Shown here piece by piece: positions 1 through 64,000 of a stretch of DNA of 64,000 bases; positions within the stretch are counted from its first letter, which is position 1; each line of letters begins with the position of its first letter. The notes under the pieces were generated by a model. The model searched no databases. It was not told where the DNA came from and was given only the letters and a program-made list of their open reading frames with translations. The position numbers and the translations under genes are program-made. This DNA is from a bacterium. GTDB taxonomy: Bacteria > Zhuqueibacterota > QNDG01 > DSAB01. Where the stretch lies: positions 1 through 64,000 of the forward strand of contig JAFGDT010000021.1 of assembly GCA_016931965.1 (NCBI GenBank), written 5' to 3'.

Positions 1-6
1 AATCAC

Positions 7-1224
7 TTATATATTTCGTTTCGTGCACAGATTCGCATGAGGAGCCATATTTTTATTCAGATTCTTTTTGATAAGATCGTTTCTCTGAAGTACACAAGCC
101 TCAGAATAAAGGGCATCTTCTGGAGTGTTGAAAGCATAATCCAGAAGTTGATCGATTGTTGTTGAAATGACATGCACACGCGTATCGGAAGCCCCGTAGT
201 AAATCAGCACACCGCCGTTTGCCCGTTTTACCCAACCATTACAAAATACAACATTGGATACATCCCCCACCCTTTCCTCCCCTTGCGGGGCAATGAAATA
301 TCCACCCGGCTCACGGATAACACGGGAAGGATCCCGAAGGCTGGTTACAAAGAGATAAAGCACATAGCGCAGCCCCGCAGCACAACCACGAACACCGTGG
401 GCAAGATGGATCCATCCCTTATCAGATTTTATCGGAGGCGGACCCAGACCATTTTTCAGTTCCTTAACTGTATGATAGATACGCCCATCAATGACGGTTT
501 CCTTTGGAATAACCGGATTCTTAATATCCTGACACAATCCCCAACCAATACTTCCACCTGAACCCGCTTCAATAAAAGCATCCTGGGGACGGGTATAGAA
601 ACCATATTGTCCATTCACAAACTCAGGATGCAGAACGACATTGCGCTGTTGTAGGGAAGGGGTTTTCAAGTTGGGTAACCGCTCCCATTTTTCCAAATCT
701 GTGGTGCGCACAATGCCCGCCTGAGCAACAGCAGCAGATGTGTCTGTCTCCGGCGCATTTGGATCTTGACGTTCGGTACAGAAAACACCGTATATCCAGC
801 CGTCTTCGTGTCTTGTCAAACGCATATCATAAACATTGACATCGGGATCATCCGTCTCAGGCAGGGTAATTGGATGTTCATGAAAAGTAAATTGATCGAC
901 ACCTGTTTGGCTTTCAGCAACCGCAAAAAACGATTTGCGATCGACGCCTTCAACACGGGCCACCAGATAGACGGTTTTGTTTATCTCAATCGCACCTGGA
1001 TTGAAAACGGAATTGATACCCAGCCTCTCCAAGAGTAATGGATTGGTTTTTGGATCCATATCATACCGCCAAAAGGGAGGCGTATGTGCAGCGGTCAATA
1101 CCGGATACCGGTAGCGGTGATAAATACCATTTTCCGATTCCAGTTTCACATTCCGGCTTTGAATCAGTTTTTGATGCTTTTGAATGATATGCCTTAATCT
1201 TATCTGAAAATCGTTTTGATCCAT
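7..1224 (-). CDS. GH130 glycoside phosphorylase, probable 4-O-beta-D-mannosyl-D-glucose phosphorylase
   Basis: A 405-residue cytosolic protein with no signal peptide. It matches the GH130 five-bladed propeller phosphorylases, with the conserved stretch SVFNPGAIE (about 72-80), LVARVEG (87-93) and VYDMRL (131-136). The Asp at 133 corresponds to the general acid of characterised mannosylglucose phosphorylases. Family knowledge: these enzymes split Man-beta-1,4-Glc with phosphate to give alpha-mannose 1-phosphate and glucose. The next gene upstream in the operon (39 bp away) is a cellobiose 2-epimerase, which makes that substrate from beta-1,4-mannobiose, so the neighbour strongly supports this subfamily over mannooligosaccharide phosphorylases. 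The stop codon lies six bases inside the window edge, so the gene is complete. Confidence 0.9.
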
Positions 1225-1263
1225 AACCGCTTCACCTCGTTATATAATTCGTTGAATGATGAT

Positions 1264-2484
1264 TCACGCTTCCAACGGTTCGATAATTTGATCCAGACGG
1301 CGTATAATTTCCATACAGGCCCGGCAATTGTGATAGGGGCCTTTCCATTCTGAAACCTTGAACATATTTAAATCGGTTTGACGATCCTGATCCACTTTGT
1401 AAAACCATTCGCCGTGTTCTCTGTCAACAAGATGTTTCTCAACAAATTCCCAGGCGTCATATGCCGCCTGCAGCATCTCTTCACAATGCGTCAGCTGATA
1501 ATGATTGACAAAGCCAACAATGGCCTCAGCCTGCACCCACCAGTGTACGTCCGTATCAAGAAGGTTTTTATTGTTCCTCTGGAAATAAATCCCACCATCC
1601 TCATTCATTCCTTCTGCGAGCGTTGCGTTAACAAGCCTTTCGGTTACAGGACGCACATACCGGATCCGATTCTGATCCCCCAAAATTTCCGCTGCCCGGC
1701 AAAGCAGCCAGCTGCCTTCAATATCATGCCCAAAAGAGACCGCCGCGGATCTGGACTGCCACTGTTGGTCAAAAAAAAGTTTAAAATGGCCTGTTTCATC
1801 ATCCGCAATACGGGTCAGAAAAACATCGACCAATTCGGTTAATTGCCTGCGGAGTGTGCTATCTTCCCACACAAGAAGTAGATTTGCATAGGCCTCTAAC
1901 AGATGAAGGTGCGCATTCATCGATTTAACTACATTCATATCCACTTCACTCAATTGTTGATTCTCAGCCTCAGACCAATCACGATGGGAAGTCTCCCTGT
2001 ATCCTTGATAGATCGAATCACAATGGTGTTGTTCGATTAAATGATACAGTTCGACAGCCGTATTCAATGCCGATTGATCGCCGCTTGCAGCATAATATTC
2101 CGACAAACCATAAAGTGCAAAAGCCTGCCCATAGACTTTTTTTCCAGCATCCAGCGGATTGCCGTGCGAATCAAGAAGCCAGAACATACCTCCATAGACT
2201 TTATCCCAAAAATGATCCACAAGGTATTGATAAGCTCTTTGGGCAAGCTTCAAAAGATGGGGATTTGGATTGAATCGATAGACCGATGAAAAAGTCCACA
2301 ACAGACGGCTGTTGAGGACAAGACCTTTCGGTGCATCCGCTTCGATCTGCAAATTTTTATGAATGCGGCCGTAAAATCCTCCACTTGTCTGATCCAGAGG
2401 AATATTCATCCAAAAAGGCAGAAGATGATTCTCAAATTCAGTGAAAACCTTTCCCCTGAACCTTTGGATAAAATCGATATTCAT
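1264..2484 (-). CDS. Cellobiose 2-epimerase (AGE superfamily)
   Basis: A 406-residue protein of the N-acylglucosamine 2-epimerase (alpha/alpha)6-barrel superfamily. Residues expected in cellobiose 2-epimerases are visible: NSRLLW with Arg60, NAHLHLLEAY with His192 and His194, FGHDIEGSW with His253, and KGPYHNCRACMEI with His385, matching the catalytic Arg and His set of the Ruminococcus enzyme. Known role: it inverts C2 of the reducing glucose or mannose of beta-1,4 disaccharides, here most likely converting mannobiose to mannosyl-glucose. It is cytosolic and lies between the symporter (33 bp upstream) and the GH130 phosphorylase, forming one operon. The ATG is preceded by a GGAG ribosome site. 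Confidence 0.9.
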   Translation of the reverse strand: MNIDFIQRFRGKVFTEFENHLLPFWMNIPLDQTSGGFYGRIHKNLQIEADAPKGLVLNSRLLWTFSSVYRFNPNPHLLKLAQRAYQYLVDHFWDKVYGGMFWLLDSHGNPLDAGKKVYGQAFALYGLSEYYAASGDQSALNTAVELYHLIEQHHCDSIYQGYRETSHRDWSEAENQQLSEVDMNVVKSMNAHLHLLEAYANLLLVWEDSTLRRQLTELVDVFLTRIADDETGHFKLFFDQQWQSRSAAVSFGHDIEGSWLLCRAAEILGDQNRIRYVRPVTERLVNATLAEGMNEDGGIYFQRNNKNLLDTDVHWWVQAEAIVGFVNHYQLTHCEEMLQAAYDAWEFVEKHLVDREHGEWFYKVDQDRQTDLNMFKVSEWKGPYHNCRACMEIIRRLDQIIEPLEA

Positions 2485-2517
2485 TGAAAGCTCCGTCTTG
2501 ACCAGCAGAACAAATGC

Positions 2518-4323
2518 TCAGCCGCTCTCAAGCTTATTGTACCAATTTTTCTTTAAGAAAATGGAGGTGATCATCACAATCATCAGGGCAATAACAACGG
2601 CCTTCATCTGGTGCATGACCAGATATAGCGGTATCAGAACCAGCGCCATTTGCCAGCCAATACCGACAAATGTATTGAGCAAATCCCGTTTACAAGAAAT
2701 GTTGGGTTTGAAATCAGGATTTTCTTTCATCACTTTTTCACGAACCGGCCTCCAGAAACCCCAGGGACGCACGCTGGTGTAAAACTGTTTCAACACGTCC
2801 TCATCATCCGGCTCTGTCTTCAGACACCCTATGAAACAGCCGATCAGTGAAATCACCAGGATCAGTGGAAACGTATAAAGCGTTTGAATATTGGGGAAAA
2901 TGCCGAATTGCTGCAGCAGAACAATGAGCAAAGAGGTTCCCAAACCGCCGACCATTCCCCAGAAATAGCCATAACCATTGAACCGCCACCAGTGCCATTT
3001 GAGGATGTTGGGAGCGGTATAACCGCCGTACAAACCGGTGACAATCCATTGCATCACCGTATGAATAGAGGAAGACATGATGCCGATCATGATTCCTACA
3101 ATTACAATCACGATGGACGAGAGATAGCTTATGGTAACGATCCGCTTCGAAGAAGCCGCGGGATTGATGTATCGTGAATAGATATCATTCACGAGATAGG
3201 CCGCCCCTGCATTGACCGTGGAATCAAATGTGGACATATAGGAAGCCAGCAGTCCCGCAATCACAATCCCGATAACGCCCACAGGCAAAAAGTTCTGAAT
3301 CACGTAGGGCATGATCAATTCAAAATCAATTCCCGATCCCATTGCATTGAGTTGAGGACCGAAAAAAACCAGACCCAGGACAGCAATACCGCCAATCATC
3401 AGCCAGCGCGGAATCAGAGCCACCGACACAAGACCGCTCATGAATGCAGATTCCCTGGGCTTTCGGGTGGCGAGCACACGCTGCATATCGTAGTTCGGTG
3501 CTGTTCCGGCCATACTGACAAGCACCCCCTTGAACAGCATCATCATCCATATAATGGCAAAAAACGAATAGCCATCCGATACGATTTTCCGGTTGACTTC
3601 GGGAATGATTCGCCCCCAGTCCAGATTTAATTTCCAGCCAAAGAAAAGAGAACCCCAACCATCGGGAGTCACTGCAGCGATATCGGCAGCTGAGACATGT
3701 GTAAAAGCGATGATACCAATGATAAACGAAGCAATGGTCAGCATGATAAATTGGACAATATCGGTGAGCACCACACTGTACATGCCCCCTAAAATGACAT
3801 AGACCGTCGTAATCAGCATCAAAATGATCCCATACATTTGAGGGGATAAATCCCATGGAAGCAGCACGCTGGCGAACCGACCAATTCCCTGATAGGCGTA
3901 GCATAAGAATCCAATGACCGAAACCAGAGCAAAAACAACAACACTGAGCCGGGCCAGTTCAGCACCCCGATCCGATCCGAAACGGGTCCCGATCCATTCG
4001 GCACCGGTGATAACATTGGAGCGCCGAATCCAGATCGCAAGATAGACCATGAGAAAAATCTGATTGAACGTCGGCCACAGCCAGGGCAACCAGGCACCCT
4101 TCAATCCATAGATAAAGAGGACTGTGACAAACCACATGGTACCCGTAATATCAAACTGCGACGAGGCATTGGAGACACCCAAAGCATACCAGGGAACGGT
4201 TCTTCCTCCCAAAAAGTAGGATGTGATATCCTGACCTGCCCGTCTTCGGATCAGAAATCCGATGGACACGACAATGACCAGATAACCCAATATGATCCCG
4301 CTATCAATCCACTCCAATTGCAT
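2518..4323 (-). CDS. Sodium:solute symporter (SSS family), probable mannobiose/sugar importer
   Basis: A 601-residue, strongly hydrophobic protein with about 13-14 membrane helices and the SSS/SGLT-like arrangement: an early helix followed by FLGGRTVPWYALG (about 37-49) and a conserved helix near ITGTMWFVT (59-67). The soluble loop near 505-545 and the last two helices are typical of longer members. It is the first gene of an operon with the epimerase and the GH130 phosphorylase, so a disaccharide such as mannobiose is the likely cargo; the substrate cannot be read from sequence. AAGGAG lies 7 bp before the ATG. Confidence 0.85.
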   Translation of the reverse strand: MQLEWIDSGIILGYLVIVVSIGFLIRRRAGQDITSYFLGGRTVPWYALGVSNASSQFDITGTMWFVTVLFIYGLKGAWLPWLWPTFNQIFLMVYLAIWIRRSNVITGAEWIGTRFGSDRGAELARLSVVVFALVSVIGFLCYAYQGIGRFASVLLPWDLSPQMYGIILMLITTVYVILGGMYSVVLTDIVQFIMLTIASFIIGIIAFTHVSAADIAAVTPDGWGSLFFGWKLNLDWGRIIPEVNRKIVSDGYSFFAIIWMMMLFKGVLVSMAGTAPNYDMQRVLATRKPRESAFMSGLVSVALIPRWLMIGGIAVLGLVFFGPQLNAMGSGIDFELIMPYVIQNFLPVGVIGIVIAGLLASYMSTFDSTVNAGAAYLVNDIYSRYINPAASSKRIVTISYLSSIVIVIVGIMIGIMSSSIHTVMQWIVTGLYGGYTAPNILKWHWWRFNGYGYFWGMVGGLGTSLLIVLLQQFGIFPNIQTLYTFPLILVISLIGCFIGCLKTEPDDEDVLKQFYTSVRPWGFWRPVREKVMKENPDFKPNISCKRDLLNTFVGIGWQMALVLIPLYLVMHQMKAVVIALMIVMITSIFLKKNWYNKLESG

Positions 4324-4678
4324 TCTCTTGCTCCTTCTTTGTTGTTGCCCGGATATTTTCCCCTATCCATTGATCTATTTGTTAACAGCCGGCCATGATG
4401 ATGAAATGGTTTTGACTTTGAATCTTAATAAAAAGGACCGTTTTTAAACTTTCTGAAAAGTTAATACATAAAAGAAAAGAATGCAAGCACTCGATTGATA
4501 TCGCCCCTATTCAAAACAGCACAGCCAGACAGAACAATGCATTCTGATTTCTAATTTATTTGAACTCCTTTACAATGATCGTTATTTAAAAGATTCTTGA
4601 CAAAATATGTTTGATTTCAAATATTGTTATCTCTATATTGTTTAAAATGACAGACACCGGTTTCCGGAGGATAATCAA
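4324..4678. other. Divergent intergenic region, 355 bp
   Basis: AT-rich spacer between the minus-strand sugar operon and the plus-strand polyferredoxin gene. It should hold promoters for both. Apart from the weak plus-strand promoter listed separately I see only a short dyad (AACTTT/AAAGTT near 4447-4462); no coding frame with a ribosome site. Confidence 0.5.
4597..4625 (+). promoter_or_regulatory. Candidate sigma-70 promoter for napH-like/phoB/phoR
   Basis: A perfect TTGACA at 4597-4602 is followed after 17 bp by AATATT (4620-4625), a four-of-six match to the -10 consensus, about 55 bp before the start codon at 4679. It is the only good -35 in this spacer; the weak -10 keeps confidence low. 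Confidence 0.35.
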
Positions 4679-5656
4679 ATGGGAAAAGATTCAAAAAAGA
4701 GATTATATACAACCTTAAGGATATTCACAATCGCCGTCGTGCTGTTATGGCTGGCTCCCCTACTCTGGGCCAATCAGATAGAGGGTAAAAGGCATACAGA
4801 CTTTTTTGAGGTCTGGACCTGGTCGAGAGTTTGGCTTTCAGCCCTCTTTGCACTTGCGGGTCTTTTTCTAATGATCAAATTTTGGGTTTCACGAAATGTC
4901 CGTTTCATATCACTTGTTTTGATTGTCTTCACTTTCGGGATTCTCTGGACCCTGCCTTTGGGATCCTTTTCCGACGGTCTGGACCTGCATCCCACACCCC
5001 TCTGCACAATTGAAAAACCTTTTGTATTTTTAAGTACCGGAAGCACGATTCCGATCTTTTATCTTTCCATTCTGGCTGCAATCGTGATTCTGAACATACT
5101 GGGCAACAAACTCTTCTGCGGCTGGGTCTGCCCGGTGGGATCACTACAGGAAATCGTTTATCGTATCCCATTACCAAAAAAATGGAAAACAAAACTACCA
5201 TTCCGAATAACGAATACCATTCGCCTTGGTATATTCTTTTTATTTCTCATCCTTTTATTTTCAACCGGCACGAGTATCTATGGCTATTCAAATCCATTCG
5301 AGTTTTTCCATTTTGAATGGCAGCCCTTAACAATAGCAATACTGACTCTCACGCTGATTGTGGCTCTTTTTATATTCAGACCCTTCTGTTATCTGATCTG
5401 TCCTCTGGGATTGTTCACCTGGCTTATCGAACACATCGCTATATTTCGGGTGCGGCTGGACAGAGACAAATGTACAAAGTGCAACCTCTGCCTGAAAAAA
5501 AGTCCCTGTCCGACGGTCCCGTCCATTCTGGATGGCAAAAAATTAAGACCCGACTGCCATCCCTGCGGGCGCTGTATTGAGGTGTGTCCCGAAAAGGCTT
5601 TAACATTCCAGTCTTTTTCATTCAAGCAGCAAAATGAAAAGAATCAAGCTGATTAA
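4679..5656 (+). CDS. NapH/MauN-family membrane polyferredoxin
   Basis: A 325-residue membrane protein with about five helices and two CxxxCP motifs at helix ends (CGWVCP 147-152, CYLICP 237-242). A C-terminal dicluster 4Fe-4S ferredoxin domain follows (CTKCNLC 265-271, CP at 277-278, CHPCGRCIEVCP 293-304). This is the layout of NapH, CcoG and NosR C-terminal modules, which pass electrons between quinol and periplasmic or membrane partners. No nitrate, nitrous-oxide or methylamine genes are nearby, so the partner is unknown. It starts at an ATG with GGAGG 8 bp upstream and ends only 17 bp before phoB, so it is probably transcribed with phoB-phoR. Confidence 0.85.
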   Translation: MGKDSKKRLYTTLRIFTIAVVLLWLAPLLWANQIEGKRHTDFFEVWTWSRVWLSALFALAGLFLMIKFWVSRNVRFISLVLIVFTFGILWTLPLGSFSDGLDLHPTPLCTIEKPFVFLSTGSTIPIFYLSILAAIVILNILGNKLFCGWVCPVGSLQEIVYRIPLPKKWKTKLPFRITNTIRLGIFFLFLILLFSTGTSIYGYSNPFEFFHFEWQPLTIAILTLTLIVALFIFRPFCYLICPLGLFTWLIEHIAIFRVRLDRDKCTKCNLCLKKSPCPTVPSILDGKKLRPDCHPCGRCIEVCPEKALTFQSFSFKQQNEKNQAD

Positions 5657-5673
5657 TCTTAACAGACCTGAGG

Positions 5674-6366
5674 ATGATAGGTAAAAAAGAACATATATTC
5701 ATCATTGAGGATGAAGAAGACATCATTGAATTGGTGCGCTACAATCTGGAAAAAGAAGGGTATCGTGTTTCGTCTGCTCTTTCCGGAGAGGAAGCCCTGA
5801 ATCAAATTCGATCTCAAATCCCCGATCTGATTATTCTCGATCTCATGCTCCCCGGCATCGACGGTCTCGAAATCTGCAAAATCTTAAAAAACGATCCGAA
5901 AACTGCCCAGACCCCCATCATCATGCTCACAGCCAAAGGCGAAGATATCGACATTGTGACCGGGCTGGAATTGGGAGCTGAAGACTACATTACCAAGCCG
6001 TTCAGCCCAAAAGTGTTGATTGCACGAATCCGGGCTGCTCTACGGAGAAATCGAAAGAAAGAAACAGATAATAAATCAACCGTCCAAATCCATAATCTCT
6101 CACTGGATCCGATACGATTCGAAGTTCGGGTGGATGAAAGTCCTGTCGAACTCACAGCCACAGAATTCCACACGCTTCATTATCTCATGCAACATCCCGG
6201 ATGGGTTTTTACACGATCCCAGATCATCGATTCCATAAAAGGAACCGATTACCCTGTCACTGACCGTTCCGTGGATGTCCAGATCGTTGGACTCAGGAAA
6301 AAACTAAAATCGGCAGGCAAATATATTGAAACCGTGCGGGGCATCGGATACCGTTTCAAGGAGTAG
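5674..6366 (+). CDS. phoB: PhoB-type response regulator (OmpR/PhoB family)
   Basis: A 230-residue two-domain regulator. The receiver spans about 6-122 with the acidic pair Glu12-Asp13, phospho-acceptor Asp56 in LDLMLPG, Thr86 and Lys108-Pro109. The winged-helix DNA-binding domain spans about 131-230 and ends in VRGIGYRF. Together with the adjacent PhoR-like kinase (3 bp gap) and the Pst/PhoU genes within 12 kb, this is most likely the phosphate-starvation regulator. GAGG abuts the ATG, which is closer than usual, but no better in-frame start exists before the first beta strand. It probably binds the triple direct repeat at 16855-16887. Confidence 0.88.
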   Translation: MIGKKEHIFIIEDEEDIIELVRYNLEKEGYRVSSALSGEEALNQIRSQIPDLIILDLMLPGIDGLEICKILKNDPKTAQTPIIMLTAKGEDIDIVTGLELGAEDYITKPFSPKVLIARIRAALRRNRKKETDNKSTVQIHNLSLDPIRFEVRVDESPVELTATEFHTLHYLMQHPGWVFTRSQIIDSIKGTDYPVTDRSVDVQIVGLRKKLKSAGKYIETVRGIGYRFKE

Positions 6367-6369
6367 ACA

Positions 6370-8172
6370 ATGAAATCGAGAAGAAGCCTTCTGTGGCACT
6401 ACTATCCCTATCTTTTACTGATTATCGTATGCTCATTGGTTATTCTCGCCCTGTATACCTCAAGTCTACTAAAAAAAAGTTATCTCGACAGCACAACCCA
6501 GAATCTTTATGCGCGTTCCCAATTGATGGGAAAACTCATTTTTAACCAAGTGACAACAGAAGATTTTAAAGCTGTTCAAGCATTGTGTGATTCTTTGGGC
6601 CATGAGTTGTCTTACCGTATAACGGTTATTCTTCCTTCCGGAGAAGTGGTTGGAGACTCAGAAGAAGATCCCAATGGGATGGACAATCATCATGACCGTC
6701 TCGAAATTAAAAACGCTCTCAACAACGAAATAGGTGTTTCCACACGTTACAGTTATACATTAAATGAAAAAATGTTGTATGTAGCGGTTCCCATTAAAAA
6801 TCAAGATCAGATTGTCTTTATAGTAAGAAGCTCTCTTCCCATAACCTTCCTATCTAATACTTTAACAGCCATCTATCGTCGAATTACTCTGATCGGTTCC
6901 TTCATCGTACTGGGAACGGCTGTCATGACATGGCTGTTTTCCCGGCAGATCAAAAAACCCATCGAAGAGTTGGAAAAAGGTGTATTGCATTTTGGAAACG
7001 GCGATCTGGATTACCGGATTTACATTCCCAAACCCGAAGAGTTCAATATTCTATCGACCGCAATGAATAAAATGGCCGCACAACTCAATGAGGAGCTGCA
7101 TAAAATAACGAACCAGAAAAAAGAATTGGAGTCCATTCTTTCAAGCATGATCGAAGGGCTTCTGGTTATCGACAAAGATGAAAAAATAACTCGATTAAAT
7201 CAGGCCGCAAGGGATATACTCAATTTAAAAGCCGAAGAAACACACCAGCGCACCATACAGGAAGTGATTCGCAACACGGAACTTTTGCAATTTATTCAGA
7301 CCATTTTATCCAAAGGTAAAAAAGGAGAAAAAGAGCTCTCGCTTCATGAAAAAGAAGGGATTGATTTACGGGTGTACGGAACCATTTTCGAGGATGAAGA
7401 CCATCGCACAATCGGTGCATTGATTGTATTGAACGACATCACCCGGTTGAAACAGCTTGAAAAAATTCGCAGGGAATTTGTGGACAATGTCTCCCACGAA
7501 CTGAAAACGCCAATAACGGCCATTAAAGGCTCCCTCGAAACATTAAAAGAGGGTGCGGTCAACAAAAAACGGGATGCCGACCATTTCCTCGATATGATGA
7601 TAAAACATACTGACCGCTTGAACGCAATCGTTGAAGATCTGTTGAACCTTTCCCGAATCGAACAGGAAGCCGAGGGCAATCAGATTACTTTTTCAAACAC
7701 CACTATAGTCAATGTCTTAGAAGAAGCGATTTCTGTCTGTCAAAACAAGGCGGCTTCAAAAAACATACAAATTGAAATGGAATGTGACGAAGATATTCAG
7801 GCCAAAATCAATCCTTTTCTTTTGGGGGAAGCCCTCATCAATTTGATCGACAATGCAATAAAATACAGTGAAGAAGAAAGTCATGTTCAAATGAAAGCAT
7901 ATAAAGAAAATAGCGAGGTTATCATTCAGGTTGTCGATTCGGGATGTGGGATCCCCGAAGAACATCAATCTCGAATCTTCGAACGGTTCTATCGCGTGGA
8001 CAAGGGTCGAAGCCGCGACCTGGGCGGAACAGGGCTGGGTCTTGCCATTGTCAAACACATCGTCCAGGCCCACCATGGGACCATTCGAGTGAAAGACAAT
8101 ACACCAAAGGGATCTATATTCACAATAAGACTGCCATTGAAGGACCTGGATAATGTAGAATATACATTATGA
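6370..8172 (+). CDS. phoR: PhoR-type sensor histidine kinase
   Basis: A 600-residue membrane kinase. Order: helix 13-32, extracytoplasmic sensor about 33-168, helix 170-190, HAMP about 191-243, PAS about 252-360, HisKA with His376 in VSHELKTP, and HATPase with Asn495, DSGCGIPE (523-530) and GGTGLGLAIVKH (552-563). A periplasmic segment plus HAMP plus PAS is the PhoR layout of Firmicutes and many other phyla; E. coli PhoR lacks the large periplasmic part. AAGGAG ends 6 bp before the ATG and only three bases separate it from phoB, so the two are translated together. It should phosphorylate the PhoB-like regulator when phosphate is low. Confidence 0.88.
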   Translation: MKSRRSLLWHYYPYLLLIIVCSLVILALYTSSLLKKSYLDSTTQNLYARSQLMGKLIFNQVTTEDFKAVQALCDSLGHELSYRITVILPSGEVVGDSEEDPNGMDNHHDRLEIKNALNNEIGVSTRYSYTLNEKMLYVAVPIKNQDQIVFIVRSSLPITFLSNTLTAIYRRITLIGSFIVLGTAVMTWLFSRQIKKPIEELEKGVLHFGNGDLDYRIYIPKPEEFNILSTAMNKMAAQLNEELHKITNQKKELESILSSMIEGLLVIDKDEKITRLNQAARDILNLKAEETHQRTIQEVIRNTELLQFIQTILSKGKKGEKELSLHEKEGIDLRVYGTIFEDEDHRTIGALIVLNDITRLKQLEKIRREFVDNVSHELKTPITAIKGSLETLKEGAVNKKRDADHFLDMMIKHTDRLNAIVEDLLNLSRIEQEAEGNQITFSNTTIVNVLEEAISVCQNKAASKNIQIEMECDEDIQAKINPFLLGEALINLIDNAIKYSEEESHVQMKAYKENSEVIIQVVDSGCGIPEEHQSRIFERFYRVDKGRSRDLGGTGLGLAIVKHIVQAHHGTIRVKDNTPKGSIFTIRLPLKDLDNVEYTL

Positions 8173-8198
8173 AAAATGATTCTATCAATTCAATGCGA

Positions 8199-8882
8199 TT
8201 AGATATCTTCTGTTTTATTGACAGGATTAAATCCAATCCGATCAAACGGATTGACAATACTCGTTGTGATATTCCTGAGGTGGGAATTCACCCGTTTCAA
8301 CCAGCGAAAATAGAGAGCAAGCGTAGCGGCATCCCCGATGGTTAATTTTTTGTCTTTTTCCTGTACCAGCTCGATTGACCTCTGATTACATTCCGGATTC
8401 ACATATTCATATTCTTTTAACAATTTCATTGCAGCTTTGACATCACTGCTTTCAATACACGCTTTTGTGCGAATAAAATTATCTTTAACAGCCTCTTCAA
8501 TCTTTTTCAGACTGGGTTCAAACAATCCCCCATCCAGTTTTCTTGGATGTGCCATGGCGAGTTCAACAATGTTTTTTGTATAGTCACCAATACGTTCAAT
8601 ATCAATGACAATGCTGACCAGGACAAGACCTCCGGGCAATTCGTTCGGTCCCTGGAGTGCACAATGCGTCATCACCTTGCGCCGAACTTCCTGCTCATAT
8701 TGATTGACAATTTTGTCTTTGTCTCTAATCTCTTTTTTAATGATCGAATCATCACTTTCGCGAAGACTGCGAATGGCCTCAAGAAACATCTCATGTGTGA
8801 TATCGAGCATCTCGAAAGATTGTTTCCATGCTTGATCGAGCAGATTGTCCGATTTCCACATTTTGATAAGATTGCGCCACAT
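8199..8882 (-). CDS. PhoU-domain protein linked to a Na/Pi cotransporter
   Basis: A 227-residue helical protein with a PhoU-like pattern: VLVSIVIDIERIGDYTKNIVELA (middle third) matches the metal-binding ERIGD helix of PhoU. It is distinct from the second, canonical PhoU at 16973-17656. It follows the Na/Pi cotransporter by 22 bp in the same direction; in many bacteria the PhoU domain is fused to the C-terminus of such transporters, and here it appears as a separate gene that may regulate it. It converges on phoR with a 26 bp gap and no clear terminator. Confidence 0.85.
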   Translation of the reverse strand: MWRNLIKMWKSDNLLDQAWKQSFEMLDITHEMFLEAIRSLRESDDSIIKKEIRDKDKIVNQYEQEVRRKVMTHCALQGPNELPGGLVLVSIVIDIERIGDYTKNIVELAMAHPRKLDGGLFEPSLKKIEEAVKDNFIRTKACIESSDVKAAMKLLKEYEYVNPECNQRSIELVQEKDKKLTIGDAATLALYFRWLKRVNSHLRNITTSIVNPFDRIGFNPVNKTEDI

Positions 8883-8904
8883 AGAATCACCTCGTTATCA
8901 ATCA

Positions 8905-10002
8905 TTAATGAACAAATATGAAAATTAAAAAAATAAAATGCAGTGAAATATAAATCGTAACAAACAATACCAGATTTCTTTTGGATTTGCTCGCCTTTCT
9001 TCCGATAAATTCGGCAAGCTTAATCGGAATAAATCGTAACGGATAAAAAACCATAACGCCGAGAATATTAAAACAGAGATGCGCAAAAGCGACCGTCACC
9101 GCGATATCGTTCTGTGTAACCAATGCTGCCATAATCGCCGTCACAGTCGTTCCAATGTTGGAACCCAGCGTATAAGGAAATATCTGCCGAATGGATACCA
9201 GTCCGGCGCCGGCAAGCGGTATGATGAGTGAGGTCGTCACCGAACTGCTCTGGACGATCGAGGTCATGAAGACTCCTAAAATAAATCCGAGTGTATCGTT
9301 CCGAAATAAATACTTGTTGATGACAATCTCTATTTTAGAAAGGACGAGCGAACGAATTGTTTTAATGAGCATGGTCAAAGCCGAAAAAAGCAGTACCAGT
9401 GAAACCACCATCATCACAATGTGGGTAAAAGGAACATGAGTAAAAAGGATTTCGATCTGTTGTATCACCGGATCGAGAATCACCTTGAGTGGATTAAAGA
9501 CCTCCATGCCTCCGGATCCGGCGAAGTAACTTTCCAACCTGATCGCCACCTTTGCCAGCAGATGAAAACGGAGTTCGATCGGAAAGAGGACAAGCACAGC
9601 CAATATGTTAAAAAAATCGTGGACTATGCTTGCCGAAAAGGCTCTCTGAAACTCGATACGGTTCGAGACATGCCCCATCGAAACCAGTGTATTGGTGATC
9701 GTCGTTCCGATATTGGCACCCATGATAATGGGAATGGCATTGTAGAGAGACAACGCATCGCCTGCCACCAATCCAACAACAATCGAAGTGGTTGTCGAAG
9801 AACTCTGTATCAGACTGGTGGAAACAACGCCGATGAGGAGACCTGCAAAGGGATTCGACGTCATCCGAATCATCGATTCGGCGAATCCTTTTCCAAAAAG
9901 CTTGAACGAGTGCCCCAACAGATTGATGCTGAGTAAAAATAAATAGACAGACAGAATAAGGAGGAATGCTTTGGTAATTTTTAATCTTGTCTCTGAACTC
10001 AC
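8905..10002 (-). CDS. Na/Pi cotransporter family protein (NptA/PF02690 type)
   Basis: A 365-residue membrane protein with the internal duplication of type II Na/phosphate cotransporters: QSSSTTTS (66-73) and QSSSVTTS (251-258), each followed by a paired GANIGTT (95-101) or GSNIGTT (280-286). Known role: sodium-coupled phosphate transport across the inner membrane; some bacterial members may export phosphate. It lacks the C-terminal PhoU domain found in longer homologues, which is encoded next door instead. The start is a GTG with GGAG several bases upstream. No Pho-box-like repeats were seen in its upstream spacer. Confidence 0.88.
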   Translation of the reverse strand: MSSETRLKITKAFLLILSVYLFLLSINLLGHSFKLFGKGFAESMIRMTSNPFAGLLIGVVSTSLIQSSSTTTSIVVGLVAGDALSLYNAIPIIMGANIGTTITNTLVSMGHVSNRIEFQRAFSASIVHDFFNILAVLVLFPIELRFHLLAKVAIRLESYFAGSGGMEVFNPLKVILDPVIQQIEILFTHVPFTHIVMMVVSLVLLFSALTMLIKTIRSLVLSKIEIVINKYLFRNDTLGFILGVFMTSIVQSSSVTTSLIIPLAGAGLVSIRQIFPYTLGSNIGTTVTAIMAALVTQNDIAVTVAFAHLCFNILGVMVFYPLRFIPIKLAEFIGRKASKSKRNLVLFVTIYISLHFIFLIFIFVH

Positions 10003-10314
10003 CCTCTGCTCCGAAAATCTTGCTGCTGATAGCAGCGCATCACTTTAAACCAATTCCCCGAGGCCATACCAGAAAACGGATGAAACACCCCTTGTGAATT
10101 TTTTTGCTTGCAACAAAACAATGTCACAAAGAATTTAGAGATTATCCTGAAAATGTCAAATAGTTTTATTTTTTATTTTTGGGAAAGAATGTATAATGAG
10201 CCTTTGGCCTGTCAAAAGTTGGTGGCTAACAGTCCACACAACATCGATTTATAAATGTCACACTTGTCTGGGACGCCCGACATCAGCACACTGGGGCTAT
10301 ATGTTTTTCTCAGT
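10003..10314. other. Intergenic region, 312 bp, between the Na/Pi cotransporter and the DUF6506 gene
   Basis: Contains a short perfect dyad GCTGCT/AGCAGC (10022-10036) just upstream of the cotransporter gene, a TATAAT at 10192-10197 without a partner -35, and the dyad repeat described at 10218-10242. No coding frame with support. Confidence 0.5.
10218..10242 (-). repeat. Short dyad repeat, copy A, 3' of the DUF6506 gene
   Basis: On the plus strand GTTGGTGG (10218-10225) and CCAC-a-CAAC (10234-10242) form an eight-pair stem with one bulged base around an eight-base loop containing TAAC. Related elements occur at 10801-10830 and 11561-11593, each directly 3' of a small minus-strand gene. Confidence 0.5.
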
Positions 10315-10632
10315 TTATTTACCGAAGTATTCTCTTTGAATCGCTGGCTGAGAAATTTTATTGCTTGGCCCATCCCCTCTGGAAACATTAATAGAGACTT
10401 TACCCTCAAGTGCATTAAATATTTCTGCTACATCATTGTGCGTAAAACCGGGGCAAAGCATAATGGCATCTATCTTCTCATTCTTATAAATATTTTTAGA
10501 TACTTTTATGGCTTCCGTTTGATTCTTAATCACAACTGTAAAAAGTTTGTATTTACCCGTATCAATCACACTGCTGTGTCTTTCATAATCTGCATCAGGT
10601 GCATGTGCCAGAAACAATACTTTAAAAGCCAT
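10315..10632 (-). CDS. DUF6506 family small protein
   Basis: A 105-residue soluble protein beginning MAFKVLFLAHAPDAD, which I recognise as the small DUF6506 family of unknown function (alpha/beta fold suggested by alternating hydrophobic strands, with a central AIMLCPGFTH segment). A GGAG sits 8 bp before the ATG. It stands alone between spacers of more than 220 bp, and its downstream side carries dyad copy A. It separates the two halves of the phosphate island and is probably an accessory insertion. Family assignment is moderately sure; no activity can be inferred. Confidence 0.7.
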   Translation of the reverse strand: MAFKVLFLAHAPDADYERHSSVIDTGKYKLFTVVIKNQTEAIKVSKNIYKNEKIDAIMLCPGFTHNDVAEIFNALEGKVSINVSRGDGPSNKISQPAIQREYFGK

Positions 10633-10759
10633 GATCGATCTCCTTCATGTATTTTACTATTTAGGTTTATATAATTTATACACATAACATAAGTAGTGCA
10701 GGATTGTTTTTTAAGCCGATCAAAGTTTGTAGGACAAATTTGTAATCCTCCATTTTTTT

Positions 10760-10778
10760 GTTGGGTCAAAGACCCAAC
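10760..10778. repeat. Perfect palindrome, REP-like element
   Basis: GTTGGGTC-AAA-GACCCAAC: eight-base arms and a three-base loop, flanked on the plus-strand right side by CTACG. The GTAGGTTGGGTC form resembles short REP/MITE-like palindromes scattered in many bacterial genomes. It is not a good terminator for the minus-strand gene because the T-run lies on the wrong side. Confidence 0.55.
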
Positions 10779-10800
10779 CTACGAACTGGTCTATTAAAAG

Positions 10801-10830
10801 ATGGTAGTGTTAACAGCCCATTCTACATGG
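10801..10830 (-). repeat. Short dyad repeat, copy B
   Basis: ATGGTAGTG followed by TAACAGCCCATTCTACATGG. It shares the ATGGTAGTG, TAACA, CCCA and CATGG blocks with copy C (11561-11593) at nearly the same spacing, and the TAACAG-CCA core with copy A. Its ends can pair imperfectly (ATGGTAG with CTACAT). It lies 27 bp downstream of the stop of the gene at 10857. Confidence 0.5.
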
Positions 10831-10856
10831 CAAACAGTGATTATATGTCTTTATCT

Positions 10857-11507
10857 TTACTTTGGAATCCTCAATGGTGAATCATTTTTTTTATCCATAG
10901 CGACAATAATATAGTATATTTCTCTAACTGCACGTGCCTTTTCAATTAGCATTATTGAAATAATTGACTTACCACAAGACAACGGGAAAACATTGAACAA
11001 TTCTTCAAGGTTATCACGTTTTTGAGGTATTCTATGATATTCATAAGCATTAAGCCATTCCATAAAAAATTTATCTGAATTGAGAACTTTATCATTAAAT
11101 AAAATCCTGATTTGATTACGAAAATCTGTACCAGAGTACATCTCTTTATATCTTTTAATCACTTGTCTAAAAATATCATTTTCAAAACTACGTGAGAGAA
11201 TATTGCAAACTCGATTAAAGTTGGTTAATTCATTATTTAATATAAATGGTCTCATCCGATGAAGTAATATTGCTAAATCATCATCAGGTGGTAATTTGGG
11301 ATTAAATTTGAAATTACCGTCCAAGATTCCCGACACATTAAATTGTACCTGAAATCCCTCACGCATTATTTTTGACTTTAGCAATTCTTCTGCAAACGAT
11401 TTGAAATCCTTTAATATTTTCCACTCTTCATCAGGTATGGACACATCAATGATTTGAACTTCGGTTGACTCTCTATTTTCAAGTTTTAATTTTAAATCAT
11501 ATGGCAT
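10857..11507 (-). CDS. Hypothetical protein, 216 residues, accessory
   Basis: No family recognised. The protein is soluble and mostly helical, begins MPYDLKLKLENRES, and has the run PPDDDLAILLHRMRPF followed by a helix-rich half. The frame is open further upstream to 11591, but that extension would run through dyad copy C, so the ATG at 11507 is preferred; its ribosome site is weak. The gene is clearly richer in A+T than the flanking pst and cotransporter genes, which with the short repeats suggests horizontal acquisition. Function unknown. Confidence 0.6.
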   Translation of the reverse strand: MPYDLKLKLENRESTEVQIIDVSIPDEEWKILKDFKSFAEELLKSKIMREGFQVQFNVSGILDGNFKFNPKLPPDDDLAILLHRMRPFILNNELTNFNRVCNILSRSFENDIFRQVIKRYKEMYSGTDFRNQIRILFNDKVLNSDKFFMEWLNAYEYHRIPQKRDNLEELFNVFPLSCGKSIISIMLIEKARAVREIYYIIVAMDKKNDSPLRIPK

Positions 11508-11560
11508 AGAACTATTGCAAATTACTTCTTGGTAAATTAGAATGGACCATTGACCCATTA

Positions 11561-11593
11561 GATGGTAGTGGACTAACATCCCACCCTGCATGG
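11561..11593 (-). repeat. Short dyad repeat, copy C
   Basis: ATGGTAGTG then GACTAACATCCCACCCTGCATGG. The CCAC and GTGG halves can form a short stem around a loop with TAAC. It begins two bases after the stop codon of the 79-residue gene at 11595, the tightest of the three copies. Confidence 0.5.
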
Positions 11594-11594
11594 T

Positions 11595-11834
11595 TTATGC
11601 TGATGATTTTCTTGCTCTGGAATGTATCTTGCTCAGTTTGATGACAAGCCGCAAGGCTTCGTTGACAGATTCCTCGGTTGAGAAAACCACGGCAACATCC
11701 GGGGCAAGTAAAATAATATTGGTTTCCTCCTTATATTTTTCTGCATACTTGCCCTGGACTCCGTCTTTTAGTAAAATTTTAAGGTTGTACTCGGGACGAA
11801 GTACATCATCTTTGAATGTTTCTTTTGGTTTCAT
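11595..11834 (-). CDS. Small protein, 79 residues, possible antitoxin-like family
   Basis: It carries the pattern LRPEYNL, GVQGKYAEKY, TNIILLAPDVAVVF and VNEALRLVI. This matches, from memory, a widespread family of 70-90 residue proteins (GKYA-Y-x2-GTN-x3-L-PDVA-x-F...VNEALR) often found beside toxin-like genes. No toxin partner is evident: the downstream gene at 10857 is much larger than usual toxins. No clear ribosome site precedes the ATG. The function is therefore only suggested. Confidence 0.55.
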   Translation of the reverse strand: MKPKETFKDDVLRPEYNLKILLKDGVQGKYAEKYKEETNIILLAPDVAVVFSTEESVNEALRLVIKLSKIHSRARKSSA

Positions 11835-11983
11835 TTTTCTGTTGAAATACAGATAGCAGCTGAAAATTCATTTAAAGAATAAAGTATTTGATAAAATTTA
11901 ATACACAGATATCAGAAAATCAATCAAAACTTCCGCTTTCAATATGATTGGATTCAGATAAATTTATGGTATGCTTTTTATGG

Positions 11984-12009
11984 ATTCCCGCTCAAAACAA
12001 TGCGGGAAT
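11984..12009. repeat. Inverted repeat ATTCCCGC-N10-GCGGGAAT
   Basis: Perfect eight-base arms around ten bases, 27 bp downstream of the pstB stop. The ATTCCC...GGGAAT shape, followed by TGACA, resembles short dispersed palindromes found in many genomes. It could fold in the 3' end of the pst transcript, but there is no U-run after it on either strand. Confidence 0.5.
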
Positions 12010-12036
12010 GACATAAATTTGATAATTCAATAAATA

Positions 12037-12795
12037 TCACCCGAAGCGGCCTGTCACATAATCTTCCGTTTTTTTGAGTTTTGGATTGGTAAATATCTGA
12101 TCCGTCTCCCCGAATTCCACCAGCTCACCAAGATAGAAAAATCCCGTATAGTCGGAAACACGCGCCGCCTGCTGCATGTTGTGCGTCACAATCACAATCG
12201 TATATGCCTTCTTGAGATCAAAAATCAGCTCTTCGATCTTCTGCGTCGCAATCGGATCCAGGGCCGATGCCGGTTCGTCCATCAGGATCACCTCCGGCTG
12301 AACGGCGAGCGCCCGGGCGATGCAGAGCCGCTGCTGTTGACCGCCGGACAGATCCATGGCCGAATGATGAAGACGGTCGTGGACTTCTTCCCAAAGGGCA
12401 GAGTCCTTCAGACTTTTCTCGACACGCTGAGCAAGGAGAGACCGGTTTCTTTCCCCGTTGATGCGAAGTCCGTAAGCCACATTATCGAAAATGGATTTGG
12501 GAAACGGATTCGATTTCTGGAAAACCATCCCGACCCGCCGCCTTAAATCGACCACGTCGACATTTTTCTCATAGATGTTCTGTTCGCCCAGAACAATGGT
12601 ACCTTCGACTTTTGTACCGGGTATAATATCATTCATGCGATTGAGAGACCGAAGAAATGTGGATTTCCCGCACCCCGAAGGTCCGATCAATGCGGTCACT
12701 TTATTTTTTTCAATATCCATATCGATATTCGTCAGAGCCCGGAAATCACGGTAATAAAAGTTGAAACGGCGTGTGTACATCTTGATTTCTGGCAT
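12037..12795 (-). CDS. pstB: Phosphate ABC transporter ATP-binding protein PstB
   Basis: 252 residues, typical PstB length. Walker [10 protein letters not shown] (38-46), Q-loop VFQKSNPFP (91-99), signature LSGGQQQR (149-156), Walker B VILMDEP (169-175) and switch His205 are present. The frame continues upstream into pstA, but the ATG at 12795 has GAGG six bases before it and gives the family N-terminus. It powers high-affinity phosphate import with PstA/PstC at the inner membrane, and is last in the operon porin-pstS-pstC-pstA-pstB, 8 bp after pstA. Confidence 0.95.
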
Positions 12796-12803
12796 CGAAA
12801 ACC

Positions 12804-13676
12804 TCAAGCCCGTTTGTATTTTTTCCGAAAGCGATAACGGATCCAGACGGCAAAACCATTCATCATGAGGATCAGGACAATCAACACCAGAGCCGTGCCA
12901 TAGGCGAGGGGTCGCACCTTGACGATTTCGTGGTGCTGTGTGGACATAATGAACAAATGATAGGGCAACGCCATAAACTGCTGCGTCAGCAGTTTCGGAA
13001 ATTGCGGAAGGATGGGCCAGAAAAAAGCAACACCGGTAAACAAAATCGGTGCTGTCTCCCCTGCAGCCCGGGCCAAACCCAGAATCGTCCCGGTCAGCAT
13101 GCCGGGAACGGCGTAGGGAAGTACGTTCGTTCGGATCGTCTGCCATTTTGTAGCACCCAATGCAAGTGCGCCCTCACGGTATGACATCGGTACTGTTTTC
13201 AATGCTTCCTCGCTGGCGGTGATCGTCCAGGGTAGCGTCAGCAGTCCCAGTGTTAAACCTGAAGAAACGACGGACAATCCGAAGTTGAGCATCAGGGTGA
13301 ACAAAGCAAACCCAAACAGACCGTACACGATGGAGGGAACACCCGAAAGGTTTCGGATCGACAACCGGATGAGACGGATGACCCTCCCCTGCTTTGCGTA
13401 TTCATTCAGGTAAATAGCCGTAAACATGCCGATAGGCACAGAAAAAATGACCGTGACGACACTGACCCAGAATGTACCCACGATGGCAGGCCATATTCCC
13501 CCTTCCGTCATTCTCAAGCGCGGCTTGTCCGTGATAAATTCCCAGTTGATCACATGAAACCCCTTGGAGATAATATCATAGAGGATAAATCCCAAAACCA
13601 AAATAATCATCAGCGCGGATAGCCGGAACAGAGAAAACCCGATAAACTGGTTGATTTTTCTCAGCGTGATTTTCAT
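12804..13676 (-). CDS. pstA: Phosphate ABC transporter permease PstA
   Basis: A 290-residue inner-membrane permease with six helices. The EAA loop near [22 protein letters not shown] shows the coupling motif EGALALGA, and the region [16 protein letters not shown] is typical of PstA. Its ATG overlaps the pstC stop by four bases (ATGA), so the two permeases are translationally coupled. It forms the heterodimeric channel with PstC. Confidence 0.95.
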
Positions 13677-14584
13677 CGGTTCACCTTTTGATATTTCTGG
13701 AGAACCATATCTGAAACCAGATTGACGAGAAACGTCATTAAAAACAGGACAAACGCAATGACAAACAATGCGTGATAATGCAGGCCCCCCTGAACAGTCT
13801 CGCCTAACTCAATGGCAATCGTTGCCGTCATCGTCCGTACAGAATCAAAAAAACTATGCGGCATGGCCGGTGCGTTCCCGCAGGCCATCAATACGGTCAT
13901 GGTTTCACCAATGGCACGCCCCATACCCAGCATGACCGAAGCAATAATTCCGGACATGGCTGATGGAAGGGTTACCCGGATCAGGGTCTGCCACCGGTTG
14001 GCACCAAGTGCCAGAGAGGCATTTTTAAATTCCTGGGGTACGGAGATGATGGCATCTTCGGAAATACTGATAATCGTCGGCAGGGACATAACAGCCAGGA
14101 GAAGAGAGCCATTGATGGCATTCAGTCCATTGGATATACGAAACAGTTTCGCAATGAGAGGACCGACAACAATGATGCCCAAAAAACCGATAACCACAGA
14201 AGGAATGCCGGCCAGTATTTCAATCACTGGTTTCACAACTTCCCGCATCTTCGGATTGGCCACATCGGCCAGATAAGCGGCGCTGGCTATTCCGAGCGGA
14301 ACCGCAATAACCAGCGCACCAATTGTCACCATCATTGTACTGACAATCATGGCGAGAAGTCCGTAGGACTCTCTTTCTGGAGAGGTTGGATCCCAGCGGT
14401 TGTTGAGAAAAAATTCCTTCAGGCCCACTTCCTTGATGGCAGGGAATCCTTCAATAAACAAAAGGGAAAAAATACCAAGCAGAATAACAACGGCAACAAG
14501 ACCATTAAAAAGGAAAAAATGCTCGATTGCTTTTTCCCTGAATCGGCGGGGCAGTAGATTCGCAATACTTTTTGTTTTCTTCAT
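13673..14584 (-). CDS. pstC: Phosphate ABC transporter permease PstC
   Basis: A 303-residue permease with six helices. It has the PstC coupling loop (EFKNASLALGANRWQT) and the MGRAIGETMTVLMACGNAP segment seen in the family. The open frame extends twelve codons upstream to 14620, but the ATG at 14584 (MKKTKSI) is preceded by an AAAGAG ribosome site and is preferred. It overlaps pstA by four bases. Confidence 0.94.
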   Translation of the reverse strand: MKKTKSIANLLPRRFREKAIEHFFLFNGLVAVVILLGIFSLLFIEGFPAIKEVGLKEFFLNNRWDPTSPERESYGLLAMIVSTMMVTIGALVIAVPLGIASAAYLADVANPKMREVVKPVIEILAGIPSVVIGFLGIIVVGPLIAKLFRISNGLNAINGSLLLAVMSLPTIISISEDAIISVPQEFKNASLALGANRWQTLIRVTLPSAMSGIIASVMLGMGRAIGETMTVLMACGNAPAMPHSFFDSVRTMTATIAIELGETVQGGLHYHALFVIAFVLFLMTFLVNLVSDMVLQKYQKVNR

Positions 14585-14669
14585 CGATTCTCTTTCCCTG
14601 CATCTCTCTCTTCTCAACAACCAATATAGAAAAAAAATGGTATTTTTAAAAACGAAAAGAATCCCCCGA

Positions 14670-14691
14670 AGATATTCCTCGAGGGATATCT
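14670..14691 (-). promoter_or_regulatory. Intercistronic hairpin between pstS and pstC
   Basis: AGATATTCC-TCGA-GGGATATCT: a nine-pair stem with one G-U pair in the 141 bp gap between pstS and pstC. No U-run follows on the minus strand, so it looks like a partial attenuator or mRNA-stabilising hairpin, which would let pstS be made in excess over the permeases, rather than a full terminator. Confidence 0.45.
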
Positions 14692-14725
14692 TTTCCGAAT
14701 AACACCGATATCTAAACCAGCGGCT

Positions 14726-15613
14726 TTAAAAACCGGCTTCCTTGTTATTCTCCAGGTATTGACCGGAGACAGGATAAAAGGACATTTCCTCGACGATTCT
14801 CTGTCCTTCTGGCCCCAGTTCAAAAGCGATAAAATCCCTGACGGCCCCTTCGGGTTTACCGTTGACATATTGATACAGAGCCCTGGCAATGGGATAAATG
14901 CCGGATTTCACATTTTCGGAATCGAGCGGTGTGACTGGCTCCGCTCCTGTTTCTGCGGCAACGGATAAAACGGTCAATCCTTCTCTGATATTGGCATTGT
15001 CATCATACACATAACCGATACCGACATAACCGATGGCGGCTTTGTCAGCAATAACACCCTCTACAATCTGAGCGTTGCCGTTCATCTGTTTCATTTTCTG
15101 AGAGTAGTCTTTATTGCCGAGAACATGCTCCTGGAAAAAGACGAATGTTCCCGAATTCGGCTGCCTTCCGTACAAGGAAATAGGCGTATCGGATCCCCCT
15201 ATTTCTTGCCAGTTTAATATTTCTCCTCTGAAAATAGCGCCGATTTGATCCATGGTCAAAGAGGTGATCGAATTAGCGCTGTTGACAATCACAGAGAGGC
15301 CATCAATGCCGATGACCAGCTCGTAAGGATGAACACCGTTTTCTTCGGCTGCTTCATACTCGCTCTCTTTCATGGGACGGGAAGCATTGGCTATCTGTAC
15401 ACGATCCGCTATTAATGCAGCGATACCGACACCGGATCCGCCGCCCGTTACGGCAATCGCCGTATTGGGATTCTGTTCCATATAGACTTCCGATAGACGC
15501 TGTACCAGATTAATGAGCGTATCCGAGCCCTTGATCTGGATGAAATCTTGGGACAGAACATGGCCGATCCCTATACAAAAAATCATGAAAACAGTAAAGA
15601 ATGTACGTCTCAT
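14726..15613 (-). CDS. pstS: Periplasmic phosphate-binding protein PstS
   Basis: 295 residues with a signal peptide (hydrophobic 5-19, cleavage expected near LSQD). The mature protein shows the phosphate-binding PBP-like-2 signatures: KGSDTL (27-32), GGGSGVG (58-64), the SRPM segment, and RQPNSGTFVFFQEHVL. It is of the compact Gram-positive/Bacteroidota-like PstS type. It lies 21 bp after the porin gene and delivers phosphate to PstC/PstA. Confidence 0.94.
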   Translation of the reverse strand: MRRTFFTVFMIFCIGIGHVLSQDFIQIKGSDTLINLVQRLSEVYMEQNPNTAIAVTGGGSGVGIAALIADRVQIANASRPMKESEYEAAEENGVHPYELVIGIDGLSVIVNSANSITSLTMDQIGAIFRGEILNWQEIGGSDTPISLYGRQPNSGTFVFFQEHVLGNKDYSQKMKQMNGNAQIVEGVIADKAAIGYVGIGYVYDDNANIREGLTVLSVAAETGAEPVTPLDSENVKSGIYPIARALYQYVNGKPEGAVRDFIAFELGPEGQRIVEEMSFYPVSGQYLENNKEAGF

Positions 15614-15634
15614 TTTTAACCTCCGTTCATTTTT

Positions 15635-16735
15635 TTATATTTCTATTTTGCCTGAATTGAACTCATACCAGAGTGTCACACGAACCGTGACGTCACTGCC
15701 TTTACCTTCCAGCGCATAATTTTGAACAATAATGTTGGGCATAAAATGAACGTTTTCGTTCGGTGTAAAATCAATTCCTCCAAAGACAAATGAGGTTTCA
15801 TCGTCAACCCCATTCACACTGTCACTGACCCACACATTGTCTTTCGTATTCGGATCATACAAATCGTAACGGGCGAAGACTTTGATTTTAGGAATGGGTG
15901 TAACACAGGAGCCGAAAAACGAAAAGCCCTGTTTGTTCACATCGGTTCTCGATGTACCGCCTGCGTCTGCAGATCCGGATTGTTTGTTGGTTCGCCGGAA
16001 CCATTCGGCTCCAACCGTAAAGCCGGACGTTCTGTACCCGAAAAATCCCTTCAGAGTTCTGTATGAAGAGGCACCAAAATAGTCCCTGGCTGAACTGATC
16101 GCATTGTCCCTGTCCTGCTTCTCATAGTCAATATAACCTTCAAGGATCAAACCGTCAACAGGTGTGAACCAGACGGCATAACCGATCTTCTTGTATTTGT
16201 CCTGCTCCGCATTCTGATAGCCTGTGCCGTTGTATACCGTTAACCAGTGATGGACGGTTCTGCCGACATCTCCTTTTAGTGCCATACCCATATCAGCGGA
16301 AGAAGAAATCTTATTCAGATCCATGATGGTCGCCTCAACAGACCGATATCCCCAGTAGTCCTCTGCATTTTTAAAGGCATTGGTTTCAGCAATCCCGAGA
16401 TAGAGTTTATGGCCGGAGATCAAACCGTTCCATTCCAGATAAGCGTGTTTGATAAAAGGATTGATCGGCCCCGATTGTTCGAATTTGGGATGTTTCGATT
16501 CGATGCGAAAGCGTATCCTTACATTTTCTGTGATGTTGTTTTCAAACGTAAAGTAAACACGCCGAAATTGAAAAGCATTCTGATTTTTCAAAGAGGAATC
16601 ATGGTTTTTGATCCCATAATAATAATCGGCAAATACCAAACCCTTAATTATAGAAGTGGTCAATCCATAACCCCGATCAGGCCTGACAATGGATACCAGC
16701 AAAATACAGGCTAAAATACACGTTCTTAATCTCAT
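15635..16735 (-). CDS. Outer-membrane porin of the pst operon, probable phosphate-selective porin
   Basis: 366 residues with a signal peptide (about 1-24). Alternating aromatic/hydrophobic strands predict a beta-barrel of about 16 strands, and the protein ends in an aromatic-rich strand (LWYEFNSG). It resembles OprP/OprO-like porins in layout (FQFRRVYFTFENNITENVRIRFRIE-type early strands), though the identity is weak. First gene of the porin-pstSCAB operon, immediately downstream of the Pho-box-like repeats, so outer-membrane phosphate entry is the sensible role. The open frame starts earlier, but the ATG at 16735 has GGGAGG four bases upstream. Confidence 0.8.
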   Translation of the reverse strand: MRLRTCILACILLVSIVRPDRGYGLTTSIIKGLVFADYYYGIKNHDSSLKNQNAFQFRRVYFTFENNITENVRIRFRIESKHPKFEQSGPINPFIKHAYLEWNGLISGHKLYLGIAETNAFKNAEDYWGYRSVEATIMDLNKISSSADMGMALKGDVGRTVHHWLTVYNGTGYQNAEQDKYKKIGYAVWFTPVDGLILEGYIDYEKQDRDNAISSARDYFGASSYRTLKGFFGYRTSGFTVGAEWFRRTNKQSGSADAGGTSRTDVNKQGFSFFGSCVTPIPKIKVFARYDLYDPNTKDNVWVSDSVNGVDDETSFVFGGIDFTPNENVHFMPNIIVQNYALEGKGSDVTVRVTLWYEFNSGKIEI

Positions 16736-16854
16736 GTTTCCTCCCTCTAATGACAAAATGATAGTTGTTGAATAAATTAAATCATTAACCTCCTTTCTGT
16801 TGTGTGCTCAAACATTTTAAAATTACTCATTTTACGTCTGGTATATTTGTTTTA

Positions 16855-16887
16855 TATTAAAACAATGTTAAAATTGTGTTAGAATTT
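16855..16887. promoter_or_regulatory. Candidate Pho box: three 11-bp direct repeats
   Basis: TATTAAAACAA, TGTTAAAATTG and TGTTAGAATTT follow each other without gaps at 16855, 16866 and 16877. On the minus strand the cores read CTAACA, TTAACA and TTAATA every 11 bp, the spacing and near-sequence of PhoP/PhoB operators (TTAACA-type repeats, one helical turn apart). The site lies 119 bp upstream of the porin-pst operon and 85 bp upstream of divergent phoU, so one array could control both. Confidence 0.7.
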
Positions 16888-16972
16888 CAATATTTCATTT
16901 TGGCTATCGTTTTTATTAAGTTTTCTATGTATATTCAGTTGTAGATTATAAAATATAAATTGGAGGCATAGA

Positions 16973-17656
16973 ATGTTGTACAGACTACAAAGGGAGATCG
17001 AAAATTTAAAAAAAAGAATATTAACCTTGGGAGCACTTGTTGAAGAACATGTCTACCTGGCTGTCAAAGCCATCAGCGACCGCGATGAAAAATTAGCCCA
17101 GCAGGTGATCGATGGGGATATGAAAATAGACGAAATGGAAGTGGACCTTGAAGAAGAGTGTTTGAAGCTTCTGGCTCTGCACCAACCTGTAGCCATCGAT
17201 TTGAGATTTATTGTAGCTGTCCTTAAGATTAATAATGATCTGGAACGTATTGGAGATCTTGCCGTCAATATCGGAGAAAGGGCAGCCTATCTGGCGGTCA
17301 AGGAACCGGTTAAAATGCCATTCGATTTTAAAAAAATGACAGACAAGGTCAGAACGATGCTGAAAAAAAGTCTGGATTCGCTGGTCAATGTGGATACCAA
17401 ACTGGCTTTGGAAGTCGGCGGAATGGATGATGAAGTAGACGCAATCAACCGCGAAACATACAGAAAGGTCGCTGAAGGAATAAAAAAACACCCTGAACAG
17501 TCGGATTGCTTACTTCATTTATTGAGTGTTTCCCGGCATTTGGAACGGATGGCCGACCAGGCAACCAATATCGCAGAAGATGTCATTTATATGATTGATG
17601 GAACCATTGTTCGTCATAAAACTGAAAAATATGTAACATCATCCATCAAGAAATGA
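16973..17656 (+). CDS. phoU: Phosphate signalling protein PhoU
   Basis: 227 residues, typical PhoU length, with two three-helix PhoU repeats. The repeat signatures are VLKINNDLERIGDLAVNIGERA (near 85-106) and LLSVSRHLERMADQATNIAEDVIY (near 182-205), carrying the metal-binding E-x2-D positions. It links Pst transport to PhoR inhibition when phosphate is plentiful. GGAGG precedes the ATG. It is transcribed divergently from the porin-pst operon instead of following pstB as in enteric bacteria. Confidence 0.94.
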   Translation: MLYRLQREIENLKKRILTLGALVEEHVYLAVKAISDRDEKLAQQVIDGDMKIDEMEVDLEEECLKLLALHQPVAIDLRFIVAVLKINNDLERIGDLAVNIGERAAYLAVKEPVKMPFDFKKMTDKVRTMLKKSLDSLVNVDTKLALEVGGMDDEVDAINRETYRKVAEGIKKHPEQSDCLLHLLSVSRHLERMADQATNIAEDVIYMIDGTIVRHKTEKYVTSSIKK

Positions 17657-17758
17657 GTTGCTATTCTCACTTTTTTACTTGATTTGTTAATAATTTGTTC
17701 ATATACTTTGTCTGTGGATTGGTATGTTGAACAGCCAATTCTCTGACAAGGGAGATGA

Positions 17759-18415
17759 ATGGTACCGCTTTTCAGAACAGTAAAGGAAGACATACAAACC
17801 GTCTTTGCGAAAGATCCCGCTGCGAAATCAACTCTCGAAGTCCTGGTATGCTATCCGGGATTGCATGCGCTCTGGTCACACCGACTGGCTCACTGCTTGT
17901 GGAAATGCAAATTGTTCCTGCTTGCTCGGATCATATCTCACATCAACCGGTTTTTCACAAATATTGAAATTCATCCCGGAGCCAAAATCGGGAGACAATT
18001 TTTTATCGACCATGGTTCGGGTGTCGTGATTGGCGAAACAACCGAGATCGGCGACAATGTCCTGCTCTATCAGGGTGTTGTACTTGGTGGAACCTCATTA
18101 AAAAAGGAAAAACGACATCCCACAATCGGCAACGACGTTGTGATTGGGGCCGGATCCACGCTTCTCGGTCCCATTCACATCGGGGATGGTGCGAAGGTTG
18201 GGGCAGGCTCCGTCGTCATCTCAGATGTTCCGCCGGAGAAAACCGTCGTCGGTGTGCCGGCACGAATTGCTGGTGAGCACGAACACCTTCTTGTCGATTT
18301 GAACCATGCGCAATTGCCCGATCCGGTTGTCGACACACTTAAACATTTGTTGGAAGAACAAAAAAAGATTAAAAAACGAATCACAAACATGGAAAAGCAT
18401 CACCCGGATAAATGA
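17759..18415 (+). CDS. cysE: Serine O-acetyltransferase
   Basis: 218 residues. The left-handed beta-helix of hexapeptide repeats runs from IHPGAKIG (71-78) to about 180, with catalytic Asp84-His85 in [14 protein letters not shown] and the [16 protein letters not shown] loop typical of SAT. The N-terminal helical domain is short, as in the EpsC-type bacterial enzymes. It makes O-acetylserine from serine and acetyl-CoA for cysteine synthesis. GGGAG lies four bases before the ATG; another ATG four bases earlier is out of frame. Confidence 0.93.
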
Positions 18416-18450
18416 ATAACAAAATGGGATTGAATTGAAGGGATGATCGA

Positions 18451-19257
18451 ATGGGATCGCAAGAAAAAATCACCATCCCCAAAATCATGAAAATGAAGGA
18501 AAAGGGTGAAAAAATCGCCTGCCTGACCGCCTACGATTGGATCATGGCCACACTCCTGGATGTATCTGAGATCGACCTCATCCTGATCGGTGATTCAGGC
18601 GCCATGGTCTTTGCGGGACACAATACGACCCTTCCCATCACAGTGGATCAAATGGTTTACCATACACAATCCGTCACACGTGGCGTTACACGTGCATTAA
18701 CCATTACGGATATGCCGTTTCTCTCTTATCAAGTCAACCCCGAAGATGCGTTGCGGAATGCAGGTCGGTTTCTGAAAAAAGGAGGAGCCGACGGTGTCAA
18801 GCTGGAAGGGGGATGTTCGATTCTTGAGACGGTCCAAAAGCTTGTCAAATCGGGTATCCCTGTAATGGGACATATCGGTCTGACTCCTCAGTCTATTCGC
18901 GTGTTTGGCGGTTATCCTATCCAAGGGAAAAAGACCGGCGAAGCCGATCGGCTCAAACAGGATGCCAAGTGTCTGGAGGAAGCGGGCGCATTCTCTCTCG
19001 TCCTGGAAAAAATTCCCGCAGGTCTGGCAAAAGAAATCACCCAATCGATTGCCATTCCGACCATCGGGATTGGAGCCGGACCTTATTGTGACGGCCAAAT
19101 CTTGGTTACACATGACATGCTGGGTCTTTTTGAAAGTTTCAAACCGAGATTCGTTAGACGATATGCGGAAATTGCCCAAATCATACGCCAATCGGTAGCA
19201 CAGTATACCAAAGAAGTGAAGGAAGGAAAATATCCTTCTTCTGAAGAAAGTTACTGA
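18451..19257 (+). CDS. panB: 3-methyl-2-oxobutanoate hydroxymethyltransferase
   Basis: 268 residues, the usual PanB size. Metal ligands Asp48 (IGDS), Asp87 (TDMPF) and Glu119 (KLEGG), and catalytic Glu186 (VLEKIP), align with the E. coli enzyme; GHIGLTPQS and IGIGAGPYCDGQILV are also diagnostic. It transfers a one-carbon unit from methylene-THF to ketoisovalerate in pantothenate synthesis. It follows cysE by 35 bp; no other pantothenate gene is in the window. Confidence 0.96.
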   Translation: MGSQEKITIPKIMKMKEKGEKIACLTAYDWIMATLLDVSEIDLILIGDSGAMVFAGHNTTLPITVDQMVYHTQSVTRGVTRALTITDMPFLSYQVNPEDALRNAGRFLKKGGADGVKLEGGCSILETVQKLVKSGIPVMGHIGLTPQSIRVFGGYPIQGKKTGEADRLKQDAKCLEEAGAFSLVLEKIPAGLAKEITQSIAIPTIGIGAGPYCDGQILVTHDMLGLFESFKPRFVRRYAEIAQIIRQSVAQYTKEVKEGKYPSSEESY

Positions 19258-19298
19258 TTGGCGTTTAAGTGGTTAACATAGCCATTGGAGAAACACCC

Positions 19299-19775
19299 AT
19301 GGAATCATTGTTGCTCTTCTTTCTGGTTGGGTTGTTTATTTTTGTCATAAAAAATCTGACAAAAAATCAAAGCAGAACAAATCGTTTTTTAGCTTTTTCG
19401 GGAGGTGGCTTTCTGTCCGGGGCAGTTATTGGATTGGCCATTGGATCGCCCCTTGATCCGCTGATCGATATTCCGTGGTGGCAAGTGGCTGTTATCGGAA
19501 GCATGGCGGGCATGATACTATTCAGGGCAGAGATGATCAACCTATTTACTTATGGTGCGATCAGGCACTTTTCGACAATCCTTTTGGGACTCGTTCTCTC
19601 CATTCTTTCCTATGGTCTGTTTTTGCTTCACGCAACAATTGCGCAGAGCACATCTCTTCTATATGCAAGAAAAACGGTTGTGATTCTTGTTTTTATACTG
19701 ATTGGGTTTATTACGATGTTTGGATATACGTTTCCCGAAAGATGGTTCAAGCAACGCAACTCACAAAACAATTAA
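19299..19775 (+). CDS. Hypothetical membrane protein, about 158 residues
   Basis: Four to five predicted membrane helices and a glycine-rich loop (FSGGGFLSGAVIGLAIG). No family recognised. An in-frame GTG at 19269 would add ten residues, but the ATG at 19299 has TTGGAG at eight bases and is preferred. The stop TAA shares the TTAA tetranucleotide with the stop of the convergent hybrid kinase, so the two genes overlap by four bases with no room for a terminator between them. Confidence 0.65.
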   Translation: MESLLLFFLVGLFIFVIKNLTKNQSRTNRFLAFSGGGFLSGAVIGLAIGSPLDPLIDIPWWQVAVIGSMAGMILFRAEMINLFTYGAIRHFSTILLGLVLSILSYGLFLLHATIAQSTSLLYARKTVVILVFILIGFITMFGYTFPERWFKQRNSQNN

Positions 19776-22438
19776 TGTATCGCTTCTTGTATTGCCCCCA
19801 ACAAACCAAACAGAGTGTAAGGTTTTTCTAAAAACTGGTATCCTTTCTCCTGGATGAGGGGCCATTGTGATTTATGATCAGTATATCCACTGCTTAAGAG
19901 AATTCGGAGTCGAGGATCATTACACGACAACTCATCGACCAGTTCAATCCCATTGCCGTCAGGTAAAACCACATCACTAAAAATAAGGTTGAAATTACCC
20001 TTTTCTCGTTTAAAAACATGTCGAGCTTCTTCAATTGTTTTGCTGAGAAAAACACGATATCCGTGCTTAAAGAGAATTTTGTGCGCCAATTCTCGAACAT
20101 GTTTTTCATCTTCCACAATCAAGATCCGTTCTCCATTGCCCTGGAATTTTTTCGTTGATACGATCTTCTTTTTCTCTTCTCTTGTTTTTTGAAAGAAAGC
20201 TGGCAGATAAACTTTGAATGTCGAACCCTGTTCCGGCTCGCTATAAACATGAACCCATCCTCCATGTTCTTTAACAATCCCATAAATCACGGAGAGCCCC
20301 AATCCTGTCCCTTTTCCCACACTTTTTGTCGTAAAAAAAGGTTCAAAAACATGTTGAATGATTTCTTTCTCTATGCCCACACCGGTATCGGTCACAGACA
20401 TGCGCACAAAGCGACCCGGCTTGGCTTCAGGGAATGCTTTCTTAAAAGGTTGCTCGATAACGACGTTTTCTGTTTTGATGCTAATCCTGCCGCCGTTTGG
20501 CATGGCATCCCTGGCGTTGACAATAAAATTCATCACGACCTGCTCCAGTGTGCCCCTGTCTGCATGAACGACCCAAAGATCGGGACTCAAATCGGTATAG
20601 ACCTTGATGTCTTCACCAATTAAACGCTTAATAATTTTATGTAAATTACCTATTACATCGTTTAAATCCAGCGAGATAAACTTCATAGGTTGTTTCCGAC
20701 TGAAAAGCAACAGCTCACGGGTCAGTTCCGCAGCTCTCTCAGAAGCATTCTGAATCTCCTTGAGATCACGACATACAGGGTTCGATTCATCCACTTCAAA
20801 AAGTGCCATGTCTGCACATCCTCTTATGGCAGTCAATAAATTATTAAAATCATGGGCTATTCCTCCAGCCAATATCCCGATCGCCTCCATCTTCTGTGCA
20901 TGTAATAGTTGTGCTTCCAACTTTTTAATTTCTGTAACATCTAAAATCTGAGCTACGATTTGTACCTTTCCCGTTAAATTCTTAATCGAAGAGACAATAA
21001 CAACCAATTTTCTTTTCTCCCCATTTTTGGTCATAACCTCAACTTCTTTCTTTTCGACAGGGAGATTTTGATTTTCTTTTTGTTTTTCCATAAAATGAAC
21101 GATCAGCTGTTCGGTCTCACTATTAATAAATTGATTAAATTTCTGATTGATCATTTCTTGCCAGGAATACCCAATAATACGTACAAATTCTTTATTAATA
21201 TATAAAAACCGATAATCATCATCTAAAGTAAATATTCCTGTAAATGAATTTTCGACCAATGAACGAAAACGCTCTTCACTTTCCCTCAATGCGTTTTCAG
21301 CATATTTGTGCTCTGTAATGTCTTCGATAGTACCTTCATAATACAATATGTTTCCCTTCTCATCACGAAACGCCTTTGCATTTTCTCGCACAACAAGAGC
21401 AGTCCCATCTTTTCTTTTCCATGTGGATTCCAAACCTATAATCTGTCCGTCACTTTCAATGCGTTCTTTAAACGTGGAACGCGGATATCCCATCATACTA
21501 TCATCAATTTCCAGATTACATTTTGCAAGTTCCTGAAAAGAACCATATCCTGTCATGTTGATCAGTTTGGCATTCGCCATAAGAATCTTTCCATTTGGAC
21601 TCGTTCTGTAAATACCAATAGGGGCGTTTTCAAAAATATTCTTAAACCGCTCTTCCATTTCCTGGCGGGCTTTCTCTACTTTTTTACGTTCCGTAACATC
21701 ACGAAAAACCAATACAGCACCACTGACGTTCTGATTATGATCGACAATAGGCGACACCGTATTGTCAACAGGTATTCTCACTCCGTTTTGAGAAACAAGA
21801 ATCTGGCTATTCCTGGACCATACAATACCCTTTTTCAGGATTTTCTTTAAAGGAATCCGAACTGGCAAATCTGTTTTATAATGGACAACCTTAAATATCT
21901 TTCTCAAATCTTTTTGAACTGCATCATTGCTGGTCTTGCCTGTAAGTTTCTCGGCAATAGGATTCATAAATGTGATCAACCCGTTTATGTCCGTTGTAAT
22001 AACTGCATCACTAACGCTATTCAGTACAGTAGATAACCACTGTTCCTTGTCCCTTAAATTCTTTTCCATTTTATGCTTATAAAGAGCAATCTCAATGGCA
22101 ATGTGCAATTCCCGTTCTTGCAAGGGTTTTAATGCATATCCATAAAGACTTGTTACTTTTGCTCTTTGAAGGGTTTTCTCATCCGAATAAGCAGTCAAAT
22201 AGATCACCGGTATATCGAAACGGCTATGTATGATTTCAGCGGTTTGTACACCATCCATTTTCCCCTTCAACATCACATCCATTATAATTAAATCAGGTTG
22301 CACTTCTGCACATCTCTGGATAGCATGTTTCCCCCTATCAACAATCTTAATAACATCATACCCCATACTTTCCAATCTGTCTTTGATCTCCATGGCTACG
22401 ATGGTTTCGTCTTCAACAATCATTATTTTTATTTTCAT
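19772..22438 (-). CDS. Hybrid sensor kinase: REC-PAS-PAS-PAS-HisKA-HATPase-REC
   Basis: 888 residues, all cytosolic. An N-terminal receiver (1-120, Asp54) is followed by three PAS domains (about 135-250, 262-378, 383-503), HisKA with His529 in GGIAHDFNNLL, an NtrB-like HATPase with GTGLGLSV (710-717), and a C-terminal receiver (about 770-886, Asp822). A kinase that begins with a receiver is normally itself the target of another kinase; the gene ten bases upstream encodes a membrane HisKA_2 kinase without a receiver, so a relay between them is likely. No DNA-binding output domain is present. Confidence 0.9.
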   Translation of the reverse strand: MKIKIMIVEDETIVAMEIKDRLESMGYDVIKIVDRGKHAIQRCAEVQPDLIIMDVMLKGKMDGVQTAEIIHSRFDIPVIYLTAYSDEKTLQRAKVTSLYGYALKPLQERELHIAIEIALYKHKMEKNLRDKEQWLSTVLNSVSDAVITTDINGLITFMNPIAEKLTGKTSNDAVQKDLRKIFKVVHYKTDLPVRIPLKKILKKGIVWSRNSQILVSQNGVRIPVDNTVSPIVDHNQNVSGAVLVFRDVTERKKVEKARQEMEERFKNIFENAPIGIYRTSPNGKILMANAKLINMTGYGSFQELAKCNLEIDDSMMGYPRSTFKERIESDGQIIGLESTWKRKDGTALVVRENAKAFRDEKGNILYYEGTIEDITEHKYAENALRESEERFRSLVENSFTGIFTLDDDYRFLYINKEFVRIIGYSWQEMINQKFNQFINSETEQLIVHFMEKQKENQNLPVEKKEVEVMTKNGEKRKLVVIVSSIKNLTGKVQIVAQILDVTEIKKLEAQLLHAQKMEAIGILAGGIAHDFNNLLTAIRGCADMALFEVDESNPVCRDLKEIQNASERAAELTRELLLFSRKQPMKFISLDLNDVIGNLHKIIKRLIGEDIKVYTDLSPDLWVVHADRGTLEQVVMNFIVNARDAMPNGGRISIKTENVVIEQPFKKAFPEAKPGRFVRMSVTDTGVGIEKEIIQHVFEPFFTTKSVGKGTGLGLSVIYGIVKEHGGWVHVYSEPEQGSTFKVYLPAFFQKTREEKKKIVSTKKFQGNGERILIVEDEKHVRELAHKILFKHGYRVFLSKTIEEARHVFKREKGNFNLIFSDVVLPDGNGIELVDELSCNDPRLRILLSSGYTDHKSQWPLIQEKGYQFLEKPYTLFGLLGAIQEAIH

Positions 22439-22447
22439 TTTTCTGTC

Positions 22448-23899
22448 CTATACATGAACATGACAACGAATTTTGAATGATGTTCCAGAACTGCAGTCCA
22501 GTTCGATTACACCATCCATTTGCTGGGTTAAGTTTCTGACCAATTGTAACCCCAATGTGCTTGTATCGTTCATATTGAAATTTTTCGGGAATCCTACACC
22601 ATTATCACTTACCACCAAAGTACACGACCTCATATCTGCACTATGAGCTTGATCACCATTTTCAGAAAAAAGTTCGATATTGATAACACCATTCCGGTCT
22701 CCAGGAAATGCATATTTTAAAGAATTTGAAACAAGCTCACTGACAATTAAACCGCAAGGAATCGCTTTCTCTATCGACAATGGAATTTCATCAACACGGA
22801 TCTGAATGTCAATGTGTTTTCCGTTTGTTGAATAAGTCTGCAATAAATGGTATGTTATACTTCTCAGGTATTCTTCCAAATTGATATTAACGAAATTTTT
22901 TGATCGATACAATTTTTCATGAACAAGTGCCATTGATCTTACACGGTTTTGGCTGTCTTTGAATTGTTCAAGTGCATTTTTATCCTTGATCTTTTTACTT
23001 TGAATATAGAGCAGACTTGAAATCACCTGCAGATTATTTTTCACACGATGATGAATTTCTTTAAGCAGTACCTCTTTTTCTTGCAGCGAATCCCTGAGCT
23101 GATCCTCGGCTTTTTGACGTTCAATGATCTCCTGCTGCAATGCTTCTGTACGTTCATCAACCCGTCTTTCTAATTCCTCTTGATTTTCCTGCAACACCAA
23201 GTCCCGTTTTTGAATCTGGATTAACATCTCATTAAAACCATCGATTAAAAGGCCCAATTCATCTTCGGTCTTTTTCTCCGCTCTGATCGAATAATCTTTT
23301 TTAAGAGATACATTTTTCACGATCTGTAACAAATGTAAAATCGGTTTTGAAATAACATGTTGAAACTTTAAAATCAACAAAAACACAACCAAATTAGACA
23401 ATAAAAAAATCCAGGCAACAATACCGATAAACTGATTCAAATAAGCATACATCTCTTTTAAATGATACTGGATGCGCAGATGGCCTATTTCTTCTCCCTC
23501 TAAAACAATAGAATGATTAAATACAAGGTAATCCTTTTCAAAACGGTACGGATACTGTTCTAATTTTTCTGGTACGTTAATTTTAACATAATCTCGATTA
23601 TACACTGCAAATAAACGGTAATCTGATCGATAGATGCTTGCGCATACGATCGACGGCGAGGCAGACAAAGCAGATAATATTTCCTCAGCAGTACCCGAAT
23701 CGTCAAAAGAAAGGGCAGCGGTACTGTTGTTACTGATAATTTCTGCCATAATCGAAAGTTCATTGAGTAGTGCACTGCGAAACCTGATCCGTTCATATAG
23801 AATAAATGTCAGACACACAATGACAAGTGCGGTCATGCTGGCCAGTGTCGTGATGAACATCAGCTTCCGTTTAATAGACAATTTTTTAAAACTTATCAT
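22448..23899 (-). CDS. Membrane sensor kinase, CHASE8-like sensor, HAMP, HisKA_2
   Basis: 483 residues. First helix 13-33; a periplasmic part of about 120 residues with the [13 protein letters not shown] pattern seen in CHASE8-type sensors that accompany YfiN/YfiR systems; second helix 157-177; HAMP about 178-232; a coiled coil; then HisKA_2 with [10 protein letters not shown] (phospho-His283 or 284) and an HATPase with SDNGVGFP. The open frame reaches 23971, but AAGGAAG six bases before the ATG at 23899 identifies the start. It lies between the TonB receptor and the receiver-led hybrid kinase, its probable partner. Confidence 0.85.
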
Positions 23900-23939
23900 G
23901 ACGACTTCCTTGCCAATCCCCATAAAATTATTAACATGA

Positions 23940-25952
23940 TTAAAATGTCCACACAACAGATCCGTACACACGACTTATTATTTGGGTTGCCGTAACATGC
24001 AAAAATTCGGGCTGAAATTCACGATGGCGATGATCAATCAGATTTCTACCCACAATGGATAACCGAAGATATGAATTTAATTTCCAACTTAAACAGGCAT
24101 CAAACATAAAGTACTTACCAATATTCATAAAAGGTATTGCATCCGTATAACGAATACTCGAAAACAATTCTATTCTCTTGTTTAATTCAATCGTTGACTG
24201 AATTTGGAATTGATGTTCCGGATTGGCTTCATCATGATCTTTTTGGATATTAATAATATCATACATCATATTCTCATTGGTCAATTTGATTTTAAGATAA
24301 CTGTACCAACCGTATAGCCGCCACCAATCGAACGGCCACCAGTTGGCGGCCAACTCAACACCATACGATTTGCCATAAGTATCATTTCTGGGGGTTACAG
24401 GAATAATCAGCGGTATGCTCAATTGAATGTTCTGTTCCGGATCAATAATGACACTTCGTAAATTTCGATAACGATTAAAAAACGTGGCAACATCCAGTGA
24501 GAAGTGATCTGATAGAATAAAACGATAACCCAATTCATAAGCAAGCAGCGTTTCTGATTGATAATCCTGGTTCCCAAATACGGATGGTAAAAATGGCAAT
24601 GACAAAAAATTTCGGGGATCATCCGGGAGTATTACGGTTGTATTGAGTTGGCAATAATACTCGACTCGAGAAGGCGTTCTGATCGCATGCGAAACAGCTC
24701 CCCATAATCGATTGCGCGTATCGGGTTTCCACATCACACGAAAATTGGGCTGCATTTCAAATCCGGTATAATCATTATGCTCAAACTTTGAACCTAATGC
24801 AAAAGTAAGTCTATTACAACAAAACGAAAATTCATCTTGAATAAAAGCACTGAACAATTGAAAGTTACGATGATTGGGAACAAGTGTGAGTACGAATGTA
24901 TTTTTATACCAGTCGCTCGAATAACGATATCCCAAGCCCCATACGATCTCCTGCAAACGCCCTAATTGAAACCGATGTTGAAAATCAGCATAAAAATTAC
25001 TGACATTTCCTGTGCCGATCTCATCTTTCATTTCATTACGATCAAATATCAACTGTAATTCCATATCGGTCTGATATGAAAATGGAACTTTCCATCGTCC
25101 TAAAATATATCCTTCGACAAATTTGGATTCCGCATCAAATTCATTGAAATAGGGTTCATCTAACGATGGGATACTAAATGTTTGACCAAATCGAACATGA
25201 TTAATATTCCCTAAAACAGTAATGTCGTGGATACCAGATATATTCCAATCAATTCGAAAACCACCTTGTAATCCCCGTGACTGGTCTGCTGCTGTATTGC
25301 CTGCTAAATCCACAAATGGACCTCGCTTATAATACTTTGAATAGATCCGATAATAAAAATCCTCTCCAATTTTACAACCATAACGACTATTTATAAATCC
25401 TTTTTCCCAGGAGCCACCACCCACCACAAGAAGCCCCCTCTGCGTATCGGCTGCATGTTTTGTAATAACATTAATGATTCCATTGACAGCATTCGCCCCC
25501 CAAATGGAAGCACCCGGACCGCGAATCACCTCAATTCGTTCGATGTCTTCCAACAAAACATTCTGGACCTCCCAGAACACACCTGAAAAAAGTGGCGAGT
25601 AAATACTTCGTCCGTCAATGAGAACCAATAACTTATTGGCATATTTTCCATTAAAACCCCGAGCACTGACTGCCCACTTATTCGCATCAATATGGGCCAC
25701 CTGAATTCCAGGCACCATCCGTAACACTTCAGGCAAACTGGTTGCTCCAGACCGTCGAATATCATCCTGTGTAATAACAGTCATTGCAGCTGCTATTTCC
25801 GACAGACTCTCTACTTTTTTCGATGCCAAAGTGACTTTGATATTCATGAGCTCTTCAAGGCTGAGTTCTGTAAGATCAATTTTTGTTTGTGCAATGCAAA
25901 TATCTATACTCCATACAAGAAACAATATGGATCTCAAAAAAAACTGTCTCAT
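23940..25952 (-). CDS. TonB-dependent receptor plug/barrel of the YfiR cluster
   Basis: 670 residues with a signal peptide. The plug domain about 35-165 includes [30 protein letters not shown] and [25 protein letters not shown]; a 22-strand barrel ends with a terminal Phe (YGSVVWTF), the usual outer-membrane assembly signal. The SLEELM form is typical of receptors found with YfiR proteins. The frame opens at a TTG at 25970, but the ATG at 25952 has AAGGGA upstream. It lies between YfiR and the sensor kinases, suggesting a sensory rather than purely uptake role; the ligand is unknown. Confidence 0.88.
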
Positions 25953-25966
25953 CGAATATCCCTTTC

Positions 25967-26509
25967 TCAATTTACAATTTGGGATACATTTAACAATTTA
26001 CTACTGATCTTCAGACAGGCCCGTTCAGCAGAATCAGGATTAATACAAAGACGTACTTTGTTGTCTTCCATAAAAAAATTGATAACACCCCCCCACTCTG
26101 CAAACCCCTCCATATCTCCAACAGTCAATATGCCCAAATGATCAACATAATGAAGAATCGTATCAACACATCTGTTCTCAGACAAACCGACAAAAAGGAT
26201 ATGGCAATATTCAATATCTTGATAATTGTTAAATCGTATGATTTCCAGTGGTCGTCCTTGAATGAATTTTGATCCAATCGTTTGTTCAAGTACCTCGCTG
26301 AAAGGATCATCTCCGAGCACACCAAAAATAAAAGGAGAATCCATATCTGGAAATGCTTCCTCCGGCCACTCAATAAATTTGGCAAAATTATATAGAAATG
26401 CAGCTTTTATTTCATATTCGGATATCTCTTGAGTCTGCGCATTTCCCAAAACATGAAATCCTAAAAAACAAGTGAAAGCAATGATGATTATGTGACCATT
26501 TCTTCGCAT
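25967..26509 (-). CDS. YfiR family periplasmic protein (DUF4154)
   Basis: 180 residues with a signal peptide (to about residue 24). The family signature is clear: YEIKAAFLYNFAKFIEWPEEAF, GVLGDDPF, C-HILFVG and ILTVGD, then GGVINFF and IN-x3-A. In Pseudomonas YfiR represses the CHASE8-bearing diguanylate cyclase YfiN from the periplasm. Here the downstream kinase has a CHASE8-like periplasmic region, so YfiR may control a kinase instead. It is the first gene of the operon and its stop codon lies within bases of the receptor start region. Confidence 0.9.
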   Translation of the reverse strand: MRRNGHIIIIAFTCFLGFHVLGNAQTQEISEYEIKAAFLYNFAKFIEWPEEAFPDMDSPFIFGVLGDDPFSEVLEQTIGSKFIQGRPLEIIRFNNYQDIEYCHILFVGLSENRCVDTILHYVDHLGILTVGDMEGFAEWGGVINFFMEDNKVRLCINPDSAERACLKISSKLLNVSQIVN

Positions 26510-26912
26510 ATTCAGACTGTCATCTCAGTTAGAAAACAAATGAAATAATCGCATCAACCCCCATATCAATTCTCTTTTCAACAAAAAAACAAACTTATTT
26601 CAAATAGAATCCAAACTCAAAAAAGGCAAATTACATACCACATATGGGATATTCATCGTACAAGTTCACGCCAATCAAACGATTAAAGAGAAAAACACAG
26701 AGTTGTTACAATATTTTAATAAACATGAACATACAGAAATAAATAGTGATTGCAAAAGGCAACTATGATCTTCCAATTTGAAATTCAAGTATAAGAAAAT
26801 TCAATAAACAAAATGTCTGGGTTCTCTAAACTCAAAAGGTATTCGAGAATGAAAAAATGGAAGGAATCGTACCGGCAGGCAGAACAGTCCTTAGATAATT
26901 TTCAATTGAGAA
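26510..26912. other. Intergenic region, 403 bp, upstream of yfiR
   Basis: AT-rich spacer between the 5' end of yfiR and the 3' end of the M50 protease gene (both minus). It should hold the yfiR operon promoter. I see no convincing terminator, tRNA or coding frame in it. Confidence 0.5.
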
Positions 26913-27539
26913 TCAAAATGGCGACACACCCAATATGAGAGAGCGGAAAAAATAGACAATCGGCCAGAGAATGAATTGCAGAATGTTCAGGAAGAAGAGT
27001 GCAAAAATGATGAGAAAACCATACCGTTCAAGACGATTGTACCGAATGGCCAGGTCGGTGGGTAACAGAGCCGTTACAACCCTGGAACCATCCAGTGGGG
27101 GTATGGGGATGAGATTAAAAACAGCCAGTACAACATTGATATCCACAGCAAAAAGGAATGCCTGCGTTAATGAATGTTCGAATCCAAACGATTGAAAGGA
27201 TATTCTGAAAAGGACAGAGCCAATCAAGGCCAACAGGAAATTACTGACAGGGCCCGAGGCTCCGACAATAGCCATGTCTTTTTTGGACTCACGGAGGCGC
27301 CAGGGATTAACCGGTACCGGTTTCGCCCACCCGAAAAGAAAAGGGGACCGGGTAAGCACGAGAAAAAGTGGGAAAATGATGGTTCCAAAAAGATCGATAT
27401 GCGGAATAGGATTCAGGGTCAATCTTCCTGCATCCCTTGCTGTTGTATCCCCCCGCCAGAGCGCCACCCTCCCATGCGCCACTTCATGAAACACAATAGA
27501 AAAAACAAGGATAACAAACTGTGGAATTGAATTAATCAT
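26913..27539 (-). CDS. Site-2 protease family membrane metalloprotease (M50B)
   Basis: 208 residues with five to six helices. Zinc-binding HEVAH (18-22) lies in the first helix, and NLIPIPPLDG (142-151) supplies the third ligand Asp; GPVSNFLLAL (96-105) is the conserved central loop. This is the short, PDZ-less, Rv2869-unlike branch common in thermophiles and FCB bacteria. Substrate unknown. It lies 84 bp downstream of the mlaEFD operon, possibly as a late member. Confidence 0.9.
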   Translation of the reverse strand: MINSIPQFVILVFSIVFHEVAHGRVALWRGDTTARDAGRLTLNPIPHIDLFGTIIFPLFLVLTRSPFLFGWAKPVPVNPWRLRESKKDMAIVGASGPVSNFLLALIGSVLFRISFQSFGFEHSLTQAFLFAVDINVVLAVFNLIPIPPLDGSRVVTALLPTDLAIRYNRLERYGFLIIFALFFLNILQFILWPIVYFFRSLILGVSPF

Positions 27540-27623
27540 GATAAATCCTAAATTTTTAGATGATCAAACCATTCATGTTAGAGATGTGGATGCATAACCA
27601 TCCGATCATGAATCCATCCTCAT

Positions 27624-28628
27624 TTACTCTCTTCCGGCTTCTATCTTCATCCTCTCCTCTTCTCCGGCGTTTCTCCTGTTGCGGATCAACCACTTGGCCA
27701 GTGAATTGCTCTCCACACCGAGGACCACATTTTCCAGTCCATAAATGAGCCCTTTATCATTGATCAGGCTTCCCAGTGTGCCCCGACCGGTATCTATTTT
27801 TGCAGCGATACTGGCAATGGAATGCACGGCCGACTGAAGATCCTTCGTAAAGGCTTCTCCGTACACTTCATCATTCATCAATTTGGCAGCGACACTTTCG
27901 CTCCCCTTCAGATTGGAGGAAATCTCCTTAAAATCTTTTACAGCTTCCTGGAAATCGATCAGTGTTTGATGAAATTCAACAGAATCAGAAAAGAGAACGC
28001 CCAAGGGACTTTCACCACGATCGACCCGCTCCAAAATCCGAGCCAATCGATTTGAAGAGGTCGATAGATTTGACAATGTTTGACGCATCTCCAAAGGTTC
28101 ATTAAGCAGAAGACCGACCAATCCTTCTCCTTGATCCATTTTTGAGAGGATTCTTCTGATATCATCGACCATCAGAGTAGTGCTGTCCACAATGGCTGTA
28201 TAACTCGACGATTCATCGGCTTCGATCATGTCTCCCGGATGGATTTCGGATTCTTCCATACTCCCCATGGTTAATTCGACAACCTTGCCATAGACAAGAC
28301 TCGCTGCGGCAACGCGGGCCCTCGTGTCCTTACGAATCCTTCCCGACACCTCTTTGAGAACGGAAATTTCTACCAAAATCTTCTTCGTTCCGATTTCCTC
28401 GGGGAACCCGATACGGGTCACATTGCCGATTTCCACACCCGTCAGCAAAACGGGATCACCCACATACAATCCACCTGTTGAATCAAAATGAATCCGATAA
28501 CTCACCTTGTTCCCGAACAATTTTTTCTTGCCCCCGATAAAAAATACGGTAACCACCATAATGACCAGAGCGATGATGATCACACCGCCGACTTTAATCT
28601 CTTTAAAACTTGTTCGATGTTTTTTCAT
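27624..28628 (-). CDS. MCE-family protein MlaD-like
   Basis: 334 residues: one N-terminal helix (15-32), one MCE domain (about 39-115, with GGLYVGDPVLLTGVEIGNV), then a long amphipathic helical tail with repeated KDL/GSE blocks. This is the single-MCE type that forms a hexameric ring in the periplasm and links the MlaEF transporter to the outer membrane. It ends the operon mlaE-mlaF-mlaD, 10 bp after mlaF. It carries phospholipids or other hydrophobic molecules. Confidence 0.9.
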   Translation of the reverse strand: MKKHRTSFKEIKVGGVIIIALVIMVVTVFFIGGKKKLFGNKVSYRIHFDSTGGLYVGDPVLLTGVEIGNVTRIGFPEEIGTKKILVEISVLKEVSGRIRKDTRARVAAASLVYGKVVELTMGSMEESEIHPGDMIEADESSSYTAIVDSTTLMVDDIRRILSKMDQGEGLVGLLLNEPLEMRQTLSNLSTSSNRLARILERVDRGESPLGVLFSDSVEFHQTLIDFQEAVKDFKEISSNLKGSESVAAKLMNDEVYGEAFTKDLQSAVHSIASIAAKIDTGRGTLGSLINDKGLIYGLENVVLGVESNSLAKWLIRNRRNAGEEERMKIEAGRE

Positions 28629-28638
28629 TTCACTGGAC

Positions 28639-29367
28639 CTAACTTTTTAAAAATTCTTGAACGATATGATCCCCACACTCCTTGATCTCCTCTGGCGTCC
28701 CTACAAACTTAATTCTACCCCGGTAAAGAAACGCAATGCGATCCGCTACAGACATGGCGCTTTGAATATTATGCGTGACAACAACAGAGGTAATATGGAG
28801 CCGTTCATGCAGATTTCTCATCAATACATTGACCCATCTTGTTGTGATGGGATCCAATCCCGTTGTCGGTTCATCATAGAGCAGCGCTTCCGGTTCCAAA
28901 ATAATGGCACGCGCAAGTGCAACCCGTTTCCTCATGCCTCCACTTAACTTGTCCGGCATCATCCAGTCGGTTCCCTCAAGACCGACGAGTTTCAATTTCT
29001 CTTTGACCTTTTGCTCAATTTCACTCTCCAGAAGTCGCGTATGTTCGCGTAGAGGATAAGCCACATTGTCAAACACAGACATGGAATCAAAGAGCGCACT
29101 GTTCTGAAATAGAAATCCAACTTTTCTCCTTACAGTAAGAAGTTGATTCTCATCATAACCGGTAATATCTCTTTCATTCACATAAACCCTTCCCTTGTCT
29201 GGAGAAAGAAGTCCGACAATGTGTTTGAGAATAACCGTTTTCCCCGTTCCGCTTCCTCCGAGAATGATAAGGGCTTCCCCTTTTCGAATATGGAGTGTCA
29301 ACCCTCTAAGAACATCTTCGCCGTCAAAACGTTTATGCACTTCATCAAAAAATGCAAAAATCGCCAA
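28639..29367 (-). CDS. ABC transporter ATP-binding protein MlaF-like
   Basis: 242 residues. Walker A GGSGTGKT (37-44), Q-loop FLFQNSALFDSM (86-97, characteristic for the Mla/Mkl subfamily), signature LSGGMRKR (141-148), Walker B ALLYDEP (161-167) and His-loop VVTHN. It energises the MlaE permease; it lies 7 bp after mlaE. Confidence 0.93.
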   Translation of the reverse strand: MAIFAFFDEVHKRFDGEDVLRGLTLHIRKGEALIILGGSGTGKTVILKHIVGLLSPDKGRVYVNERDITGYDENQLLTVRRKVGFLFQNSALFDSMSVFDNVAYPLREHTRLLESEIEQKVKEKLKLVGLEGTDWMMPDKLSGGMRKRVALARAIILEPEALLYDEPTTGLDPITTRWVNVLMRNLHERLHITSVVVTHNIQSAMSVADRIAFLYRGRIKFVGTPEEIKECGDHIVQEFLKS

Positions 29368-29374
29368 AGGATCC

Positions 29375-30151
29375 TCACAGAATGATTAATAGTTTTGTTA
29401 AAAAATAATCTGAAATCATCACACAAACCGAACTGGCAACAACCGAACGCGTCGTTGCTTTGCCGACGCCTTCCGCTCCACCCTCCACTTTCAAACCATT
29501 GTAACAACCAATGAGCGCAATAAAAAAACCAAAGATAACAGCCTTGAAAATGCCCCCAAAAAAATCGGTTAAAGAAACGGCACGCTGAACCTGATAAATA
29601 TAGGTCATAAAAGTCATTTTAATATCAACCAGACTCACGACGAGCCCCCCGAAGACACCGACAAAATCCGCAACAGCCGTCAGAAGCGGAAGCATCAGAA
29701 GTGCAGCAAAGATACGCGGAAAAACCAACTTCTTTGCAGGACTGGCCCCCAACAATCTGATGGCATCAACCTGTTCGGTAACACGCATCGATCCGATAAC
29801 CGACGTCATCCCGGCACTGATTCGTCCACCAACCAGAAGCGCGGTTAAAAGAGGACCAAACTCACGGGTAATGGCCACGCCTACGCCTATGCCGACCATG
29901 ACCCGTCCTGCAAAATTGGCCTCTGAATAGGCCACCTGGATGGCCATAACCATTCCCACAAAAAATGAGGAGATAAGAACAATGGGAAGGGACCGAACAC
30001 CTATTTCTTCCATTTGATGAAGTAAGGATTTAAATTCATAAGGTCTTTTAAAACCGTATCGAAGCGTATCGAACCAGAGGTAGGCCACTTCGCCAATGGA
30101 GTGGACCGATCGAAATATGCGCTGCTGAAATTGTTTCCACCATCTCATCAT
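29375..30151 (-). CDS. MlaE-family ABC permease
   Basis: 258 residues with the MlaE fold: an amphipathic N-terminal helix, then five membrane helices. Typical motifs are FVGMVMAIQVAY, REFGPLLTALLVGGRI and MRVTEQVDAIRLLGASP. First gene of the mlaE-F-D set for lipid transport across the envelope. Two adjacent ATGs at 30151 and 30148 are possible starts. Confidence 0.93.
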   Translation of the reverse strand: MMRWWKQFQQRIFRSVHSIGEVAYLWFDTLRYGFKRPYEFKSLLHQMEEIGVRSLPIVLISSFFVGMVMAIQVAYSEANFAGRVMVGIGVGVAITREFGPLLTALLVGGRISAGMTSVIGSMRVTEQVDAIRLLGASPAKKLVFPRIFAALLMLPLLTAVADFVGVFGGLVVSLVDIKMTFMTYIYQVQRAVSLTDFFGGIFKAVIFGFFIALIGCYNGLKVEGGAEGVGKATTRSVVASSVCVMISDYFLTKLLIIL

Positions 30152-30252
30152 GATTGTTTTTAATTATTAATGTTTATGTTCTATTTGGATTTTGTGTTTT
30201 ATCATTTGGAATTTTTCGAATTTGATTCATGATTGCATTTTCATGACATGAA

Positions 30253-31908
30253 TTACTCAACAAATTCGATGAGGCTGGGATCATAATCGCCGGGCGGTAC
30301 ATAGCCCAACAGCCGGATGCAGGTGGCCGCAATATTGCTCAATCCTCTCCGCTCCAATGGTGCGAGCCGGTATTCATGGTTAAACAGGGGATCGTAAATG
30401 ATAAAAGGGACCGGGTTCAACGTGTGGCTCGTCTTGGGGATGTAATCACCCTTTTCATTCCGTTTCGGTTTGCCTTCTTTGTCCATTTCAAACATTTCAT
30501 CAGAATTTCCATGATCCGCCGTAACAAGGACAATCCCCTTCAGCTCTTTCACCACTTTGAGCAATCTTGACAAAGATAGATCGACAGACTCCACTGCAAT
30601 AACGGCAGCCTGGAAAAAACCGGTATGGCCGACCATATCGCCATTGGCATAATTGAGGCGGACGAAACGTATCTCTCCTTTTTTGATTTCTTCAATCGTG
30701 CGGTCTGTAATTTCAGCACATTTCATCCAGGGCCGCTGCTCAAAGGGTACCTGATCGGATGGAATCTCAATAAAAGATTCCATTTCTTCATTGAATTTTC
30801 CGCTCCAGTTGCCATTGTAAAAATAGGTCACATGCCCGTATTTCTGGGTCTCGCTGATAGCGAGTTGTTTAACACCGGTATTGGACAGGAGCTGACCCAT
30901 TGTGCGGTCGATTGCCGGAGGTTCAACAAGATACTGCTTCGGAATATGGAGATCCCCATCATACTCCATCATGCCGGCATATTCAACTTGGGGAATGAGA
31001 TTTCGATCAAACTTGTTAAATTCTTTTTCTTCAAAGGCCCGACTGATCTCAATGGCTCTGTCTCCCCGGAAATTGAATAAAATAACCGAATCCCCATTCT
31101 GAATGGGCCCCACGGGCTTCCCATCCTTTTCGATAACAAAAGGTGGAAGAAACTGGTCCGTGACAGAGGGATCACGATCCCGAAATGTTTGAATCGCTTT
31201 TTCAGCTGATGAAAATGTTTCAGCGTTCCCATGAACATGTGCTTCCCAACCCCGCTTAACGATATTCCAATCCGCTTCATAACGATCCATGGTAACCACC
31301 ATACGGCCACCCCCGCTGGCGATAACATAATCCAGACCGGATCGATTGATCTCCGATAAAAAGGATTCGAATGGAACAACATATTCCAGGGCAGAACGTT
31401 CTCCAACATCCCGACCATCCAAAAGAATGTGAACACGCACAGACCGACTGCCCTCTTTTTTCGCCTGAAGAATCATCGCTTTGAGATGATCGATGTGGCT
31501 GTGCACATTTCCGTCAGAAAACAAACCGATAAAATGCAATGTACTTTTTTTCGATCGACAGTGGCCGATTAGTTTTTTCCATACAGCTCCGTTCCATAAC
31601 GCTCCGGTTTCAATGGCACGGTTGACCAATCTGGCACCTTGATCAAATACACGTCCCGCTCCCAACGCATTATGACCCACTTCAGAATTACCCATATCTT
31701 GATTTGAGGGTAATCCAACAGCCAAACCGTGTGCTTGCAACTGCGTGTGGAGATGTTTCTCCATCAGCATGTCCAAAGTCGGCGTATAGGCTGCTGCCAC
31801 GGCGTTGCCCACCTTGTTGGGATTGAGACCAATGCCATCCATAATGACCAATACAAGTGGGCCCGAACGCCCTTCAAATTTTGAAAAGGATTTCAATGTT
31901 TCCATCAC
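30253..31908 (-). CDS. gpmI: 2,3-bisphosphoglycerate-independent phosphoglycerate mutase
   Basis: 551 residues, slightly longer than the usual 510. Alkaline-phosphatase-superfamily metal site MDGIGLNP and the phospho-serine Ser75 in DMGNSEVGHNALGAGR are clear, with VTADHGNSDEM near the C-terminus. It interconverts 3- and 2-phosphoglycerate in glycolysis/gluconeogenesis and depends on Mn2+. The extra length comes from insertions around 340-420. It is separated from mlaE by about 100 bp. Confidence 0.95.
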   Translation of the reverse strand: MMETLKSFSKFEGRSGPLVLVIMDGIGLNPNKVGNAVAAAYTPTLDMLMEKHLHTQLQAHGLAVGLPSNQDMGNSEVGHNALGAGRVFDQGARLVNRAIETGALWNGAVWKKLIGHCRSKKSTLHFIGLFSDGNVHSHIDHLKAMILQAKKEGSRSVRVHILLDGRDVGERSALEYVVPFESFLSEINRSGLDYVIASGGGRMVVTMDRYEADWNIVKRGWEAHVHGNAETFSSAEKAIQTFRDRDPSVTDQFLPPFVIEKDGKPVGPIQNGDSVILFNFRGDRAIEISRAFEEKEFNKFDRNLIPQVEYAGMMEYDGDLHIPKQYLVEPPAIDRTMGQLLSNTGVKQLAISETQKYGHVTYFYNGNWSGKFNEEMESFIEIPSDQVPFEQRPWMKCAEITDRTIEEIKKGEIRFVRLNYANGDMVGHTGFFQAAVIAVESVDLSLSRLLKVVKELKGIVLVTADHGNSDEMFEMDKEGKPKRNEKGDYIPKTSHTLNPVPFIIYDPLFNHEYRLAPLERRGLSNIAATCIRLLGYVPPGDYDPSLIEFVE

Positions 31909-31946
31909 AACTCCGTTGGGTTCTCAATTTTCGAATCTGGTTCAAA

Positions 31947-32213
31947 TTAATTTTTACTGGCCTGATGAAACCGATGGATATCCACTCCGGCCTCTGTTCC
32001 AACCGATACGATACAACAGGTCATTTTGTCTGTAAAAACCCATTTTGATACAGGAAACACGCTTTCCGAGCGCAACATGTGAACAATCTTTGCTTCGGGT
32101 TTCCGATGGGTCAACACCTGTTTCACAACCTCCGTTCCCCACCAGAGAAATACTCGAAACAGGGTCACTATTCCAACTGGATTGAATTTCCTTTTACAAT
32201 CTCCGACAGACAC
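31947..32213 (-). CDS. Hypothetical protein, 88 residues, GTG start
   Basis: No family recognised. The frame starts with GTG preceded by a textbook AAGGAG seven bases upstream, which argues that it is translated. The sequence is mixed, with three cysteines and a C-terminal GVDIHRFHQ. It fills the gap between the DUF362 gene and gpmI, and a competing frame in the same strand (31954-32142) lacks such a site. It could also be a decayed remnant. Confidence 0.45.
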   Translation of the reverse strand: MSVGDCKRKFNPVGIVTLFRVFLWWGTEVVKQVLTHRKPEAKIVHMLRSESVFPVSKWVFTDKMTCCIVSVGTEAGVDIHRFHQASKN

Positions 32214-32255
32214 GATGATACTCCTTACGTGTTGACACTCAGTTGCGTGATGATT

Positions 32256-33326
32256 CTAAAGACGAATCAGTTCATAAACACGGCTTCCCAGTCCGATTTC
32301 AGCCCCGTAACGGATCTGCACCCAAGAATCTACATCGGGATAGGACATCTCTGTGAGCTCTCGATGTGTTTTATCACGAATCAAATCCAAACTTGCCGCA
32401 TCGATCGCAACAGGATCTTTGCTGGCTAAAATGCCGATATCAGATATAATCGGCTTCTGTGGTTCGTTCCAGCAATCACAATCTTTTGTGATGGACAATA
32501 AAAAATTCATGTAACCGATGCGTCCCGGCTGTGCGACAGTTACACCCAAAGCATGTTCAGCGATTCTTTTTTGAAGTTCATCATTGCTTCTTCCCCAGCC
32601 ATGACTGACAGCACCGAAACGGCAAACGGTCAAACACTCTCCACATCCGATACAAAGCGTTGAATCGATCACCGCTTTCTCTGCCTTCATCGAAATGGCA
32701 TCCTCGGGACACCACTGGATACAGAGCCCGCAACCCGTACATTTTTTCGAAGAGATAGAAGGTTTGGTCACCGAATGCTGCTGTAATTTCCCTTTGCGAC
32801 TGGAAAATCCCATACCGAGGTTTTTGATGGATCCCCCCAAACCGCAGGCGATATGACCTGTCACATGGGAGAGGACAATCAGTCCATTGGCTTCTACAGC
32901 AGCACGGGCTACGGCCACCTCTTTAAAAATTTTACCCGGTATACTGACTTTACTTTCAGCATTACCGATCAATCCATCCGCAATGATGACTGGCACACCC
33001 AGATGGTCCATTGAAAAACCATGACGATGAGCCAAAAGAAGATGATTCACGCTGTTGTCTCGCTGACTCCGATAAAGAACACATGTATCTGTTAAAAAGG
33101 CCACACCCTGTCTTTTTTTGATCTCTTCCACAATGGGAACAACACAATGGGAAGGAATATGTGTGCGATTTCCCTTTTCCCCAAAATGCATCTTTATACC
33201 AATGAGATCATTCTTGTTGATAAAAGATCCCAAATCAGCAGCAGAAAAGAGCGCCAGCACTTTTCTGTTGATACTTTCTGTTTTTTCATTTTGATTAACC
33301 TGCGTAAAAAAGACCTCAGAACCCAT
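32256..33326 (-). CDS. DUF362 domain protein with dicluster ferredoxin
   Basis: 356 residues from the ATG at 33326 (MGSEVFFTQV, the usual family beginning); a TTG start nine codons upstream with AAGGTGAG is an alternative. The DUF362 core includes KMHFGEKGN and CGLGGSIKNLGMG, and two 4Fe-4S motifs sit inside it: CTGCGLCIQWCP and CIGCGECLTVC. The family is common in anaerobes and in flexible redox metabolism; the precise reaction is not established. It is soluble and cytosolic. Confidence 0.85.
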   Translation of the reverse strand: MGSEVFFTQVNQNEKTESINRKVLALFSAADLGSFINKNDLIGIKMHFGEKGNRTHIPSHCVVPIVEEIKKRQGVAFLTDTCVLYRSQRDNSVNHLLLAHRHGFSMDHLGVPVIIADGLIGNAESKVSIPGKIFKEVAVARAAVEANGLIVLSHVTGHIACGLGGSIKNLGMGFSSRKGKLQQHSVTKPSISSKKCTGCGLCIQWCPEDAISMKAEKAVIDSTLCIGCGECLTVCRFGAVSHGWGRSNDELQKRIAEHALGVTVAQPGRIGYMNFLLSITKDCDCWNEPQKPIISDIGILASKDPVAIDAASLDLIRDKTHRELTEMSYPDVDSWVQIRYGAEIGLGSRVYELIRL

Positions 33327-33495
33327 TGCAATCCGATCCCATTTCAATTTCAATCATCTGAACTCACCTTACTTTTACATTTTTAATTTAGGCATTAAAA
33401 TTCGAAAATGCAAGAATTAGTGAAAATGAAGGAAAAGATCCTGTTGAGGAGGATTGATCCGAACAATGGATCGTAAACGATCGGCTCCCATTACC

Positions 33496-33876
33496 CTATT
33501 CCGCAACCCGGTTGATCAATTGAAGAAGACGGTCGATCTCTGCTGGTGTGATTTGCTGGTCTGCTATCGTTTGAAAAAAGGTGCTTGCCAGAGCCTTCGT
33601 CTCTTCCGAGGAGATGCGATTTTGAGAGAATGCCTGCGCAAATTTCTCAGCACTTGCGGCTATCTCAGCCTGCCGTTGACCGATATAATCCTGTGGTATC
33701 GTCTGAACCGTTCTTTCAATAACACGATCCATTCCCATATCGACCACCCTGACAATCACTTCTTGTGGATGTCGAATCACATAAGTGGCCAATCCAATAA
33801 CAACCAATCCAGACACCACCACACCCACAACAAAACCCGTCATAAAGACGCCCGTTTTTGAAACCCGTTTTTGCAT
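33496..33876 (-). CDS. Hypothetical single-pass membrane protein, 126 residues
   Basis: A short basic N-terminus (MQKRVSKTG), one membrane helix (about 9-33) rich in Val and Gly, then a soluble helical domain of about 90 residues with Gln/Glu-rich helices. The frame is open to 33975, but the ATG at 33876 has GGAGG five bases upstream. No family recognised. It is divergent from ligA. Confidence 0.65.
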   Translation of the reverse strand: MQKRVSKTGVFMTGFVVGVVVSGLVVIGLATYVIRHPQEVIVRVVDMGMDRVIERTVQTIPQDYIGQRQAEIAASAEKFAQAFSQNRISSEETKALASTFFQTIADQQITPAEIDRLLQLINRVAE

Positions 33877-34030
33877 TTGACCTCCAGCCCAATCTTTCAA
33901 TATCTCCCCAATACCCATTTTGGTGCAAATAATACGATTTCCCAAATCCATTGTCAAGTGCTTTTTGTTGAACAAACCGAAAAAAATATTGATTGTTATC
34001 CTATTTTACTATATGTTATAGATCACATGA

Positions 34031-36130
<2,100 letters not shown>

Positions 36131-36269
36131 CATCAATCTGCATAAAAATGAATACCATTACAAATGGCTTGTGAATCATGTCGCTTTTTTGTATACTTCA
36201 TCTAAGGGTTCAGGCGAACATGATGTTCATGTTATGCTGGCCGGATCAAGAGACAATAATACCACAACC

Positions 36270-37322
36270 ATGAAAAGACACAAAACAAAAACAATCAAAG
36301 TGGGGAAAATCTTAATCGGCGGAAATGCGCCCATCACTGTCCAGTCCATGACAAACACAAAAACAGAAGACGTGAAAGGGACTGTGGATCAAATCCGAAA
36401 ACTGGAAGACGCGGGCTGCGAGATTGTCCGCATCGCGGTTCCGTCCCTCGAAGCCGCCAAGGTCATCCCAAAGATCAAAAAGGCAATTTCAATACCGCTT
36501 GTAGCGGATATCCATTTCAATTACCAACTGGCCATAAAAGCCGTAGAAGCAGGAGCCAACAAAATCCGCATCAATCCGGGAAACATCGGATCCAAAGACA
36601 AAGTCAAACAAATACTCCGTGCGGCCAAGGCGAAAGGGATTCCCGTTCGGATCGGTGTGAATGCAGGTTCTCTGGAGAAAAAATTGATCCAAAAATATGA
36701 TGGCATTACGACCGAAGGACTGGTCGAAAGTGCCATAAACCACATTCACCTTTTTGAAGATTTTGGATTTAACAATATCGTTTTGTCAGTCAAAGCTTCG
36801 AACGTGCCGCTCACCATCGAAGCGAACCGTATTTTATCAAGCCGAACGGACTACCCTCTTCATTTGGGAATCACCGAATCGGGAACACCCCATTTCGGCA
36901 TACTCAGATCAGCTGTCGGTATCGGTGCCCTTCTGGCCGAGGGAATTGGAGACACCATCCGCGTATCGCTCACAGGCGATCCGATTCAAGAGGTCCGTGC
37001 AGGTTACGAAATATTAAAATCCCTCAACCTCCGACGGCTTGGACCGACGATAATCTCCTGTCCCACCTGTGGTCGAACGCACATGGACATCGTATCCGTC
37101 GTTGAAAAAATAGAAGAAGCTCTGCCCAAAATGGGTAAACCAATCACTGTCGCCATCATGGGATGCGAAGTAAACGGCCCTGGCGAAGCAAAAGAAGCGG
37201 ACATTGGTATCGCCTGCGGAAAAAAGACGGCTCTTTTATTTAAAAAGGGGAAAGTGATTCGAAAAATCAAAGAAGAGGAAGTGATATCATCTTTATTATC
37301 TGAAATAAAAAAGTGGGGATAA
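36270..37322 (+). CDS. ispG: 4-hydroxy-3-methylbut-2-enyl diphosphate synthase (IspG)
   Basis: 350 residues from the ATG at 36270 (MKRHKTKTIKVG), the length and N-terminus normal for IspG; the frame is open to a GTG at 36171 but the extra 33 residues look non-homologous. QSMTNT, the TIM-barrel segment INPGNIG, and the three cluster cysteines in SCPTCGRT and IMGCEVNGPGEA are present. It acts in the MEP isoprenoid pathway with a 4Fe-4S cluster. The start has only a weak ribosome site. Confidence 0.94.
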   Translation: MKRHKTKTIKVGKILIGGNAPITVQSMTNTKTEDVKGTVDQIRKLEDAGCEIVRIAVPSLEAAKVIPKIKKAISIPLVADIHFNYQLAIKAVEAGANKIRINPGNIGSKDKVKQILRAAKAKGIPVRIGVNAGSLEKKLIQKYDGITTEGLVESAINHIHLFEDFGFNNIVLSVKASNVPLTIEANRILSSRTDYPLHLGITESGTPHFGILRSAVGIGALLAEGIGDTIRVSLTGDPIQEVRAGYEILKSLNLRRLGPTIISCPTCGRTHMDIVSVVEKIEEALPKMGKPITVAIMGCEVNGPGEAKEADIGIACGKKTALLFKKGKVIRKIKEEEVISSLLSEIKKWG

Positions 37323-37324
37323 GA

Positions 37325-37951
37325 ATGGAAACGACATCCATACTCAAAACCATTCACTGGCTTGGACATTCCGGCGTGAAAATTTCAGGAGAGAAAACAA
37401 TCACCATTGATCCTTATGAAATAAACGACACTGAAAAAGCGGATATCATCCTGATTACACACGATCATTACGACCATCTCTCCATGAAAGACATTCAAAA
37501 AATAAGAGGAGAAAAAACGACTTTCGTCGCTCCATCAACCTCGGCTGGAAAGCTGAATGGAACTGTTCGAGCCGTGAATCCAGGAGATCGGTTCGTTATT
37601 GAAGGGATAGAAATTGAGGTCGTTCCCGCTTATAATATCGGGAAACAGTTTCATCCCAAAGGGAAAAACCATTGCGGTTATGTTTTCAAAATGAATCAGA
37701 TCACCTACTACCATGCAGGGGATACCGACGCAATCCCCGAAATGAAGCAGATTCAAGCCGATGTGATCTTTCTGCCTGTTGGCGGCACATATACAATGAC
37801 CGCCGAAGAAGCAGCCAGTGTGGTTCAGGATATTCGACCCCAAATAGCTGTCCCCATCCATTGGGGCAATATCATTGGCTCAAAAAAAGACGCTGAAAAA
37901 TTCAAAAAGCTTTGTGGTGATTGCGCCACTATCTTGGAACCTGAAAACTAA
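37325..37951 (+). CDS. MBL-fold metal-dependent hydrolase (UPF0173-like)
   Basis: 208 residues. The metallo-beta-lactamase metal motif THDHYDH (HxHxDH) is at about 44-50; HWLGHSGVKI at the N-terminus, YHAGDTD and IPIHWG near the C-terminus match the small YtkL/UlaG-related hydrolases. No substrate assigned. It starts two bases after the ispG stop, so it is probably translationally coupled. Confidence 0.85.
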   Translation: METTSILKTIHWLGHSGVKISGEKTITIDPYEINDTEKADIILITHDHYDHLSMKDIQKIRGEKTTFVAPSTSAGKLNGTVRAVNPGDRFVIEGIEIEVVPAYNIGKQFHPKGKNHCGYVFKMNQITYYHAGDTDAIPEMKQIQADVIFLPVGGTYTMTAEEAASVVQDIRPQIAVPIHWGNIIGSKKDAEKFKKLCGDCATILEPEN

Positions 37952-37976
37952 AGGTAACCATTTCTTCAAAACAGCC

Positions 37977-40118
37977 ATGACGTTGACAAAAATCTTTCCT
38001 AAAAGGCCATTGGGTTTCCACTTCTTTTTTTCAAGCGCCTGTCTCGTTTGTCTGGTCATCCAACCAGTTCTGTCTCAAGAATACGAATGGCCCACAGACG
38101 CAAGTCGATTGATGACCTCTTCATTCGGAGAATACCGAGACGACCATTTCCACGCGGGGATAGACATCAAAACCTGGGGACAAATCGGCTACCAAGTTTT
38201 TGCCATTGAAAAAGGGTGTATCAACCGAATCCGTGTCTCCCCCTATGGATACGGCCGAGCGGTATATCTTTTGCTGGACAATGGGCTGATCGTGGTTTAT
38301 GCCCACCTATCAAGATTTTCCGAACCGGTGGAAAAACTCGTCAAGGAAGAACAAAAGAAACAGGGAAGGTTCGCAATCGACAAAACATTTCTCGCCGGGC
38401 AACTTCCCGTTGAAAAAGGTGAGCTTGTGGGTTTTACAGGACGCAGCGGAACAAGGGATCCCCACCTCCACTTTGAAGTCAGAATCAATGAGAACACACC
38501 GATCAATCCACTCCTCCTCGGTTATGCCATTAACGATCAGATCCCACCGATTGTTAACGGTGTTGCCGTCTCTCCGCTGCGATACGGCTCACAGGTCAAT
38601 GGAGACTTCCAACCCAAGATCTTTTCAGTTCAAAAAGAGAACGACGGATTCTATCGATTGACCGAAACGATCCAGGCATGGGGACAAATCGGCTTATCGG
38701 TATCCGCTTTCGACCAGGCAAACGGAGCATCAAACAGCTTCGCCGTATATCGGATCCGCCTTTATGTCAATGAACAATTGATTTTCACAACCTATTATAA
38801 TTACTTTCCTTATGACATCACCCAGCAAATCGAGCTGGACCGGGATTATCGGCTTCATCGATGGGGGTGGGGACTGTTTCAAAAACTCTACTGCGATATC
38901 GGAAATGAACTGCCCCTGTATGAACCTGCATCCATTGAATCAGGCACCCTGAGCTGTTGGGATGAAGTAGAAAAAAGTCCGCAATTACAACAATCCATTC
39001 CGGTTGATGGAAATATGTTGGATGGGTCGCTTGATTTCGAAAAAGGTTTTCACGAGATTCGTATCGAAGCCTTGGACTATTTTGGAAATAGATCAACCGT
39101 AATCGGTACGTTGCAAATGATCCCTCTATCCGAAATCAACTTGATGGATGTCCCTCTCGAATACTTCCCTGTAAAAGAAACGGTTGAGGCGGACAGTATA
39201 GTTGGCATTCGTTTAAAACGAGATTTCATGGATGATTTCATTCGCTTCTGTGTGGAATCGAATATCCCTCTGCCAACACACCCCCTTCTCTACATCCAGA
39301 GAGGAAATGGGATCAAAACACCCATTCTGCTCTGGGACAAAAGTGATGGAACATATGTTGGATCAGCACCCCTCAATTCCAATACAGACGGACAAATGAT
39401 AACCGAACTACACATCATTTCACAACAGGGATTAAAATACGTGGTCCGGGATACCCTTATCACACATACCATTGATCCCAATCAATCCAGTTCCATTCTC
39501 TCCGAGGATCGTAGATTTCAAATTACCTTCCCGGAAGGTTCATTATACAGGCCTGTACTCGGTACCTTTCAACAAAAACCGGGTTCGCATCCAGATAAAG
39601 TCATCGATGATGAATATCTCTTTTATCCCCAGGATGTCCCCTTAAAGCACAGCGTAACTATCTCTATCAAAATAGATCCAGATGATCATGATGTGGACAA
39701 ACTGGGCATCTACCAGATCGGAGACAATGGTCATGCCTCATTCCTGGGTAAAAGATGGGGGAATGGTACGCTTTCAGTAACAACGGGGAGTTTAAGTCAG
39801 TATACCGTCCTTCGCGATACAGTGCCCCCGGAAATCACAACCATTCGTCCTGCTCCGAACAGCCATATAAGGGATCTGACGCCCCTTATATCGGTTGGAT
39901 TCAAAGATACCCTCTCAGGGATATACGGAGAAGACCACTATCAATTTTTTCTCGATTCTGTTCGATTGATCGTGGAATATGATCCGATCAACAACCTGGG
40001 ATTCTACCAGACAGACGAACCGTTGGATTTCGGTTTACACACACTTGACATCATGATAGAAGATCAGAACGGGAACAAAGCCAGCCGAAAAAGCCAGTTT
40101 ATCATCGATCCAGAATAA
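37977..40118 (+). CDS. M23 family peptidase, secreted, with long C-terminal region
   Basis: 713 residues from the ATG at 37977, giving a signal peptide (hydrophobic 15-31, LSQ end). A LytM/M23 domain about 45-170 has both metal motifs: HFHAGID (H59, D63) and DPHLHFEV (H163, H165), so it is likely an active peptidoglycan endopeptidase. The 540-residue C-terminal region is beta-rich with several Ig-like segments. The long tail is unusual for house-keeping M23 enzymes but seen in FCB-group homologues. The ribosome site is poor. Confidence 0.85.
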   Translation: MTLTKIFPKRPLGFHFFFSSACLVCLVIQPVLSQEYEWPTDASRLMTSSFGEYRDDHFHAGIDIKTWGQIGYQVFAIEKGCINRIRVSPYGYGRAVYLLLDNGLIVVYAHLSRFSEPVEKLVKEEQKKQGRFAIDKTFLAGQLPVEKGELVGFTGRSGTRDPHLHFEVRINENTPINPLLLGYAINDQIPPIVNGVAVSPLRYGSQVNGDFQPKIFSVQKENDGFYRLTETIQAWGQIGLSVSAFDQANGASNSFAVYRIRLYVNEQLIFTTYYNYFPYDITQQIELDRDYRLHRWGWGLFQKLYCDIGNELPLYEPASIESGTLSCWDEVEKSPQLQQSIPVDGNMLDGSLDFEKGFHEIRIEALDYFGNRSTVIGTLQMIPLSEINLMDVPLEYFPVKETVEADSIVGIRLKRDFMDDFIRFCVESNIPLPTHPLLYIQRGNGIKTPILLWDKSDGTYVGSAPLNSNTDGQMITELHIISQQGLKYVVRDTLITHTIDPNQSSSILSEDRRFQITFPEGSLYRPVLGTFQQKPGSHPDKVIDDEYLFYPQDVPLKHSVTISIKIDPDDHDVDKLGIYQIGDNGHASFLGKRWGNGTLSVTTGSLSQYTVLRDTVPPEITTIRPAPNSHIRDLTPLISVGFKDTLSGIYGEDHYQFFLDSVRLIVEYDPINNLGFYQTDEPLDFGLHTLDIMIEDQNGNKASRKSQFIIDPE

Positions 40119-40121
40119 ATC

Positions 40122-40835
40122 ATGATCCCCATAAAAGACGACAATCCGACACACCACTTTCCGTTTATGACGATCTTGCTCATACTTGGAAACATCACCG
40201 TTTACATATACCAGATGACCCAAGGTCCCGAATTCCAGGCTTTTATTTACAGGTTCGGTGCAATCCCCTGGGAAATCACACATTTCAGGGAAGTGCCAAA
40301 CATACCCACGCATTACAGTTCAACCATACCGAACATACTGACGCCTTTGACTTCGATATTCCTCCACGGCAGCGTTTTCCATCTTCTGGGCAATATGCTC
40401 TATCTGTGGATCTTTGGAGACAATGTTGAAGCACTGGTGGGACATTTTCGATTTTTCATCTTTTACATATGCTGCGGCTTAATCGCCGCGCTGACTCAGA
40501 TCCTTATCGCACCCAACTCATCCATTCCCATGATCGGTGCCAGCGGAGCCATCTCCGGCGTGCTCGGTGCCTACCTTCTGCGTTTCCCCCGTGCGAAGGT
40601 GCATGTATTGATTTTTTTCTTCTTTTTTATCCGCATCGTTCGGGTTTCTGCGCTATTCGTTTTAGGCCTCTGGTTTTTCATCCAGTTATTCAATGGATTG
40701 GGATCGATTGGACTCGAAGAAACAGGAGGCGTCGCTTGGTTTGCCCATATAGGAGGATTTGCTGCAGGCATGATCCTTGTCTTACTTTTTGAAAAAAAAG
40801 GTCCCCTTAGAATACGCAAAAGTGTTCTCTATTGA
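40122..40835 (+). CDS. Rhomboid family intramembrane serine protease
   Basis: 237 residues, six to seven helices. Catalytic Ser141 in GASGAISG and His209 in AWFAHIGGF; the HGSVFHLLGNMLYLWIFGDNVE loop (82-103) supplies the conserved His and Asn. An active rhomboid. It begins three bases after the M23 stop. Substrates unknown. Confidence 0.93.
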   Translation: MIPIKDDNPTHHFPFMTILLILGNITVYIYQMTQGPEFQAFIYRFGAIPWEITHFREVPNIPTHYSSTIPNILTPLTSIFLHGSVFHLLGNMLYLWIFGDNVEALVGHFRFFIFYICCGLIAALTQILIAPNSSIPMIGASGAISGVLGAYLLRFPRAKVHVLIFFFFFIRIVRVSALFVLGLWFFIQLFNGLGSIGLEETGGVAWFAHIGGFAAGMILVLLFEKKGPLRIRKSVLY

Positions 40836-40856
40836 AAATAAAAGTGGGAACACTTT
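40819..40856 (+). terminator. Weak inverted repeat at the 3' end of the rhomboid gene
   Basis: AAAGTGTTC (40819-40827, inside the last codons) and GAACACTTT (40848-40856) form nine pairs around a 20-base AT-rich loop. No U-run follows, so termination is only possible, at low confidence. Confidence 0.3.
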
Positions 40857-41115
40857 ACTCCGATTACACAGCCCCCCGAATCCACATTTGTAATAAAAAA
40901 TGTGCAAAATGAAAATCACCCTTTTTAAATTGAATACGAATAGAAATTGTTATTATTAAACTAATGTAATTCCCGCCCTGCTGGCATATTTTATGCTGAA
41001 TTAATAAACAATCGGGATTCAATTGTATTCTGGAAACACAAATGACCATTTGCCTTCAATTAAAAACAATCGTATTCAGCTTAATAAACCACATAAAAAT
41101 AAAGAGGAGTTAGCC

Positions 41116-43503
41116 ATGGAAAAATCAACATGCAGTCGACTGTCTATCACGTTTTTCGTAACATTGCTGATTCTATTTGTCAGTTGTCACACAGGAAATG
41201 AAATTCAACCTCAACTGAAAACCCCAATTCAACAAACCATTGAAGCCATGTCGCTCACGGAAAAGGCATACTATGTCACCGGTACAGGGATGAATATCCC
41301 TGGTTTGGTCTCAACCGATTCAACCACAGTACCCGGTGCACCGGTCGTAGGAGAAACACAAAGCCTGGTTCCGGGGGCTGCCGGCACAACCTACGAAATC
41401 CCCCACCTTAATATCCCCTCCATGGTGTTGGCCGACGGTCCCGCGGGGCTTCGAATCAGTCCCACCAGAGAAAATGACAACGCAACCTATTATTGTACAG
41501 CTTTTCCGGTAGCCACATTGCTCGCCTCTACCTGGGATACCGATCTGGTTTACCGGGTCGGACAGAGCATGGGGAATGAAGTGCTGGAATATGGTGTCGC
41601 TATCCTCCTTGGTCCGGGAATGAACATCCACATGAATCCTCTTTGCGGAAGGAACTTTGAATATTACTCCGAAGATCCCCTGGTTACTGGTAAAATGGCT
41701 GCCGCGATGGTAAATGGTGTCGAGTCACAGGAAGTCGGCACTTCATTGAAACATTTTTCTGCAAACAATGTCGAAACAAACAGAAATGCACTCAATGTTA
41801 TTGCGAGCGAAAGGGCTTTGCGTGAAATCTACCTGGAGGGATTCCGAATCGCAGTACAGGAGGCGCAGCCCTGGACAGTCATGTCTTCCTATAACCTGAT
41901 CAACAACACCTACACTGCAGAAAGCCATGACTTGCTGACAAAAATCCTCAGGGAAGACTGGGGCTTTAAAGGTCTGGTGATGACAGACTGGTTTGGAGGA
42001 TCTGACCCTGTTGCCATGATGATGGCAGGCAATGACCTACTCATGCCGGGCAATCCCAACCAGGCAAACGCCATCCTCGCCGCTGTTAAGGAAGGCGGAC
42101 TTGATGAGAAGGTACTTGATCAGAATATAGAAAGAATATTGACCGTTTTGAATGAATCGCCCCACAATAAGGGATATGCCTATTCCAATAAACCCGACCT
42201 CGAGGCTCACGCCGAAGTCACGCGACAGGCAGCCACGGAGGGTATGGTATTGCTGAAAAACGATAATGATGCACTCCCTCTGACCTCAGAGATGAATCAG
42301 TTGGCCGCTTTCGGCAACACATCCTACGAAATCATCACCGGAGGGACGGGAAGCGGTGATGTAAACGAAGCGTACAGTGTCTCACTTGTGGAGGGTCTTC
42401 AGAGTGCCGGTTACTCAATTGTTAAAGAATTACAGGACATTTACAGCAACTATGCAGAAACAGAAAAAGAAAACCTTCCGCCCCAGCAAGCATTCATGCC
42501 ACGGGTACGCGTTCCCGAAATGGCGGTCGATTCGGATCTTGCTGACAGGATGGCCGCTGAAGCCGATGTTGCATTGATTACCATCGGCCGAAGCTCGGGT
42601 GAATTTTCCGACCGAAACGTGGAGGGGGATTTTAACCTGACACAGGCAGAAAAAGCGTTGATCAAAACCATTTCGGACGCATTTCATGCCAAAGACAAAA
42701 AGGCCGTTGTGATTTTAAACGTCGGAGGTGTCATCGAAACCGCCAGCTGGAGAAACGATCCCGACGCCATACTGCTTGCCTGGCAAGCCGGTCAGGAAAC
42801 AGGAAACTCCATCGCCGATGTCATCAGCGGTAAGGTCAACCCTTCGGGCAAACTGGCCTCCACTTTTCCGATGAAATACGAGGATGTCCCCTCTTCAGAT
42901 AATTTCCCGGGTGTTGTGATTGAAGCAGAAGAGGGTTCCGACGAAGGAGGTCTCTCCTCTTTCTTCACTCCAAAACCTTCTGAAATTGTCTACAAAGAAG
43001 ACATTTATGTCGGCTACCGATATTACAATTCTTTTGATGTGCCTGTCGCTTATGAATTTGGGTACGGCCTCTCCTATACACAATTTGAGTATAAAAATGT
43101 CAAAATAAACTCGACAAAATTCAATGAACAGTTGACCGTATCCGTCGATATTCAAAATGTCGGGGATGTGGCCGGTCGCGAAGTGGTCCAAGTCTATCTG
43201 ACCGCACCTGCTCAGAAAATGAATAAACCCGCCCAGGAATTGATCGCATTCGAAAAAACCAAGTTTCTGAATCCGGGTGAAATCCAGAGACTCGAATTTG
43301 TAATCAACCCTTTAGACCTGACCTCTTTTGACGAAGCGACCTCTTCGTGGACTGCTGAAGCGGGTCACTATACAGTGAATGTTGGCGCTTCATCTAGAGA
43401 TTTCAGAGAGACAACTTCTTTTGATCTCGAAGAAGAACTGATTGTCCAAAAAGTAAACAGAGCACTGACTCCCAATCGTGAAATCAACAGATTAAAACCG
43501 TAA
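41116..43503 (+). CDS. GH3 beta-glucosidase-type lipoprotein
   Basis: 795 residues from the ATG at 41116, which has GAGGAG six bases upstream; the frame runs 31 codons further up without support. A lipoprotein signal ends in FVSC (Cys24). GH3 features: LADGPAGLR (105-113), GRNFEYYSEDP (178-188), KHFSANNVETNR (212-223), nucleophile Asp291 in VMTDWFG, then the GH3 C-terminal domain and an Fn3-like end (about 680-780). It probably trims beta-glucosides or related oligosaccharides at the cell surface or in the periplasm. It lies apart from the mannan genes at 0-4 kb. Confidence 0.92.
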   Translation: MEKSTCSRLSITFFVTLLILFVSCHTGNEIQPQLKTPIQQTIEAMSLTEKAYYVTGTGMNIPGLVSTDSTTVPGAPVVGETQSLVPGAAGTTYEIPHLNIPSMVLADGPAGLRISPTRENDNATYYCTAFPVATLLASTWDTDLVYRVGQSMGNEVLEYGVAILLGPGMNIHMNPLCGRNFEYYSEDPLVTGKMAAAMVNGVESQEVGTSLKHFSANNVETNRNALNVIASERALREIYLEGFRIAVQEAQPWTVMSSYNLINNTYTAESHDLLTKILREDWGFKGLVMTDWFGGSDPVAMMMAGNDLLMPGNPNQANAILAAVKEGGLDEKVLDQNIERILTVLNESPHNKGYAYSNKPDLEAHAEVTRQAATEGMVLLKNDNDALPLTSEMNQLAAFGNTSYEIITGGTGSGDVNEAYSVSLVEGLQSAGYSIVKELQDIYSNYAETEKENLPPQQAFMPRVRVPEMAVDSDLADRMAAEADVALITIGRSSGEFSDRNVEGDFNLTQAEKALIKTISDAFHAKDKKAVVILNVGGVIETASWRNDPDAILLAWQAGQETGNSIADVISGKVNPSGKLASTFPMKYEDVPSSDNFPGVVIEAEEGSDEGGLSSFFTPKPSEIVYKEDIYVGYRYYNSFDVPVAYEFGYGLSYTQFEYKNVKINSTKFNEQLTVSVDIQNVGDVAGREVVQVYLTAPAQKMNKPAQELIAFEKTKFLNPGEIQRLEFVINPLDLTSFDEATSSWTAEAGHYTVNVGASSRDFRETTSFDLEEELIVQKVNRALTPNREINRLKP

Positions 43504-43517
43504 AATATATTGAATTT

Positions 43518-43560
43518 TTATACACTCCGCAGGGGCTCCATGCCCTTGCGGAGTGTATAA
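43518..43560. terminator. Strong hairpin downstream of the GH3 gene
   Basis: Fourteen perfect outer pairs (TTATACACTCCGCA with TGCGGAGTGTATAA) continue as five more with one G-U pair, around loop TCCAT: about 19 pairs in all. It starts 15 bp after the GH3 stop. No U-run follows on either strand, so it may act as an RNA 3' end stabiliser or a partial terminator. Confidence 0.5.
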
Positions 43561-43636
43561 GATGTTTGCCCCTATAATAAACAATCACACAATTGTTGTT
43601 TTTGTAATTTCCATTGCCCTATACCATCAATGAATA

Positions 43637-44957
43637 ACAAAATGCAAAAAAATAAGTCCCCTGAAGAAAATTCTATTCGCCCTGATTTTTTTGATCCTGT
43701 GTATGATCGTTCTTGTTCTGTTCGAACTTTTGCTACGGCTGCTTCACTACGGTATTGATACCCGTGTTTTTATTCAACCAGAATACATCCCGGACGTCTA
43801 TGTTGACAATCCGTCGTTTGTTGACAAGTATTATAGCGGTGACCGATTCGAACAGGCTGAAGCCTATGTGAAAAACGTTTTTCAGGTTTCCAAGCCGAAA
43901 AATGTTCTACGAGGTATCATCGTTGGCGGATCAACAGCTGAGGGTTACCCCTTTCGTTCCAACCAATCATTCGGCAAAATCGCTGAGGTCGCACTGAATG
44001 CGACCCAATCCGACATTCGATTTGAGATCATCAATCTTGGTTTCACGGCAATGACCAGTTATTATGTAAAAGATGCTGCAACGAAAGCCCTGGACTATGA
44101 GCCTGACTTCATGATCATCTATGCCGGTCATAACGAGTATTATGGGACAATAAGCCAGTCCACCGGCGGAAATCATTTTATTAAAAATCTCTATATATCC
44201 CTAAAAGAGTTCAAGATATTTCAGCTACTATACAATCTTTTTAACAGAAACCAAGATATAAACGACGAATTTATAACGCTGATGGCCAACCAGTTCAATA
44301 ACACACGCTTCATAAAAAACGATGATATTGACGGACAATTGGCCGACCACTTTATCAAAAATATCCATGGAGTGGTTCGGGCCTGTCGCCAATCTGTTTC
44401 ACTTTAATCCAGAACAGAAAAAAGCAGTACAAACCTCTTTCCTGAACAGCACCAACATTGACAGGGCTGTATATTTGAATCCTTTTAATAAACTCTGGGT
44501 TTGTCTATCGGTACAGTAACTATTAAACCAACCCCCCTATTCCATGATGATGGTTCCTTATGAAATGCCGGATTACGAAAAAATCCTAAAAAATAATGAA
44601 CTCCTTGAAATAAAAATACTCAAGGATTTTATTGAGTCAGATCATGTTTACTCTGAGGTTGAACAGTTCGATTCCATTATCAATTACACCATCATCAACA
44701 ACCAGCCCGGCCAAGCCTATGCGTATCTCTATTCATCCTTTTTTCAATCGCCGGGAAGCTATAAATCATCATACGACATGGCAAGATTTTTAAGCATGCT
44801 GCAAAATTCCCCTGAAGATCCACTGGATTACTTTTTAAGGGCCTATTTACTCTCAAACAAAGATGCCAAAATATACGACAGTATGCAAACCTACATTCTG
44901 GAAAACAATCGGCAGGAGGATTTCAATGAAATCAATTTGAGGTATGGGAAGCCGTGA
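43637..44957 (+). pseudogene. Decayed SGNH/GDSL-type hydrolase with C-terminal segment, frameshifted
   Basis: Three pieces in different frames share one parent. The first (to 44407) has a membrane helix and SGNH-type motifs: GGSTAEGYPF, NLGFTAMTSY and IIYAGHNEYYG, but no proper start; an ATG at 43630 is out of frame and joins only if the A-run at 43645-43651 gained or lost bases. Further fragments follow in other frames (about 44322-44519 and 44544-44957), the last carrying helical repeats. Intact relatives in FCB bacteria combine a helix, an SGNH domain and TPR-like repeats. Sequencing error is less likely than decay because there are several breaks. Confidence 0.75.
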
Positions 44958-45099
44958 TGGTTATAGAAATTTACTGGTCGATTTCTCAACACAAATGACC
45001 GAAACCGTATAGTTCAAAAGGGAATAAAAATCCGAAAAAGGCTTATTGACAAAAATTAGGGGTTAATACACGCTATATCGGCAATGCTTCATCAATACT

Positions 45100-45462
45100 T
45101 CACTTGGTTCTGACCGATCGAACCAGACCGATAAGCATGCGCCCAACCTCTTCCGTTGATTCGAGAATTTCATCACCATTTTTAAAATAATCGAGGTCTC
45201 TTGAAAGGATAAGGTAGTATTTGACCTCTTCCAAAGCCATGAGTGTCGCCTTATAGGAATTGATTTTATCTCTGGGATTGCGCTGCATAAACCCTTCGGC
45301 AATTTTGATGGGTACCTCCATGGCCGCTTTCCGAAGATGAGAAACCAGTTCGCCCTTCTCCTCCTTGGGGAATTTTTTTGTCAATTCATAAATATCCAGC
45401 ACCATTTTGTGCGCTTTTTGCCATACATTCAACTGTCGAAAATCGGTTAATTTTTCACTCAC
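45100..45462 (-). CDS. Four-helix-bundle protein (S23/23S rRNA IVS family)
   Basis: 120 residues from a GTG at 45462 that has GGAGG five bases upstream; a GTG four codons earlier is the alternative. FRQLNVWQKAHKMVLDIYELTKKFP and IPIKIAEGF-like segments are diagnostic of the S23 four-helix-bundle family first seen in rRNA intervening sequences. Here it stands alone, not in an rRNA gene. Function unknown; it lies in a decaying accessory stretch. Confidence 0.85.
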   Translation of the reverse strand: MSEKLTDFRQLNVWQKAHKMVLDIYELTKKFPKEEKGELVSHLRKAAMEVPIKIAEGFMQRNPRDKINSYKATLMALEEVKYYLILSRDLDYFKNGDEILESTEEVGRMLIGLVRSVRTK

Positions 45463-45539
45463 CGGCTCCTCCACTTTCCTTTAAATACCATCAAATCAAG
45501 ACCATTGTCAACAAGTCAATAAAAATCATTTTTAGCAGA

Positions 45540-47858
45540 TTATAATTTTCCTTTTACAGTGATAACAAAATGACGAATCGGCTCGATGAATCGCTGCCGT
45601 AATGTGTATTGATAGTTAAGAAAATTTTTGGCTTCAATACTGATCTGAACTGTACTCAAGTCAAAAATCACCCTGCCATCCATGACATGCATCGGCACCC
45701 GTTCCTCATATCCCGATCCAAGAAGGTTTACAATTTCATCCGTTCGACTGGCATAGCGGTAATCCCATCCCACTGTGATTCTCCAGAATGTGATTTCCAG
45801 TCCCATATTTAAACGGTGCCTCGACCGATAATTCAATGCCCTGCGCGTATCGAGATTCAAGGGATCAAGAACTGTATAGCCCAACCGTACCAAGGGGTAT
45901 CCGTTAAACAAACTGCCCTCTATTCGGGTTTCCACTCCACGAATCCTGGCCCTGCCCATATTCACAAACTGGACTTCGGCTACGGTTACTTTGGGTCTGA
46001 GAGCCACATCAATCATATTCTTATAATGGCTTGTAAAAAGCGCCACGTCCAAAATCCAGTTTGGATTGAAGTTCTCTATGGCCCATTTTATCGGATTGTT
46101 AAGAAAAGAAGTGGTTGATCCATTCTGTTTGGAATCGAATGCAAGAACCTGACGCATACCGATCTCAAAACTCCACGCACGTTCGGCCTCTTTCAATTCA
46201 AAATTCGGAACAATACGAAATCCTGAAACGGTTGTATTGGCAAAAACTTCTGCAATCGATGGCGCCCGAAAACCATGCCCTGCTGAAAACCGCGCCGCAC
46301 TCCCTACCCACGGCCTGAAAACCAGACCCATCCGGGGACTGATCTGCTGGTCATGAGAGATGCCCACATTTTGATGATAGTCATACCGAGTACCCAGAGT
46401 CAGTGTCCATAATGGTGAAAATTTGAACTCATCTTCAGCATACAAAGCAAAATCCCACATGGTGTGGTCTCCATTATAGAAGACCGACCGGGTTTGATTC
46501 GTCGTTATTTCCGTCCCAAAAGTCAATGATTGTCTTCCTAACAAATAATCCACCTGTGCTTCTGCTCCGATGCGGTCGTTCTTGGCATAATCTTGATTAT
46601 CATGAAAGTGATTGTGCCAATAATAATAGTACCAGTTGGATTTCAAGGTATAGGCGAACTTTTGATTGACGCCGTGTTGAAAGGTGAAGTGGAGACTTGC
46701 CTTCTCAGAGTAGACCCAATTACTCAATGCTTCCTCGGCCAATTCAAGGGGCCGATCTTTACTGACCCACTGAATAAAATCTCCCCGTTTGTTTAATGCC
46801 CAATTCCCGGTTACGGTTACATTTTTGTTTGGAGCCAGTGGTATCTTCGTTTTTAGCAAGACATTCCAACGTGAGTAATGTCCATTCTGATAGTATTCCG
46901 ATGACTGTTTCCGTGTTGCCGAACAAAGAAGTCCAATTTTTCCCACCTGACGGCTGTGTGAAAGATGGAACTCTTCAAACGAGAGGGCGTGTTTCAGATT
47001 AACACCACTCAAGCTTAGAAGATTTCCCAATGCAAATCGATCTGTCCACTTCCATTCAGAATAAGCCGGTTCATCATATAATCCATAAGACAGTTTGAAC
47101 CGTGTCTCTGGAAAAGGAGTGGGATCCTGAGTAATGATATTCACCATGCCCGCCATGGCATTGGATCCATAAAGAGCGGATCCTGCACCTTTCACAACCT
47201 CGATCCTTTCCACCTCCTCCACAGGAATCACGTCCCAGTTAATGCCTCCTGTATCTCCATTGATGAGAGGATGGCCGTCAACCATCAAAAGGACACGACT
47301 CCCGGCAGACCAGTTAAACCCGGTCGATCCCCTCAGGTCAATCTGGCCTTTGATGACTCCCAGTCCGGCCGTGTTCTGGAGCGCCTCGTCAAGACCAACG
47401 ATACTTCTGTTTTGTATTTCCCGAATACCCAGTACATCAACCGATGTCGGCGCATCTTCAATAGCCTGTTTCCGCTTGGTCGCTGTCACAATCAAAGCCG
47501 GCTGCTGGAGAACTGTGGGTTGCAGGAGAAAAACAATGTTCGTTTCTTGCCCGGGGAGAATAGTCACACCCTGTCGATCCCGTTTTTCATACCCCATCAT
47601 CGACACTTCTATATCGTAAAGACCCGCAGGAATACCTTCGACTGAAAAAACACCCGTTGCATCTGCTGAAGCCCCCAGCAATGTTCCCTTCACCATAACG
47701 TTTGCCCCATAGAGAGGGGCTCCCGTTTTCGCATCCCTAACTTCTCCAGCCAACCTGCCTTTCGTTAGTAGCTGGACTGCACTCAACGGAGAAAAAAATC
47801 CACAAAGAACAAGCCAAAAAATGACCTGTGCGAAACCCTTGCGGATATTTGTAATCAC
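45540..47858 (-). CDS. TonB-dependent receptor with carboxypeptidase-regulatory-like domain
   Basis: 772 residues. Signal peptide about 1-28; a CarboxypepD_reg-like beta sandwich (about 35-112, with GEVRDAKTGAPLYGANV); plug about 125-235 with RVLLMVDGHPLINGDTGG and IEVVKGAGSALYGSNAMAGMVNIIT; then the barrel. The layout recalls vitamin/cobalamin or siderophore receptors of FCB bacteria, but the ligand is unknown. Its ATG overlaps the stop of the lipoprotein gene upstream by four bases, indicating coupling. Confidence 0.9.
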   Translation of the reverse strand: MITNIRKGFAQVIFWLVLCGFFSPLSAVQLLTKGRLAGEVRDAKTGAPLYGANVMVKGTLLGASADATGVFSVEGIPAGLYDIEVSMMGYEKRDRQGVTILPGQETNIVFLLQPTVLQQPALIVTATKRKQAIEDAPTSVDVLGIREIQNRSIVGLDEALQNTAGLGVIKGQIDLRGSTGFNWSAGSRVLLMVDGHPLINGDTGGINWDVIPVEEVERIEVVKGAGSALYGSNAMAGMVNIITQDPTPFPETRFKLSYGLYDEPAYSEWKWTDRFALGNLLSLSGVNLKHALSFEEFHLSHSRQVGKIGLLCSATRKQSSEYYQNGHYSRWNVLLKTKIPLAPNKNVTVTGNWALNKRGDFIQWVSKDRPLELAEEALSNWVYSEKASLHFTFQHGVNQKFAYTLKSNWYYYYWHNHFHDNQDYAKNDRIGAEAQVDYLLGRQSLTFGTEITTNQTRSVFYNGDHTMWDFALYAEDEFKFSPLWTLTLGTRYDYHQNVGISHDQQISPRMGLVFRPWVGSAARFSAGHGFRAPSIAEVFANTTVSGFRIVPNFELKEAERAWSFEIGMRQVLAFDSKQNGSTTSFLNNPIKWAIENFNPNWILDVALFTSHYKNMIDVALRPKVTVAEVQFVNMGRARIRGVETRIEGSLFNGYPLVRLGYTVLDPLNLDTRRALNYRSRHRLNMGLEITFWRITVGWDYRYASRTDEIVNLLGSGYEERVPMHVMDGRVIFDLSTVQISIEAKNFLNYQYTLRQRFIEPIRHFVITVKGKL

Positions 47859-48367
47859 GCTACCCCTTTCACTCTAAAAAAAGGCAACTCTCGATCAATA
47901 TTGGAAAAATCCGCAATAATATCAATCCCATCAACCATAACGCCCTCATCTATTTTTACAGGTGTGGGGATAACCTGCACTCCTGGACTGAGATAATAGG
48001 CGCCCAATTCTTTGACACCCAAAAACCACACCTCAATATCGGGAAACCAGGCAATAAGAATCCAGCCGTAGGTACCCGGATTCAGAGTCATCTGGTAATC
48101 GTACTGATCCACAAAAAGAGGTATCGCCGTGGAATCGACAAAATTCTCCAAAACAAATTGAAACAATTCATCTTCTTCGGTGATCCCTGCCGGATAATTT
48201 TTCAAGACCACCACCCACACCTCCCTTGTTGAATCGGGCCATTCACCGACAAATGTAACCCTGCCTTCGATACCCGATACATTCCCCGGGGGACTCAGTC
48301 CATATCCCCGGTAACATGAAACAACCCACAAAAACAACACTATCAAAAACCATTTGATGTGACCCAC
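47855..48367 (-). CDS. Hypothetical lipoprotein coupled to the TonB receptor
   Basis: 170 residues from a GTG. Lipobox VVSC (Cys at 18), then beta-rich sequence beginning VSGIEGRVTFVGEWPDS, similar in style to carboxypeptidase-regulatory or transthyretin-like folds. No named family. It overlaps the receptor start by four bases and may be its surface partner, in the way that lipoproteins assist TonB receptors. Confidence 0.7.
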   Translation of the reverse strand: MGHIKWFLIVLFLWVVSCYRGYGLSPPGNVSGIEGRVTFVGEWPDSTREVWVVVLKNYPAGITEEDELFQFVLENFVDSTAIPLFVDQYDYQMTLNPGTYGWILIAWFPDIEVWFLGVKELGAYYLSPGVQVIPTPVKIDEGVMVDGIDIIADFSNIDRELPFFRVKGVA

Positions 48368-48398
48368 GTCTCTTGTCCCCTACCTGTAGGTTATTTAT

Positions 48399-48923
48399 TT
48401 ATGCTTTTTTATCAGCTCCTTCTCTGTCAGCAGTCTTGCGTTTCCTGAAAATGGCAGCCCCAATAATACCACCCAATGTTCCAAAAATGGAGTTCAATAC
48501 AATCCTAAAAAACAGATCAATAAAAACAAAAAGCGAACTATAAAAACCCCCCTCCTCGAATGTATCTAGCCAATCCTCAAATTCAGTTGGAATATCCTCT
48601 CCGGATTCGATGATGCTTTCCATAATTTGCTGGAACCAATTTGAACCGGTTGTTGCTATAAAAAAGTAACCGATCAGTGTTCCAAAAAGCGCACCGAATA
48701 TCCCTGACAGCAGGCCGACGAGGGCTCCCTCACCTGCAGAAAATTCATTATCTGGAGAAAGTTCTCGCCAGTAAAAATAAGCCCCAACCCCTCCCCCTAA
48801 GATGACCCACATACAACAGAGACAGTTGCCCAGATTAATGATGGGAACAGAGGAGAGAACGCCCATAATGGATCCACCGATCAGCGCCGGGATTAATTTA
48901 CTCGGTTTTCCTTCCATAATCAT
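48399..48923 (-). CDS. Hypothetical membrane protein, 174 residues
   Basis: Two hydrophobic glycine-rich halves (about 10-50 and 65-90) and a final helix pair (128-165), separated by an acidic stretch (EDIPTEFEDWLDTFEEGG). It has a CLCC-like cluster (NLGNCLCCMW). No family recognised. GAGG precedes the ATG, which lies inside the end of the DUF2085 gene (26 bp overlap), so the two are coupled. Confidence 0.6.
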   Translation of the reverse strand: MIMEGKPSKLIPALIGGSIMGVLSSVPIINLGNCLCCMWVILGGGVGAYFYWRELSPDNEFSAGEGALVGLLSGIFGALFGTLIGYFFIATTGSNWFQQIMESIIESGEDIPTEFEDWLDTFEEGGFYSSLFVFIDLFFRIVLNSIFGTLGGIIGAAIFRKRKTADREGADKKA

Positions 48924-49416
48924 TCACCTCATTTTTGATTAAAATGTCAACAAGTTGAAAAACTGCCGGTATGACAAAAAATGCAATCACGGCTCCGGGT
49001 ACCAGACCGCTAAATCCCATCAGAAAGCGATTCGTAGGGATGAGTCCCAGTCGCGACAGCGACGTTTCAAAAATCATGGGAATGACACTGATTCCAAGTA
49101 TCCACCTTGGTGGGAGAAGGGCGCTATCCAGTTTCCGGATAAAAGGATATGAGACAGCCCCAAAAAGAAAACCAAGATAGATACCCGAACATCGAGCACA
49201 AACCGCCAGGGGATAATTCATGATATGGAAGGATCTTTCAGCAATCTGATGACACACGGGGGCAAAGAAATACATAATAAAAACAGCTGTCTTTCGTAAA
49301 AAAGACCCTCCCGCCCTAAAAAATGGTACACTGATAAAAAGAAAACACCAAAGAATAGAAAAGCCAACAATAAAAACATAGATATTTTTATAACGAAATA
49401 AACGTTTCGCTTTCAA
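48898..49416 (-). CDS. DUF2085 family membrane protein
   Basis: 172 residues with four to five helices and the family's cysteine signature: APVCHQIAERSF followed by CARCSGIYLGF, which may bind a metal or form a redox pair. Function unknown. The only in-frame start is a TTG at 49416, which keeps the exact N-terminus uncertain. It is first in a possible operon with the hypothetical membrane protein, lipoprotein and TonB receptor. Confidence 0.8.
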   Translation of the reverse strand: MKAKRLFRYKNIYVFIVGFSILWCFLFISVPFFRAGGSFLRKTAVFIMYFFAPVCHQIAERSFHIMNYPLAVCARCSGIYLGFLFGAVSYPFIRKLDSALLPPRWILGISVIPMIFETSLSRLGLIPTNRFLMGFSGLVPGAVIAFFVIPAVFQLVDILIKNEVNDYGRKTE

Positions 49417-49612
49417 TCAAAAATCCATGCCTTTTAAGTGAGTACGCTTCATAATATGATATAATTGATTCGAAAAGTCAACTGTTTTTTCGAATGATCA
49501 CCAAATAGGTTTACAGGCTCTACCATTCCTTTATGCAAATCTTTTCTCTTGACAAGGCTATAATTTTTATTTACATTTTTTCACCGTCAAAGATATTTGA
49601 GGAGGCCAAATA

Positions 49613-50080
49613 ATGGAAAGGATTCTCATCGTAGAGGATGACGAAGATATACGTGATCTGCTGGCTGAAACCTTGAAGCGTTGGCACTATGATCCCAGTG
49701 TTGCCAGTAATGGAAAAGAGGGATTGGAACAGTTTCGATCACAGCCGTTTCCTCTGGTCATTACCGATATCCGAATGCCAATTATGGATGGACTAAAGAT
49801 GTTAAAAACAATTAAAAAAGAGAATCCTAAAACGTCCCTTATCGTTATTACAGGTTATCCTTCGGTGGATTCTGCTGTTGAAAGTTTAATTGAAGGAGCC
49901 GATTCCTATCTCATTAAACCGATTAATCTTGATGACCTCAAGGTTAAGATTAAAAAATCTTTTGAAAACCGTAAAATACAACAGGTGCTCGCTTCAACAA
50001 AAATTGCCAATTTCGTACTGGTTGCTCTGATACCGGTCTGGTTGATTGCGGGCTATTTATTTGCCCGTCTTTTGGATTGA
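49613..50080 (+). CDS. Single receiver domain with C-terminal membrane anchor
   Basis: 155 residues. A complete receiver (2-122) has the acidic pair Asp9-Asp10, phospho-acceptor Asp52 in TDIRMP, Thr80 and Lys102-Pro103. It is followed, with no output domain, by a single hydrophobic helix (about 133-152, VLVALIPVWLIAGYLFA) and four residues. Receivers are almost always soluble, so this tethered form is unusual. GAGG precedes the ATG. No kinase is adjacent; the nearest are at 19.8-23.9 kb. It could act as a membrane-local phosphate sink or bind a membrane partner when phosphorylated. Confidence 0.85.
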   Translation: MERILIVEDDEDIRDLLAETLKRWHYDPSVASNGKEGLEQFRSQPFPLVITDIRMPIMDGLKMLKTIKKENPKTSLIVITGYPSVDSAVESLIEGADSYLIKPINLDDLKVKIKKSFENRKIQQVLASTKIANFVLVALIPVWLIAGYLFARLLD

Positions 50081-50157
50081 CTCTCCAGCAGAGACCTTCT
50101 TCTACGGTACCAATCGAGTTCAATGACAATGCAATTTATAAAAGGACTCAAAAGGTG

Positions 50158-51084
50158 ATGAAATTCACGTTTCACATTTTGAACATCTTATTTCAAGGGT
50201 CATTTTACTTGGCTTTCTTTATTTCAACCTCTTTTTCACAGGTGAATCCAAATCCCTATAATAAAATTGAGAATCTTCAGTCCATACCCCAAGACAAATA
50301 TACATTTTCCATTTTAGGTGATCGAACGGGAAGCGGTCCAGACAGCTGGAGTATCCTGGACAAAGCTATCTTTGAAATGAATCAACTCCAACCCGATTTT
50401 GTTATCATGATCGGCGACTTAATTGAAGACAACTCTTCGGATCGTCACACCATTGAGAGCAAATGGAACGAAGCATTACAACATATCAGCGCTTTTCGGG
50501 TTCCCTTCTTCATGGTTCCGGGTAATCACGACATTTGGAATCAGACGAGTTATCGAATCTGGAAAGAGATGATGGGGGATACCTATTTCTCGTTCGACTA
50601 TCAAAACGACCATTTTCTCATTCTGAATACAGAAGAGAAATATGGAACGGCTGAAGAAGGATTTGGATCCCAGCAAATGAATTTTATCATGAACGATATC
50701 CGTAACCATCAAAAGGCTGATCCCTTTTTCATTTTTCTTCACCAACCCGTATGGCTACTCTCGGGACAACTCAAAAATGATTGGAATAAAATAGAATCTT
50801 CGCTTCAGGATGTATCTTATTCTGTTTTTTCAGGGCATCTCCATGTTTTGGCATCTAAATATATTGATGAACATCCATACACAATAGTAGGGCCTACAGG
50901 CGGGGAGATGCGTTTGCCGAGAAATCCGGCTCTTGGACTTTTTCATCACTATACATGGGTGACGGTCACCGGATCCCGTTTTTCGGTTGCCTTTATTGAA
51001 CCCGGAAGGATTTACTCGGAAGAAACCGCACTCAAAGTCTATGATATCTACCTTCAGGGGATGAATTTATTGATGGATCAGTAA
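50158..51084 (+). CDS. Secreted calcineurin-like metallophosphoesterase
   Basis: 308 residues from the ATG at 50158; the frame overlaps the receiver stop but the earlier start would lose the signal peptide (about 5-25). Metal motifs: ILGDRTGS (GDxxG-like), MIGDLIEDNS, PGNHD and SGHLH. Substrate unknown; phosphodiester or phosphomonoester hydrolysis in the periplasm is expected. The frame is 77 bp past the receiver gene, so both may be co-transcribed. Confidence 0.85.
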   Translation: MKFTFHILNILFQGSFYLAFFISTSFSQVNPNPYNKIENLQSIPQDKYTFSILGDRTGSGPDSWSILDKAIFEMNQLQPDFVIMIGDLIEDNSSDRHTIESKWNEALQHISAFRVPFFMVPGNHDIWNQTSYRIWKEMMGDTYFSFDYQNDHFLILNTEEKYGTAEEGFGSQQMNFIMNDIRNHQKADPFFIFLHQPVWLLSGQLKNDWNKIESSLQDVSYSVFSGHLHVLASKYIDEHPYTIVGPTGGEMRLPRNPALGLFHHYTWVTVTGSRFSVAFIEPGRIYSEETALKVYDIYLQGMNLLMDQ

Positions 51085-51167
51085 ATCAATAAAAAAGCTT
51101 TAAAAAATGTCTTGATCTGCATGATACAATATCTTATCTTACACTGTCCACAGTCATTTTATCAAAC

Positions 51168-52136
51168 ATGATGAATAAACTCATTACATTGTTCGACAAA
51201 CCCTCGTTAAAAAACCCATGTCTAATAGCAGCATGGCCAGGAATGGGCAATGTCGCTATGACAGCCATCAACTACTTGAAAGAAAAACTCGACGCCAAAG
51301 CATTGGGAGAGATTGATCCAGCAGATTTTTTCGCCCCAACAGGCGCCCTTGTTGCCAAACAAATTATCAGTCCACCAGAAACACCAAAAAATCAATTCTT
51401 CTACTATCAACCCAAACGTTCAGCTTACGATATCGTTTTATTTCTTGGAAGCATTCAGCCCATCCCCCATCGGGAATACGAATTTGCAAAGCTCATTCTC
51501 AAACTGGCTCAGTCTTTTGGTGTCAAAACGATATACACGGCAGCTGCAGCTCCATCGGACATGCATTTTAAAAATACGCCGAGGGTGTTCGCTGTACCCA
51601 ATCACAAAGATATAATCAAACAATTGATGGGTTACAAGGTTCACTTTATGTCTGATGGGAATATTGCCGGTCTGAATGGACTGTTGATTAGTGTAGCAGG
51701 TGAAATAGGTCTAAAAGGTGTTTGCCTTTTGGGGGAAATCCCATTCTTCACAGCCCAGATAGAATATCCCAGAGCTTCATTGGTGGTTATGGAAATTCTA
51801 ACCAAGTTGATCAACGTTAAAATTGACCTGGTCGATCTCGAACTTTATGCCAATCAAAAGGAAAAAGAAATCGAACCGCTCGCTGCCCTATTAACAAAAG
51901 ATAGATCAATATCTTCAGGAATCACCGGTAGTGACAGTCAGATTATTCCTGAATCCGAAAACAAAGTTCCAAAATCCGCACAGCTTAAAATTGAAAAGCT
52001 CTTCCGTCAGGCCGAATTTGATCGAACCTACAAAAATAAAATGAGGTTAAAGGAAGAATTGGATAAATGGGGGCTCTTCGATGACTATCTTGATCGATTC
52101 CTAGACCTTTTTAAAAAAGACCGGGAAGAATCCTGA
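51168..52136 (+). CDS. PAC2 family protein
   Basis: 322 residues: PAC2 domain about 15-235, with CLIAAWPGMGNVA and GNIAGLNGLLIS, then a charged tail. In archaea and eukaryotes such proteins assist proteasome assembly; bacterial homologues (actinobacteria and a few other phyla) have no set role. No proteasome genes are visible here. No clear ribosome site precedes the two adjacent ATGs. Confidence 0.85.
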   Translation: MMNKLITLFDKPSLKNPCLIAAWPGMGNVAMTAINYLKEKLDAKALGEIDPADFFAPTGALVAKQIISPPETPKNQFFYYQPKRSAYDIVLFLGSIQPIPHREYEFAKLILKLAQSFGVKTIYTAAAAPSDMHFKNTPRVFAVPNHKDIIKQLMGYKVHFMSDGNIAGLNGLLISVAGEIGLKGVCLLGEIPFFTAQIEYPRASLVVMEILTKLINVKIDLVDLELYANQKEKEIEPLAALLTKDRSISSGITGSDSQIIPESENKVPKSAQLKIEKLFRQAEFDRTYKNKMRLKEELDKWGLFDDYLDRFLDLFKKDREES

Positions 52137-52209
52137 CACGACCTGTAAACCACATCCAATCAATACACAATCATCTAATTTTCATATTCATGGCTGCTCA
52201 GAAATTTTG

Positions 52210-52683
52210 ATGAGAAAATACCCAAAAAGGCCTGTTCCTTCAGTAGGCGGTATCATTTTTAATCCCGAGGGAAGTGTCCTGCTTATTCGTCGAAAAAAAC
52301 CTCCCGAAAAAGGAAAGTGGAGTATCCCGGGTGGTGTCATTCGAAGGGGAGAAAATTTGCATGAAGCCTTAGAACGTGAAGTGTTTGAAGAATGTATGTT
52401 GAACGTTAAAGTGGGTCCATTGTTATCCGCTTGTTCGAGAATTATAAAAACGAAAAAAGGGAGAATTCTCTATCATTTCGTAATACTTGACTATCTCTGC
52501 CGGTATCGAGGCGGTAGACCAAAAGCCCGTTCCGATGCGAGTGATGTTCGTTGGATCAAAGTGAACGAAATCGATAAATATCCATGTACAGAGGGAATCA
52601 ACGATGTGATCGCGAAAGCATGGGAAAAAAACAATCGAAGTTGCCAGTCAACAACATCATACGGAGAGAAAAATGAGTTTTAA
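52210..52683 (+). CDS. NUDIX hydrolase
   Basis: 157 residues. Nudix box: GGVIRRGENLHEALEREVFEEC (about 40-61), with the G-x5-E-x7-RE-x2-EE spacing intact and PSVGGIIFNPEG at the front. Such enzymes clean or hydrolyse nucleoside diphosphate-linked compounds; the substrate cannot be told. A TTG precedes the ATG by one codon. It overlaps the following lipoprotein gene by 11 bases. Confidence 0.9.
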   Translation: MRKYPKRPVPSVGGIIFNPEGSVLLIRRKKPPEKGKWSIPGGVIRRGENLHEALEREVFEECMLNVKVGPLLSACSRIIKTKKGRILYHFVILDYLCRYRGGRPKARSDASDVRWIKVNEIDKYPCTEGINDVIAKAWEKNNRSCQSTTSYGEKNEF

Positions 52684-53287
52684 AAATTGCCCTTGGCTCG
52701 GCATCTTGTCCGTTTTATGGATTGCTTGCAAAACATCTCATCCTGTTATTCGACTGGGGGGGTATTCGTTTGAATTCGAAGGTAAGCATTACCACATAGA
52801 AAGCGTGACACCGAATTATGTTGAGGGATACAACATTATCACCCGAAGAGATGGAGACATTCTTCTATTCAGAGCAGTCGATAAAGAACAAGACGGTATC
52901 CTCGATGAGTTGACCGTCGGCAACATGAGTCTGGAACAGGCACAGAAAATCTACCAGGCAGGAATATTAGAGGGAGAAGAGAGGGGATACATCAGAAAGA
53001 GAACTTTTGCCAGAGAATACAGAACAAGCATTGGTGGTGACCGGTTTATTTTAGCTACCTACATATTGGCCCTAGGTGATATATACAATAAGCTTTTCTA
53101 CTACGAGATCATGCGGGGGGTAGAAGTGGAAATACTGGATCTACAGGCCGACGGTATCATCGACCGCGTTGAAAATGGAAATAAGGATTTGGGTGTCTAT
53201 CAGACAATCTATCGTGATATTATTGATCGTGGATTAAGGTATGGTCACGTGCAATTAATCAATGGGCAATATATTGTTGCCGAATGA
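52673..53287 (+). CDS. Hypothetical lipoprotein, 204 residues
   Basis: Lipobox WIAC (Cys19), then a beta-rich mature region with three Asp-rich turns (DKEQDGILDEL, DLQADGIIDRVENG) resembling EF-hand or Ca-binding style loops. No family recognised. GGAGAG is located before the ATG, inside the end of the NUDIX gene; the overlap implies coupling. Confidence 0.65.
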   Translation: MSFKNCPWLGILSVLWIACKTSHPVIRLGGYSFEFEGKHYHIESVTPNYVEGYNIITRRDGDILLFRAVDKEQDGILDELTVGNMSLEQAQKIYQAGILEGEERGYIRKRTFAREYRTSIGGDRFILATYILALGDIYNKLFYYEIMRGVEVEILDLQADGIIDRVENGNKDLGVYQTIYRDIIDRGLRYGHVQLINGQYIVAE

Positions 53288-53323
53288 ATTCGATGATATA
53301 AAATTCAACAGATCAATCAACTT

Positions 53324-53350
53324 AACGGTTTCAATTCAAAATCAACCGTT
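53324..53350 (+). terminator. Weak hairpin after the lipoprotein gene
   Basis: AACGGTT (53324-53330) and AACCGTT (53344-53350) with a 13-base AT-rich loop, followed by TTAG. A possible weak terminator for the plus-strand run ending at 53287. Confidence 0.3.
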
Positions 53351-53361
53351 TTAGATATAAA

Positions 53362-53514
53362 ATGGCATTTCCAAGAGACAAAAACATTGAAGTGTTACGC
53401 CATCGCAGTGGAAAAGGGCCCCACCACAACAAGAAAAAAGACATAAAACATTTAAGAAAACGGTTTAAAGAAAAATTGCGCCAATTGATACGGTTTGGCG
53501 AAAAAGAGACTTGA
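53362..53514 (+). CDS. Small basic protein, 50 residues, tentative
   Basis: An ATG-to-TGA frame starting MAFPRDKNIE and rich in Lys, Arg and His (about 20 of 50), with a predicted amphipathic second half (KKDIKHLRKRFKEKLRQL). No clear ribosome site. It occupies most of the gap between the lipoprotein and fecR genes, and its composition suggests nucleic-acid binding if it is real. Confidence 0.35.
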   Translation: MAFPRDKNIEVLRHRSGKGPHHNKKKDIKHLRKRFKEKLRQLIRFGEKET

Positions 53515-53551
53515 TTTTTATATGCACTGCAATCCGATAGTCCCTGATTTT

Positions 53552-54319
53552 TTAAAATCCTTCAATCCTTTCCGAACGTATCTGATCCCTTCTCTGATTC
53601 CAGATGACCCATTCATTCCTCTCGTCTTCATCTTCAAAAGTAAATTGTCCCAGTGATACCACGCGGCCGTTTCTGTCAATTGTAATTTGTTGCATGGAGG
53701 CAACGATATAAATCCATTCTTCAACAGTTACTTCATAAGGCCCCGGAATCTCACGAGGGCCCTCAATCTCTTGCGGTACGAGGGATCTCGGTGTTAAATC
53801 ATTGCGCTGAGGAGCATTGGTAATTCTTACCTCCCCCGTATAAACTTTTAACTGCGTGGAGGAATCCTCCTCGACCCTCATCCTTAAATGGGTACCTGTA
53901 ATGGCTGCAGCCGTAATGGGTGCGGAGATATCAAATTTGGTGTCCACTTCAATTTCATGAACCGATGCCCAAATTTCTCCCGACTCCAGGTAAATCTCAG
54001 TCTCCACCTTTTTTTCTTTTGTTTCTTCATATAACTTGATAACATCAATAATCGTTCTGGGAGCCAGCCGGACGACATCCAGTTGAGCCAAGTCCAGTTC
54101 CGCCCTTGATTCCCTGTAGGTTCTGACTTTATCGCCAGTCAGCACTTCTGTGTTAACCGGTGCATTTTCCCAGTTTTCGATATCAATCGCTTTTCGTCTG
54201 ACCTGTCCATCCGCATAGGTAACAACTCCCTTTTTATCTGCTTCGATTACACCCCCAAAAACAAAGCTTCCCAGAATACTCAGGGAAGCCATGCATAAGA
54301 TGATCTTCTCAGCTTGCAT
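53552..54319 (-). CDS. FecR domain-containing protein
   Basis: 255 residues with a signal peptide (about 1-23). The FecR sandwich follows: GQVRRKAID, TGDKVRTYRESRAELDL, VRLAPRTIIDV, LESGEIWASV, FDISAPITAAAITGTHLRM and KVYTGEVRI. No sigma factor or anti-sigma partner is next to it; this stand-alone FecR form is common outside iron regulation. Its ATG shares one base with the stop codon of the gene upstream, so translation is coupled. Confidence 0.88.
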   Translation of the reverse strand: MQAEKIILCMASLSILGSFVFGGVIEADKKGVVTYADGQVRRKAIDIENWENAPVNTEVLTGDKVRTYRESRAELDLAQLDVVRLAPRTIIDVIKLYEETKEKKVETEIYLESGEIWASVHEIEVDTKFDISAPITAAAITGTHLRMRVEEDSSTQLKVYTGEVRITNAPQRNDLTPRSLVPQEIEGPREIPGPYEVTVEEWIYIVASMQQITIDRNGRVVSLGQFTFEDEDERNEWVIWNQRRDQIRSERIEGF

Positions 54320-55656
54320 TATTTTCCTCCTACCCCTTCTTCCGGATAATATAAACTATACACAATATCAACCAGTTTTATGGCTTCTCTGGCAAATGGA
54401 TCAACATCCCGTTTAAAGAGTTCATTATCAATTAATATTTTTGCTACCCTCCAGGTTTCTGCTTCCTCCAACTTATTTAACAGTTCCTTATACGCTTTTT
54501 CATCTCCATCAAAGAGCTTCTTAATAAATGTTGCTTCTGTTTTTCCATCAATGGTGTTGCTTATTCCTTGAACAGGTTTACTTACCCGTTCTGCCGCCTT
54601 TGGTGTTTTCGTATCGTCTATTTCTTCCCCTGTTTCTTCTTTTTGTTCCCTCCGAATAATCCTCATGGTTTTGGGTTTCTCATTTTCCGTTTTTTGTTGT
54701 TCTTTTTCATCCTCTGTGAAAACCAGAGGACTCTCTTCGTCCATCGCTTGACCTAAATCCCAATCTTCTTTTACTGAAGAATATTCTTCTTCCTCTACCG
54801 ATTCCTTTTTGTCGTATTCCGATTCCGTTTGAATCATACCTTCCGACTTTTTACTCTCTTGTTTTTCTTCCGCCTTCTTAAACTCATCCCTTAACTCAAG
54901 ATATCGTTTTAAAGTCATTTCTAACTCTACGGCATTGAATGCTCTCTTGCCAAGTTTCATTTCCACATCCAATGCTCTCCTGAAATTCCACAGATTACGA
55001 TCTGCCAGAAATCCCTGTATCTCTTCCCCTTCTACCTGACTAATTTCTTCCCCCTTTGTCTCCGATAAAAACGCCGTCAACACAGTAAAGTCACGCATCA
55101 CGATCCGTACTGGATCTTTTTCTATATCAGGATAGACCTCATGATTAACGTATTTCCGATACTTGTCTTTATCCAGGGATTTTTCTTTACCTCGAATGCA
55201 GGCATCCAATATCTGACCGGCATAGGGCAACATTTCTTTAAAAGAATCCAGCATTGTCCTGGCTTCTGATAAATCGATGGTGTCACTTTTTTCAAATAAC
55301 ATTTTACCAATCGTATCAATGGGTTTTAAAATATAATTTAATCGATATACAAGCGCTTCTTTCAAAATCTCTTCCACTTCTTTCTCTTGAAAGGAAGCCA
55401 CTTCCCAAAATATATCTAAAAAACGTGTTTTCAACGCTTCTATTTCACTGGGTTGCAAATCGAAATGTATTGTTGGTTGAAATGAAAAGGGGGATTCCTC
55501 TTTTAAAAAACCTTCGATGCGTTTTTTAAAAATGTTTTTAACATAAACGGGTAGAGCCTGATCTTCGGCAATTTTATTAAACTGGACACGACCATTTTCT
55601 CCAAGTATACGTTTTTTAAGGCTGGTAACCAGAACAATGGTTTCATTTTCCCACAT
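54319..55656 (-). CDS. Hypothetical acidic protein, 445 residues, coupled to fecR
   Basis: No family recognised. Two ordered helical parts (about 1-265 and 375-440) are joined by a long highly charged, low-complexity linker (about 268-370) of Glu, Lys and Asp runs such as ESVEEEEYSSVKEDWD. No signal peptide or membrane helix, so it should be cytosolic, while its coupled partner FecR is exported. The gene sits between archease and fecR. It may be a lineage-specific scaffold, but nothing in the sequence fixes a role. Confidence 0.75.
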   Translation of the reverse strand: MWENETIVLVTSLKKRILGENGRVQFNKIAEDQALPVYVKNIFKKRIEGFLKEESPFSFQPTIHFDLQPSEIEALKTRFLDIFWEVASFQEKEVEEILKEALVYRLNYILKPIDTIGKMLFEKSDTIDLSEARTMLDSFKEMLPYAGQILDACIRGKEKSLDKDKYRKYVNHEVYPDIEKDPVRIVMRDFTVLTAFLSETKGEEISQVEGEEIQGFLADRNLWNFRRALDVEMKLGKRAFNAVELEMTLKRYLELRDEFKKAEEKQESKKSEGMIQTESEYDKKESVEEEEYSSVKEDWDLGQAMDEESPLVFTEDEKEQQKTENEKPKTMRIIRREQKEETGEEIDDTKTPKAAERVSKPVQGISNTIDGKTEATFIKKLFDGDEKAYKELLNKLEEAETWRVAKILIDNELFKRDVDPFAREAIKLVDIVYSLYYPEEGVGGK

Positions 55657-55670
55657 GTCGTTTTACCTTT

Positions 55671-56111
55671 CTAAACATCGAAATAAATTCTCGCCTCCCA
55701 AAAATGGGTTTCTTGCCTCACGTAAAAACCGTGGCGAGTTACCGCCTTTATTTCTCTGCAAATATTGTGCCTTTTAGAGTCTATCTTTTCTCCCCCTAAG
55801 GAGCAGTAAAAAACATACTTATGGTCTCTCTCATGGGCAAAATTGTCCCGCTTAATCTGAAACTTTGAGAAAACCATTCCTTCTTGTTCCACAAGAAACA
55901 ACAATTCCCTTAACCAGTTAAAAAGAAGCTCTTCTATTTGTTCGGCTTCAACCCGAACAATTCTTTTATTTCTACACTGAATCGAGTGAATATCAACAAT
56001 GATACTAATTGTTCCGAGCGCTGCTTTTTCGAGCAATTCCTCACACGATTTACTCCAAACATAAAGACCAATATCCGCTGTATGATCAATTATTTCAAAT
56101 CCTGCTTCCAA
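55671..56111 (-). CDS. Archease
   Basis: 146 residues, standard length. Signatures: FEIIDHTADIGLYVWS at the N-terminus with metal-binding Asp, NWLRELLF, and KAVTRHGFYV-x(n)-ARIYFDV at the end. Archease activates the RtcB RNA ligase by promoting guanylylation; rtcB is not in the window, so it must be elsewhere if the pair works here. It lies 12 bp downstream of gyrA. Confidence 0.92.
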   Translation of the reverse strand: MEAGFEIIDHTADIGLYVWSKSCEELLEKAALGTISIIVDIHSIQCRNKRIVRVEAEQIEELLFNWLRELLFLVEQEGMVFSKFQIKRDNFAHERDHKYVFYCSLGGEKIDSKRHNICREIKAVTRHGFYVRQETHFWEARIYFDV

Positions 56112-56123
56112 GGATCACTCTTT

Positions 56124-58547
56124 TTATTCTCTGAATACACGGGCTACATCCGCAACATAATCATCTTTCTCCAGTCGAATCAGATGAACGCCCTGTGTAT
56201 TCCTCCCAATCACCTTTGTGTTTTCAATCATCTGTCTAATAATGATACCCTTTCCTGTAATGATCAGCAGATCGTCAGAATCCATCACATCCTTGATGGC
56301 AATCATTTTACCGACTTTTGCATTCGTTTTTAAAGTAATAATCCCCTTCCCACCTCTTGCCGTTACCCTGTAATCTGCAATTGCCGATCTCTTGCCAAAT
56401 CCCTTATCCGTAACGACCAACAGTGTGGTCTCGCGTTGAACGACCACCATGCCCACCACACGATCCCCCCTGGACAGTGTGATTCCCTTTACACCAGACG
56501 CTGTTCTTCCCATAACCCTCACATCGGATTCCCGGAAACGGATAGCTTTTCCTTCTCGGGTTCCAAGCACGATATCCTGGTTCCCATCTGTTAGTCTGGC
56601 CCCTATCAACTGGTCTCCCGGTTTAATCGTAATCGCATTGATACCCACACGTCTTGGTTTTCTGAACGCAGAAAGATTCGTTTTTTTAACAATTCCATTT
56701 TTCGTTGCCATAAAAATATATTTTTGCTCTTCAAAGGACCTGATCGGCACAACGGCAGTGATTTTTTCTCCTTTGCTCGCCGTAAGAAGATTAACAATAG
56801 CCCGCCCCTTTGCTCCTCTGCCAACCTGGGGAACTTCGTGGACTTTCAACCAATAACATCTACCATTATCCGTTAAAAAAAGGATATACTGATGGGTTGA
56901 GGCAATAAAGAGATGTTCAATGGAATCCTCTTGTCTGATATCAGCTCCAATAACCCCTTTGCCACCCCGGTTCTGCCTTCTATAGCCCGAAACAGGAAAC
57001 CGTTTGATGTATCCCGAAAGAGAGATGGTAATAACCATATCCTCTTCTGCAATCATATCCTCTATCGAAAATTCCTCCGTTTTCGAAACGATCTCTGTCC
57101 GTCTTTCATCACCATATTTTTCTTTAATTGTCTTCAACTCTTTCTTAATAATATCCATTCTTTTGGGTTTGCTCTGAAGAACAAGCTTGAGTCTTTCGAT
57201 TTCCTTAATAAGGGCGAGGTACTCATCTTCTATTTTTTTCCTCTCCAAACCTGTTAGCCGCTGAAGGCGCATGTCAAGAATGGCTTTTGCCTGAATTTCT
57301 GAAAGTCCGAAAGTCTTCATTAATCCATTCTTTGCCGTTTCTGGATTCCGTGATTTCTTAATAAGCTTTACAATTTCATCAATATGATCCAGGGCGATTT
57401 TCAGCCCTTCAAGGATATGGGCTCTCTTTTCCGCCTTGTCAAGATCAAATTGTGTTCTTTTTAAAACGATCTCATGACAATGATCTATAAAATGTTGGAG
57501 CATTTCCTTGATCGTTAAAACCTGAGGTTGACCATCTACAAGGGCCAGTAAAATAATGCCCATGGTTGTTTGCATTTGTGTATGCGCAAACAATTGATTC
57601 ATAATGACACGTGGCTGTGGGTCTCTTTTTAATTCCAACACGATTCTGATACCATCCCGATCCGTCTCATCCCTGAGGTCTGTGATTCCCTCTATTTTTT
57701 TGGATTTCACAAGATTCACGACCGATGTAATAAGATTGGCCTTATTCACCTGATATGGAAGCTCCGTAAGTACAATAAATTCTCTTCCTCCCTTGTTTTT
57801 TTCCACATTCACTCTGGCCCGTAAGGTGATTTTTCCTCTACCTGTTTTGTATGCTTCTTGAATCCCAGAACTCCCGTAAATAATCCCTCCTGTGGGGAAA
57901 TCCGGGCCCTTGATATGTTCCATTAGCACGTCAACACTTATATCAGGCTTGTCAATCAACGTCGTTAATCCGTCTACAACTTCTACTAGATTATGAGGCG
58001 GGATATTTGTGGCCATTCCTACAGCTATACCGGAAGCCCCATTCACCATAAGGTTGGGAAACAGGGAAGGAAGTATGGAAGGCTCTTCAAGCGATTCATC
58101 AAAATTGGGTAAAAACCTTACCGTCTCTTTCTGAATGTCCTGTATCATTTGCTCTGCAATCATTGTCAGTCGGGCTTCGGTATACCGCATGGCTGCAGCC
58201 GAATCCCCGTCTATAGATCCAAAGTTGCCCTGCCCGTCTATGAGAGGGTATCTGAGGGAAAACGATTGGACCATTCGAACCATCGCATCATATACCGCAG
58301 AATCGCCATGAGGATGGTATTTCCCCAAAACTTCGCCAACAATGCGGGCTGACTTGCGATAGGGTCTATTCGGCAGAAATCCCTGTTCGTACATTCCGTA
58401 AATAATGCGCCTCTGTACAGGTTTCAATCCATCCCTTACGTCAGGCAGGGCTCGGGATACAATGACAGACATTGAATAATCAATGTAAGAGTTTTTCATC
58501 TCTTCTTCGATATAGACCTGAATGATTTTTTCCCTTTTTTCGGCCAT
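56124..58547 (-). CDS. gyrA: DNA gyrase subunit A
   Basis: 807 residues. Active-site Tyr122 (AAMRYTEAR), the quinolone-determining helix [17 protein letters not shown] with Ser83 and Asp87 (E. coli numbering coincides, sensitive-type residues), and the GyrA box QNRGGKG (525-531) that marks a true gyrase rather than topoisomerase IV ParC. The C-terminal beta-pinwheel follows. It introduces negative supercoils with GyrB, whose gene is 24 bp upstream. Confidence 0.97.
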
Positions 58548-58571
58548 GAAATTCCCTATGATAAAAATCGT

Positions 58572-60766
<2,195 letters not shown>

Positions 60767-60767
60767 T

Positions 60768-61889
60768 TTAGCTGGAACCCAACTTAATCGGCATGATTAA
60801 CATTAAAAAGGATTCTTCTTTTCCCTGGGTCATTGGTGTAACCAGTGTCGCTCTTACAGGACTCTTTAAAAGAAAAATAACGTCTTCCGTATCAATTTGC
60901 TTCAGAATATCTAAAACATATTGTGCATTATACCCTATCTCCATAGGTTCTTCTTTATATTCCACATCCAGTTCTTCTCTTGCCTCACCACCAATATCAA
61001 TATCCTCAGAACAAACTATCAGTTTGTCCGGTTTGATGGAAAATCGAATTTGATGGGTTAAGACACTTGAAAACAAGGAAACACGTCGAACAGACGAGAC
61101 CAACAGATTTCTATTCACGGTCAATTGTTTATCATTGTCCCTTGGAATAACCCTTTCGTAGTCAGGATATTCACCTTCAACAAGTCTTGTATAGAGTATC
61201 GTTTTGGGAAAGTTAAAACGAAATCCATTATCGTCAATAACCAGTTTAATGGTATCTTCTCCATTCAGGTTCTTCAGTGCAATTTGGACAGCCTTTGATG
61301 GGATAATCATTTGTATCGGGTTTTCATCATAACGAAAACTTTTGTCCGCAATTTTAGCGAGTCTGTGTCCATCTGTCGATACCATACGAAATTCATCAGA
61401 CATGATTTGCATAAACACTCCCATCAGAGCGGGTCTGAGTTCTTCAGATGAAACTGCAAAAATTGTTTTACTGAACATTCTGCTCAGCATTGCAGAACTG
61501 ACTTCAACGGTACGTTCGTTTGACAGTAAAGGCATCTCCGGAAAATTCTCTTTTGAAATACCGGCAATCTGATAGATGCCTTTGTCAGTTGTAATCTTCA
61601 TGCGATTGTTTTCATCTAAATTAAAATGAATAGGAATCTCTGGTAGTGATCGGATCATTTCGGTTAGGACTTTCGCGGGTAAAGCAATGGAACCGTGTTT
61701 ATCTACTTCTTGAGGGCTGACTTCAGTTGTAATCGAAACTTCCAGATCTGTTGCGGTTATCTTAAGAATACCATTCTCAAGATCAAAGAGGATATTCTCT
61801 AGTATCGGGGTGGTTGACCTTGTAGGTACCACTCCGGAAATGATTTGAAGTGCATTTATTAAATCATTCTGAAGAATTGAAAATTTCAT
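60768..61889 (-). CDS. dnaN: DNA polymerase III beta clamp
   Basis: 373 residues with three clamp repeats; MKFSILQNDLINALQIISGVVPTRSTTPILENI at the N-terminus is diagnostic (first 20 residues span the first helix), and the C-terminus ends in FLMLIMPIKL, the typical MPMRL-like end. The frame opens at a GTG two codons upstream, but AGGAGG eight bases before the ATG fixes that start. It encircles DNA and tethers the replicative polymerase. Confidence 0.97.
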   Translation of the reverse strand: MKFSILQNDLINALQIISGVVPTRSTTPILENILFDLENGILKITATDLEVSITTEVSPQEVDKHGSIALPAKVLTEMIRSLPEIPIHFNLDENNRMKITTDKGIYQIAGISKENFPEMPLLSNERTVEVSSAMLSRMFSKTIFAVSSEELRPALMGVFMQIMSDEFRMVSTDGHRLAKIADKSFRYDENPIQMIIPSKAVQIALKNLNGEDTIKLVIDDNGFRFNFPKTILYTRLVEGEYPDYERVIPRDNDKQLTVNRNLLVSSVRRVSLFSSVLTHQIRFSIKPDKLIVCSEDIDIGGEAREELDVEYKEEPMEIGYNAQYVLDILKQIDTEDVIFLLKSPVRATLVTPMTQGKEESFLMLIMPIKLGSS

Positions 61890-62206
61890 GGTCACTTCCT
61901 CCTAAGATTAATCGGTTTATTTTCACTAATATAACAATAACTTTTAATAAAATAAACAAAAAAATATTAATAGATGTATCCCTGTGCATAAATAGGATAA
62001 CGAAAAGTAGTATTTATTTAAATACTTATAAAACATATATTTTTTTATAGTTATTTAATAATGATATTTTGTGATAAGACAGTGGAAAAGTTGTTTAAAA
62101 CGTAGAGAAGAAAATAGAAAAATTGTTATGAAGTACTTTGAACTGGAATTGTTCACATTACATTAACATACAATTAACACCATTCACCTGATTCAACAGG
62201 ATATTT
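61890..62206. other. dnaA-dnaN spacer, AT-rich, possible oriC part
   Basis: 317 bp, exceptionally AT-rich at 61918-62085. It holds one DnaA box TGTGCATAA (61983-61991, i.e. TTATGCACA on the other strand). The AT-rich stretch beside it would suit a DNA unwinding element. It also must hold the dnaN promoter if dnaN is not read through from dnaA. No hairpin terminator seen. Confidence 0.5.
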
Positions 62207-63601
62207 TCAAAGTGATGCCATTTCTATTTTCTTTTTTAAAGATTCAACGGTTTCCGTTATTTTATCGTTTTGTGTATTTTCCTTTAGTAGACTATATATC
62301 GTACGAACTGCGTGAATGACAGTTGTATGGTCTCTGCCACCAAAATGAAGTCCGATACTTTTTAACGAATATCGTGTCATCTCTTTTGAAAGGTACATGG
62401 CAACTTGTCGGGCAAAGGCGATCTCCTTTTTTCGACTTTTCCCTCGCAGTAGATCGTCGGGAATGCCAAAATAATTACAAACTTCTCTTTGAATTTCTTC
62501 AATTGAGATGTCATGTTTTTTGTTTATAAAAATATCTTTAAGTACTGTTTTTGCAAGATCTAAACTAATGTCAATTCCCTTAAGGGAAGAAAAAGCAAGC
62601 AGTTTAATGAGTGCACCTTCAAGCTCCCTGATATTCGATGTAATGTTTGTAGCGATATATTCAATAATTTCCATGGAAATGTTTATGCTGTCGAGATTGG
62701 CTTTTTGTTGTAGGATTGCGATTCTTGTTTCTAAGTCGGGGGGCTGAATATCTGCAACAAGACCCCACTGGAAACGTGAAATAAGTCTCTCTTCAAGACC
62801 CTTAAGTTCCTTGGGTGGGCGATCAGATGAAAGGACGATTTGTTTGCCTTTTTGATGCAAGGCATTAAAGGTATGAAAAAATTCTTCTTGGGTTCGCTCC
62901 TTGCTCATAAAAAATTGTATATCATCTACGAGAAGAAGGTCGACATTGCGGTAAATTTGGCTAAACTCTGTTGTACGGTTGTTTTGAATTGAATTGATGA
63001 ATTCAATGGTAAATTTTTCGCTTGAGACATACCTTATTCTGTTTGCATAATTATTTTCTTTCGCAAAATTACCAATAGCTTGAATGAGATGGGTTTTGCC
63101 AAGACCTACTCCACCGTATATAACCAATGGATTGAAAGAGGTTCTGCCGGGTGCTTCAGCTACGGCAAGAGAAGCTGCCTTTGCAAATTGATTGCCACTC
63201 CCACTGACAAAATTTTCAAATGTATATCTTGAGTGAAGATGGGTCTCTTCTCCCATATATTGTCCGGGTGATTTTTTCTGTTCCTTTATGGTCTGAAATG
63301 CTTTGTGTTTGTTTCCCTGTAGAATAATATATTGAGGAACTGTATCCTCCCCGATCACCTGGGTGAGAGCGGACCGGATGGTTTGGGGGTAGTGCTCTTC
63401 TAACCATTCATAAAAAAATTGACTGGGCACCTGAATATTGAATTGGTTGTTTTCAAGTTTTAAGGGGACAATGGGTAGGAACCATGTTTGATAGCTTTGT
63501 GGACTGACGTTCTCTTTTATGATTTGAAGACAACTTTCCCAAATTGATTTTGGATCAATGTTATCCACATGAATGGCCAAGTTATCCACATTCTGGCTCA
63601 T
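62207..63601 (-). CDS. dnaA: Chromosomal replication initiator DnaA
   Basis: 464 residues from the ATG at 63601, with AAAGGAG upstream; a longer frame to 63643 lacks support. Domain I helix WESCLQIIKENVSPQSYQTWF; domain II linker about 95-125; AAA+ domain with Walker A GGVGLGKT (163-170) and Walker B LLVDDIQF (223-230); domain IV with the DnaA signature GGRDHTTVIHA. It binds DnaA boxes and opens oriC. Its first 14 codons contain two perfect DnaA boxes, suggesting autoregulation. Confidence 0.97.
   Translation of the reverse strand: MSQNVDNLAIHVDNIDPKSIWESCLQIIKENVSPQSYQTWFLPIVPLKLENNQFNIQVPSQFFYEWLEEHYPQTIRSALTQVIGEDTVPQYIILQGNKHKAFQTIKEQKKSPGQYMGEETHLHSRYTFENFVSGSGNQFAKAASLAVAEAPGRTSFNPLVIYGGVGLGKTHLIQAIGNFAKENNYANRIRYVSSEKFTIEFINSIQNNRTTEFSQIYRNVDLLLVDDIQFFMSKERTQEEFFHTFNALHQKGKQIVLSSDRPPKELKGLEERLISRFQWGLVADIQPPDLETRIAILQQKANLDSINISMEIIEYIATNITSNIRELEGALIKLLAFSSLKGIDISLDLAKTVLKDIFINKKHDISIEEIQREVCNYFGIPDDLLRGKSRKKEIAFARQVAMYLSKEMTRYSLKSIGLHFGGRDHTTVIHAVRTIYSLLKENTQNDKITETVESLKKKIEMASL
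63561..63569 (+). promoter_or_regulatory. DnaA box TTATCCACA inside dnaA
   Basis: Perfect nine-base consensus box. On the coding strand it spells codons for Val12-Asp13-Asn14, within the dnaA N-terminus. Confidence 0.75.
63582..63590 (+). promoter_or_regulatory. DnaA box TTATCCACA inside dnaA, second copy
   Basis: Perfect consensus, 21 bp from the first box (two helical turns), same orientation, spelling Val5-Asp6-Asn7 of DnaA. Confidence 0.75.
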
Positions 63602-63865
63602 TATATACTCCTTTTTGTTTAAACAAAACGATATGCTGGACACGAAAGTCTATAAGGTTATTAAAACCAAGATATTACTGATTCCGATAAGGTCTGATAG
63701 AAAATAGATATCTTTATAAGTAACAATAAGAAAAGGTAACGAAATAGGCGTTTGTTAAATTATCCACAATTTATTCACCCAGTCCGTTTCTCTATTTTTG
63801 CGGAGGTAATATACTAAAAAGGGAACGAATGTCAAGAAAAAAACAAGGAATTTTGAAAATAAAAA
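63602..63865. other. Region upstream of dnaA, candidate oriC
   Basis: 264 bp of AT-rich sequence between the dnaA start and the upstream terminator. It contains the perfect DnaA box at 63760-63768 and a near-box TTATTCACC (63771-63779, one mismatch), both in the same orientation as the two boxes inside dnaA. The dnaA promoter should be here. Confidence 0.6.
63760..63768 (+). promoter_or_regulatory. DnaA box TTATCCACA upstream of dnaA
   Basis: Perfect consensus, 159 bp upstream of the dnaA start codon, followed two bases later by a one-mismatch box at 63771-63779. Confidence 0.75.
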
Positions 63866-63891
63866 ATGGGGCATACGCCAATATGCCCCAT
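63866..63891 (-). terminator. Rho-independent terminator (minus strand)
   Basis: ATGGGGCATA / TATGCCCCAT, ten perfect pairs around loop CGCCAA (plus-strand sense), flanked on the plus left by AAAAAA, so the minus transcript reads a GC-rich stem followed by UUUUUU. It ends a gene to the right of the window and isolates dnaA from it. Confidence 0.85.
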
Positions 63892-63928
63892 TCATCTACT
63901 GTTCGGTACTATAGGAAAATAGAGGGTG

Positions 63929-64000
63929 TCATTTGCCCTGTTTAAGAGCGGCATGGGCTGCCGATAGTCTTGCTATTGGCACTCTAAAGGGAGAACAACT
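63929..64000 (-). CDS. Partial CDS, C-terminal 23 residues
   Basis: The only frame open to the window edge among the minus frames, ending in TGA at 63929-63931, 37 bp before the strong terminator. The visible end RLSAAHAALKQGK is too short to identify. The terminator position supports a real gene end here. Confidence 0.4.
   Translation of the reverse strand, partial: SCSPFRVPIARLSAAHAALKQGK

Follow-up and report, generated by a model that had tools for sequence, protein, structure and literature searches.

A four-unit, 11-bp-phased candidate Pho box upstream of the porin-pst operon of a KSB1 bacterium

The spacer separating phoU from a divergent porin-pst operon in this bacterium carries an array of hexamers repeated every 11 bp which, as judged from its sequence and that of its counterparts in relatives, is very probably the binding place of the phosphate-starvation regulator. 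We hold with high confidence that this array would form the core of a Pho box: under phosphate starvation, PhoR would phosphorylate the PhoB-like product of 5674-6366, whose binding to the box would activate porin-pstSCAB. The kind of switch is known, and in the KSB1 lineage it has apparently not been described before; the facts that appear specific to the lineage are a four-unit layout with a weak third unit, an Arg-to-Gly change in PhoB and recurrent promoters predicted before TonB-dependent receptors. The outcome is an operator definition for an uncultured phylum (four phased YTAACA units, the third of them weak, with the -10 after 9 bp) that is concrete enough for the KSB1 Pho regulon to become readable from genomes.

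The window, that is, the whole 64-kb stretch of DNA that was analysed, is part of contig C42 of a draft genome of 3.54 Mb. The closest relatives of its PstA are candidate division KSB1 bacteria and MAGs (81-85% identity) and, because the nearest named ones are KSB1, the host lineage is taken to be KSB1. As defined by the ORF coordinates, the spacer spans positions 16757..16972 (216 bp, 23% GC). Toward the minus strand it is followed by the gene for a predicted outer-membrane porin (15635..16735, with an ATG at 16735 preceded by GGGAGG), the first of a presumed operon. This gene yielded no Pfam, NCBIfam or PDB sequence match; its predicted structure is a beta-barrel (mean pLDDT 68), the phosphate-specific porin OprP (2o4v) gave the highest query-normalised TM-score among the matches listed (0.68), and its predicted identity as a porin is thus settled by the fold search and not by sequence. 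On the same strand lie pstS (14726..15613; TIGR02136, 228.8 bits), pstC (13673..14584; TIGR02138, 298.9 bits), pstA (12804..13676; TIGR00974, 294.5 bits) and pstB (12037..12813; TIGR00972, 411.8 bits), and on the plus strand the divergent phoU (16973..17656; TIGR02135, 212.5 bits), all of them exceeding the family cut-offs. About 9 kb from the array, the gene of a phoB-like response regulator, the presumed binder (5674..6366, plus strand; Response_reg and Trans_reg_C domains, with TIGR02154 as best family at 259.2 bits, below the equivalog cut-off of 296.2), is followed by that of its presumed partner, a phoR/pnpS-like sensor kinase (6370..8172, plus strand) scoring 389.9 bits against PnpS (cut-off 400) and 299.8 against PhoR (cut-off 334.2). 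This pair, the sole phosphate two-component pair found in the window, adjoins the genes for a second PhoU-domain protein (8199..8882, minus strand; PF01895, 71.4 bits) and a Na/Pi symporter (8905..10002, minus strand; PF02690 and NF037997, the latter exceeding its cut-off with 124.3 bits). An Rfam scan of the window found no RNA family.

The initial annotation had reported a triple 11-bp direct repeat at 16855-16887, with TTAACA-type hexamers, and had proposed it as a Pho operator shared by phoU and the porin-pst operon. Three contiguous 11-mers are found exactly at these positions (TATTAAAACAA, TGTTAAAATTG and TGTTAGAATTT or, on the minus strand, AAATTCTAACA, CAATTTTAACA and TTGTTTTAATA); of 33 pairwise positions, 22 agree, and the best-fitting local period is 11. 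Taken simply as a repeat, they are only modestly unusual by a first-order Markov null, with p = 0.015 when the period is set to 11 and 0.08 when any period of 9-13 is allowed. The phased YTAACA array, with 17 of 18 hexamer letters, was matched by none of 5000 Markov spacers, and the array spacer is the sole exact match to the three-unit pattern in the genome. The two-unit pattern was not enriched genome-wide (2 matches versus 6 in the reversed control) and, therefore, the decision rests on comparison, with conservation as the decisive evidence.

For this comparison, the upstream regions of pst operons from KSB1 genomes were used. The array, with the same spacing to the -10, was present in every KSB1 porin-pst or pstS locus that was readable, including those in which phoU is not divergent, so that the repeat is indeed conserved upstream of pst in relatives. 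When periods of 7 to 24 were evaluated on both strands of 11 upstream regions against a Markov null, only periods 11 and 22 were enriched, and only on the sense (porin) strand; for period 11, nine of the 11 loci reached 11 of 12 letters on the sense strand and none did on the antisense strand (null mean 0.07, largest value 2). When the upstream regions were aligned on unit 1, a fourth unit came to light, along with a -10-like hexamer whose offset is fixed: +48 from the start of unit 1 gives the best TATAAT match of all offsets (a mean of 4.0 of 6 letters, versus 1.9 overall). The description of the repeat as triple was, thus, right about the three 11-mers and fell short of the array, which has four units, the weaker fourth and the -10-like element lying beyond 16855-16887. 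On the minus strand, the layout is CTAACA-N5-TTAACA-N5-TTAATA-N5-CAAATA, running from 16882 to 16844 toward porin-pstSCAB. The site alignments, one of them made with 12 KSB1 sites, are ungapped. Over 13 sites, unit 1 (CTAACA, 16877..16882) shows a mean of 1.31 bits per position, unit 2 (TTAACA, 16866..16871) 1.37, unit 3 (TTAATA, 16855..16860; weak, and YTMAT-like in relatives) 0.84 and unit 4 (CAAATA, 16844..16849; YTAACA-like in relatives, with two A columns invariant in the first site set) 1.05. The predicted -10 (TAAAAT, 16829..16834, minus strand), placed by the offset test, lies 9 bp downstream of unit 4. In the same 13 sites, the -10 reaches a mean of 1.08 bits per position and the first linker, which is AT-rich, 0.71; the means are 0.06-0.17 in linkers 2 and 3 as well as in the gap, and 0.06-0.09 in the flanks. 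The strict 11-bp phase and the YTAACA-type hexamers of the alignment agree with the type and phasing that had been proposed. In one relative (L061:2635-2791), a single porin-pst operon is preceded by two full boxes of four units, separated by about 100 bp and each having its own TATATT -10.

The array, its fixed spacing to the -10, its conservation, its direction and its association with phosphate genes across the phylum are read from the sequence, and the last four lend support to the proposal of a Pho operator for porin-pst; we infer the identity of the binder (PhoB), the need for phosphorylation, the activating effect and the transcription start. Since the array matches the known geometry of a Pho box, the best account is a PhoB-dependent activation of porin-pstSCAB. 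Briefly, under phosphate starvation the adjacent PhoR would phosphorylate PhoB (5674-6366), which would bind head-to-tail to the four YTAACA-type subsites; with their 11-bp phase, these would occupy a single face of the helix and, in the porin-pstSCAB promoter, the region from about -60 to -22. Bound PhoB would replace the -35 element and recruit RNA polymerase to the -10 at 16834-16829, and the outer-membrane porin and the high-affinity Pst importer would be switched on.

In Bacillus subtilis, the PhoP operator has four TTAACA-type hexamers, spaced by roughly 11 bp, on the coding strand of Pho promoters and ahead of the -10; the Pho core binding site of this organism was reportedly described by Liu and Hulett in 1998 (as listed among the references of PMC6232261). 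The KSB1 array shares with the Bacillus operator the TTAACA-type hexamers and the four units upstream of a -10, the third being degenerate, but differs in that its phasing is strictly 11 bp, its unit 3 is weak (YTMAT), its units 1 and 2 often read CTAACA and its host is a porin-bearing uncultured phylum. More generally, the phosphorylated regulator binds head-to-tail to a Pho box, which comprises at least two direct repeats of 11 nt (PMC4415409), and in E. coli the box lies about 10 bp upstream of the -10 (PMC1906773). The array presents tandem direct repeats of 11-bp period, lies upstream of pst and other phosphate genes, is conserved in relatives and, by its position 9 bp before the predicted -10, would replace a -35 element. 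Like the E. coli PhoB box (PMC4415409, PMC1906773), it consists of direct repeats of 11 bp placed some 10 bp before the -10, but the E. coli core is CTGTCAT, versus YTAACA here (scores for CTGTCA rise only where the letters overlap), and the Arg201 of E. coli PhoB is Gly in the KSB1 order. The cyanobacterial SphR box, with an 8-bp consensus CTTAACCT, 3-bp linkers and at least three tandem repeats (PMC1906773), is alike in its 11-bp period, TTAAC core and number of repeats, although the KSB1 unit ends in A and not in CT. In D. vulgaris, the PhoB site is (c/t)GT(n)AC (PMC3333781). The pstS promoters of Halanaerobiia and Clostridia (L069, L071, L073, L079 and L080) also combine four phased units with a TATAAT-like element, and a KSB1-trained model matches them through the -10 region (model positions 2-53 or 2-55), although most of their units start with T instead of C. 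When loci are scored simply by their hexamers, pst is preceded by YTAACA arrays in KSB1, Firmicutes, Ignavibacteria, Electryonea and one Phycisphaerae locus, and by CTGTCA/GTCAC forms in the proteobacterial loci examined. A TTAACA-type Pho box of the same geometry, therefore, reaches beyond Firmicutes into KSB1 and is also seen in Ignavibacteria and Electryonea. The notion that this operator form had gone undescribed in the lineage is probably true, as none of the papers searched joins KSB1 and the Pho regulon, whereas the form itself is of the known Bacillus and cyanobacterial type.

A chance repeat in an AT-rich spacer could be envisaged from the modest rarity of the bare repeat (p = 0.015-0.08) and from the existence of an equally good array elsewhere: in the dnaA-dnaN spacer (62152-62179 of the window), three 11-bp-phased hexamers (TTCACA/TTAACA/TTAACA) reach the same hexamer score as the pst array. 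The dnaA-dnaN array was discarded as an operator, and is probably due to chance, because none of nine relatives whose spacer could be read has it; for the pst array, in contrast, the conservation across families and the fixed phase, strand and -10 offset refute chance, which has become exceedingly improbable. It is also hard to believe that the repeat serves phoU as a promoter element. The plus-strand TGTTAAAAT and TGTTAGAAT do resemble extended -10 boxes, and a plus-strand promoter-like match exists (TTAAAA-17-TAGAAT, with TG before the second hexamer), but chance alone would yield about two such sites in the region, the array is kept where its neighbour is not phoU (L058, L060-L065, L043) and the conserved -10 is on the porin side and not on the phoU side. 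Finally, 11-bp tandem sites serve several regulators of the OmpR/PhoB family and the recognition helix of the window PhoB is atypical, so that another OmpR-family protein might bind the array in place of the local PhoB; this we regard as quite unlikely, given that pst genes of both KSB1 and Halanaerobiia have this type of box upstream and that the window holds a single identified phosphate two-component pair.

A separate question is whether PhoB bound at the array also controls phoU, by activating it or by covering its promoter, as a shared operator would imply. In favor of this, phoU diverges from the same spacer in three genomes (the window, G006 and G002), and the boxes of its own that it possesses in G004 and G057 place it in the Pho regulon of some relatives. 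However, the window spacer has no array or fixed -10 toward phoU, the model finds no plus-strand site in it, and visual inspection revealed no arrangement common to the phoU sides of the three divergent loci. Because the array and its -10 are directed toward porin-pst and persist where phoU is located elsewhere, and because in G004 a separate array points at phoU, the sharing suggested by the initial annotation was not supported and is considered doubtful, although phoU could be affected through occlusion by array-bound PhoB.

The preferred reading, in which PhoB activates porin-pstSCAB, draws attention to a PhoB recognition helix that lacks a key arginine. The base contacts of E. coli PhoB are made by T194, V197, R201 and R219 (PMC3264566); the KSB1 PhoB has S199, V202, G206 and R222 at these positions, three of them kept or conservative and Gly standing for Arg201. 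This Gly, like the family score of PhoB below the equivalog cut-off, counts against the preferred reading. The helix reads DVQIVGLRKKL in the window PhoB versus DVHIRRLRKAL in E. coli, the positions of E. coli His198, Arg200 and Arg201 being Gln, Val and Gly, also in other members of the order. DVQIVGLRKKL is common to G002, G004, G006 and Electryonea, and L063 has DVQVAGLRRKL. At L060 and L062, nearby PhoB-like genes encode the helix DVHIRKIREKL and yet the same TTAAC box is found, which rules out the helix change as a simple cause of the operator change: since these loci differ in helix and keep the box, there is no simple co-variation between the two, a further point against the preferred reading.

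A sequence-only model built without the window, and then searched over genomes, ranked the array site first in the 3.5-Mb genome (E = 0.022; next match 0.35) and first within the window (E = 3.7e-4; next 0.8). The search of the own genome revealed no other gene with a significant box, phoB and the Na/Pi symporter being without one, which also speaks against the preferred reading; the weak match on contig C71 (E = 0.35), before a sensor-like gene, was rejected, as it has no -10 at the expected place. Within the taxonomic order, sites outside the training set were found before a window-type porin (G009), Porin_O_P (G001, G010) and pstS (G010, G005). A scan of 82 genomes of the phylum (matches at E up to 0.01) located boxes before pstS (G054), a porin (G076), phoU (G057) and a PHO4/PiT transporter (G043); further matches precede TonB-dependent receptors (seven genomes or more) and, in two genomes, GT21 glycosyltransferases. 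The model also matches pstS promoters in Halanaerobiia. Matches, thus, do precede phosphate genes, as the initial annotation had asked, with promoters of pstS, porins, phoU and the PiT transporter recovered.

The Pho-box-like promoters before TonB-dependent receptors (L177, L178, L180, L184, L185, L189 and L190, also L163) have E values up to 0.025, and the receptors were recognised as CarboxypepD_reg plus Plug by Pfam where scanned, and the others by sequence likeness. A phosphate-regulated TonB transporter in the KSB1 phylum is implied, as far as promoter sequences can tell; many of the model matches sit before TonB receptors of unproven phosphate role, which counts against the reading of the array as a PhoB-bound Pho box. 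The boxes before GT21 glycosyltransferases are those of L187 and L193 (G028 and G036), and a weak one (L153 in G007, E = 0.25) is located before a PAP2 phosphatase and a glycosyltransferase-like gene, behind a phoR-like gene; the boxes linked to GT21 and PAP2 suggest lipid remodelling during phosphate starvation. It is conceivable, and we propose it only tentatively, that the PhoB of the KSB1 order, whose helix is DVQIVGLRKKL or a near variant, recognises the YTAACA box with no Arg201 contact of the E. coli kind, relying on the altered helix and on minor-groove readout in the AT-rich linkers; its regulon would then contain, besides pst and the porin, an undescribed TonB-dependent receptor and genes for glycolipids. 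In two species of one genus (L156 in G003 and L158 in G008), the model matches CTAACACAATCCTCATGATTTCCTAACA and a near copy of it, with no recognisable gene downstream in the direction of the model. Lastly, in G002 (L170:1501-1545), a partial box, CTAACA-N5-CTAACA, lies between the divergent genes for phoB and a DUF4136 lipoprotein and points at the latter.
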